From contig JAGFND010000011.1 in the NCBI GenBank assembly GCA_021409285.1, forward strand, positions 1 through 36,334: a DNA stretch of 36,334 nt, read 5' to 3'. Numbering within the stretch: the first letter of the stretch is position 1; the number at the start of each line of letters is the position of its first letter. A program made the translations under genes and the position numbers. The notes below the pieces were generated by a model. It was not told where the DNA came from. It ran no database searches and saw nothing but the letters and a program-made list of their open reading frames with translations. The DNA comes from Candidatus Methanoperedens sp. (GTDB lineage Archaea; Halobacteriota; Methanosarcinia; Methanosarcinales; Methanoperedenaceae). Positions 1 to 36,334 of this stretch are shown piece after piece.

Positions 1-65
1 AAATAAAAATAGAGTGAATAAACCAATAATAAGTCACTCATTCAATAAGATGAGGAGAGTAAAAT

Positions 66-185
66 ATGCCAAAATTAGTTGTTGTATATCTCAGTACTTC
101 AGGTAATACAAAAGCGATGGCTGATGCATATCAGGAGTGGCACGACCTTACCCAGCAGAAAGTATTGAAATTATTAGGAAAATGA
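66..185 (+). pseudogene. Flavodoxin remnant with internal deletion
   Basis: A 39-codon reading frame preceded by a good ribosome binding site (GAGGAG at 52-57). The N-terminal half (PKLVVVYLSTSGNTKAMAD) is the first strand and FMN phosphate-binding loop (STSGNT) of a flavodoxin. The remainder (YQEWHDLTQQKVLKLLGK) looks like a C-terminal flavodoxin helix. Flavodoxins are normally about 140 residues, so the middle seems to have been deleted in frame, leaving a peptide that cannot fold into a flavodoxin. An inverted GAGTGA/TCACTC pair lies upstream (12-17 and 34-39) and could be an old operator. Alternatively this is a short expressed peptide; I favour a pseudogene. Confidence 0.6.
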
Positions 186-192
186 GACACAC

Positions 193-528
193 TTAACTTT
201 TGTTCCATCCCCCTATGAGATGGATATGCAGATGGAATATAACCTGTCCAGCGCCGCTGCCCACATTTATTACAAGTTTGTAGCCACTGTCTTTAATACC
301 CAGGTCTTCAGCTATTTCCTTTGATTTAAGGATCATCTTGGAGACAACTTCGACATTGTGCTCTTTTAGTTCATTTACACTTTCAATGTGCTCAACCGGC
401 ACAATCAGGACATGCACGGGCGCTGAAGGTTTTCTAGTATGGAAAACCACAAAATCTTCATCTTTATAAATAATATTTGCAGGTGATTCGCCCCTGATAA
501 TACTGCAGAATATACAATTGTTCCTCAT
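193..528 (-). CDS. HIT family nucleotide hydrolase/transferase
   Basis: A 111-residue histidine-triad protein. The signature HLHIHLIGG near the C-terminus is the H-x-H-x-H motif whose central His attacks the alpha-phosphate of nucleotide substrates in this family. The N-terminus carries CIFC (residues 5-8), the usual zinc-binding pair of HIT proteins. Length is normal for an HINT-type member; the substrate (AMP-lysine, AMP-NH2 or similar) cannot be told from sequence. Its ATG overlaps the stop codon of the small upstream ORF (525-647) in an ATGA junction, so the two are probably translationally coupled on one transcript. Confidence 0.93.
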   Translation of the reverse strand: MRNNCIFCSIIRGESPANIIYKDEDFVVFHTRKPSAPVHVLIVPVEHIESVNELKEHNVEVVSKMILKSKEIAEDLGIKDSGYKLVINVGSGAGQVIFHLHIHLIGGWNKS

Positions 529-647
529 GATCCCAAGTTATCATTTTGATGTATAATCTTTAACATTTTTTGCAGGCCGTGGAAGGTGCCGTTCTTGATT
601 TGACCGCTTGCTTGATAGATGGTTTCCGGATTGCGGACAGTTATCAT
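525..647 (-). CDS. Small 40-residue protein coupled to HIT gene
   Basis: A 40-residue ORF beginning MITVRNPETIYQASGQIKNG, not recognised. Two features support it as real: a strong purine-rich ribosome binding site (GGGGG, about five bases before the ATG) and a four-base ATGA overlap of its stop with the HIT start codon. It is basic and His/Asn-rich, with no membrane segment. It may be a functional small protein or a leader that sets HIT translation. Confidence 0.6.
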   Translation of the reverse strand: MITVRNPETIYQASGQIKNGTFHGLQKMLKIIHQNDNLGS

Positions 648-766
648 AAATTCCCCCTTATTATTGTATAATATTTATTCCGCATAAAATATAGCTTTTG
701 AATATCTGTGAAAAAATGATGGATTATCTCATATCTTTATTAAAACTCACTTCCAATTGATCCATT

Positions 767-1699
767 ATGTGGCTTGATGCACTACTCCTGGCTTTCCAGT
801 ACCTTTTATCAGTAATCCCTGCTACTCTCGCAGGTATTGTCCTTATGGAAATCTTGATAGAACTGGGATGGATACAGAGGCTGGGATTTGTAACGGCGCC
901 TTTCATGCGCTTTGGACATCTCCGGGAAGAAGTTGGCGTGAGCTTCCTTGTATCCTTTGGCTCCCCAACAGCCGGGAATTCCATGGTGGCAGAGCTAAAT
1001 AAAAAAGGATTGATAGACAATAAAGAAACGCTAATTGCATCTCTTGTAACTTCCTTTCCAGCAACATTCATCTTTGTCAGGGATCTCACTCCGGTACTTG
1101 TAATATTGCTAGGGACCACAGGGCTCATTTATCTTGGTATAGTTGTAGGAGTGGGACTTCTTCGAACAGCAATATCCCTTGCTTTTGGCCGCTTTTTATT
1201 ACACAATAAAAAAATTATAATTTTAGGACAAAGTATAAAGACGAAAAAATTTAGTGCTGCGCTGCAAAGTGCGATATTATCTTCATGGGCGCCGCTCCGG
1301 GGCATTATCCCAACAATGATCATTGCTGCAATAATCGTATTTCAGCTCATCGATATGGGTTTTTTCGATATGCTTTCGGCATATCTGAAAGATCTGCCTG
1401 TTCTAAAATCCCTTCCATCTCCGGCCCTGCCAGTCATTGCAGCCTGGTTTGCAAGCAACATCGGAGCATATACGATAGCGAGTAAGCTTTTGACAGATGG
1501 CATAATGACATCCAGAGAAATCGTGATAACGTTGCTTGTGGGTCGAGTGCTTTCAAGCATTGTGCGACTGCGATTCACCATTCCTTATTATACAGGGATT
1601 TTCTCTCCAAAATTAGGGACGCAAATTATGCTGCTGGCCACAATTATGCAAGAAGGATTAACGATTATTGTCATCGCTATCCTTATAGTCTTCTGGTGA
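767..1699 (+). CDS. Nucleoside recognition (Gate) domain membrane protein
   Basis: A 310-residue integral membrane protein with about eight hydrophobic segments. The stretch around residues 60-110 (SFGSPTAGNSMVAELNKKG, then SLVTSFPATFIFVRD) resembles the Gate/nucleoside-recognition fold shared with spore maturation proteins SpmA/SpmB and concentrative transporters. Archaeal members of this family are uncharacterised; transport of a small solute or ion is a guess. The ATG start has no clear Shine-Dalgarno, which fits a leaderless or short-leader archaeal message. It is divergent from the HIT operon, with roughly 120 bp of shared AT-rich promoter space. Confidence 0.75.
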   Translation: MWLDALLLAFQYLLSVIPATLAGIVLMEILIELGWIQRLGFVTAPFMRFGHLREEVGVSFLVSFGSPTAGNSMVAELNKKGLIDNKETLIASLVTSFPATFIFVRDLTPVLVILLGTTGLIYLGIVVGVGLLRTAISLAFGRFLLHNKKIIILGQSIKTKKFSAALQSAILSSWAPLRGIIPTMIIAAIIVFQLIDMGFFDMLSAYLKDLPVLKSLPSPALPVIAAWFASNIGAYTIASKLLTDGIMTSREIVITLLVGRVLSSIVRLRFTIPYYTGIFSPKLGTQIMLLATIMQEGLTIIVIAILIVFW

Positions 1700-1767
1700 C
1701 CAAAAAAAAGAAGAAGATTTTCATGGAGAATGGAATTTCACTGAACAAACTTATTCACCCGTTTGGA

Positions 1768-2328
1768 CTATTCTACCAGATTCTTTCCGGCACTCCATGC
1801 ATCGCCGGCATACTTCCCTAACGTCCAGTAGCGGTTGTCCGGCATCGTCAGGAAGAGCGGATCAATCTTTGCAAAGTTCGGCTTCCCATCCTCCAGCACC
1901 CTGCCATCCGCGTATGCCACAACGATCTCACCAATAAAGAGCGTATTTGTCGGAAGTGGGACCGTCTGGATGAGCCGGCATTCGAGATTGACCGGGCACT
2001 CTTTGATCATCGGTGCGGTTTTCAGCGACCCGTAGAACACATCAAAGACGTTTGACTTGTCGGTCTTTTCGCCGGAAACGAGACCGCAGTAATCGGTCTT
2101 CTCCAGAAGGTCTGAAGACGGGATGTTCACTGAGAATGTCTTTGTCTTTGCAATTCCTTTCGGAGTATAATGGTTGTTCCCGATCCCGCAGAGGATCATC
2201 GGCGGATTCGCATTCGCCCGGGCGCACCAGCCCACGGTCATGAAGTTGTTTTTCCCGTTAACCTGGGTTCCCACGAGAACCACCGGCATAGGGATGAAAA
2301 AGTTCGGTCCAATCGGTATTTTGTCCAT
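1768..2328 (-). CDS. Flavin reductase-like FMN-binding protein
   Basis: 186 residues from the chosen start, with the split-barrel flavin reductase domain. Family features include the N-terminal PVVLVGTQVNGKNNFMTVGW strand-loop, which binds the FMN phosphate and isoalloxazine, and the later FSVNIPS and CGLVSGEKTDK segments. Archaeal members reduce or carry FMN, and the partner is unknown here. The frame is open further upstream to 2394, but ATG 2328 is preferred because a GAGGAA ribosome binding site lies just before it and the family N-terminus begins there. Base composition looks more GC-rich than neighbouring genes, especially the permease, which may reflect a different origin. Confidence 0.87.
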   Translation of the reverse strand: MDKIPIGPNFFIPMPVVLVGTQVNGKNNFMTVGWCARANANPPMILCGIGNNHYTPKGIAKTKTFSVNIPSSDLLEKTDYCGLVSGEKTDKSNVFDVFYGSLKTAPMIKECPVNLECRLIQTVPLPTNTLFIGEIVVAYADGRVLEDGKPNFAKIDPLFLTMPDNRYWTLGKYAGDAWSAGKNLVE

Positions 2329-2540
2329 AGGTTTTTCCTCACTCCCCGCCATATGCGGGGGGTCCTGCCAGAAAGCCATAAGCAGGTAGAACACATACTA
2401 ATCTTCTGCAAGGACAATCTGAACCATTAATGATAATAAGGTCTCAACAGAATATATAGTTGCACAATAATCAGGTAATAGACGTTCATGGAGTGCATGT
2501 TGATTAAACATTTCCTCCTTATTTAATCTCCACAATTGTA

Positions 2541-2699
2541 ATGGAATATCCTCCACCTAGCTTCTGTCCCGCGGGTTGCAGGATGGAAGATATTGTTGAT
2601 TATATACAGGTAAGCCAGCGCAGTCTTGAATTCAGGTTGTTTCAGGATGTCTTACCTTTTTTCCCTGCGGTTTCGAACAAACGAAAAGATGAATCTTGA
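2541..2699 (+). CDS. Small hypothetical protein or gene fragment
   Basis: A 52-codon frame from ATG 2541 with a CPAGC motif near its N-terminus and a basic C-terminus. It has no evident ribosome binding site and no recognised family. It ends four bases into the open frame of the following gene. It could be the C-terminal remnant of a longer gene; coding status is uncertain. Confidence 0.3.
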   Translation: MEYPPPSFCPAGCRMEDIVDYIQVSQRSLEFRLFQDVLPFFPAVSNKRKDES

Positions 2700-2701
2700 A
2701 T

Positions 2702-2968
2702 ATGCAAAAGAGTACTTATTGGACAAATAACATGGAAATATATAAAAACAAACAACAAGAAAACTTTACTCTTGTGATAACAAGAAATGAGCTCAAAGAA
2801 ATAAGAGATGCTCTTGGAGTACGATGTCTTTATCTCGATATGCTACTCAGGAAGAAAGTTGCACTCGCCAGGTCAAAAGATGTGCCCGATGCTCTTGGTG
2901 CACGAGAAATACACAACGACAAACCACGTGATATGTACATCCAAATAGTAAAAGAGCTGGAAGAATAG
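2702..2968 (+). CDS. Hypothetical protein, 88 residues
   Basis: An unrecognised, soluble, charged protein. Its central part (ITRNELKEIRDALGVRCLYLDMLLRKK) is predicted helical and amphipathic. The frame is open from a TTG at 2696; ATG 2702 or ATG 2732 are the likely starts, and none has a clear ribosome binding site. It is convergent with the APC permease. Codon use is ordinary for the window, so it is probably a real gene, but no function can be assigned. Confidence 0.5.
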   Translation: MQKSTYWTNNMEIYKNKQQENFTLVITRNELKEIRDALGVRCLYLDMLLRKKVALARSKDVPDALGAREIHNDKPRDMYIQIVKELEE

Positions 2969-2993
2969 GATTTGAACACAATGAGAGTGCTAT

Positions 2994-4451
2994 TTATTTC
3001 ACTTTTCGGTAGGCTTTATGCAGCAATCTTATAAAATTTGCCAGGAACCGCTCTTTCGTTTCCATCGTTCTCATAAAAATATTTTCTTCAGAAGTAAATA
3101 ATTCTTTTAGATGATGCATATCTGCTTTGGGAGAAAAAAACACATACAGAAGTATGCCGAATAATATTAATGCTGAACCAACGACCTTATCTAACATAGA
3201 TGTAAAATAAAGGAGATACAGGCATATTCCGATTCCAATCCAGGGTAAAGTATTTTGACCATATAGATTTTTCTCTGATTTTTTTTTTAGTATAATCAGG
3301 GCGAGACAGGTTAATATAAATGAAAATGCAAGATTAAAAACAGAAAATGAGATCAATTTAGGTATTCCAGAAAAAATAGATAATGTAAATGCAATTATTC
3401 CATGAATTAATAATGCCATATATGGTGTGCCATATCTGGGGTGAATTCTAGAAAAAATCCTGGGAAATAAACCGTCAATAGACATAGCATACGATAATCT
3501 TGCAGTAGTAAGCAATCCTGCTTCATCAGAACCTGATACTGATAATAAAGCCCCAATAGCCATGACTGAGGCTCCAGTTGCCCCAAGAATCACTAATGCA
3601 ACGTCAACCAGGGGAGTTGAAGTTGTTGCTAAATTAGACCAATTAAGTGTCCCATAAATGACAAAATTAGTAGAGAGATAAAATACTGTGACAATTATCA
3701 TGCCTGTTGCTATTGCTTTTGGTATTGTTTTTTTTGGATCCTTAACTTCACTTGCAGGGAGTGTGCCCAATTCAAATCCAGCATATGCCCAGAATATCAA
3801 TACTAAAGCGGTCCCAAAATTTTTTAAACCAAGTGGAGCAAATGGTATGTAATTTGTAATAAGACTCCCGGGATTAAATATAAAAAAGAAAATTCCGCCA
3901 AAAATTAATATAATTAGTGGAATCAGTTTAATAATTGTTAATAAGTCATTGAATTTTCCTGCAGCTTTAACTCCAATTATATTTATAAAAATTAAAGTAA
4001 ATAAAAACAATCCTTTTATGATAATTTGTTGAAAAAAATCTAAGGGGAAAAAATATTGTAGGTATTGTACAAACGCTATGGCAAACACTGGTAATGCCAA
4101 AATTTCTGCAATCCACATACTCCAACCAGTAAGGAAACCATAAAAATCATCAAATGCATACGAAACAAAAGCGAAAGGACCTCCTACTTTCGGAACGTAA
4201 TAACTGCAGTAAGCAAAAACCAGTGCTATTATTGTGGCAAATATACCTGCAACCACCCAAATAATTATTGAAAAAGGTCCAATCATTCCAGCTGTCAATG
4301 CAGAGGCTATATAAATATCGGCTCCAACAATTGAACCGACAATAATATTGGTCAAATCGAAGAAAGTTAATTCTTCTTTGAATCCCTTTGAATTTTCATT
4401 CTTTGAATTCATAACTTTAATTGAAGTATCCTCCGACATGTCAGACTCCAT
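2994..4451 (-). CDS. APC superfamily amino acid permease
   Basis: A 485-residue polytopic membrane protein with about twelve transmembrane helices. The first helix (IIVGSIVGADIYIASA) contains the glycine-rich unwound segment that binds the substrate carboxyl and amino groups in APC transporters. Helix 3 and its neighbours (PKVGGPFAFVSYAF...GWSMWIAE) and helix 6 (FWAYAGFELGTLPASEVKDPKK) follow the family pattern. It probably imports or exchanges an amino acid or polyamine; specificity is not evident. The start could be Met1 or Met5 (4439). The gene is conspicuously AT-rich (frequent ATT/ATA/AAT codons) relative to its neighbours, suggesting later acquisition. Confidence 0.92.
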   Translation of the reverse strand: MESDMSEDTSIKVMNSKNENSKGFKEELTFFDLTNIIVGSIVGADIYIASALTAGMIGPFSIIIWVVAGIFATIIALVFAYCSYYVPKVGGPFAFVSYAFDDFYGFLTGWSMWIAEILALPVFAIAFVQYLQYFFPLDFFQQIIIKGLFLFTLIFINIIGVKAAGKFNDLLTIIKLIPLIILIFGGIFFFIFNPGSLITNYIPFAPLGLKNFGTALVLIFWAYAGFELGTLPASEVKDPKKTIPKAIATGMIIVTVFYLSTNFVIYGTLNWSNLATTSTPLVDVALVILGATGASVMAIGALLSVSGSDEAGLLTTARLSYAMSIDGLFPRIFSRIHPRYGTPYMALLIHGIIAFTLSIFSGIPKLISFSVFNLAFSFILTCLALIILKKKSEKNLYGQNTLPWIGIGICLYLLYFTSMLDKVVGSALILFGILLYVFFSPKADMHHLKELFTSEENIFMRTMETKERFLANFIRLLHKAYRKVK

Positions 4452-4499
4452 GGGACGATTTCGTTAAGGTGCTTTACACCTTCTTAAAGTCAAGATTTA

Positions 4500-4826
4500 T
4501 TAAGCAAAAAAAGTTACTAAATTGTCTGCCCTTTTTGGTGACTCCTCTCCTCCCGCAATCAATAATGATACCATAGTCACTCCAACAGGGATTCTGAGGC
4601 ACTTATCCAATCACTTTCCATTGACTGCCTCACTGTTATGTTGACTTTCATGTGAGATAATCTGGTTGAGCGTTTGCGGTTAGTCGATGATTGTCCCAAG
4701 ATATTTAAACTATCTGATATTAGCGAATCTTCCATTTAAAACCACTCTCTAATGCATATTGTTCCATGTAATATTTAAAATTTGCCTTTTGCCTGCAGAT
4801 GGTTTTGATTTGTTTTTTCTTGCCAT
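4500..4826 (-). pseudogene. Decayed conserved gene upstream of the permease
   Basis: On the minus strand one frame reads from an ATG at 4826 (MARKNKSKPSAGKRQ) to a TAA at 4500-4502, interrupted by several stops. The second half reads as protein-like sequence, with LNQIISHESQHNSEAVNGK, then a stop, then LDKCLRIPVGVTMVSLLIAG and GEESPKRADNL. That continuity in a single frame is unlikely in non-coding DNA and suggests a gene inactivated by point mutations. The family is not recognised. This accounts for most of the otherwise empty 4452-4945 interval. Confidence 0.35.
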
Positions 4827-4900
4827 TAGTACTCCTCTATGTATGTAATTTATATTATTATTGTAATACCATAACAATATATAATACTATCGTATCACAA

Positions 4901-4910
4901 TATTTATATA
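4901..4910 (+). promoter_or_regulatory. TATA box for the RHH gene
   Basis: TATTTATATA about 36-45 bases before the ATG at 4946 matches an archaeal TATA box. The flanking DNA (4850-4925) is very AT-rich, with repeated GTAATA/TATTAC-like words that could be operators for the RHH product itself. Confidence 0.5.
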
Positions 4911-4945
4911 TCCGTAATGGATAATGTAATAATATCGGGTAAACA

Positions 4946-5149
4946 ATGAAAACAAATAAGAGCAGCACACAAACAGCAGATGTAAAGGAACAACGCAACA
5001 AGGCTACCATATGCGCTACAGTAAGTCCGTGGCTGAAGAACAGGCTCGAAAGAATGGTCGATGGCAAAGAGTTTTCATCAGTGAGCGATATCGTCAGCCT
5101 GGCATGCCATGAGTTCCTGATCAGACACTTCCCTGATCAAGATGAGTGA
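4946..5149 (+). CDS. Ribbon-helix-helix (CopG-like) DNA-binding protein
   Basis: A 67-residue protein. After a polar N-terminus of about 20 residues it shows a beta strand (KATICATVSPWLKNRLERMV), then a turn, then a second helix (FSSVSDIVSLACHEFLIRHF), the pattern of MetJ/Arc/CopG regulators that bind DNA as dimers through the paired N-terminal strands. No toxin or partner gene follows in the same orientation, so an antitoxin role is not supported. Autoregulation through the AT-rich upstream region is plausible. Confidence 0.75.
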   Translation: MKTNKSSTQTADVKEQRNKATICATVSPWLKNRLERMVDGKEFSSVSDIVSLACHEFLIRHFPDQDE

Positions 5150-5156
5150 TGTAAAG

Positions 5157-5579
5157 TTAATTACCCGCATATCTTTCCCGCTCCTTTGCTATTAGTTGGC
5201 GGAAATATCTGACCGCATCTTTTACTTTCATCAATGAATCCTCACTGAACTCACTTCTTATTTTTAAAATCCATTCACTGTAAGGATCATTGTTTATGAT
5301 GTTGGGATCTTCCCAGAGTTTTTCATTCACCTCTAAGACCTCACTGTCAAAAGGGAGGGAGATCTGTGAGACTGCCTTTATGGTCTCATAGGCTGCCAGC
5401 ATATCACCTTTTTTAATATATTCCCCTATTTCTGGAAGATCAATATGCACTATCCCTTTGGAAAGCGATTGCCCAAGTTCAGTTATGCCGATGAGTAGTC
5501 CGTCATTTTGTGGTTTTAACCACACATGATTTTTCATATAATACCTGTCTTCCGGGAATTCAAATTCGTAAGCCTTCAT
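5157..5579 (-). CDS. gcvH: GcvH-like lipoyl carrier protein
   Basis: A 140-residue glycine cleavage H-like protein. The N-terminus (NHVWLKPQNDGLLIGITELG) and the hairpin ETIKAVSQISLP are diagnostic; Lys68 in ETIKAVS is the expected lipoylated lysine. Length and domain extent match classical H proteins (about 125-140). The glycine decarboxylase P and T genes are not in the window, so it may serve glycine cleavage encoded elsewhere or act as a general lipoyl scaffold. It lies two genes from a radical SAM protein resembling archaeal lipoyl synthase LipS2, which supports in situ lipoate assembly on this carrier. Confidence 0.92.
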   Translation of the reverse strand: MKAYEFEFPEDRYYMKNHVWLKPQNDGLLIGITELGQSLSKGIVHIDLPEIGEYIKKGDMLAAYETIKAVSQISLPFDSEVLEVNEKLWEDPNIINNDPYSEWILKIRSEFSEDSLMKVKDAVRYFRQLIAKERERYAGN

Positions 5580-5633
5580 GGTACTTTAGATTTGGAGATA
5601 GGTATAAATATCCATCGATGCCTGCATGATACC

Positions 5634-6104
5634 ATGAGCGATTACTGGGGTGTACCAGAACAGGAATATGAACTGTCGATCTTACAGTTCGCAAAGGAGA
5701 ATTTGTCACAAAAGGGTTATTCTGTTCTCAGCGAAAAAGTGGAAGTTTGCAGCGGAGCAGGCGCAATCACCATGACTGCGATCCTTGAAACACAAAATAT
5801 GCGCTTTGGATTGTACCTTCGCGACGGCCCAAAGCAGCGAAAAAGTAGGGGCCCTCCAGTCATCAGTATGCTGAGGTTATTGCCTGAGATGAGTTCGGCA
5901 AGTGACTTAAGGAATTTTCTTATAACGCACCAGCACGATTTCCCAACAATCCTTGCCCCGAAGACATTGGCTGAAAAGGAAAGGATAGAGTCTGACATAA
6001 AGGAGATATATTCATTTTTATATACATCAAAGATGAAAGATCTCTATGATACAGATCTTAGCATGGCAGCTGATGTGTTGAGGGTAAGACTGAGGAAGAA
6101 TTAG
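5634..6104 (+). CDS. Conserved hypothetical protein
   Basis: 156 residues from ATG 5634 (MSDYWGVPEQEYELSILQF). The frame is open to 5526, but that extension overlaps the divergent gcvH start and is unlikely to be translated. The protein appears soluble and mixed alpha/beta, with a central CSGAGAITMTAILETQ strand pair and charged helices at the end. No family is recognised. A TATAAATA at 5603-5610 gives a promoter close to the start. A strong terminator hairpin follows directly (6118-6139). Confidence 0.7.
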   Translation: MSDYWGVPEQEYELSILQFAKENLSQKGYSVLSEKVEVCSGAGAITMTAILETQNMRFGLYLRDGPKQRKSRGPPVISMLRLLPEMSSASDLRNFLITHQHDFPTILAPKTLAEKERIESDIKEIYSFLYTSKMKDLYDTDLSMAADVLRVRLRKN

Positions 6105-6117
6105 CGTAATGAAAATC

Positions 6118-6139
6118 AATAGCCTGTGGCTATTTTTTT
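6118..6139 (+). terminator. Hairpin terminator between convergent genes
   Basis: A perfect 7-bp stem (AATAGCC / GGCTATT) with a three-base loop followed by a T run to 6139. It sits between the convergent genes ending at 6104 and 6145 and mainly serves the plus-strand gene, since the T run is on that side. Confidence 0.7.
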
Positions 6140-6144
6140 CATAC

Positions 6145-7083
6145 CTATATCCGATATGAGCAGCACATCTTTTGAATTTCCCTGATATTGAGTCCAAGTT
6201 CCTTGCTCATTTTATATGCATTCATAGATGGCACAGCAATTCTATCCATGCCACTTAGAATGGCGTACATATCAAGCTGTGAGCGGTACCGCCCTCCGGG
6301 ACGCACGCAGCTCAATGACAGTGGGACATCGAACATTTCCCGTGCTTTTGTAATTACCCTCACCACATCATGAACATCAGGAGGGGCTATTCCTTCCATG
6401 GCGGTTCCTCTTGTAGGGATAAATATAACCAAGACGACAACTTCAGGATCGAATTTCTTTACCAGTTCAAGCGCCCTCATCTCTCCTTTTAATTGGCCGT
6501 CATGCAGTCCCACGATTATATGAGGGGCAAGGGGAATGCCTGCATGTGAGAGGTATTTTAGCGAATCCTCATAATCCGAAACAGTTGAAGGAAGACCCAG
6601 AATGTCCTGAATTGTCTCATCGTCACCAGGAACATCCACCAATGCCATATCAAGATATTGCGAGAGTATTTGTGCTTGCTCACGGTTCACTATGCCCGTA
6701 TGTGCGCTTATTTTGAGCCGTGTGTCTTTTTTTAGCTTTACGATGACATCTTTGTATTTATAAGTTGGAACACTCCCATCCGGCGCGCGTCCTCCACTTA
6801 CCAGTATCCCTTTTGCACCATCCTCTTTAAGACGAACAGTCCGGGAATACAATTTATCACCGCTACCATCAAGCATATGGCTCAAATAATGCGAATTGCA
6901 GTGCCTGCAAGAAAGTGAGCATTGAGCGCCTGTTAAGGATATCGGGGTAAAAGGCTCTTTAAAAAATGTTATATCATTGCCATGGAGTTCATGCTTTCGT
7001 GTGAAGGCATGGAACATGGATGCTTTTATCTCAGGTGAGGCATCAAGCGCATCGATAATTTTTTTAGCGCGGTCGTCTGGCAT
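6145..7083 (-). CDS. Radical SAM protein, LipS2-like (lipoyl synthase subunit?)
   Basis: 312 residues with a radical SAM cluster motif C-x3-C-x2-C at Cys55/Cys59/Cys62 (CSLSCRHC) and a biotin-synthase-like barrel (KISAHTGI, ALVDVPGDDETI, PHIIVGLHDG, CVRPGGRYRSQLD). This matches the archaeal biotin-synthase-related group that includes LipS2, one half of the two-protein lipoyl synthase LipS1/LipS2 described in Thermococcus. The extra Cys pair at the very end (MCCSYRI) might help bind an auxiliary cluster. Proximity to gcvH supports the idea. No LipS1 is present in the window, so the assignment is an inference; the radical SAM call itself is firm. Confidence 0.8.
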   Translation of the reverse strand: MPDDRAKKIIDALDASPEIKASMFHAFTRKHELHGNDITFFKEPFTPISLTGAQCSLSCRHCNSHYLSHMLDGSGDKLYSRTVRLKEDGAKGILVSGGRAPDGSVPTYKYKDVIVKLKKDTRLKISAHTGIVNREQAQILSQYLDMALVDVPGDDETIQDILGLPSTVSDYEDSLKYLSHAGIPLAPHIIVGLHDGQLKGEMRALELVKKFDPEVVVLVIFIPTRGTAMEGIAPPDVHDVVRVITKAREMFDVPLSLSCVRPGGRYRSQLDMYAILSGMDRIAVPSMNAYKMSKELGLNIREIQKMCCSYRI

Positions 7084-7102
7084 AATTTCAAAATGGGTTT
7101 GA

Positions 7103-7110
7103 GGTATAAA
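7103..7110 (-). promoter_or_regulatory. TATA box of the radical SAM gene, probably leaderless
   Basis: TTTATACC on the minus strand lies about 24 bases before the ATG at 7083. Archaeal transcription starts roughly 25 bases downstream of the TATA centre, so the mRNA would begin at or next to the start codon. No ribosome binding site is visible, consistent with a leaderless transcript. Confidence 0.45.
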
Positions 7111-7180
7111 GAGATTATCTGAGCGATCACAATAATGAAGTTACAACCGTGCGGCTCTGAGAAAGAACATGGCCGAAACA

Positions 7181-7188
7181 TATAAAAA
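7181..7188 (+). promoter_or_regulatory. TATA box of argH
   Basis: TATAAAAA preceded by a purine-rich BRE-like segment (CCGAAACA), about 40 bases before the chosen argH start. It is divergent from the radical SAM promoter. Confidence 0.55.
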
Positions 7189-7227
7189 ACCATAAACCTT
7201 ATTTCAGGACATGGATTGAGGATAATT

Positions 7228-8715
7228 ATGAACATACTCAGAAGAGGGCGGCTTTCCATAGAACCTGACAAAGACATAATGAATTTCACTTCATCGATGG
7301 AAGCTGATAAACGAATATTCGATGCTGATATTGAAATAGATAAAGCCCATGTGATCATGCTAAGGGAGCAGGGCATCATAAATGACCATGAATGCTCAAT
7401 TATTCTCAAAGGTCTTGAAAAGGTAGGTAAAGATGGTATTTCAGTCCTTGATGACTCTTATGAAGATGTCCATATCGCACTTGAGGCAAGACTCATTGAG
7501 ATCGTGGGGGAGGATACTGGCGGACGCATGCATTCCGGACGCTCTCGAAACGATGAGGTGGCAACATGCATACGGATCGCATTGCGTCAGGAACTTATCG
7601 GTCTTCTTGAAGAATTGAATAGACTTATCAAAACTTTTCTAAATATAGCGGAAAAACATACAGATACAATTATGCCAGGATTAACTCATACTCAGCATGC
7701 TCAGCCCACTACATTATCTCATAACCTTATGGCCCATGCAAATGCGATCTTTCGTGATATCCAGAGGACAAAAGGGGCATACGAGCGAACGAACCAGAAT
7801 CCTCTTGGATCGGCAGCATTTGCTTCCACTGGCTTTCCAATAAGCAGGGAAAGGACAACTGAACTTCTCGGATTTGATGCTGTTCTTGAAAATTCGATGG
7901 ATGCTGTTAGCACGCGTGATTTCATGATCGAAACCATAAGCTGCTATTCCAATCTGATGACAAACCTGAGCCGCCTGGCAGAAGAACTGATCATGTGGAG
8001 TACTTCTGAATTTAATTTTATCGAACTTGATGACAGGTACTCATCAACATCCTCAATTATGCCGCAAAAGAAAAATCCGGATATCGCAGAACTCATGAGG
8101 GGAAAGACCGGAACTGTATACGGTGCGCTCGTGTCCGTTTTAACGATATGCAAGGCCCTTCCGCACAGCTACAACCGCGACCTTCAGGAAGCAACGCCCC
8201 ATCTCTGGCGCGCTACGGATACGGTAAGGTCAGCTGTCAGGATGGCAGATGGTATGGTAAGAACGATGAACGTAAAAAAGGGATCAATGCGAAGCGCCGC
8301 AAATATAGGATTTATGACAGCTACCGAGCTTGCCGATACTATTGTACGTGCAACTGGCATTCCTTTCCGGACAGCCCATCATATTGTCGGTGCTATCGCA
8401 AAGGCAGGAAAAACACCATCTTCGATTGAACTCGATGAACTTTCGCTTAAGATTATCCAAGAGAGGTTAAGTGACAGAGGTCTTTCCGAAGATGCGATAA
8501 AAGATGCCCTTGATCCTGTTGAGAATATCGGGAAACGAACTATAGAAGGCGGCCCTGCTCCTCTGGAAATAAAACGCCAGATCACCAGCTTGAGGAAAAA
8601 GACAGAACGTGTCGAAAATGACATCAAACAAATTCAAGAAAAAATTATTTCGGCATCAAGAAAACTTGAAGATGCTTATTATCAGTTTTTGGTCACCACC
8701 ATAGAAAAAGATTAA
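7228..8715 (+). CDS. argH: Argininosuccinate lyase
   Basis: 495 residues, the usual length. It cleaves argininosuccinate to arginine and fumarate, the last step of arginine biosynthesis. The fumarase/aspartase superfamily signature SSIMPQKKNPD lies near residue 280. Other conserved stretches are GRMHSGRSRNDEVAT, the TH-containing MPGLTHTQHAQPTTL, and NQNPLGSAAFASTGFPI. ATG 7228 is chosen over an in-frame TTG at 7216 because a TTGAGG ribosome binding site lies just before it. It stands alone, without other arg genes nearby. Its C-terminus has a charged, coiled-coil-like extension. Confidence 0.97.
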   Translation: MNILRRGRLSIEPDKDIMNFTSSMEADKRIFDADIEIDKAHVIMLREQGIINDHECSIILKGLEKVGKDGISVLDDSYEDVHIALEARLIEIVGEDTGGRMHSGRSRNDEVATCIRIALRQELIGLLEELNRLIKTFLNIAEKHTDTIMPGLTHTQHAQPTTLSHNLMAHANAIFRDIQRTKGAYERTNQNPLGSAAFASTGFPISRERTTELLGFDAVLENSMDAVSTRDFMIETISCYSNLMTNLSRLAEELIMWSTSEFNFIELDDRYSSTSSIMPQKKNPDIAELMRGKTGTVYGALVSVLTICKALPHSYNRDLQEATPHLWRATDTVRSAVRMADGMVRTMNVKKGSMRSAANIGFMTATELADTIVRATGIPFRTAHHIVGAIAKAGKTPSSIELDELSLKIIQERLSDRGLSEDAIKDALDPVENIGKRTIEGGPAPLEIKRQITSLRKKTERVENDIKQIQEKIISASRKLEDAYYQFLVTTIEKD

Positions 8716-8756
8716 TATCTCCGTACTCTTAATAGAAATAGACTATTGAGGCGTTC

Positions 8757-9881
8757 ATGGACGAGGTAAAGCAGGCTGAAACCGCACAGATATCTGAAAG
8801 AAAAGAACCGGCTCAACCCGTTACACAGGATCATCCAGAAGTAAAGTGTGGGTTTTGTATGGCACTTCCGATAGCTGGAGGAAGACCGACAAAGTTAACC
8901 GGTGATAATCCGCATGATTTTATACCTTTTTTGAAAGCCTCGTCTGTGGCATGGCTTAACTTTTCGGTCATTGACCTGAAAAAAGATGCTGAGATCATAG
9001 CGATGTCTCTGGGCTTCAGTTCCACACTTGTCCCCACGCTTCTTTCGAATTATCTATCAGCTTATGAGGACCGCGATACTGAACTTGGATTAATGCTTCC
9101 TGCCGTGAATGTGAAGAAATTTGATGTTATGATCAGTCCGATCCTGATCCTTATAAGAAAGGATCTTATCCTTACAATTCATGAGGAAAATGTGAACCGT
9201 CTGGTGCGGCTTTCACGTTATGCTGATGCTTTCATGAGAAAGATAAAGCCCAACCTCAATCCAGAAGATAAGATTACCATCATTCTCACAAGGATCATTG
9301 ATGAAAATATTAACAGGAATTTTGATCATCTGCGAGAGATCGAGGCCCAGGGGGATGAACTCAGTAAGATCCTGATGGACCCGATGGCTCCAAGGACAAC
9401 TATCGCTCCTGAGATACATAATATGAAACATGCCCTCATAAGCTATCTTGATACACTGTGGGCTACTCTTGATGTTGTGAATTCATTGCGCCACGGTGAT
9501 GCAGAACTCATAACTGACAGCCCAAAACTGCTGGCACATGTGGGGATACTGTCAGATGATGTGAACCGCCACATAGCACTGTCTGAACATATGTCTGAAG
9601 TTCTGGCCTCGGGTCTTGAGGTACTCCAGAGCATTTACAACAATCAGCTTCAGATACTCAATAACCGTCTCGCTCTTGTAATGACATGGCTGACAGTATT
9701 AGGTACGGCTGTCCTTGTTCCTAATACTCTTGCAACCGTGTTTAGCAATCCTGCTTACAATATGGGGCCGCAAGATCGGATATGGTATTCTGTCCTTATC
9801 GTGGGATCAACAGTAATAGCTACCTGGGCGTCTTATTGGTGGATAAAGAAAAAAGGATTGATGCCTGAAAGAATTGATTGA
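8757..9881 (+). CDS. CorA-like divalent cation transporter, atypical signature
   Basis: 374 residues: a long cytoplasmic N-terminal domain with helices typical of the CorA stalk, then two C-terminal membrane helices at about 315-335 and 345-365, and a basic tail (WWIKKKGLMPERID). CorA channels carry a GMN motif between the two helices. Here that place reads SNPAYNMGPQDR, so the canonical G-M-N is replaced by Y-N-M-G. A GAGG ribosome binding site precedes the start by six bases. It could be a divergent CorA/ZntB-type Mg2+, Ni2+ or Zn2+ channel; ion preference cannot be read. The N-terminus contains a Pro/Glu-rich extension. Confidence 0.85.
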   Translation: MDEVKQAETAQISERKEPAQPVTQDHPEVKCGFCMALPIAGGRPTKLTGDNPHDFIPFLKASSVAWLNFSVIDLKKDAEIIAMSLGFSSTLVPTLLSNYLSAYEDRDTELGLMLPAVNVKKFDVMISPILILIRKDLILTIHEENVNRLVRLSRYADAFMRKIKPNLNPEDKITIILTRIIDENINRNFDHLREIEAQGDELSKILMDPMAPRTTIAPEIHNMKHALISYLDTLWATLDVVNSLRHGDAELITDSPKLLAHVGILSDDVNRHIALSEHMSEVLASGLEVLQSIYNNQLQILNNRLALVMTWLTVLGTAVLVPNTLATVFSNPAYNMGPQDRIWYSVLIVGSTVIATWASYWWIKKKGLMPERID

Positions 9882-9901
9882 TCAGCGAAGATCATCAGCC
9901 A

Positions 9902-11086
9902 TTATTTCTTTGAACGGAAGTTTGAAGCTGCAAGGATGCCGAACATTACCAGGACTATTATGCCAAGGACAAGGAGCATTAATATAACAACCTGTTTCAA
10001 TGTATTTCCAACTGGAACTTCTTTGTTTTCAGGGATTTCTTTTTGTACTGGTTTTTCGGTCTGAGTCACCGCTGGAGTCGCTGTGGATGCTTCTTTTCCG
10101 GTTTCAGTCGGCGCTGCTGCAGGAGCAACTGTCGCTATTGATGTGATAAGAGCTGGAGCAGAAGTCACACCTGTGATATCAGCTGTCGCTATCTTCACCA
10201 ATCCAGAGATATCGATATCTGCATACGCAAATTTTGTTCCGTCCTTACTGAATGAAGGGGAGCGCTGTCTAAAATCCGAATCGGTGACGAAAATTGTTCT
10301 CTCTTTTCCTTCAACCACCGAAAATATCTTTTCACCGGATGATGTCGCCTTTTCATAAGATACATATACTATTGTTCCATCAGGCCCCCATACAGGATAA
10401 TTTTTCTTGATCCCGTCAAAGGTGATCTGTCTCCTCGCGGATCCTTCCGTGCCCGTAATGAAAAGTTCTGCGATATATTTTTCAGTATATGAAACATAGA
10501 CAATACTTTTTCCATCAGGGCTTATTGAAGGGCTCCATTGCCTGAAATTATCATCATATATTGGCCGTTTCCCTGTTCCGTCAGAATTGACCATGTACAA
10601 TTTCTGATTTGATGCATTATCAAGAGAAGTGTATACAAGGAATTTGCCATCCATGCTCCATGAAGGGGCAGACCATGCCGGAGGTTTGTCTTCATCTGCA
10701 TTTCCCTGTCTTGTATTATCGGAGATCAACTGTTTATTTTCACTTCCATTCGGATTGATAACAAATATTTTTTCAAGATTATCTTTTCCAAAAGATAAAT
10801 ATGCGATTTTTTCAGGGCCCCAGGAAAGTCCCCATTTCTTATTCGTGCTGTTCGTAAGTTTGATCGTATCAGACCCATCAGCATTCATTACAAATATCTG
10901 CTGATTTTGTGCGGTATCATATGCAGCATATGCTATTTTGGAACCATCCGGGCTCAGAACGGGATCCCACAGGGATGTCTCTGAAATGTTAAGTTTATTC
11001 AGTTTCTCCATAGAAACAGCTCCTGCTGCCCCAATTATTGAGAATAATAGAATAAAACATATTCCAATAAACGATACTTTTCCCAT
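9902..11086 (-). CDS. Membrane-anchored TolB-like beta-propeller protein
   Basis: 394 residues. An N-terminal signal peptide (residues 1-23, ILLFSIIGAAGAVS) is followed by five or six TolB/WD40-like PD repeats with the recurring element S-P-D-G-x-x-I-x-Y (LSPDGSKIAYAA, ISPDGKSIVYVS, WGPDGTIVYVS, FSKDGTKFAYAD). An Ala/Thr/Pro/Glu-rich spacer (about 310-360) leads to a C-terminal transmembrane helix and a RSKK stop-transfer end. It is therefore an outward-facing propeller tethered to the cytoplasmic membrane. Function is unknown; such propellers usually bind proteins or glycans. It is transcribed divergently from the proteasome gene. Confidence 0.88.
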   Translation of the reverse strand: MGKVSFIGICFILLFSIIGAAGAVSMEKLNKLNISETSLWDPVLSPDGSKIAYAAYDTAQNQQIFVMNADGSDTIKLTNSTNKKWGLSWGPEKIAYLSFGKDNLEKIFVINPNGSENKQLISDNTRQGNADEDKPPAWSAPSWSMDGKFLVYTSLDNASNQKLYMVNSDGTGKRPIYDDNFRQWSPSISPDGKSIVYVSYTEKYIAELFITGTEGSARRQITFDGIKKNYPVWGPDGTIVYVSYEKATSSGEKIFSVVEGKERTIFVTDSDFRQRSPSFSKDGTKFAYADIDISGLVKIATADITGVTSAPALITSIATVAPAAAPTETGKEASTATPAVTQTEKPVQKEIPENKEVPVGNTLKQVVILMLLVLGIIVLVMFGILAASNFRSKK

Positions 11087-11140
11087 GTTGCCTGAATTAA
11101 ATGTGTAAGAAGATAAATGTTACTCTGGTTAATCACATGA

Positions 11141-11150
11141 ATATATAAAT
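11141..11150 (-). promoter_or_regulatory. TATA box for the propeller gene
   Basis: ATTTATATAT on the minus strand, about 55-64 bases before the ATG at 11086, within the divergent region shared with psmB. Confidence 0.45.
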
Positions 11151-11173
11151 AAGATTATTTGATAGCAAAAACC

Positions 11174-11183
11174 TTTAAATATA
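11174..11183 (+). promoter_or_regulatory. TATA box of psmB
   Basis: TTTAAATATA preceded by AAAACC (BRE-like), about 70 bases before the psmB start. It implies a leader of roughly 45 bases that contains the GAGG ribosome binding site near 11237. Confidence 0.55.
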
Positions 11184-11250
11184 TCTAATCAGATTATATA
11201 GTGCTAATTTTCTCATTTTTAAGTGATGAGGTATTTGAGAGGTATTTAAA

Positions 11251-11880
11251 ATGGATAATATGGAATACAAAGGAACTACCACAATAGGGCTGGTTTGCGA
11301 TAAAGGTGTTGTATTGGCAACCGAAAGAAGGGCGACAATGGGACACTTCATTGCAAGTAAAGACGCAAAGAAAGTATATCAGATCGATGACCTTGTTGGG
11401 ATGACCACAGCAGGCTCGGTCGGCGACGCACAAAGACTGGTAAAGTGGATGCAGGTAGAGTCAAAACTGTATAAGATGCGAAGAGAGGAGCCTATGACCG
11501 TCAAGGGAATCGTGAGTCTTCTTGCGAATATCCTTTCCGGCAATAGGTACTATCCGTATTATGTCCAGCTGCTCGTAGGAGGAGTGGACAAAAATGGGCC
11601 GAACATCTATTCACTGGATGCCGTCGGCGGTATAATCGAAGAGAAGAAGGCAGTAGCAACCGGTTCCGGCTCCCCGATGGCATACGGCGTGCTTGAGGAC
11701 AGGTATGTGGAAAAAATGCCTATCGATGAAGGAATTGAGCTTGCAATCCGCGCACTTCATAATGCCATGAAAAGAGATTCTGCGTCAGGTGATGGCATAA
11801 ATGTGATCAAAATCACATCCGAAGGATATATTCATATAGAGGATGAATATATAAAAAAAATACGGGAACATTTAACATAA
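11251..11880 (+). CDS. psmB: Archaeal 20S proteasome beta subunit
   Basis: 209 residues. The catalytic beta subunit of the 20S proteasome is made with a short propeptide that is removed to expose the active-site threonine. Here the propeptide is eight residues (MDNMEYKG) and Thr9 of TTTIGLVC is the nucleophile. Asp (CDKGVV), Lys ([11 protein letters not shown]) and the GSVGDAQ and GSGSPMAYG elements of the active site are present. Length is normal. A GAGG ribosome binding site supports the start. It lies directly upstream of aCPSF1, an arrangement conserved in many euryarchaea. Confidence 0.97.
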
Positions 11881-11900
11881 TTTTTTTTTATTTTTTTTGA
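11881..11900 (+). terminator. T-rich intercistronic tract
   Basis: Two runs of eight or more Ts separated by one A follow the psmB stop codon at once. Archaeal termination occurs at such U-tracts, aided by aCPSF1/FttA, which is itself encoded by the next gene. Whether it terminates fully or only attenuates is unknown. Confidence 0.45.
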
Positions 11901-11921
11901 ATTTTTAGAAGGAAAATCATA

Positions 11922-13835
11922 ATGACAGTTGATTTAGTATTAAATGAATTAAAACAGAAAATAAGGGCCCACCTTCCCAAAGATATCACAATTTCTGATG
12001 TAGATTTTGAAGGACCTGAACTCGTTATTTATACGGAAGAGCCAAGAAAATTCGCAGATAACGGCGATATCATAAAGGGTCTTGCAAAAGACCTGAGGAA
12101 AAGGCTTGTTGTCAGGCCGGACCCGAAAGTTCTTGCCCAACCTGAAGAAGCGATCCTGGCGATCTCAAAAATCGTCCCCCCGGAATCCGGGATATCGAAC
12201 CATTTTTTTGATGTTGATACTGGCGAAGTGGTGATCGAGGCCGAAAAGCCTGGTCTTGTTATCGGCAGACATGGTGAAACGCTAAGGGAAATTACAAAAG
12301 ATATAGGATGGACACCCAGAGTCGTCCGTACACCACCTATGAAATCAACAACTGTGAACAATATACGCCAGTTCATGCGTGCAAATAAAGATGAACGCAA
12401 GGACATCCTGAAGACCATAGGAAGAAAGATCCATCGCGGTGTAACTTCAAAAGACAAATGGGTGCGATTGACCACACTTGGAGCCTGCCGCGAAGTCGGA
12501 AGAAGCTGTTTTTTATTGTCCACGCCAGAAACAAGGATCTTGATAGACTGCGGGGTTGCAGTGGGTGGCGAGGATAATAATTCGCCCTATCTTTACGTTC
12601 CGGAAGCGCATCCCATCAGCCAGATTGACGCCATCGTTCTCACGCACGCACATCTTGATCATATCGGTCTCGTGCCGCTGTTATATAAATACGGATTTAA
12701 GGGCCCGGTCTACTGTACTCCCCCGACCCGTGACCTAATGGCACTGCTCCAGCTCGATTATATCGATGTTGCGGCACGTGAAGGACGCAAAAGCCCCTAT
12801 GAATCAGTTATGATCCGGGAGGTGCTGAAGCACACTATAACTTTGAATTATGGCGATGTCACAGACATAGCCCCTGATATGAAACTTACATTTCACAATG
12901 CGGGACACATACTTGGATCATCTATCGCTCATTTCCATGTTGGAGATGGCCTTTATAATATTGCATTTACGGGCGACTTCAAATTTGAAAAAACCAGGTT
13001 GTTCGAGCCTGCGAACACTGACTTCCCACGTGTAGAAACGCTTGTTATGGAAGCGACATATGGCGGTTCAAAGGACATGCAGCCCTCAAGGAAAGATGCT
13101 GAGAGGCACATGCAGCAAATAGCAAAAGAAACCATTGAGAACAATGGGATTCTATTGATACCCACTTTTGCGGTAGGAAGATCCCAGGAAGTCATGATAG
13201 TACTTGAAGAAGCGATACGCAAGGGAATAATCCAAAAAGTCCCGGTGTATCTTGATGGAATGATATATGAAGCCACAGCGATACATACCACACATCCTGA
13301 ATATCTGAATAATGAATTGAGGAACCAGATATTCCATAAGGGAATGAATCCTTTCCTTTCAGATTGCTTTGTGCAGGTAGATTCGAAAGAGAAACGCCAG
13401 AAGATTATCGAAGACAGGGAACCCTGTATTATCCTCGCGACTTCAGGAATGCTAAACGGCGGACCAGTAATGGAATACCTGAAACATCTTGGAGCCGAGG
13501 AAAAAAATACGATCGTCTTTGTGGGTTATCAGGCAGAAGGTACCCTTGGACGGCGCATCCAAAAAGGCTGGAAAGAGATCCCGATGCATTCGGCGGGCGG
13601 AAAGACAGAAACCATCAAGATCAATATGGAAATAGCGACTGTGGATGGATTCTCTGGCCACTCGGATAGAGCCCAACTCATGGAATATGTACGAAGGATG
13701 AGACCGAGGGCAGAACATATAATAACCCAGCATGGTGATGAGAGGAATTGCATTGACCTCGCAAGTTCGATATATCGCAAGTTTAAGATAGAAACCCGTG
13801 CACCCATGAACCTTGAGACAATAAGGCTTGCATAG
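11922..13835 (+). CDS. aCPSF1/FttA beta-CASP ribonuclease, transcription termination factor
   Basis: 637 residues, the standard length. Two N-terminal KH RNA-binding domains (about 1-145; the second contains [14 protein letters not shown]) precede a metallo-beta-lactamase domain with GACREVGRS, the zinc motif HAHLDHIG (about 241-248), GHILGSS and GDFKFE. A beta-CASP insert ([17 protein letters not shown]) follows, and the C-terminus holds [11 protein letters not shown] and QHGDE. This archaeal CPSF73 homologue cleaves nascent RNA 3' ends and terminates transcription genome-wide. It follows psmB with a short T-rich gap and is followed by a terminator hairpin. Confidence 0.97.
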
Positions 13836-13879
13836 AGGTCTTAATTTAGAAGATCTCTGTTAACATCTTATTGATGTTC

Positions 13880-13910
13880 AAAAACGAAAAGAATCCGTAT
13901 CGTTTTTTTT
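13880..13910 (+). terminator. Terminator after aCPSF1
   Basis: A 7-bp stem (AAAACGA at 13881-13887, TCGTTTT at 13900-13906) with a T run to 13910, about 45 bases after the stop codon. The rest of the 13836-14095 gap is AT-rich leader DNA for the next operon. Confidence 0.55.
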
Positions 13911-14095
13911 CTTTGATCGAATATTGGCAGTTACTACTGATGTTCGTAATAAAAAAACGGGCCTGAGCTCCAACCAGTCACATATTTAATAATTTTAAGA
14001 TGAAAAAGTTATTAAGTAATAAAATATGATGATAATTATGATTATTTGATTAACATTCCAGATATTTGACCAATGAAAAGGTCAGGAATTATTAT

Positions 14096-15574
14096 ATGAT
14101 TCTCAGGAAAAACATTTCTTTAAATGAGGGGTACCTTAAAAAACTGGAACCTTTGATGGAAAAACATAAAGGGAATCTCAGCGCGGTCATACGTGAAGTG
14201 ATCGATCTTGCAGAGGCGGCTTTTCAGGATCCCGATTCAGTCAAAAAGCTCATATCGGGATTGAAAAAAGAACAAAATTTGACGTCTTCTACAATTTTAT
14301 GGACTTTAAGGAATCTTTCCGGAAGACTCCCTGATAATGAAACAATCAATAACATCATGGGCAGCGACATCTTTTCGCTTTCTGATATCGAGCAGCGTTT
14401 AAATGAGCTTGGAAGTGAAATATACTGGAATTCATCCATAAAAGTGAGTACAGACAATAATTTTCAACCCACAAATGCGATCTTTTCAATAACTGGAAAG
14501 AACCATGATATAAATAATTTTCTTGCATCAATCATTTCCTCTTATGTGGCGAAAAAATTTAATTTGGGTGTTTCAAAAAACAGGAGCATAGAGGAATCTT
14601 TTGAGCTCCATTTGGTAAAAGGGGATCCTGAATGGGCATTGAGAAGCGTGCGGGAGAATTTTGGATACCTCGAAGATACATTATCCGAATTATACAGGAA
14701 ATCTGATTTCTGGAATATATTGATAAGTATTTATATTAAAATGAATTATGAAATGACAGTGATACCCGCACCGTTTTTTGAAGATATCCTGGCAGGAAAT
14801 ACAACTCACAAGATCACAACAGTCATGGAAAGATTTTGCGGTCGCCCCATAAAAGAGATCCCTCACGAGGAATTTCTGAAAAATCTAAAGCTTCTCTATC
14901 AAACCATGGGGCTTTTTGAAGACATTGATATGACAAGGGATTCTTTGATAATCCGCCATGGATTGACAGACCGCACTTCGATAAAGAAACTTTCGAACAT
15001 GATCGTGGAACTATTGAATCTAAATGGCCTTACATATAATCCCACGATCGGGGATAATCTGATAGTTCTCCGGCAATCACCTGAAATGGGCAAGATCCTG
15101 ATGCGAATGGTAGAAGATATTAAGACAAAAGAAGAACGGGATTCAAATTATCATTCCGATCTGCTGAAAATGCTGGAAATGCTGAAAAACGTACCCTCGA
15201 ATGAAGATTTCTTAAGATCTCTGAGCAGCAAGTTTGGCAGCAAGATAATCAAGAATTATGAAATCGAAAAAAAGATAAGCATCTGGAATGGAAACACTTT
15301 TATTAATTATATGGATGATATGAGATCTCTTCTTGAACAGGAATCAAGATGGTCGCTTATCAGCGAAAATGTCCTTAGCGGAAAAATCATGAAATGCCCA
15401 ATGGTAAAACACGACTCAAAATTTGACGCTGTCAAATGTATCTTTATTAAGGGATTGATCGAGGAATGGGTATCGCATGCATTTGGTGATCAGGTGGAAA
15501 AAGTCTATAAGACACCAGAGCCAGATGCATCCGAGAAAGACTTTTGTGATATTTACGTAGCCTTGAGATCATGA
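14096..15574 (+). CDS. RHH-domain protein with repeated module and V4R-like C-terminus
   Basis: 492 residues from ATG 14096 (an in-frame TTG at 14066 is less likely). The N-terminus (ISLNEGYLKKLEPLMEKHKG, then NLSAVIREVIDLAEAAF) is a ribbon-helix-helix DNA-binding motif. The middle holds two similar modules: SITGKNHDINNFLASIISSY...FELHLVK and IIRHGLTDRTSIKKLSNMIV...NLIVLR, which share spacing of a strand, Gly, a helix, an Asn-Leu and a closing strand. The end (MKCPMVKHD...VKCIFIKGLIEEWVSHAFGD...DFCDIYVAL) resembles V4R small-molecule-binding domains, with Cys residues in similar places. Its last codons overlap the kinase start (ATGA). It is probably a regulator tied to the kinase; the family is not formally recognised. 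Confidence 0.8.
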   Translation: MILRKNISLNEGYLKKLEPLMEKHKGNLSAVIREVIDLAEAAFQDPDSVKKLISGLKKEQNLTSSTILWTLRNLSGRLPDNETINNIMGSDIFSLSDIEQRLNELGSEIYWNSSIKVSTDNNFQPTNAIFSITGKNHDINNFLASIISSYVAKKFNLGVSKNRSIEESFELHLVKGDPEWALRSVRENFGYLEDTLSELYRKSDFWNILISIYIKMNYEMTVIPAPFFEDILAGNTTHKITTVMERFCGRPIKEIPHEEFLKNLKLLYQTMGLFEDIDMTRDSLIIRHGLTDRTSIKKLSNMIVELLNLNGLTYNPTIGDNLIVLRQSPEMGKILMRMVEDIKTKEERDSNYHSDLLKMLEMLKNVPSNEDFLRSLSSKFGSKIIKNYEIEKKISIWNGNTFINYMDDMRSLLEQESRWSLISENVLSGKIMKCPMVKHDSKFDAVKCIFIKGLIEEWVSHAFGDQVEKVYKTPEPDASEKDFCDIYVALRS

Positions 15575-18123
15575 TAACAAAAAATAATCATTCTTTAAAG
15601 GTTCTATTGATTATCGCCTCAATGCTGGGTGCCGGCCGAATCCTTGATTTTTATGGATCAAACTCTATTCTACTCGGATACTATTTTGAGGTAGTTACGG
15701 GACTCTTGCCGCTTGTTCTGTCGCTTTCAATTTTCGCTACGAGCTGGTTTGCATATGGAAAAAACAAGGATAACAATTCCTTATTTCTCGGAGCCACATT
15801 TTTCTTTATTGGGATTTTTGATATGTTCCATATGCTATCTTATCCATACATGCCGTATTTTATTACTCACAATTCCTTGCAGAAAGCATCAGCATTCTGG
15901 CTGGAAGCGCGTTTTATTTCTGCTTTGATGTTCCTTGCAAGTGTATATATTTATAAAGAAACACTTCCTGATATTATCAATAAACCAGTTCTTTTCAGTC
16001 TGGTTTTATTATCTATTATCTTATCTCTTGGCGCTATGGTCCGATATCCCGGTTTTTTGTTCGGTTTCAATAATTCGGACGGGACACCTAATAATTCAGG
16101 CTCATATCTCTTGATCCTAACAGTCCTTGTTATTTCTTACTCATCATATCTTTATTACAGGAAACTAAAAAAAACAGGACAAAAAAGCATTATTTGCCTT
16201 TTATACGGTTTTATTATCATTGCTGCAGGCGTCATAGTCTATCCCGTTTATGATTTTTCAGGACAGCTGCTAAAAGCGTCGGGTGCTTATTTTATTTATT
16301 TTGCACTTTTTAAATCATCAATAGAGCAGCCATATGAGAAAATGGCCGATGCAGAACATAAGCTCCGATTTGTTGCTGAGGAGAAATACAGGAATCTTTT
16401 TGATAATGCCAATGACGCCATAATAATAACAGATCTTGAAGACAATATCACATCCTGGAATAGGGGAGCTGAAAATATCTTTTTATGGAAGGAAAATGAG
16501 GTTATTGGAATGAAGCTCTCACAAGCGATAATTCCAGCACGACTTGAAACGGAAAGAAAACAGATAATAAGGAATGTCCTCGATGGAAAAGCTGTTACCG
16601 GATTTGACGCTTTGCGTATCCGTAAAGATGGGAAAGAAATAGATGTGAGTATGACCTTATCTCCGCTCAGGAATTCAGATCAGGAAATAATCGGATTATC
16701 AAGCATTATTCGTGATATAACAGAGAGAAAGCTCGCAGAGGAAGCCATGCATGAGAGCGAGGCCCGCTACCGCAAGCTTGTTGAACTTTCACCTGATGCA
16801 ATTGCAGTTTCGTGCATAGACGTGATAGTTTTCATAAATGCCGCCGGAGCGAAGCTTTTTGGCGCAAAGGATCCTGAACAGTTAATCGGAAAAGACATAA
16901 TGGACTTTGTTCATCCAGATCATAAGATAGCTGTAAGGAAGAGGATCAGGCAGATCATGGAAACAGGAAAAGAAGCCCCCACGACCGAAGATAAATTTAT
17001 ACAATTCGATGGAACGGTCATCGATGTTGAAGATGTGGCGATGCCCTTTATATACCAGGGCAAACCCGCTGTACAGATCGTCATTAATGATGTAACCCAG
17101 CGCAAACTTGCTGTTGAGGCCCTCAAGCAAAGTGAAGAACATTTCCGCTCTCTTATAGAGAACTCTTCGGATGTCATAACGATCCTGAACGATGCAAAAA
17201 CCATATGCTATGTGAGCCATTCGATCGAAAGATCGCTTGGATATTCTCCGAAGGAATTGACCGGCAGTAACATAGTTGAGATCCTTCATCCTGATGATAT
17301 ATCATTATTTGTTGACTCATTCCTTAGGAGAATCCAGGCACCTGATACCACATCATCTGTTGAGGTGCGTATGATGCATAAAGATGGTTCCTTCCGCATT
17401 CTGGAATCAATGGGAAAGAAACTTCCCGTGGGTCTTGTGGTCACCGGGATAGTCCTTAATTCTCGAGATGCTACTGAAAGAAAAAGAGCCGAAGAACAGA
17501 TAAGGGCGTCACTTGCGGAAAAAGAGGTTCTTTTAAGGGAGATCCATCACCGCGTCAAGAACAATATGCAGATAATATCCAGCCTTCTTAATCTGCAATC
17601 AGACGTCAGTAAAGATAAGAATGTCATCGATATGTTCAAAGATAGCAGAAACAGGATATTGTCCATGTCTCTAATTCATGAAAAGCTTTATCAATCTGAG
17701 AATTTTACGAAAATTGATCTAAGAGGTTACATAAAAGACCTTGCGAACGGTCTGTTCCAATCTTTTAATGTGGACATGAGCAGGATAAAATTGAATATAG
17801 AAGTAGAGAATGTATTGCTTGGGATCGATTCAGCCATTCCGTGTGGATTGATCATTAATGAACTTATCACCAATTCATTGAAATACGCATTTCCAGGAGA
17901 TAAAAAAGGAGAAATAAAAATATTACTTCACTCAACTGAAGGAGGTATGATCGAGCTTATGATAGAGGATAATGGTGTGGGAATCCCAGAGGAGTTTGAT
18001 CTAAGAACGGTAAGATCTCTTGGACTGCACCTTGTTAACATACTTGCAGAAAATCAACTTCAGGGCAATATTGAGCTTACCAGGACAAATGGGGCGAAAT
18101 TCAAAATTACATTTAGAGGTTAA
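15571..18123 (+). CDS. MASE3-PAS-PAS-PAS sensor histidine kinase (HisKA_2 type)
   Basis: 850 residues. Seven or eight membrane helices (about 8-245) form a MASE3-like sensor (GIFDMFHMLSYPYMPYF). Three PAS/PAC units follow at about 270-390, 393-515 and 517-645, each ending in a DITERK-like linker. The dimerisation and phosphotransfer domain has REIHHRVKNNMQIISSLLNL, with the phosphoacceptor His at about residue 660 (the His before RVKN). The ATPase domain has GLIINELITNSLKYAF (N box), EDNGVGIP and SLGLHLVNIL. It starts by ATGA overlap with the RHH gene and is followed after two bases by a response regulator, so all three should be co-expressed. The signal is unknown. Confidence 0.95.
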   Translation: MITKNNHSLKVLLIIASMLGAGRILDFYGSNSILLGYYFEVVTGLLPLVLSLSIFATSWFAYGKNKDNNSLFLGATFFFIGIFDMFHMLSYPYMPYFITHNSLQKASAFWLEARFISALMFLASVYIYKETLPDIINKPVLFSLVLLSIILSLGAMVRYPGFLFGFNNSDGTPNNSGSYLLILTVLVISYSSYLYYRKLKKTGQKSIICLLYGFIIIAAGVIVYPVYDFSGQLLKASGAYFIYFALFKSSIEQPYEKMADAEHKLRFVAEEKYRNLFDNANDAIIITDLEDNITSWNRGAENIFLWKENEVIGMKLSQAIIPARLETERKQIIRNVLDGKAVTGFDALRIRKDGKEIDVSMTLSPLRNSDQEIIGLSSIIRDITERKLAEEAMHESEARYRKLVELSPDAIAVSCIDVIVFINAAGAKLFGAKDPEQLIGKDIMDFVHPDHKIAVRKRIRQIMETGKEAPTTEDKFIQFDGTVIDVEDVAMPFIYQGKPAVQIVINDVTQRKLAVEALKQSEEHFRSLIENSSDVITILNDAKTICYVSHSIERSLGYSPKELTGSNIVEILHPDDISLFVDSFLRRIQAPDTTSSVEVRMMHKDGSFRILESMGKKLPVGLVVTGIVLNSRDATERKRAEEQIRASLAEKEVLLREIHHRVKNNMQIISSLLNLQSDVSKDKNVIDMFKDSRNRILSMSLIHEKLYQSENFTKIDLRGYIKDLANGLFQSFNVDMSRIKLNIEVENVLLGIDSAIPCGLIINELITNSLKYAFPGDKKGEIKILLHSTEGGMIELMIEDNGVGIPEEFDLRTVRSLGLHLVNILAENQLQGNIELTRTNGAKFKITFRG

Positions 18124-18125
18124 AA

Positions 18126-18812
18126 ATGACTGAAACTCAGATACTCGTGGTAGAAGATGAGATAATTGTGGCTGAAGACATAAAACGAAGTTTACAGAAT
18201 ATGGGGTATGATGTTCCTTCAGTGGTCTCATCAGGTGAGGCTGCTATCAAAAAGGCAGGAGAGAATGACCCGGATCTTGTACTGATGGATATTATGCTTA
18301 AGGGAGATATGGATGGGGTCACTGCTGCTGGTATTATTCGTTCAAGGTTTAATATACCTGTTGTATATCTCACAGCTTATTCTGATAATAAGATACTTGA
18401 GCGGGCAAAAATTACAGAACCTTTCGGATATATTATTAAACCCTTCAATGAAAGAGAACTTGCGGTCAATATTGAGATCGCTCTTTATAAGCATAAGATG
18501 GAGAATATTTTAAGAGATAGCAAAGAGTGGTATTATGTTACGCTGCGAAGTATTAGCGATGCTGTTATTGCTACAGATCCGAAAGGCTGTGTGTTATTTA
18601 TGAACCCTGTTGCCCAGGAAATAACAGGATGGATGATGGATCAGGCCCAGAAAATGCCGCTAAAAGAAGTGTTTAATATAGCCGGGGAAGGGGATCAGAC
18701 TATTTTAACATCAAAAGATAAGACCAAAATTCCCATTCATGAAAGCAGCGATACAATCAGGGATGAAAAAGGAAATATCATCGGGATCGTGATTGTGTTT
18801 CGAAGGATATAA
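18126..18812 (+). CDS. Response regulator, REC-PAS
   Basis: 228 residues. The receiver domain (1-118) has the acidic pocket VVEDE (residues 8-12), phosphoacceptor Asp55 (VLMDIML), the Thr in YLTAYSD and the Lys in YIIKPF. A PAS domain (about 130-228; SISDAVIATDPKGCVLFMNPVAQEITGW) follows. There is no DNA-binding or enzymatic output domain, as is common in archaeal regulators, so it probably signals through protein contacts, perhaps with the RHH/V4R-like protein of the same operon. It is the presumed partner of the preceding kinase. Confidence 0.94.
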   Translation: MTETQILVVEDEIIVAEDIKRSLQNMGYDVPSVVSSGEAAIKKAGENDPDLVLMDIMLKGDMDGVTAAGIIRSRFNIPVVYLTAYSDNKILERAKITEPFGYIIKPFNERELAVNIEIALYKHKMENILRDSKEWYYVTLRSISDAVIATDPKGCVLFMNPVAQEITGWMMDQAQKMPLKEVFNIAGEGDQTILTSKDKTKIPIHESSDTIRDEKGNIIGIVIVFRRI

Positions 18813-18822
18813 TATTATTTTA

Positions 18823-19320
18823 TTATTTCATCCCAAACTTCTCAAACCTTTCCTTCTTTGCCCTGCAAATCGGACAAAGATCAGGCGGCTCTTCCCTTGC
18901 ACACAAATATCCACACACTGTGCACCTGTAAACTTCAGCCATATCTTTATCTCCTGCTCCTTTTTGTTCCATAATACCCGGATAACCTTTCTCAAAATAT
19001 TCCTGCGGTCGCCGCTCTGGTATCGGGTCATGTGTTTTCTTGCCCGCGATCCAGTCATCGTCAACATACAGCGTACATAAACAGCATCCGTATTCCACAA
19101 GATCAGCATCCCTGTAATTGCAGGGGCATATGATGTCCATATCATCTGCAATCACACCGCTTGCGATCCTGCATGGGCACGAACCATAGCCATACCTGTG
19201 CATGTTATCCCAGAGCCCCTGAAGTATATCGTCCAGATCCTCCTGGACAGGATTAAACTGGTAGCCCTCCTCCTCAGCGATCTTTTTCATCTCCTCAAAC
19301 ATGCCTTCAACTGTTCTCAT
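18823..19320 (-). CDS. Ferredoxin:thioredoxin reductase catalytic chain fused to rubredoxin
   Basis: 165 residues. The first part is an FTR catalytic beta chain with C48-P-C50, C65-P-C67 and C80-L-C82, the six cysteines that hold a 4Fe-4S cluster next to a redox-active disulfide. An extra Cys79 precedes the last pair. The C-terminal part (about 126-165: VYRCTVCGYLC...CPICRAKK) is a rubredoxin-type iron site. The protein would pass electrons from ferredoxin or rubredoxin to a disulfide substrate, perhaps the glutaredoxin-like protein encoded just upstream with a four-base overlap. It is the last gene of the McrC/Por operon. Confidence 0.93.
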   Translation of the reverse strand: MRTVEGMFEEMKKIAEEEGYQFNPVQEDLDDILQGLWDNMHRYGYGSCPCRIASGVIADDMDIICPCNYRDADLVEYGCCLCTLYVDDDWIAGKKTHDPIPERRPQEYFEKGYPGIMEQKGAGDKDMAEVYRCTVCGYLCAREEPPDLCPICRAKKERFEKFGMK

Positions 19321-19571
19321 AATCCAAGCGCCGCCCTTATCTTATCCTCGTAAAATCCCACGATCACAGTATCGCCGATAACTATTGTCGGGAACCTGAC
19401 CGTACCGCTCAACCTTATCATCTCAGAACGAACATCCTCTTTTTCCCTGCCTTCCAGTTTGTCCACATCGATGAAATCATATATTATCCCCTGTGATTTG
19501 AAAAAGCGTTTCGTTGCCTTACAATGCACGCACGTGCTCAGGGTATAGAGCATGGGTCTTGCTTTATTCAT
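19317..19571 (-). CDS. Glutaredoxin-like thiol-disulfide protein
   Basis: 84 residues with thioredoxin fold and a CVHC active site (STCVHCKATKRFF), the cis-proline segment VRFPTIVIGD and the closing VGFYEDKI. It overlaps porB by four bases upstream and the FTR gene by four bases downstream, so its product is probably the electron acceptor or partner of that reductase. In-frame Met7 (19553) is an alternative start that would give a more compact N-terminus. Confidence 0.93.
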   Translation of the reverse strand: MNKARPMLYTLSTCVHCKATKRFFKSQGIIYDFIDVDKLEGREKEDVRSEMIRLSGTVRFPTIVIGDTVIVGFYEDKIRAALGL

Positions 19572-20530
19572 GGCCCGTGCATCTCCCTGTGTTCTTCGGT
19601 GATTCCGTGATGCTCTTCGGGCTGCACGATCTCACAAATATCAGGCTCGCCCTTTTCCTTATAATGCAGGTTCCATTTCTTGCAAACCCACATCTGTAAT
19701 ATCTTTATGTCTTCTTCGCTCATGTGCCTGAACCTTCCCTGCATTAATAAATAATCCTTTACCGATTTCATTTTCCCCGGCTTATAAGTGATCTTTTTTT
19801 TACCATTCTCAAATTCATAAAGTGTCCACATACCGCTTTCGACCGCGCGTTTTGTGATCTCCACGCTTTTCGCAGGATCTATCTTCCATCCAGGCACGCA
19901 TGGAGTGAACATATGAAGAAAACGAAAACCTTTTATATTTTTTGCTTTTTCCACTTTCCTTATGAAATCAAGAGGGTGACCTATCGACAGAGTCGCATAA
20001 TAAGGAATTTCATGTGCCGTCACGATATCGCCAAGATTCTTCTTAAAGCGCCTGTTCCCCTGTATCTTTTTACCAACTGGCGTCGTTGTTGTCCACGCCC
20101 CGAATGGAGTTCCTCCGCTTCGCTGGATGCCTGTATTCATGTAAGCCTCATTGTCAAGACAAATATAAAGCACATCGTCATTTCGCTCAGCAGCTCCTGA
20201 CATGCTCTGAAGTCCAATGTCATATGTCCCTCCGTCACCGGCAAATCCTGCTGATATGACATGCTTTCCTTTTATTTCAAAGGCTGCCTGCATTCCCGTT
20301 AGACACGCACCGGTATTCTCAAATGCTGTGTGAAAGAACGGAACTTTCCATGCTCCATACGGAAATGTGGTACCAAACACCACGGCGCAGCTTGCAGGGA
20401 CATATACCACTGTATCCTTCCCAAGTACCCTGATAGCATTCCTTATCGACATCGCAACACCGCATCCCGGACATGCAGTATGTCCTGCGGTAAATAGATT
20501 TTCATCAGAAAGTGTCTTTATAGTTATCAT
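19568..20530 (-). CDS. porB: Pyruvate:ferredoxin oxidoreductase, beta subunit
   Basis: 320 residues from ATG 20530, one base after the porA stop; a GGGGAG ribosome binding site lies in the end of porA. The frame is open to 20584, but that part overlaps porA. The beta subunit binds thiamine diphosphate and one 4Fe-4S cluster: ACPGCG, the GDGG motif (AGFAGDGGTYDIG) and the NEAYMNTGIQRSGGTPFGA segment are present. It catalyses oxidation of pyruvate to acetyl-CoA with reduction of ferredoxin, or the reverse carboxylation. Confidence 0.95.
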   Translation of the reverse strand: MITIKTLSDENLFTAGHTACPGCGVAMSIRNAIRVLGKDTVVYVPASCAVVFGTTFPYGAWKVPFFHTAFENTGACLTGMQAAFEIKGKHVISAGFAGDGGTYDIGLQSMSGAAERNDDVLYICLDNEAYMNTGIQRSGGTPFGAWTTTTPVGKKIQGNRRFKKNLGDIVTAHEIPYYATLSIGHPLDFIRKVEKAKNIKGFRFLHMFTPCVPGWKIDPAKSVEITKRAVESGMWTLYEFENGKKKITYKPGKMKSVKDYLLMQGRFRHMSEEDIKILQMWVCKKWNLHYKEKGEPDICEIVQPEEHHGITEEHREMHGP

Positions 20531-20531
20531 A

Positions 20532-21704
20532 TCAAACGCTTTCTCCCCTGGTATTATGCCAGTTAATGGTATTGACTTTTTCACCTTTTGCCGCTTTTTG
20601 CGTGATCTCGAACATTTTCCTGATCTGATCTTCTGTCACATCTCTTCCACCGATACCTGCAAGATGATTGACAGCGGTTATGTTCATTCCATAAAGAGCA
20701 GAGCGAACCTCCATAAATGTCGGCCCTCCACCGTGGTATGATATCGATCGGTCAAATACACCCACTGCGCTTATACCCGCCAGAGCTTTCCTTAATTCCT
20801 CGATCGGGAACGGCCTGAAGAACCTGAGTTTGACAAGTCCGACCTTTTTACCTTTATTTCTCAATTCATCCACGATCGCTCGTGATGTGCTTGTCACGGT
20901 TCCTGTCGTAACTAATGCAATTTCTGCATCATCCATTCGGTATATATCTATGAGGCCGCCATAATTCCTATCAAATGTTTTTGCGAATTCATCGTTGATT
21001 TCCATGACCACATGTTTCGCTGATTCGACTGCTCCTGCTGTCTGCCTGCGAAGTTCCATGATGTATTCAGCAGGCATGAACGTCCCGATCATCGCTGGCT
21101 TAACAGGATCAAGCATAATGTCCGGTGAAAATGACGGAAGGAAGGAATCCACATCCTCCTGCTCCGGGATATCGACAGGTTCAACAGTATGGGTCAACAC
21201 AAAACCATCCAGACATGGCATAATCGGAAGCATGACGCGTTTATCCTCTGCTATCCTGTATCCCTGGATTACCATATCCAGAGCTTCCTGGTTATCTTCT
21301 ACATAAACCTGAAGCCAGCCAGAGTCACGCACGCCCATGGAATCGTTATGCTCACACCAGATGCCTGGGGGACCTCCCAGCGTTCTATTTGCATTTACCA
21401 TTACAACAGGGAGACGAAGCGGCGCTGTAGCATAGACCATCTCGTGCATGAATGCAAGGCCCTGCGAGGATGTCGCCGTGAAAACCCGTGCTCCTGCGGC
21501 TGAAGCAGCAGCCGCTGCGCTCATAACGCTATGCTCTGATTCCATCGTGAGGAACTTTGCATTCATCTCCCCATCATTAATAAGATCGGCGATATGCTCG
21601 ATAATAAGTGTCTGCGGCGTGATCGGAAATGCAGGTATAACTTCAGCCCGCGAAAGTTTTGCTCCAATGGCAACAGCATGATCGCCCATCATTACTTTCT
21701 TCAT
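20532..21704 (-). CDS. porA: Pyruvate:ferredoxin oxidoreductase, alpha subunit
   Basis: 390 residues, full length. Family features include [49 protein letters not shown] and [19 protein letters not shown]. The set of residues around [16 protein letters not shown] fits pyruvate synthase rather than 2-oxoglutarate or branched-chain enzymes, though substrate is not proven. It overlaps the gamma-delta gene by four bases. Confidence 0.95.
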
Positions 21705-22600
21705 ACCCGGCCCCTTACCATTTTTATTGCATCAACAGGGCACTCATTTTCACAAACCCCACAGCCCTTGCAATAATCATAATTTGTCATCAGGTCTCCC
21801 CTATCTGAGATACGAACGATCGTTCCTTCGGGGCAGTAGAACCAGCATAAAAGGCACATGGTGCACTTTGCCTTATCGCGCACTGGCCTGAAAGTCGCCC
21901 ATCCTGAAACCTTATTCTCAATAAAACTACCGGGTCCGATAAGGCCTGCTTCAGTTCTGCCTTCGATAAGCGCGCCGCCAACAGGCAGTTCCTGATAGCT
22001 CGGAAGCCACTGCTTTTTTGTCTCAAGCTTTTTTATACCTTTGCTTATTCCGATAACGGTTTTTTCATATGCAATCCTTGCAGCAAGGGCATTCCTTTCT
22101 CCCACTCTTGCACCAAGTCTCTCTCCAAATCTCGTCTTGACAGCCTCTTCAATAGATTCAATTTTGACGATCCCTGTAACCCTTGCCAGAGCGCCGAGAA
22201 TGGCTGTATTTGTGATCGGTGCTTTTAGGATCTCAAGCGCCACAGATGTCGCGTCTATCGCTCCTGTTCGCAGTTCTTTTCCAAGATCTATTTCATCGGG
22301 CTCTTCTTTTGAATTGATGACCACTGATCCTTCAGGTTTTATCCCGGAAACAACATCTATTGTATCCAGAAGCGAATCATCAAGAACAACAACGCAATCA
22401 GGCACATATACCTGTGTTTTACTGAATATCTTTTTTGAATCTATCCTTGCAAAAGCAAGAACGGGAGCTCCTCTTCTTTCAGCGCCGAAAAAAGGAAAAG
22501 CAACGGCATAGTTTCCCTCAATTACAGCAGCTTCAGCAAGTGTCTGGGCGGCCATAACAGCTCCCTGGCCGCCACGACCGTGAAAACGTAACTCGAACAT
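21701..22600 (-). CDS. porG: Pyruvate:ferredoxin oxidoreductase, fused gamma-delta subunit
   Basis: 299 residues. The gamma domain (1 to about 180) begins [20 protein letters not shown], with [12 protein letters not shown] and the [10 protein letters not shown] strand. A linker leads to a delta ferredoxin domain (about 215-299) with two 4Fe-4S motifs, [14 protein letters not shown] and [16 protein letters not shown]. In many methanogens porG and porD are separate genes; here they are joined in one frame. The subunit carries CoA-binding and electron-exit functions of the complex. Confidence 0.94.
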
Positions 22601-22615
22601 GGCTATTTGTCTCTT

Positions 22616-22837
22616 TTATTCACAGGAGCCAGGTAATAAGATATTACCGCAATCACGGCAGACAAATCTCGGAAGACCTTTCTTGAGCATCCTGACTGGC
22701 GCAGGATAATTTCCTTCCCATATCGGGATATCGACCCGTTTTGCATGATCCATACACAGGCCCATGCCGCACATTATGCAAATAGCAACAGCCTCTTCAT
22801 CAGACCCACTTTCTGAACATTGATAACATTTTAACAT
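22616..22837 (-). CDS. DUF2180 zinc-ribbon-like protein (copy 2)
   Basis: 73 residues from ATG 22837, two bases after the stop of the first copy. Cysteine pairs CYQC, CIMCGMGLC and CRDCG with a conserved MDHA match DUF2180, a small methanogen-associated family of unknown role. The cysteine pattern suggests zinc or iron binding. It differs from copy 1 in the C-terminal pair (CRDC here, CQPC there). The longer frame to 22879 would overlap copy 1 and is not preferred. Confidence 0.8.
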   Translation of the reverse strand: MLKCYQCSESGSDEEAVAICIMCGMGLCMDHAKRVDIPIWEGNYPAPVRMLKKGLPRFVCRDCGNILLPGSCE

Positions 22838-22839
22838 AA

Positions 22840-23052
22840 TCACCAGTTCTCCTTCAGTGCCTCGTGACATGGCTGGCACAGAATACGCATAACGTTCTCA
22901 ATATCCTTTTCAAGCCTTGCAGGATAATCACCCTTCCAGATAGGTGTGGCTTCCCTGATAGCATGATCCATACACACACCCATTCCACAGACGATGCATA
23001 CAGCCACTGCGTCTGTATCCTTCCCTTTTTTTGCGCATAAATAACATTTCAA
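22840..23052 (-). CDS. DUF2180 zinc-ribbon-like protein (copy 1)
   Basis: 70 residues with CYLC, CIVCGMGVCMDHA and CQPC, clearly homologous to the next gene (shared pattern G-x-x-x-D/E-A-V-A-x-C-I-x-C-G-M-G-x-C-M-D-H-A). It starts five bases after mcrC. Function is unknown; its position suggests a partner of McrC or of the oxidoreductase. Confidence 0.83.
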   Translation of the reverse strand: MKCYLCAKKGKDTDAVAVCIVCGMGVCMDHAIREATPIWKGDYPARLEKDIENVMRILCQPCHEALKENW

Positions 23053-23057
23053 TTAAT

Positions 23058-23741
23058 TCACTCTCCTTCAGATGACATAAGGCCTTCATTGATCAAAAGA
23101 TCGCTCCTTACCGCATGTGTTGCTTCGGTCTTTTCACCCAGGATATGTCTTATTTCTTTGACCAGTTCATTGAGATTCCCTCTTGAGCAGGTCTCACCCC
23201 TTGTTATACCACTTACGATTCCCACTATGGTCCCTTCAGTTTCAGGATTTTTGGGTCTTATATATTTTGTCTTTATACCCGCTTTAGCAAAATCCTCAAA
23301 ATCTATGGGATATTCGCAGGCTATCACAGCAGGTATATTGACATATTTAAGGATTTTCTTGGCTTTCAATACGATATGTGAATTGACGTTTCCCATATGC
23401 ATTAAAACCAGTTTATGCCTTGCTATCTGTTCTATTTCCTTTGCCGTAAGACCAAACGATGCTCCATAACCTTTTGAAGATGTTGTGGACCCGACTTCAT
23501 CCATAGGGACACCAGCCCCGGCTTCAAGAACAAGAACACTTACCTGTATCCCTTCTCTCCTGAGACCGTAGGTTATTTCGCACACAGGTTTTGTGATATG
23601 CCGCCTGCCCGGGGTCATCGCAATTGCGACGACATCGGGTCTTGCGGCCTCTGAAAGGGTTCCACGCTGGGCTATTCCGCCTCCGCGGCCAAGACCCATC
23701 GCTTCCCTGCAATCAACTAATTGTGTGTCCCTTCCGATCAT
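23058..23741 (-). CDS. mcrC: McrC, methyl-coenzyme M reductase operon protein C
   Basis: 227 residues from ATG 23741, which overlaps the ferritin-like stop (ATGA) and has AGGA just before it. Recognised by VDCREAMGLGRGGGIAQRG, TLSEAARPDVVAIAMTPG, RRHITKPVCEITYGLR, LMHMGNVNSHIVLKAKKI and DFEDFAKAGIKTKYIRP. McrC is part of the ATP-dependent complex that reductively activates the nickel cofactor F430 of methyl-coenzyme M reductase. It is usually found within the mcrBDCGA operon; here it stands among redox genes with no MCR structural gene in the window. It could be the only copy or a second one. Confidence 0.92.
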   Translation of the reverse strand: MIGRDTQLVDCREAMGLGRGGGIAQRGTLSEAARPDVVAIAMTPGRRHITKPVCEITYGLRREGIQVSVLVLEAGAGVPMDEVGSTTSSKGYGASFGLTAKEIEQIARHKLVLMHMGNVNSHIVLKAKKILKYVNIPAVIACEYPIDFEDFAKAGIKTKYIRPKNPETEGTIVGIVSGITRGETCSRGNLNELVKEIRHILGEKTEATHAVRSDLLINEGLMSSEGE

Positions 23742-24157
23742 TTCCTGATACCAAGCGTGGTTTCCCATGTATCTGCATGGCCTTCCTCATCAGAGAGAAT
23801 CTCTTCGAGCATGAGCCTTGTAGTTGGGTCGCCCTCTTCTATTGCAAGTTTTATATGCTCTTTATACTGTTTGATCGCCCCATTCTCTTTTGCGAGGTCG
23901 TCCTGGATCATCTTCTTAAGATCGCCGCCTTCTATTATCGGTTCAGGCTTCTTTGAGGGCACACCGCCAAGATAAACGATCCTCTCGCCGAGTTTCTCGG
24001 CATGTTTCATCTCGTCTTTTGCAGTTGATTTAAAAATCTCAAGAACTGCCGGGCTTTCCATGCCTTCCCCTTCATAATGATGTTTCATATACTGTACTAT
24101 CGCTGCTAATTCTGCTTCTCTGTCTTTGTTCAATGCATCAATTATTTTCTGACTCAT
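23738..24157 (-). CDS. Ferritin-like di-iron protein (bacterioferritin type)
   Basis: 139 residues of four-helix-bundle sequence. Metal ligands follow the ferritin-like pattern: Glu in REAELAAIVQY, the E-x-x-H of KDEMKHAEKL, Glu in AKENGAIKQY and the E-x-x-H of LSDEEGHADTW. It could store iron or reduce oxygen/peroxide; no rubredoxin domain is attached. It overlaps mcrC by four bases, so the two are made together. MCR activation is extremely oxygen-sensitive, so a protective role is plausible but inferred. Confidence 0.88.
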   Translation of the reverse strand: MSQKIIDALNKDREAELAAIVQYMKHHYEGEGMESPAVLEIFKSTAKDEMKHAEKLGERIVYLGGVPSKKPEPIIEGGDLKKMIQDDLAKENGAIKQYKEHIKLAIEEGDPTTRLMLEEILSDEEGHADTWETTLGIRK

Positions 24158-24198
24158 AGTTTTCTCCTTTTTATAATCTCATTATTCTTAATCATCTA

Positions 24199-24591
24199 TT
24201 ACTTTCTTCTGCCAGCCATGCAACCATGGCCGCCTTGCCCTTCTTCGCCCTGCAATAATTGTAAGGCTCTCTTGCATGATGCCACGCCCGGCGCTCCAGA
24301 GGTAATGAAAACCACGTTCATTGTTTCCATAATCTCTTCTTTTGTAGCTCCGTGGTTCAAAGCGCTCCTCATCTGGGATTCGCAGCAAGGTTCACACCTC
24401 TGCGCAGCCATCACAGCAAGCGACATCAATACTTTTACCTTTGCAGGAAGAGCACCGTCCTCCTGAATATGATCATCGCATTTTTTATAATGTTCAAACA
24501 ATTCCGGATTCATTTCACCCATCATGTTCATGATCTCAGGCGTAAAACCCATTTTACCATCTATGCTTTTGATAACTTTATCTGGTTCCAT
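24199..24591 (-). CDS. AhpD/carboxymuconolactone decarboxylase-like protein
   Basis: 130 residues. The active-site segment [24 protein letters not shown] contains C66-x-x-C69 and His80, the CxxC and His of AhpD-type peroxidase reductants. A third adjacent Cys70 and a C-terminal tail rich in Gly/His/Cys ([11 protein letters not shown]) may bind metal. A GGAG ribosome binding site precedes the ATG. It is the first clear gene of the long redox operon, 41 bases ahead of the ferritin-like gene. Confidence 0.9.
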
Positions 24592-24670
24592 ATTTTCTCT
24601 TTTCTCCTATAATACGATTGTTAATCAATGAATTAATACTTTTCCCGCTCTATTTCTTTTTATGTTTCTC

Positions 24671-24680
24671 TTATATGATA
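24671..24680 (-). promoter_or_regulatory. Possible TATA box of the redox operon
   Basis: TATCATATAA on the minus strand, about 80-90 bases before the AhpD-like start. It is weakly matched; the small ORF at 24699-24917 might instead be the first cistron. Confidence 0.3.
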
Positions 24681-24698
24681 AATGGTGCGGTCAATATC

Positions 24699-24917
24699 TT
24701 AATTATTACATCTGGCGGCGCAGCTTCCATTTTCCTTGAATTCGCATGGTTTCATGCCCTGAGCGTCCATATGGTACACTTTGATCTGTTCATCCTTCCC
24801 TCTGGATGGATCTATGATTATGAATGATCTGGAGCAGTCATTACTTTTTTCTTTCTTTTTCCTGACAAATTCATATAGATTTCCATCACAGGATTTTATT
24901 CTGTTGAGTATGCGCAA
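24699..24917 (-). CDS. Small Cys-containing hypothetical protein
   Basis: A 72-codon frame from a TTG, with a protein-like C-terminal half: FIIIDPSRGKDEQIKVYHMD, then GMKPCEFKENGSCAARC. Four cysteines, a hydrophilic profile and a basic middle are visible; no family is recognised. The non-ATG start has no clear ribosome binding site. It could be a fragment or the true first cistron of the redox operon, 107 bases ahead of the AhpD-like gene. The opposite strand also has a short frame, but it looks less like a protein. Confidence 0.4.
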   Translation of the reverse strand: MRILNRIKSCDGNLYEFVRKKKEKSNDCSRSFIIIDPSRGKDEQIKVYHMDAQGMKPCEFKENGSCAARCNN

Positions 24918-24959
24918 AGGTTATTTGATAATACAATTCTTTATCATGCAGGTGAAAAT

Positions 24960-25580
24960 TTGGGAAATGGAACAATAAAACTCTTTGGTATTTCAGGGAG
25001 CCCCCGAAAAGCTTCCACAGACCATATCGTAAATGAGGCTTTGCATTATGCTTTTTTGAAATATCATGTTGAAACCGAATATTTTTCGGCAATGGGAAAG
25101 AATATCAATTTCTGCATTCATTGCGATTACTGCATTAAAAACAAAAAGGGCTGCATTCACAAGGACGACATGCAATTTGTCTATGAAAAAATGAAATGGG
25201 CTGATGCACTAATAATTGGAACACCGGTATATCAGGGTATGGTGAGCGGCCAGACAAAAACCATAATGGACAGATGCAGGGCTATCGCAGCATCTGATCC
25301 GAATTTTATCTTGAATAAACCTGCAGCTGCGATGGCTGTTGGTGGCGACCGCATCGGAGGTCAGGAACCTTCGATCCAGGCTATACACAATTTCTATGTC
25401 ATAAATGAGGCGATCCCTGTGGGGGGAGGCTCATTCGGGGCAAATCTTGGGGGTGCCTTCTGGTCGCAGGACAGGGGCGCAGAAGGAGCAAGTGAGGATG
25501 AAGAAGGTCTAAAGAGTATGCGAAAGACCGTGAACAGATTAATGAAACTGGTTTTGATGATGAAGAAAAATGAACTCTGA
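24960..25580 (+). CDS. isf: Iron-sulfur flavoprotein (Isf family)
   Basis: 206 residues from a TTG start; no in-frame ATG lies nearby and GGTGA precedes it. Flavodoxin-like FMN phosphate loop GISGSPRKAST. A compact cluster motif at Cys52, Cys55, Cys58 and Cys65 (CIHCDYCIKNKKGC) is the hallmark of archaeal Isf, which binds FMN and a 4Fe-4S cluster and takes electrons from ferredoxin. GTPVYQGMVSGQTKTIMDR is the second flavin contact. The next gene encodes AfpA; Isf and AfpA are adjacent and act in one electron chain in Archaeoglobus. Confidence 0.9.
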   Translation: MGNGTIKLFGISGSPRKASTDHIVNEALHYAFLKYHVETEYFSAMGKNINFCIHCDYCIKNKKGCIHKDDMQFVYEKMKWADALIIGTPVYQGMVSGQTKTIMDRCRAIAASDPNFILNKPAAAMAVGGDRIGGQEPSIQAIHNFYVINEAIPVGGGSFGANLGGAFWSQDRGAEGASEDEEGLKSMRKTVNRLMKLVLMMKKNEL

Positions 25581-25594
25581 ATCGGGTTAAGAAA

Positions 25595-26152
25595 ATGACT
25601 CTAAGAATCGCATGGGGAATTACAGGTTGCGGCGACTATCTGAAAGAAAGCATTGAGATAATGGAAGAACTCACAAAAGATCATGATCTTGAGGTAAGGG
25701 TTTTCCTTTCACAGGCTGGGGAGATGGTCGTAAAATGGTATAAACTTTATACAAATCTGAAGACGAGTTTCCCTAAAACATATAGCGAAAGGTCGCCCAA
25801 CGTCCCTTTTCTGGCGGGTGATCTACAGATCGGGAAATATGATTTCATGCTTATCATGCCATCGACCTCAAATACAGTCGGCAAGATCGCTGCAGGAATA
25901 TCTGATACCCTGCTGTCAAATGCAGCGGCTCAGGCCATGAAGGCTAAAGTGAAGGTGTATATTTTTCCAGCAGACCAGAGACCGGGAGATATCGTAACGG
26001 ATCTGCCCGGTGGGAAAAAGCTCACGCTCACGATGAGGGATGTGGACATAGAGGCCGTTGATAAATTAAGGAAAATGTCAGGGATCACTATTCTCTCGCA
26101 TCCGAATGAGATCCGCGAGATAATAGAAAAACATATCAAGAGCGGAAAATAG
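25595..26152 (+). CDS. afpA: Archaeoflavoprotein AfpA / DmrB-like flavoprotein
   Basis: 185 residues of flavoprotein fold. ITGCGDYLKES at the N-terminus, LIMPSTSNTVGKIAAGISDTL and SNAAAQAMKAKVKVYIFPAD are typical of AfpA and of the dihydromethanopterin reductase DmrB. AfpA accepts electrons from ferredoxin and reduces Isf; DmrB instead completes tetrahydromethanopterin synthesis. Close coupling to isf (14-base gap) favours AfpA. It is transcribed away from the McrC/Por operon. Confidence 0.85.
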   Translation: MTLRIAWGITGCGDYLKESIEIMEELTKDHDLEVRVFLSQAGEMVVKWYKLYTNLKTSFPKTYSERSPNVPFLAGDLQIGKYDFMLIMPSTSNTVGKIAAGISDTLLSNAAAQAMKAKVKVYIFPADQRPGDIVTDLPGGKKLTLTMRDVDIEAVDKLRKMSGITILSHPNEIREIIEKHIKSGK

Positions 26153-26153
26153 C

Positions 26154-26684
26154 TCATTTTTTTTCATATTCAAAATAACTGCAGGTATTCCCGGCGCATC
26201 TGATGATTTTTCCTTTCACGGTATTTTTTATTAATATTAGCTCGACAACGCTGGGTTCTGCGATTCCTGGAATTGTGATGCTGCCGGGTGAGATAAGGAG
26301 AACTTCTGATTTTTCCACAATCGCGTGGTGGAAATGCCCGAATATAAGGATATCGACGTTCATCTCTTTTGCGAGATATCGGAGTCCGTCTGTGTTTTCT
26401 GATGTGAGCTGCCCTTTGTGGATTATCCCGATCCTTACGCCTTCAATTTTAATAACCCTGCGCTCCGGAAGGAATTCCATCAGTTCGGGACTGTCCGTAT
26501 CCCCATGAACCGCTATGATCTTCCCCAGAGTCATCAGTTCATCATAACATTCAAGAGTATCAAAATCCCCTGCATGGATAATGAGATCTGAGCTTTTAAT
26601 AATGGATTTCAGGTCATTCGATAAGAGTGGAAGCAGCGATTTCCCTGGCTTTATATGTGTGTCTGATAGGATTATGAGTTTCAT
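26154..26684 (-). CDS. Metallophosphoesterase (YfcE/MJ0936 family)
   Basis: 176 residues. Metal ligands: Asp8 and His10 (LSDTHI), the Asp of HAGDFD, and the GHFHHA motif. The usual GNHD/GNCD position reads HGDTD, so the normal Asn is replaced; this may alter metal or substrate handling. Family members hydrolyse phosphodiesters, with natural substrate unknown. It is convergent with afpA across a very short gap. Confidence 0.9.
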   Translation of the reverse strand: MKLIILSDTHIKPGKSLLPLLSNDLKSIIKSSDLIIHAGDFDTLECYDELMTLGKIIAVHGDTDSPELMEFLPERRVIKIEGVRIGIIHKGQLTSENTDGLRYLAKEMNVDILIFGHFHHAIVEKSEVLLISPGSITIPGIAEPSVVELILIKNTVKGKIIRCAGNTCSYFEYEKK

Positions 26685-26770
26685 TGATTCAGGCTATTGT
26701 CTTATGAGGATGAAGTTGTTTTGGGTAAATTATAGTTTATATACTATGACAAAAATTAATAAGTGTATAA

Positions 26771-27030
26771 TATGGATGGAACCAATTTTCTGAACAGGCA
26801 GCAAGAGATAATATTGATAATCTTACAAAAGCAGAACGGGTAAAAGACGATGTTGAAAAAGCCACGGAAATTGTAAATGATTTTTCTATGTACATGAAAG
26901 AGAAAACGATGAAAGCCTTGCTGATCTGGATAACCTGCCCGATCCGGATATACTGGCAAATGATATTATTGAAAATGTAGAAGCTGGACTTGAGGGTTTT
27001 AGAGAAATAGTTGAAACTATAAATGGTTAA
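26771..27030 (+). pseudogene. C-terminal remnant of a type I restriction-modification subunit
   Basis: Two overlapping frames join into one protein-like tail: WNQFSEQAARDNIDNLTKAE and KATEIVNDFSMYMKE in one frame, then NDESLADLDNLPDPDILAND and IIENVEAGLEGFREIVE in another, ending at TAA 27028. The switch is near 26900 (two extra bases or one missing). The end resembles C-termini of type I HsdM (or HsdR) proteins, with their LPDPDxLAxxIxxxLEAxLExFREI pattern. No upstream catalytic domain remains. It explains most of the 26685-27140 gap. Confidence 0.5.
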
Positions 27031-27140
27031 ACTGTCATAATAGTTGAAGTATTGATAAGAAACCATAATAGCAGAATTGGATTAGAAAAGAGGGTCAAAA
27101 TGTTTGGGTTAACCATACCTGGCAGTCAGGAGACGGAAAT

Positions 27141-28490
27141 GTGACCGACAGCTTTAACATGAAAATACTATTGATTTGTGCAATTATTGCAATTGCTGCT
27201 GCATTGATATCCCCAATGCAAATCTCAGCCCGGTCTGAAAAGATTCCGAAAAATCCTGAAATCTCAAAAATGAGCACGGAAATGAACGCCTTCGCCGATG
27301 TAAATGTAGAACCTGAGGGATATTGTTTCTTCATTATCAGAAACTGAAAAAGAGATTATTTTTGAATCCAATCTTAAATATGAAAAGACTAATCAAGAAA
27401 TGATCCAGGAAATTCTAACCAATACCAAAATAATGATTTTAATGTTTCCATAAATGTTTCGAATCTGGGAGCTATATCAGCTCATAATGTAAATCTTACT
27501 TTGTCTATGCCATCTGGATTTACAATTATTTCAGGTTCAAATTTCTATAGTCTGGGAAGTATATCTGCTGGAAACCTGAAAAATGTCTCTCTGACGATAT
27601 GTTCACCATCTGCAGAGGGAAATATTGACTCTACATCACTTTTTATGATCGCAAATCCCACTCGCTATGAGTCTTTATTCAGTGCCGCAAAGAACGGAAG
27701 CAAAATTGCTGTTAATGCAACGATTTTCGATGCAGTTTCAGGTATTAAAAACGCCACATTTGATGCAACGGGTTGCTCGGCCTTATGCCATGCAGGGGAA
27801 AATGCAGACGTCAAAGCCTTTGGCAATAAATATACTCCAAATACAGGTGAGATGGCAGACCTCTGGCATATGAAGATGGTGCGAACAAACCCGACAGGTT
27901 ATATGGACGACCAGTATGTGGACTGCATGGATTACAGCAAAGATATGCCAGATGCCGGGAGGCGCTCAGATCCCGGAGGCAGCCCATACTCTGACAACAT
28001 CAACGCCGCCAAGACAGCTCCAAATTATACCTCGGCAGACCAGCCCGCACCGCCATACTGGATATTTGATGAGCAGAAGCAGCTATTCAATGATACATAC
28101 AAGACTAACGATGAGATAGCGGGCATTATTGTAATGCCTCCGACAGGGGATAGGGCGGACATAATGGGTAAGGCTGTCTATAAGGACGGCATCTGGACGC
28201 TTGAATATGGCAGGAAGATGAACACCGGAAGCAAGTACGATGTTCAGTTCACAGATATGAATAAGGAATACTCATTCGGGACAGCAATATTCGATAATGC
28301 CCAGACCAGGCACATCTATGAGACTGACGTGAGCAAGCTGGTTTTTGCTGCGCAAGCCACCCCAACACCAACTTCCACCCCAGCACCAATTTCAACTCCA
28401 ACTCCGGTAGCAACAAAGAACACACCAGCTTTTGAAGCGCTACTGGCTATTTCAGCGCTGTTTGCAGCAGTACTGGTCAAAAGAAGGTAA
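27141..28490 (+). pseudogene. Frameshifted EB_dh-type haem-binding surface protein
   Basis: A single gene split by two compensating indels: frame A at 27141-27317, frame B at 27319-27431, then frame A again to 28490. The GTG start has AGGAG eight bases ahead. Order: signal peptide (MKILLICAIIAIAAALISP), a CARDB-like beta domain (FNVSINVSNLGAISAHNVN), then an ethylbenzene-dehydrogenase-like haem domain (ADLWHMKMVRTNPTGYMDDQ). A haem-like motif CSALCH (C-x3-C-H) precedes that domain. The end is a Pro/Thr-rich spacer and TPAFEALLAISALFAAVLVKRR-like PGF-CTERM anchor. In the intact form it would be an extracellular, membrane-anchored haem protein. The indels could be assembly errors. Confidence 0.7.
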
Positions 28491-28531
28491 AACAATACCT
28501 TACTTTTTTTCATTTTTTAAGGAGATATCAA

Positions 28532-28654
28532 ATGACAAAAATAATGCATGTACAAAAAGCAGTATCTCATTATCCTGAGTGCGAATATACTGAAGTAGAA
28601 GATATGTGGGCTAAGAAACTCGATAAAGTAATAAAAAGAAAACAGAAAGAATGA
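28532..28654 (+). CDS. Small 40-residue protein
   Basis: MTKIMHVQKAVSHYPECEYT followed by a basic tail. The start has a strong AAGGAG ribosome binding site nine bases upstream, 40 bases after the haem-protein gene. No family is recognised; the HYPEC segment might contact a metal. The strong translation signal is the main support. Confidence 0.5.
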   Translation: MTKIMHVQKAVSHYPECEYTEVEDMWAKKLDKVIKRKQKE

Positions 28655-28873
28655 GAACAATAAGTCTGTCTTACTTTGAGGTTGTACTGTTCACTTCGTC
28701 TAAAGACATACTTTTTCTGAGTTTCATGCCACTAACTTAGATATTAAACAGATAGATTAATTTTCTGTACTTTAGTAAAATTAATAAATTGTGAATTTCT
28801 GTAATAACAAGAAATATATTTGTATGAAAGTATTGTAGAATCGTACAAAGAAATGTACTTGAGAAGTATAAAA

Positions 28874-28917
28874 CCCATAGGAGTGGGAACTTATGGGAAA
28901 GGATTTTTTTCCTTTCC
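28874..28917 (+). other. Two inverted repeats in the leader of the next gene
   Basis: CCCATA (28874-28879) pairs with TATGGG (28892-28897), and GGAAAGG (28896-28902) pairs with CCTTTCC (28911-28917) around a T-rich loop. The arms of the two hairpins overlap by two bases, so they are nearly mutually exclusive. They lie 60-100 bases before a gene with a near-perfect ribosome binding site, within a 320-base gap (28655-28976) where I see no gene. It could be a terminator for the small gene or a regulatory leader. Confidence 0.35.
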
Positions 28918-28976
28918 TTCCTTTTCATTTCGGGGGTAAATAGGACATAAAAAAAAAAAGAATATCAGGAGGGATT

Positions 28977-29159
28977 ATGAGATACTCAAGAGGAGATGTT
29001 GTAGAATTTAAGATAGGATCAAATGAAAAACATACCGGGCAGGTTCGATTTGTCGAAGAGGATTACAATGAGAATATATTTTATGTAGACAGTTTTAGCG
29101 GGTGGGCATACAAAGTCCCTGAAAAAAGAATAATATCGCGGGTATCAAAACTACCATAA
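28977..29159 (+). CDS. Small SH3-like hypothetical protein
   Basis: A 60-residue protein with an AGGAGG ribosome binding site four bases before ATG. The sequence (YSRGDVVEFKIGSNEKHTG, FVEEDYNENIFYVD, KVPEKRIISRV) reads as five short strands, resembling small SH3/KOW-like barrels such as DUF2187. It may bind nucleic acid or another protein; no function is assigned. Confidence 0.75.
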   Translation: MRYSRGDVVEFKIGSNEKHTGQVRFVEEDYNENIFYVDSFSGWAYKVPEKRIISRVSKLP

Positions 29160-29220
29160 TATATATCAGTACTAAAAAGTTTTTATCTGTTTAATTTTCC
29201 TTTGATGGGGTTGAGTGAGG

Positions 29221-29499
29221 ATGAAGAGGCTACTATGGCAAATGTTAGCAGGAACGCGAGGTGGATATACACGCGGATTTATCCTTAATAAGCTTGCCGA
29301 TAAGCCCTATGATACAAATCAATTAGTTGAAGCTTTGAATATCGATTATCAAACTACCAGTCACCATCTCGATGTCCTTGCCAATAATGGAATAATCACA
29401 ACTGGAGGCGACAAATACTGTAGAATATATTTTCTTTCCAAAGATATGGAGGCAAATTTGAAAGATTTCAATCAAATTTGGGAAAAAATCAATGGGTAA
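29221..29499 (+). CDS. Winged-helix transcription regulator (ArsR-like)
   Basis: 92 residues from ATG 29221; GTG 29215 is an alternative start and both share the GGGG-containing leader. The helix-turn-helix region (RGFILNKLADKPYDTNQLVE, LNIDYQTTSHHLDVLANNGI) is of the small single-domain regulators common in Methanosarcinales. The recognition helix is QTTSHHLDVL, followed by a wing (ITTGGDKYCRIYFLS). No sensor domain is attached. The target is not evident. Confidence 0.88.
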   Translation: MKRLLWQMLAGTRGGYTRGFILNKLADKPYDTNQLVEALNIDYQTTSHHLDVLANNGIITTGGDKYCRIYFLSKDMEANLKDFNQIWEKING

Positions 29500-29612
29500 A
29501 GACGGTTTCTTGTTTCTATTTTTCTGGTCTATTCGTTTATAGCTTCTGATAATAAATTCCTTTTTATTACCAAAATGATTATGCTTGCTGTGAACAAATA
29601 CGCAGGTAACCA

Positions 29613-30101
29613 ATGAACATCAATAAGATAACAGGAAGGATCTGGAAATTCGGTAATAATATCGATACGGATGTCATCATCCCTGGAAAATACCTGCGAA
29701 CTACTGATATGAGCGTATTCGCATCGCACGTCATGGAAGGCATCGATCCGCAGTTCTACAGGAAAGTAAAAAAAGGAGATATAATAGTAGCCGGTGAAAA
29801 TTTTGGATCTGGCTCCTCAAGAGAACAGGCGCCTCTAGCTCTAAAGCACGCAGGTGTAGCATGCATTGTGGCCGGATCGTTCGCAAGGATATTTTTCAGG
29901 AACGCCATAAATATCGGACTTCCGATAATAGAGGCAAAGATCGAATGTGAAGAAGGAGATACCATCGAAATAGACCTTGAGAAAGGGATTGTGAAAAATA
30001 AAGAGAAGATTTTTTCCGGGACAAGACTTCCGGATTTCCTTCGCGAGATGCTGGCAGATGGCGGTCTTATTGAACACAGGAAAAAGCAGGCTTTTCAATG
30101 A
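29613..30101 (+). CDS. hacB: Homoaconitase/isopropylmalate dehydratase small subunit
   Basis: 162 residues. Swivel domain of aconitase-type hydro-lyases: [33 protein letters not shown] and [18 protein letters not shown]. The substrate loop Y27-L-R-T30 is the form found in methanogen homoaconitase (coenzyme B pathway); isopropylmalate enzymes usually have YLVY/YLVM. This suggests the AksE role rather than leucine synthesis, though dual use is possible. The large subunit is not in the window. Its stop overlaps the next gene (ATGA). Confidence 0.92.
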
Positions 30102-30946
30102 TATTCCCGTCGGATTATAAAAGCGTTGGAATGACAAGGACTGAACCAACCGGGCGAATCGGATGCGCAATTTATTTCACAACGGAATATCTGATAGCTG
30201 ATCTGCCATCTGGATACTTTATTTATAAAGTGAAAAGCGAAGGCGAGGGTCTGTTAAGAAAACTTGTTTCGCTCACGCTGATAGCAAATGGCAGCAGGAT
30301 AACGAAATTTGGAGAAAAACTTGATTCTCATGACAGAACCCGGCTTATCGAATCAGCGATACCGCTTTGTAAGGGGAATATTGACACTGTTATTTTTGAA
30401 GGGATGGACAAGCATGTCACTTTTGTCAAAGATCCAAGCCTTCTTGACGTCATGGAGATAGAAATAATAGATATTACTCCGCCTGAACCGCCTTGGCTTG
30501 CCCTTGCCATCGAGAGACTTAATAAGAGCGGGATCCTTGGCGAATTGAATATCAGATTTACAGAGAAGCTCATCGACCTTCGGCAATTTGAAGGTGAAAA
30601 GATGGTATTTCCATGCCACGCTTCAGAACTCAGAGGAAAATATCTTGATACTGATATTGATATTGAGAACAATTCAGAACTTGTGGGATGTGATATCTCA
30701 AAACAGATATTTGACCTTCGTTTTCCAGATCTTATTTACAAACATATCAACATGTGTCCTCTGAAAGCGGAAATGTACATGCCCACAAGACCGTTCATCA
30801 CACGATGCTGCCAGAGCAAGAAATCTGGAATGGTTAACATCAATGGGATCGATGGAGCTGTGGTCCACTGGGGAGCTTCTGAATACGATATTGTTGATGC
30901 GATAAGGATGTTGGTAAATGTTTTAAAAGGTATTCAAGTATCATGA
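30098..30946 (+). CDS. Unknown protein coupled to the hacB and aksF/leuB genes
   Basis: 282 residues, soluble and not confidently recognised. It begins with a MIFPSDYKS lead into a [20 protein letters not shown] strand pair. Cysteines cluster in [25 protein letters not shown] and [11 protein letters not shown], which may bind metal. It is joined to both neighbours by ATGA overlaps, so all three proteins should be made in step. A function in 2-oxoacid elongation or coenzyme B synthesis is inferred only from this position. Confidence 0.85.
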
Positions 30947-31941
30947 AGCTCGCAATAATCCCGGGTGACGGGATCGGCAGGGAAGTCATGGAGGCAGAGC
31001 TGACAGTACTGGATGCTCTCTGTCTTGATGAAGAGAGAATTCTTTTTCAGATAGGTTATGGAAAATGGGAAAGGACAAAAAGTGCAATAACAGATGAAGA
31101 TATTGCCGGCATCAAGGAATGCAATTGTGTCCTCTTCGGAGCCATCACTACCCCCCCTGACCCAGATTATAGAAGCGTGCTTGTTCGCCTTCGAAAAGAA
31201 CTTGATCTATATGCAAATATACGTCCCTTTACACCACTTAAGACAGTAAAATTGCCCTGCGCAAAGACCTTTGATTTTGTAATCGTCAGGGAAAATACTG
31301 AAGGTATGTATTCCGGAATCGAAGAACTACATAAGGATGCAGCATACACGACAAGGATTATTACCAGAAATGGCTGCCAGAGAATAGCAGAACGCGCATG
31401 CTCTCTTGCAAAAGAAAGAAAGAAACAAATTACGATCGTTCATAAAGCGAACGTATTGAAATCTGACACTCTTTTCCGCGACATCTGCATAGATGTCGCG
31501 AAGAAAAACGGTATCTTATATCGAGAGACGCTCGTGGATACAATGGCTTATGAGATGATACTTCACCCTGAGAAATTCGATGTGATAGTGACAACGAACC
31601 TGTTCGGTGATATCCTGAGCGATGAAGCGGCGGCCATCGCAGGCGGGCTTGGATTGTGCCCGAGTGCCAATATTGGCGATCACCATGCGCTATTTGAACC
31701 CATCCATGGAAGTGCGCCTGACATCGCGGGAAAAGGCATCGCCAATCCGATAGCAGCGATCCTGAGCCTCAAGATGATGCTTGAATGGTCTGGCAAAATA
31801 AAAGAGGCACGGTCTATTGAAAGCGCCATTGACAGTGTTCTTGCCAGTAGGATCAAAACACATGACCTTGGGGGAACTTATACAACGATGGAGGTGGCCA
31901 AGGCAATTGCTGAATTGGTTTTGGACAAAAACAAAAATTAG
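30943..31941 (+). CDS. aksF: Homoisocitrate/3-isopropylmalate dehydrogenase
   Basis: 332 residues of the beta-decarboxylating dehydrogenase family. IIPGDGIGREVM, the substrate helix (SVLVRLRKELDLYANIRP), RENTEGMYSGIE, the Mg2+-binding NLFGDILSDEAAAIAGGLG and EPIHGSAPDIAGKGIANPIA are present. It oxidatively decarboxylates homoisocitrate (coenzyme B) or 3-isopropylmalate (leucine). Coupling with a YLRT-type small subunit favours AksF, but LeuB cannot be excluded. The stop codon lies inside an unrelated kinase remnant frame. Confidence 0.85.
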   Translation: MKLAIIPGDGIGREVMEAELTVLDALCLDEERILFQIGYGKWERTKSAITDEDIAGIKECNCVLFGAITTPPDPDYRSVLVRLRKELDLYANIRPFTPLKTVKLPCAKTFDFVIVRENTEGMYSGIEELHKDAAYTTRIITRNGCQRIAERACSLAKERKKQITIVHKANVLKSDTLFRDICIDVAKKNGILYRETLVDTMAYEMILHPEKFDVIVTTNLFGDILSDEAAAIAGGLGLCPSANIGDHHALFEPIHGSAPDIAGKGIANPIAAILSLKMMLEWSGKIKEARSIESAIDSVLASRIKTHDLGGTYTTMEVAKAIAELVLDKNKN

Positions 31942-32609
31942 TAAAAGATATCACCGAGCAAAAACGAGCAGAGGAGGCACTCAAGCAGTCCGAGGAAAAA
32001 TACCGCCTATTGAGGAATATGAATGTTGAGCTAATAACCTACAGGGGAAGAATAGCAAGTATGGGAACTGTGAAGGATATTGCAGATCAAAAAAGAGCAG
32101 AAACGGCATTGTATGCAAGTGAAAAGAAATACTCGACCCTTGTTGAAAAAAGTAATGATGGTATTGTGATAGTGCAGGACGGATTACTGAAATTTGCAAA
32201 TCCGATGATGTCAGGGATCACAGGCTTCAACCTGGATGATATCAAAGAAAAGCAGTTCATAGATTTCATTTCTGTCATCGAATACGAAAACACGAACATA
32301 TTATCAAATGCGATAAAATACGATACAACGGGTAAGCATATCGTCATTAGCGGCGAGGATATGGGAGGTTTCTTCAGGATCAGGATAATGGATTTCGGGA
32401 AAGGTATAAAAGATGATGAAAAGATGCTTCTTTTTGAAAGATTCAGATGGGTGGAGAAAAAAGGTATCAAGGGTTCAGGTCTGGGTCTTGCCATAGCAAA
32501 AAAGATCATGGATCTTCACAATGGCAGGATCGTGATCGAGAATAATCCGGATGGTGGGGCGATTTTTATTGTGGACATACCAAAATCTCAGACTAAGTCA
32601 GATTCATAA
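31938..32609 (+). pseudogene. Truncated histidine kinase lacking the phosphoacceptor domain
   Basis: The frame begins without a start codon inside the end of aksF. It reads as a PAC tail (VKDITEQKRAEEALKQSEEK), a second short PAC tail (GTVKDIADQKRAE), the first part of a PAS domain (YSTLVEKSNDGIVIVQDGLL...FIDFISVIEYE), then directly the ATPase N box (NILSNAIKYD), DFGKGI, LFERFRW and GSGLGLAIAKKI. The rest of the PAS and the His-bearing dimerisation domain are missing, indicating internal deletions. ATG 32019 or a TTG could still start a product. A kinase with no His could not autophosphorylate. Confidence 0.7.
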
Positions 32610-33561
32610 GAATAAATGCAAGTGTCCCTGCAAGAAGCGGCGAGACCACCCACGCTATCATTATCTTTTTCACAACTTCCCCTTTTATGATGTGCATCCC
32701 GCTGTTTGCACAGCCGATGCCAATCACTCCTGCAGAGACGATTTCGCCAAGGGATACGGGGATCCCCATAATTGATGCCACATGGACAATTATGGCAGAT
32801 GTGAACTCAACAAAGGTAGCGCGGATTATGCACAGTTCTGTGATCTCTTTTCCGACGGTATCAAGCACCCTTCCGCCCATGAGAAGTGCACCAAAGCCAA
32901 TAGTTATCCCACCCAGGACTGCACCATAAGATAAGGCTATCATACCTGCTCCGACAAAAGGTCCCACGGCATTGGCTGCGTTGTTAGCTCCGGCCGAGTA
33001 AGCAACATAGCAGCCCGAAATTGTAAGGAGGACCTTAAGAATTCTTTTTATCGACTCTTCTGAATCGCTGTGATCTGCCAGCCAGATAAGAATATCTGTG
33101 TAAAAGTATTTACCAAGGATATATGCAAGAAACCAGGCAAGAATGGGAGTAACGATCCACCAGCTTACGATATATCCAATTTTACCAAAATTTATATTGG
33201 ATGCCCCGTAAAAAAAACCAATTCCAACTACAGCACCCACGGCAGCCTGGCTTGTGGATATCGGGATACGAAGCATGTTTGCCAAAAAAACAGTAAGCCC
33301 TGCAGCAGCGACAGCAATAATAGCCCCTTTCAGCAATATCGTCCCCTGGGGAAGTATCCCGGTACCGAGCGTCTTTATGACTTCTTCCCCCCCCAATACT
33401 GCTCCAAGCAGAGAGAATACACCGATCAGCAGCACTGCCTGGTATTTTGTCCGGACTTTTGCGCCGTAAGCTGCCCCCATAGAAGCCGCTGCATTGTTTC
33501 CGCCGATGTTCAATCCCATGAACACAGCAACCGCATATGCCAGAATAAGTAATAGTTCCAT
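32593..33561 (-). CDS. PiT family phosphate transporter
   Basis: 322 residues with eight to ten membrane helices and the duplicated PiT signatures: GLNIGGNNAAASMGAAYG near the N-terminus and SAGANNAANAVGPFVGAG in the second half. The first signature has a Gly-Gly-Asn-Asn form in place of the commoner GANDxAN. It imports inorganic phosphate with cations; related proteins carry sulfate. No PhoU-like gene is beside it. Its 3' end overlaps the kinase remnant by 17 bases. Confidence 0.93.
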   Translation of the reverse strand: MELLLILAYAVAVFMGLNIGGNNAAASMGAAYGAKVRTKYQAVLLIGVFSLLGAVLGGEEVIKTLGTGILPQGTILLKGAIIAVAAAGLTVFLANMLRIPISTSQAAVGAVVGIGFFYGASNINFGKIGYIVSWWIVTPILAWFLAYILGKYFYTDILIWLADHSDSEESIKRILKVLLTISGCYVAYSAGANNAANAVGPFVGAGMIALSYGAVLGGITIGFGALLMGGRVLDTVGKEITELCIIRATFVEFTSAIIVHVASIMGIPVSLGEIVSAGVIGIGCANSGMHIIKGEVVKKIMIAWVVSPLLAGTLAFILMNLT

Positions 33562-33685
33562 ATTTTGCGCTCATGAATGCAGTCGCCAATATAAAACGTA
33601 ATGATACAGGCAAAAATTGGCACTGATTTTGGGCGCTTTGCAGGAAACCATCAGAGTTATAACTTTAAGATTTAATAAATCAAGG

Positions 33686-35482
33686 ATGATTCCTCAACCC
33701 ACTTTCCTTCCAATGTCTTTGATGGAAGCAAAAAAGCTTGGAATTGAATATCTTGATATAATCCTGATAACAGGCGATGCCTATGTTGATCACCCCTCTT
33801 TCGGCGCAGCTTTGATCGGACGTGTCCTCTGGGATGCGGGTTTTACCGTCGGAATCATATCACAGCCAGACTGGAAAAAAGAAGACGATTTCAGGAGATT
33901 AGGGAAACCTCGCTTCTTTTTCGCGGTTACCTCAGGGAATGTGGATTCGATGGTGAACAAATACACTCCGAACTTGAAAATACGCAGCGACGATGTTTAT
34001 TCACCTGGAGGAATAGGCCGCCTCCGTCCAAACCGTGCGGTGATCGTTTATTCTGACAAGATCCATTCGCTCTTCCCCGATACTCCGATCGTTCTTGGAG
34101 GTGTTGAGGCAAGTCTGCGCCGGTTCGCCCATTATGATTACTGGTCAGATACGGTGCGCAGGTCAATACTTGCTGATGCACCTGCAAATATCCTTGTTTT
34201 CGGGATGGGCGAGAGACAAATTGTTGAGATAGCAAAGCGCCTTTCAAAAGGGGAGGACATAGATGAAATAACCAGCATCGCAGGCACGACCATTAAAATG
34301 GAAATAAACAAATGGCGAAGGATGGGGCATGCAGGTTATGTTGATATACCATCTTTTAATGAGGTCAGGGGTGATAAGGAACTTTACTCAAAAGCATTCT
34401 ATCTTCATTATAAAGAGCAGGATCCTATCAGTGGACGGCCTGTTGCGCAAATGCACCCGAAAACAGTTATCATTCAAAATAAGCCTGCATTGCCATTAAA
34501 AATCCCTGAACTTGACCATATATACGAACTTCCTTTCACAAGGATGTCTCATCCATCATATAAGAAATCCATTCCTGCGCTTTCTCCGGTGAAATTCTCT
34601 ATTGTGAGCCACCGCGGCTGCTTTGCATCATGCTCTTTTTGCGCCCTCACACATCATCAGGGTAGGATCGTGACAAGCCGCAGCATCGGATCGATCGTGC
34701 TGGAAGTAAAAAGAATGACCCGGATGCATGATTTCAAAGGCATCGTACAGGATGTGGGAGGACCCACAGCGAATATGTATTCGATGCACTGCCAGCGCTG
34801 GGATCTACAGGGTGCCTGCACCGATAAAATATGCACTCATCCTTTATGCAGGTGTCTTGATACAGGTCACGAAGAACAGGTTGAGCTCCTGCGGCGTTTA
34901 CGTGAGATAAAAGGCGTAAAAAAAGTGTTCATCGGTTCGGGGATCCGCTATGATCTTGTGCTTTCTGACTCATCGGATTATCTTTCTGAAATATGTGCAC
35001 ATCATATCAGCGGTCATCTCAAGGTAGCACCTGAGCATGTAACTGACAGGATAACGGATATTATGCATAAGCCTCAGAGACCAGTTTTTGAGGAATTCAG
35101 TAAACGATTCAGGGAAATCAATAAGAAGCTCGGGAAAGAGCAATATCTTATCCCATATTTCATGTCAGGGCATCCTGGATGTACGATAAAGGACATGATC
35201 GAGCTTGCCGAGTATATCCTGGATAATAACCTCTACACTGAGCAGGTTCAGGATTTCACCCCAACACCAATGTCAGCCTCCACATGCATGTATTATACAG
35301 GCATCGATCCTTTTTCCATGAAAAAGGTGCATGTAGCAAAGGGACGGGAGAAGCGTATCCAGCGCGCATTGATGCAGTATAAGGATGAAAAGAATTATGG
35401 GCTGGTGTATGATGGATTAAAGATGGCAGGAAGGGAGGATCTGATCGGGAATGGAAGGAAATGTCTTATAAGGAGGAGATAA
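33686..35482 (+). CDS. YgiQ family radical SAM protein
   Basis: 598 residues from ATG 33686; the open frame starts at a TTG (33617), but family N-termini begin near PTFLPMSLMEAKKLG. The UPF0313 N-terminal domain (ILITGDAYVDHPSFGAALIG, then GGVEASLRRFAHYDYWSD) precedes a radical SAM cluster C-x3-C-x2-C (CFASCSFC, about residue 315). A Cys-rich segment CTDKICTHPLCRCL and KVAPEH, FMSGHPG and TPTPMSASTCMY follow. Members are widespread and of unknown reaction. AT-rich DNA ends just before the ATG, so a leaderless message is possible. Confidence 0.93.
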   Translation: MIPQPTFLPMSLMEAKKLGIEYLDIILITGDAYVDHPSFGAALIGRVLWDAGFTVGIISQPDWKKEDDFRRLGKPRFFFAVTSGNVDSMVNKYTPNLKIRSDDVYSPGGIGRLRPNRAVIVYSDKIHSLFPDTPIVLGGVEASLRRFAHYDYWSDTVRRSILADAPANILVFGMGERQIVEIAKRLSKGEDIDEITSIAGTTIKMEINKWRRMGHAGYVDIPSFNEVRGDKELYSKAFYLHYKEQDPISGRPVAQMHPKTVIIQNKPALPLKIPELDHIYELPFTRMSHPSYKKSIPALSPVKFSIVSHRGCFASCSFCALTHHQGRIVTSRSIGSIVLEVKRMTRMHDFKGIVQDVGGPTANMYSMHCQRWDLQGACTDKICTHPLCRCLDTGHEEQVELLRRLREIKGVKKVFIGSGIRYDLVLSDSSDYLSEICAHHISGHLKVAPEHVTDRITDIMHKPQRPVFEEFSKRFREINKKLGKEQYLIPYFMSGHPGCTIKDMIELAEYILDNNLYTEQVQDFTPTPMSASTCMYYTGIDPFSMKKVHVAKGREKRIQRALMQYKDEKNYGLVYDGLKMAGREDLIGNGRKCLIRRR

Positions 35483-35604
35483 AGAACGAATTTAATTTAT
35501 AATTACATAAATCGTATTCCATTATTAATTTTTTTTTCCTCTCAATATGCAAAATAATCTCATGATAATTCCCTTGTCAGTCATTTTTCTGCATTAATTG
35601 TTAA

Positions 35605-36003
35605 TTAGATTTTTGATATAAAATGGAGGGCAAGCAGTTCTCCCATATAACTTATCGGCACCAGGATTATCTTGACATTTATTGACTCTCCTGTTTTCTT
35701 TTTTAATGAAATCTCAATACAAGAGCCAATCTTATCTTCCATTGCATGTCTGTAAGCATGTATAAGGGTTTCTTGACTTTTATCCATTACAAAAGCTTCG
35801 ATAAATGGTTCTTTTAGTGTTGACAATTCCTCGACTGATTTGTATCCTAACAAAGTAGCAAATCTTTGATTATATGTCATATGGTGGTCATCGAGATATA
35901 CATAGATAGCTTGCTTTGATTCTTCGAATACTTCTTTCAGTTGCTCATAGACTCCTTTTATTAATTCTTCATGTGGATGTGCTTTAGATTCTATTTTTAC
36001 CAT
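35605..36003 (-). CDS. Single PAS domain protein
   Basis: 132 residues forming one PAS domain after a short helical lead: YEQLKEVFEESKQAIYVYLD, NQRFATLLGYKSVEELS and MGELLALHFISKI. There is no kinase, receiver or DNA-binding domain. A GGAG ribosome binding site lies about ten bases before the ATG. It may sense a ligand or act as an adaptor. The 35483-35604 gap is AT-rich with a T run near 35530 that could end ygiQ transcription. Confidence 0.85.
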   Translation of the reverse strand: MVKIESKAHPHEELIKGVYEQLKEVFEESKQAIYVYLDDHHMTYNQRFATLLGYKSVEELSTLKEPFIEAFVMDKSQETLIHAYRHAMEDKIGSCIEISLKKKTGESINVKIILVPISYMGELLALHFISKI

Positions 36004-36076
36004 GATTTCATCACTCCTTATCTAGAATTCATTTATTGCTTTAAATATCCTACATAGCAAGAAATAAAAACACTGG

Positions 36077-36252
36077 TTATACCTTTGGCAAAATTCTAAC
36101 TAACCGCTCTTCATATCTCATATCTGCAATTTCTGCATGGTGATAATCTTCCACAAGATGAGATCCCATTATCTCGGTATTAAAATTCTGTTCTAACTTG
36201 ACTTTGTTACATTAATACTTAAATCATTCTCAAAACCATCTTGGATCCACAT
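36077..36252 (-). pseudogene. Possible gene remnant near the right edge
   Basis: On the minus strand a piece from ATG 36252 (MWIQDGFENDLSINVTK) stops at 36193, while another frame (KLEQNFNTEIMGSHLVEDYH, HAEIADMRYEERLVRILPK) runs on to a TAA at 36077. Together they read like one protein broken by a frameshift. No family is recognised; the rest of 36004-36334 shows nothing else. Confidence 0.2.
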
Positions 36253-36334
36253 AAACACAAAAGAAAATCAATACCAAAAGGATAAAAGTTTGTCTCATAT
36301 TGAAATTTTATCAGAAAAACACCACAAACCATAA

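Follow-up and report, generated by a model that had tools for sequence, protein, structure and literature searches.

Organization of the locus

The window, the whole stretch of 36,334 nucleotides analyzed from a Candidatus Methanoperedens genome, carries on its minus strand a compact cluster of ten genes, all with open reading frames, that runs from position 24591 to position 18823. In order, the genes encode an AhpD-like protein, a mini-bacterioferritin (mBfr), McrC, two DUF2180 proteins, PorGD, PorA, PorB, a glutaredoxin and an FTR-rubredoxin. HMM searches assign them to the families CMD/AhpD-like, ferritin, McrC, DUF2180 (twice), a PorC+PorD fusion, PorA, PorB, glutaredoxin and FeThRed_B+rubredoxin, which agrees with the content, strand and order given in the initial annotation. 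The junctions are also as described there: ATGA overlaps join ftn to mcrC (mcrC start at 23741), porGD to porA (at 21704), porB to grx (at 19571) and grx to the FTR gene (at 19320), four gaps measure 1-15 nt (mcrC/DUF2180a, 5; DUF2180a/b, 5; DUF2180b/porGD, 15; porA/porB, 1), and only the 41 nt between ahpD and ftn are longer. The start of porB is at 20530. Longer upstream starts are available for mcrC (23768), DUF2180b and porB. The shorter mcrC start is preferred because the upstream-extended translation meets a stop in several relatives.

A promoter-like block lies 5' of ahpD at 24616..24646 (minus strand). It is A-rich, continues with ATTAAT and resembles a BRE/TATA element, for which a promoter function is presumed. 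In an alignment of 26 family members, the basal Kmv03 and HGW-1 among them, it is the clearest conserved stretch in the approximately 300 nt upstream. The MsvR box TTCGN6-10CGAA was looked for upstream of the operon as a redox-regulator site and was not found; an MsvR-type operator ahead of the operon was rejected for this reason.

Properties of the encoded proteins

The mcrC gene (23058..23741, minus strand) encodes a subunit of the complex that activates MCR, the methane-activating enzyme of these methane-oxidizing archaea, at the expense of ATP. Its product scores 298.7 bits in an HMM search against TIGR03264 (curated cut-off 213.5) and aligns to McrC of the solved activation complex of Methanococcus maripaludis (PDB 8s7v; PMC12176620). 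All four FeS ligands of that complex are invariant, as C20, H57, C63 and H131 counted from the upstream start 23768 (C12, H49, C55 and H118 in M. maripaludis numbering), and the assignment as McrC stands. The gene does not lie within an mcrBDCGA operon, as mcrBDGA is found on C112 without mcrC; such a position is not defining for McrC, because the protein acts in trans (PMC9584954). At the C-terminus, about 25-35 extra residues are conserved in sequence within the genus and have no counterpart in the aligned McrC of ANME-2a/2c and Methanosarcinaceae, which could indicate a divergent paralogue with a job other than MCR activation. This is highly improbable, given that McrC is the sole copy in the genomes checked, scores above the equivalog cut-off and retains the four ligands. 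The other PF04609 match in the genome of the window (C79, 399 bits) is Mmp7, so that a second McrC was rejected, and a search of viral contigs delivered no McrC.

The AhpD-like protein of the CMD family (24199..24591, minus strand; PF02627, 59.5 bits) has C66, C69 and C70 invariant in 26 sequences, and Q73 is shared with the Methanosarcinaceae homologues. It differs from an AhpD peroxidase: the CxxC motif is kept, but all aligned members have Gln at the position of the histidine that we take to be the AhpD relay residue.

The two DUF2180 proteins are encoded at 22840..23052 (DUF2180a; PF09947, 114 bits) and 22616..22834 (DUF2180b; PF09947, 103 bits), both on the minus strand. DUF2180a is Cys/His-rich and zinc-finger-like, with C3, C19, C22, C27, H30, C59 and C62 invariant and C6 nearly so. 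AF2 modeling of the DUF2180 fold was confident (DUF2180a pLDDT 89), and no significant match to the PDB was found. Relatives that possess DUF2180 mostly have it as a tandem pair.

The ferritin (23738..24157, minus strand) matches PDB 9qq4 with 254.8 bits, and the copy in the BLZ2 operon is identical to 9qq4 in 139 of 139 positions. The window protein keeps R13 and M50 (coproheme), in agreement with the short chain of 139 aa and the Met50 haem ligand of mini-bacterioferritin (PMC13168243). In BLZ2, mBfr is the most abundant ferritin during steady nitrate-dependent growth, an observation that favors constitutive expression over expression confined to stress, and an mBfr homologue is down-regulated in salt stress (PMC13168243).

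The glutaredoxin (19317..19571, minus strand; PF00462, 57.8 bits) is NrdH/YruB-like with the motif CVHC; C14 and C17 are invariant in 26 sequences. The last gene (18823..19320, minus strand) encodes an FTR catalytic chain fused to rubredoxin that matches PDB 4tpu over its length (150 bits). It is of the ferredoxin:disulfide reductase type, with the six FTR cysteines (CPC...CPC...CxC) and four rubredoxin cysteines invariant. Extra FTR copies are reported with an in-frame TGA; in the one read closely, selenocysteine was rejected, the TGA being a stop before a separate rubredoxin ORF.

The remaining three genes encode a 2-oxoacid:ferredoxin oxidoreductase, all on the minus strand: porGD (21701..22600; fused gamma and delta subunits; TIGR02175, 223.7 bits; TIGR02179, 94.3 bits), a porA paralogue (20532..21704; alpha subunit; NF040682, 488 bits, cut-off 550) and porB (19568..20530; beta (TPP) subunit; PRK11865, 381 bits, cut-off 405). 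PorA and PorB remain under the cut-offs of the archaeal pyruvate synthase equivalogs, and only the subfamily models PorC_KorC and PorD_KorD are satisfied. The eight 4Fe-4S cysteines of PorGD are invariant in 27 sequences, and the cluster cysteines of PorB are conserved. In the PorA tree the operon protein forms a clade with the second PorA of ANME-2a/2c (100/97), separate from canonical PorA, which groups with 9bt4. The PITP-motif Thr and the substrate Arg, presumably functional in Por enzymes, are kept (PITPQT and NANR versus PIRPYT of 5c4i). Oxalate oxidoreductase, which we take to have Arg at the Thr position, is not supported as an identity; the Thr is kept and the branch is long and separate.

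Conservation of the operon and relocation of mcrC

Each of the 23 genomes of the genus that were examined has McrC together with its operon neighbors, as do two more basal members of the family, and mcrC lies in the cluster at 26 named family loci. The initial annotation had proposed a linked operon, which synteny limited to a single contig would have contradicted; the linkage is instead conserved. About 20 genomes of the genus share this gene order and, for the most part, the 4-nt overlaps, although synonymous sites of the operon are saturated between them (mostly dS 1.2 to >3; dN about 0.05-0.27). None of the genes flanking the operon in the window recur beside it in other genomes of the genus. 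Comparison points to an ancestral core that comprised ahpD, mcrC, two DUF2180 genes, porGD-A-B, grx and fdr; mBfr is present in the genus and missing from the two basal members.

Outside the family the operon is absent around mcrC at 54 named loci and in 34 further regions. There, mcrC lies in mcrBDCGA, is unlinked, or adjoins A2 (ANME-1). Five genomes of the genus were examined for mcrBDGA and have it without mcrC; mcrBDGA and an A2-Mmp3-6-15-17-7 cluster are retained at other loci in the genus, and A2, Mmp3, Mmp7 and Mmp17 are present in the genome of the window outside the operon. Of the mcr and activation genes, only mcrC has moved in the genus. Relocation of mcrC is not rare, because the gene has also moved in Methanothrix and ANME-1. 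Its separate location has already been published, whereas no description of its linkage to this operon was found in the literature searched.

Interpretation of the gene content

Judged by sequence comparison, the cluster is somewhat more probably than otherwise an operon for redox defence and repair, conserved in the Methanoperedenaceae, into which mcrC was adopted. The adoption is supported by the presence of mcrC in the cluster in every genome of the genus examined, by the conserved overlaps and by the differing flanks. The redox-defence character is supported by the affinity of DUF2180 and AhpD to defence clusters and by the identity of the ferritin as mBfr, and it is weakened by the steady-growth abundance of mBfr, the missing MsvR box and the salt-stress response of the mBfr homologue. 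In Methanosarcinaceae the DUF2180 pair and AhpD are clustered with FMN reductase, and also with rubrerythrin in the clusters scanned for it, and in one ANME-2a genome the pair lies alongside FTR, rubredoxin, an FprA-like protein and a ferritin-like protein. The oxygen and iron protection envisaged in the initial annotation fits these contexts, as AhpD, DUF2180 and FTR all occur in oxygen-defence clusters elsewhere.

One promoter-like element ahead of ahpD and the tight packing of the genes would allow the products to be made together. The mBfr would take up Fe(II) and its O2/peroxide reactivity, the CxxC AhpD-like and DUF2180 proteins would contribute to oxygen defence, the oxidoreductase would produce low-potential ferredoxin, and FTR-rubredoxin and glutaredoxin would use ferredoxin to reduce disulfides. 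McrC would bind [8Fe-9S-C]-type clusters that pass electrons to F430. Oxidation leaves MCR in Ni(II)/Ni(III) states, and the operon could then supply fresh McrC together with reducing and iron-sequestering proteins, so that the activation complex is rebuilt and F430 returns to Ni(I). Co-expression would be the link, and direct electron transfer from Por to McrC would not be required. The location of mcrC in the cluster thus suggests that MCR re-activation may be tied to redox stress in Methanoperedenaceae.

Alternatively, the cluster may be a housekeeping operon for low-potential redox chemistry, whose thiol supply by way of Por, ferredoxin, FTR-rubredoxin and glutaredoxin goes to class III ribonucleotide reductase and to protein disulfides in general, with mcrC having landed by chance and stayed because the constitutive expression suited it. 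Class III ribonucleotide reductase is present genus-wide, including the genome of the window, and in that genome and five others PF02943 matches nothing besides the operon FTR-rubredoxin. A ferredoxin disulfide reductase serves class III ribonucleotide reductase in M. barkeri (Wei et al. 2015, cited in PMC6262447). The abundance of mBfr in normal growth and the relocation of mcrC elsewhere also speak for this explanation. However, mcrC is tightly retained in the cluster throughout the family at saturated dS, its 5' partners (ahpD, then DUF2180) stay the same, and ahpD and DUF2180 have an affinity to the oxygen-defence clusters of relatives. Together this exceeds what neutral landing would predict, so that we regard the housekeeping explanation as unlikely.

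The initial annotation favored a dedicated system feeding electrons from pyruvate oxidation to MCR. Such a line would lead from pyruvate or another 2-oxoacid through Por and ferredoxin to the McrC/Mmp7 clusters and F430, with FTR and glutaredoxin repairing thiols of the complex. The Por paralogue is distinct from the housekeeping Por, which is kept elsewhere, its cofactor ligands are all intact, its co-location with mcrC is conserved, and ferredoxin counts among the conceivable physiological electron donors for the activation complex (PMC12176620). Against this, in the Ca. M. nitroreducens lineage the operon retains mcrC and its other genes but cleanly lacks all three Por genes, with nothing of that type in their place; the same Por clade is located away from mcrC in ANME-2a/2c; and methanogens activate MCR without such a linkage. 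The FTR-rubredoxin, the sole FTR found in the genome of the window, may also serve class III ribonucleotide reductase; the remaining genes of the activation complex lie elsewhere. A dedicated line is unlikely. A pathway purpose-built for MCR re-activation, in which FTR-rubredoxin, glutaredoxin and DUF2180 would act directly on the McrC/Mmp7 complex and Por would be the dedicated electron source, is improbable; if real, it would let a methanotroph restart MCR following exposure to oxygen or nitrogen oxides.

Throughout the family, the operon ties McrC to the supply of ferredoxin, the reduction of thiols and iron/oxygen defence. These archaea are exposed to nitrate, nitrite and metals and, from time to time, to oxygen. 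The operon thereby offers a short list of testable partners that bear on how MCR activation is controlled and on which donor provides its electrons, and it places the recently solved mini-bacterioferritin in a genomic setting. Should its genes prove to be co-regulated, methane oxidizers would re-activate MCR as one element of their response to redox stress.

Comparison with known systems

We take the Methanosarcinaceae DUF2180/AhpD clusters to correspond to the oxidative-stress operon of M. acetivorans (MA4664/MA3734-3743) by overall gene content, not gene by gene. Those clusters share the DUF2180 pair and the AhpD-like subfamily with the operon described here; they also hold FMN reductase, rubrerythrin and flavoproteins and, where examined, are without mcrC, Por and mini-bacterioferritin. 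FprA and rubrerythrin are absent from the cluster in the window, and the divergent flavoprotein pair of the Methanosarcinaceae clusters is common to basal family members and the window. The M. acetivorans operon is that of Lessner and Ferry (2007), as cited in PMC3729527.

With the activation system of M. maripaludis (PMC12176620) the genome of the window shares the McrC ligands and the A2, Mmp3, Mmp7 and Mmp17 genes, but here mcrC lies outside the mcr operon and inside what appears to be a redox-defence operon. In ANME-1 mcrC is likewise outside the mcr operon; there, unlike here, it directly follows the A2 genes, and many genomes have DUF5402 and U32-peptidase-like genes farther upstream. 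The main text of the paper describing Mper-mBfr (PMC13168243; PDB 9qq4), to which the BLZ2 operon copy corresponds, mentions neither the operon nor McrC. The ferredoxin:disulfide reductases with an NrdH-like partner (M. acetivorans 4tpu; M. barkeri; the Clostridium 7pwe fusion) resemble the protein described here in FTR-rubredoxin architecture and cysteines, and the glutaredoxin directly upstream in the operon corresponds to the arrangement in the 7pwe fusion; the operon copy differs from these systems in sharing its locus with mcrC and Por.

Operon content and identity of McrC

Reading of the window genes bore out a ten-gene minus-strand cluster (24591-18823) with the overlaps and gaps of the initial annotation, and HMM searches confirmed each family assignment: ahpD-like, ferritin (mBfr), mcrC, DUF2180a, DUF2180b, porGD, porA, porB, glutaredoxin (grx) and FTR-rubredoxin. 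McrC scores 298.7 bits against the equivalog model TIGR03264 (cut-off 213.5). A larger PF04609 match elsewhere was rejected as a second McrC because it is Mmp7 (407.8 bits on TIGR03274), which leaves the window gene as the only McrC of the genome. The single copy of mcrB indicates one MCR; mcrBDGA is located on contig C112, and A2-Mmp3-Mmp6-Mmp15-Mmp17-Mmp7 on contig C79. A C-terminal McrC extension of about 25-35 residues (window 23058-23150, minus strand) is conserved in Methanoperedens; the aligned McrC proteins of ANME-2a/2c and Methanosarcinaceae are without it.

Conservation in the Methanoperedenaceae

The mcrC genes of relatives were located and their surroundings fetched where possible. 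With small exceptions, mcrC lies inside the cluster, in the same order, in 23 of 23 same-genus genomes. In the type genome of Ca. M. nitroreducens (L046/L109) porGD-A-B is absent, the glutaredoxin start following a few nucleotides past the DUF2180b stop; both DUF2180 genes are missing on the short contig of G011, DUF2180b is not recognisable in G010, and three genomes have FTR shifted by 151-918 nt. A second scan covered named GTDB genomes and overlaps with this first set; it found the cluster in 26 Methanoperedenaceae loci, including the basal members Kmv03 and HGW-1 (ferritin alone missing), and in none of 54 loci outside the family. The linkage claimed for the window thus extends beyond one contig.

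The four-nucleotide overlaps along porGD/porA/porB/grx/FTR recur in most genomes, and synonymous divergence between the window and the relatives compared is saturated or nearly so. The clearest conserved upstream stretch is a promoter-like block 25 nt upstream of ahpD. The two-component and flavoprotein genes flanking the cluster in the window do not adjoin it in other same-genus genomes. The FMN-reductase-like and flavoprotein genes (24960-26152, plus strand) are divergent from the operon; this pair also adjoins it in Kmv03 and HGW-1, occurs in Methanosarcinaceae DUF2180 clusters, and is not beside it in other same-genus genomes. A PF09459 ethylbenzene-dehydrogenase-type haem domain protein is encoded at 27501-28490 (plus strand, 84 bits).

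mcrC in other lineages

Lineage labels come from named loci where these exist and are inferred for the rest. On this basis mcrC lies within mcrBDCGA in ANME-2a/2c, Methanosarcinaceae and Methanocella loci; Methanothrix, ANME-1 and two or three further lineages have it unlinked. The gene follows A2 genes in ANME-1, where five loci (L218, L219, L221, L234, L235) carry two adjacent A2-like ATPase genes directly 5' of it, and precedes a phosphoglycerate mutase gene in several Methanothrix. None of Por, FTR, DUF2180 and glutaredoxin was found beside mcrC in the lineages examined outside the family; a few loci have weak AhpD-like matches, and two ANME-2 loci partial PorGD matches on the opposite strand, kilobases from mcrC. 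The position of Ca. M. nitroreducens mcrC (ANME2D_00875) outside the mcr operon is already published, in a paper that does not appear to mention its redox-gene neighbourhood (PMC9081873).

Por paralogue

Second PorAs of ANME-2a, ANME-2c and one Methanosarcinaceae genome share with the operon PorA a clade supported at 100/97, within which some joins involve long branches. With the exception of G018, all genus genomes listed also have a canonical PorA over the cut-off; two of these canonical proteins were examined, and both group with the solved 9bt4. Por loss in M. nitroreducens looks secondary: in a tree of the concatenated operon proteins (quick FastTree run, no support values, L114 left out) this lineage is nested among Por-bearing ones. 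In four ANME-2a genomes (L084, L085, L086, L089) an ArsR/V4R regulator of the MsvR type adjoins the second Por cluster.

Redox and iron proteins

The operon ferritin of BLZ2 is identical to PDB 9qq4 (139/139), a natively purified coproheme mini-bacterioferritin and the most abundant ferritin of the BLZ2 culture (PMC13168243).

The AhpD-like protein retains CxxC and has Gln at the relay His position, so peroxidase activity is not to be assumed. FTR-rubredoxin matches 4tpu, an M. acetivorans protein, over its length; in 7pwe, a Clostridium protein, a glutaredoxin-like domain is N-terminal to the same FTR domain. An M. acetivorans ferredoxin:disulfide reductase of the FTR-rubredoxin type reduces Trx (PMC6262447), and one of the same type serves the class III ribonucleotide reductase (RNR) of M. 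barkeri, according to the reference list of that paper. In 6 of the 16 same-genus genomes examined, among them that of the window, the operon protein is the sole FTR match, and nearly all 16 have class III RNR; the protein therefore cannot be called MCR-dedicated. Genus genomes L243 and L244 carry extra glutaredoxin-FTR gene pairs elsewhere, L243 also an additional FTR-rubredoxin (81% identical).

The DUF2180 proteins are Cys/His-rich, usually a tandem pair, and a fold search gave no match. Downstream of the pair in Methanosarcinaceae comes a member of the same AhpD subfamily and, after it, homologues of FMN reductase and of flavoproteins, with rubrerythrin also present in the one locus scanned; by content, not gene by gene, we equate these clusters with MA4664/MA3734-3743. 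The latter is a putative oxidative-stress operon of M. acetivorans (PMC3729527). One ANME-2a genome has the pair together with FTR, rubredoxin, FprA-like and ferritin-like proteins; another has unrelated neighbours (S-layer, PEP-utilising enzyme), and the defence association is therefore frequent, not universal. In ANME-2a locus L074 separate FTR and rubredoxin genes (10400-10970) lie immediately 5' of the pair.

Interpretation

Most economically, mcrC and a Por paralogue were taken up into a redox-defence cluster in the ancestor of the family. Producing McrC alongside proteins for iron sequestration, thiol reduction and ferredoxin supply would then serve to rebuild active MCR once it has been oxidised. 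Among possible physiological donors, a structural paper on the MCR activation complex names ferredoxin (PMC12176620). Of the initial proposal that electrons from pyruvate oxidation feed MCR (re)activation, the linkage stands, being family-conserved, but a dedicated role is not supported as proposed, as Por is dispensable in one lineage and FTR cannot be called MCR-specific; the proposal is thus partly supported. The parts of the operon are known; their family-conserved linkage is apparently undescribed among open-licence papers, and it opens a specific hypothesis on MCR re-activation to testing.

Follow-up and report, generated by a model that had tools for sequence, protein, structure and literature searches.

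A probable composite, decaying EB_dh haem-protein pseudogene beside leuD in a Candidatus Methanoperedens-like genome

Ethylbenzene dehydrogenase gamma (2ivf_C) and the nitrite oxidoreductase protein NXR-C (7b04_C), which resemble the predicted fold of an intact EB_dh protein of Methanoperedens, are both described as binding haem b in the available part of PMC8387239; the EB_dh family treated here, by contrast, has a conserved C-x3-C-H motif. Proteins of related kind have been described in and around archaea. For example, the available text of PMC9605863 reports an extracellular EBDH-gamma-like haem protein, with a cohesin domain, on the Lilac Borg, an element of Methanoperedens; it is likened to the present family by its description. 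One-haem cytochrome c candidates of archaea, likewise comparable by description, have been modelled on ethylbenzene dehydrogenase (PMC4429474), and the text of that paper contains no match for CXXXCH or CX3CH. Archaeal FoxC also resembles ethylbenzene dehydrogenase gamma, according to the section available of PMC10654088. The C-x3-C-H motif itself is on record for other cytochromes, including multihaem cytochromes of Methanoperedens, in the accessible parts of four sources (PMC4683180, PMC10734462, PMC6295460, PMC6759336). A literature search that covered few subscription papers, and these and other sources in part, returned no description of C-x3-C-H as a hallmark of EB_dh proteins.

The window analysed here, a stretch of 36,334 nucleotides, is contig C13 of a 2.78-Mb, Candidatus Methanoperedens-like metagenome assembly in 246 contigs with 1.57% contamination. 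In a genome scan, its EB_dh protein had its nearest named relatives in Candidatus Methanoperedens assemblies. A sequence-only reading of positions 27141-28490 had proposed a single anchored haem protein with its own signal peptide, a motif out of the ordinary and two small compensating frameshifts. Comparison with relatives leads elsewhere: with a probability of roughly 85%, this call is a pseudogene, composite and decaying, within a stretch that is itself degraded. The damage, which had been placed at the junction of signal and haem domain alone (27317-27431), extends much further, as gene pieces span about 26783 to 28651. Taken as given, the original call would mislead annotation by adding an anchored cytochrome with a strange motif where the locus is degraded.

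The motif is the simplest point to settle. In a genome scan with two patterns that do not contain it, C-x3-C-H was present in all 81 EB_dh ORFs at 80 loci, these being the best 80 of 165 scan matches. It was also present in 20 of 20 distinct EB_dh ORFs from loci fetched earlier (E <= 1e-20; the window's ORF excluded and its paralogue on contig C242 included), a set that overlaps with the first because both draw on Methanoperedens. Three residues between the cysteines are thus the normal state of the family rather than an oddity of this gene, and the homologues examined for a C-x2-C-H, which would have implied an error in the window, have C-x3-C-H. In a 41-sequence alignment, five residues do not vary: both cysteines and the histidine of the motif, His172 and His321 (numbered as in the first sequence of alignment A2). 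The looser pattern D.WH.K occurs in 80 of the 81 ORFs, a count partly owed to one of the scan patterns, which includes it, and RH in 79. As judged from sequence, C-x3-C-H stably marks a family of haem proteins present in Methanoperedens and many bacteria, and its conservation suggests, on the strength of the motif, that the haem is covalently bound. Cytochrome counts based on CxxCH alone would miss the haem site of these proteins.

The fold of an intact relative (L063) was predicted with a pLDDT of 83.4 and a pTM of 0.78. It matched 2ivf_C (Z 19.2, rmsd 2.5, 192 aligned positions, model residues 27-334) and 7b04_C (Z 18.3, rmsd 3.0, 205 aligned positions, model residues 21-336). Further entries of the fold search were CBM9 modules at Z 14-15, dopamine beta-hydroxylase at Z 10.8 and the cytochrome domain of cellobiose dehydrogenase at Z 8.8. 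When solved structures were searched by sequence, the CBM9 module 1i82 came first (E 0.00017) and NXR-C second (E 0.0014). NCBIfam gave weak matches only for the intact copies; those of the C242 copy, to CbsA (E 0.0007) and DMSO_red_II_gam (E 0.0045), both lie far under the cut-off.

Within the window, the EB_dh part is a 5'-truncated gene copy on the plus strand at 27746-28518, including 28 nt of 3' flank beyond the stop codon (28488-28490). It lies in a 365-codon frame without a stop (27393-28487), which contains the motif as CSALCH at 27774-27791, just as the sequence-only reading had it, and thereby the GC-x3-CH haem site, together with His172 and His321. The haem-domain claim is likewise upheld: the frame matches PF09459 with an E value of 2.4e-23 and 83.9 bits (cut-off 33.3), restricted to profile positions 75-233 of 236 since this copy is without the 5' third of the gene. 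That leaves the domain incomplete; the first ~130 residues, present in L063, are lacking, and the part lost corresponds to 7 of the 16 listed strands of the L063 model (residues 26-130), so that part of the fold shared with 2ivf_C and 7b04_C is missing. As for the proposed PGF-CTERM-like anchor, the C-terminus bears some resemblance to it, with a PF18204 score of 17.9 bits that falls just below the cut-off of 18.8. An intact 384-aa paralogue (G000:C242:7366-8517) is encoded in the same genome. It has its own signal-like N-terminus, CSALCH, a whole EB_dh domain (128.3 bits, PF09459 positions 2-232) and a PGF-CTERM above the cut-off (21.6 bits). An unrooted tree built from the shared part pairs the two copies as sisters (support 99%), and they are 88% identical at the DNA level (700 of 792 alignment columns), an identity that ends abruptly at 27746. 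Like C242 and other Methanoperedens copies (L063, L065, L070), the window copy has GC-x3-CH, the WH and RH histidines and a PGF-CTERM-like end; unlike them, it is without a signal-like start and the first ~130 residues, and it is fused to protease-type pieces.

Between the window and C242 copies, dN/dS is 0.215 (dS 0.30, 247 codons), and the haem part has therefore been under selection for much of the time since a split that, by this divergence, was fairly old. Among the changes that could be polarised, the window branch has 10 synonymous and 17 non-synonymous ones, against 10 and 11 for C242; a further 28 differences that could not be polarised stand outside these counts. With an approximate site ratio, the window branch is not clearly distinguishable from an absence of constraint (binomial P 0.057), the C242 branch gives P 0.009, and the two do not differ from each other (Fisher P 0.56). 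Likewise, among 110 sites invariant in seven other copies, six are broken in the window copy and six also in intact C242. Since these patterns show no decay, the case for a pseudogene rests on structure.

Upstream of 27746, the window holds a row of pieces from other secreted proteins, all on the plus strand. A coding-like relic in two frames (26783-26923 and 26902-27027; 26783-27027 overall) has no Pfam match over the cut-off and fits no family clearly. It is followed by a 20-codon piece of a large secreted repeat protein (27099-27158), which abuts the next piece and scores 88, with 46 for the best of five shuffles, against a repeat of a 1018-aa secreted protein encoded close to leuD in genome G012 (L060). 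The signal peptide that had been assigned to the haem protein (27159-27281) is cut off by stops from the EB_dh frame, and both it and the stretch that follows match a subtilase rather than EB_dh relatives. The closest match seen for three of the pieces is P0003 of genome G021, a subtilase with PF00082 and CARDB. The signal piece (27171-27281) scores 68 against P0003 residues 10-47, with a best shuffle of 43; by itself it is the weakest of the matches, because shuffles in a wider control of 636 ORFs reached 54, and it is backed by collinear tblastx pieces at the same locus (L062). The prodomain-region piece, in another reading frame (27319-27438), scores 107 against residues 120-159 (shuffles up to 51; tblastx 50%), and the CARDB/DUF11-like piece (27426-27626) scores 229 from residue 658 onward (shuffles up to 77; tblastx 57.5%). 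All three match P0003 in order and in different frames. In contrast to P0003, the window lacks the Peptidase S8 catalytic domain, and a search of its own genome gave no further match to the remaining protease at E <= 1e-5.

Measured against P0003, the two frame breaks are not small indels. At the first joint, 216 nt correspond to 37 nt, a net loss of 179; at the second, 1,494 nt are replaced by a 13-nt overlap, a net loss of 1,507. Both values depend on the alignment ends rather than on exact joints. What stands of the proposed frameshifts is that the middle stretch is open only in another frame; the breaks look compensating because the summed losses, 1,686 nt, are a multiple of three. Between the CARDB piece and the EB_dh part lies an Ig-like piece (27627-27757, 'IANPTRY...KNGSKIAVNATIFDAVSGIKNAT'). 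It resembles proteins that adjoin leuD in relatives and that have a subtilase domain, and it may have arrived via recombination or may be a domain of the same lost protease.

Downstream, the 3' flank of the EB_dh copy meets a DUF5371 gene (28532-28651, plus strand) in a T-rich run. This gene keeps the ribosome-binding-site-like AAGGAGAT and covers PF17341 positions 32-65 of 65, having lost 75 nt internally and in frame by comparison with four full-length copies in its own genome (L155-L158). Among the matches listed, it is the only copy that starts after model position 17. DUF5371 has nine matches in the window's genome (G000) and between one and nine in each of the 19 genus genomes searched, G000 included, with none in 14 control genomes.

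The surroundings of the locus were compared in 10 regions from 10 genomes, nine around leuD, a gene present in 31 of 31 genomes searched (the window's own included), and one around the G021 protease. A subtilase stands on the upstream side of leuD in five of the 10 regions (L053-L057), with a 408-aa open frame between the two genes in L057, and on the other side of leuD in L058; ORF listings of L059-L061 showed no subtilase. In the window, the genes on either side (phosphodiesterase, wHTH, leuD and leuB-type) have open frames, and the distance between phosphodiesterase and leuD is about 2.9 kb. The corresponding distance is about 11 kb in L053 (genome G005), the only fetched stretch that holds both genes, where the interval contains intact genes, including a large secreted protease beside leuD. 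In genome G004, matches to the two genes lie about 24 kb apart on one contig. From the comparison with G005, DNA appears to have been lost in the window lineage. As a source of the arrangement, insertion of a mobile element was rejected on the evidence of repeats, of Rfam and, as regards transposases, of the Pfam search of the pieces: the direct and inverted repeats of 26600-29700 amount to short, imperfect pairs of 14-31 nt. Rfam gave no match in 26000-30200. A viral origin was also set aside, since none of the eight pattern matches in a scan of viral contigs encodes a relative.

The composite pseudogene probably arose as follows. The interval between phosphodiesterase and leuD would have shrunk in the window lineage, leaving a row of pieces of secreted-protein genes. 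To one of these pieces, a copy of the 3' part of an EB_dh gene is joined in frame, the joint being visible at 27746 and recombination being the presumed route, and the apparent compensating frameshifts would be the joints of two deletions. Support for this reading comes from the deletion in the DUF5371 neighbour, the collinearity of the pieces with P0003, the sharp limit at 27746 and the intact C242 copy. Because a signal peptide and the beginning of the haem domain are both absent from the 365-codon frame, that frame would not be expected to yield a working exported cytochrome. Among the options of the earlier reading, that of a pseudogene is supported, although as a composite in place of a single gene with two slips.

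An unlikely alternative is that the arrangement is an artefact of assembly or binning, in which the joints stem from the assembler or from amplification chimeras of several strains and no cell carries them. The division of the genome into 246 contigs and its 1.57% contamination lend this some credit, and the EB_dh copy, which differs from C242 by 12%, could come from another strain. However, there are several joints within 2 kb, each of which would need reads across it, and the repeats of the region are no more than short, imperfect pairs (14-31 nt); the flanking genes are open, and the 75-nt loss in DUF5371 is an ordinary in-frame deletion. A more speculative idea, and a very improbable one, is that the interval is a site where pieces of surface-protein genes are repeatedly joined, the open CARDB-EB_dh frame being a newborn, expressed chimeric surface protein. 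Still less probable is a living chimeric gene, in which expression of the CARDB-EB_dh fusion either begins at an internal start or passes the middle piece by frameshifting. The 365-codon open frame, the joint at 27746 that keeps the frame, the dN/dS of the EB_dh part without an excess of broken invariant sites and the existence in relatives of 805-870-aa proteins with an EB_dh domain all agree with such a gene. Yet the first listed in-frame start, a TTG at 27501, brings no signal peptide with it, the haem fold lacks its first part, the neighbouring pieces are broken too, and two longer fusions (L032 and L033) carry the whole EB_dh domain. The original notion of one gene with two recent compensating indels, or with phase variation, can practically be discarded: a signal-like start and an anchored end do share a frame, but they match different gene families, a signal-like start and an N-terminal half of their own occupy, in intact EB_dh relatives, the place of the protease pieces, and no tandem tract lies at the breaks, the only tandem repeats within 26700-28700 being in the Pro/Thr linker at 28357-28405.

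For intact members of the family, the proposed part in outward electron transfer is plausible; it does not carry over to the copy in the window. Most likely, these intact proteins carry electrons outside the cell by means of a single haem, attached through GC-x3-CH. Their predicted EBDH-gamma-like fold, together with multihaem cytochromes beside some loci, fits outward electron transfer and suggests that they may work with multihaem conduits. A flanking ORF with three or more CxxCH was found at 14 or more of the 80 loci by one ORF filter, a low count because the filter missed locus L133, which has such an ORF. Pfam was applied to 19 flanking or neighbouring ORFs (nine and ten, one of the ten being an EB_dh ORF itself). 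Several CxxCH-rich flanking ORFs were multihaem cytochromes, several others were unrelated to electron transfer (e.g., CDP-alcohol transferase, histidine kinase and sugar-metabolism enzymes), and three of the first nine had no match. Such neighbours, with an MtrB-type porin in one case, make the role testable on intact copies.

The porin case is L133:2-3948 of Aquabacterium humicola RJY3, where a multihaem cytochrome, an MtrB/PioB porin and a C-x3-C-H EB_dh protein are encoded in a row, as if EB_dh replaced the outer-surface MtrC. The link to porins rests on this one locus, because a local search of the sequences flanking the 80 loci for further MtrB-like porins returned only the query, L133. 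In another group of eight loci (L082, L085, L091, L092, L093, L098, L099 and L101), with seven Rokubacteria-type titles and one of Nitrospirae, an ORF with four CxxCH comes after the EB_dh gene, and seven of the eight have another ORF with nine. Longer architectures also occur: L032, L033, L074, L075 and L077, all of Methanoperedens type, encode proteins of 805-870 aa with CxxCH on the N-terminal side and an EB_dh domain with C-x3-C-H, and the two that were read through, L032 and L033, have repeated Ig-like stretches as well. Short EB_dh copies in genomes G010 and G025 (contig C148) were not counted as truncated, because they run into contig ends. A further copy, on the minus strand of L162:1738-2789 (G025:C6), is shorter by a net 190 nt or so close to the 3' end, a loss that removes the conserved RH and part of the anchor.
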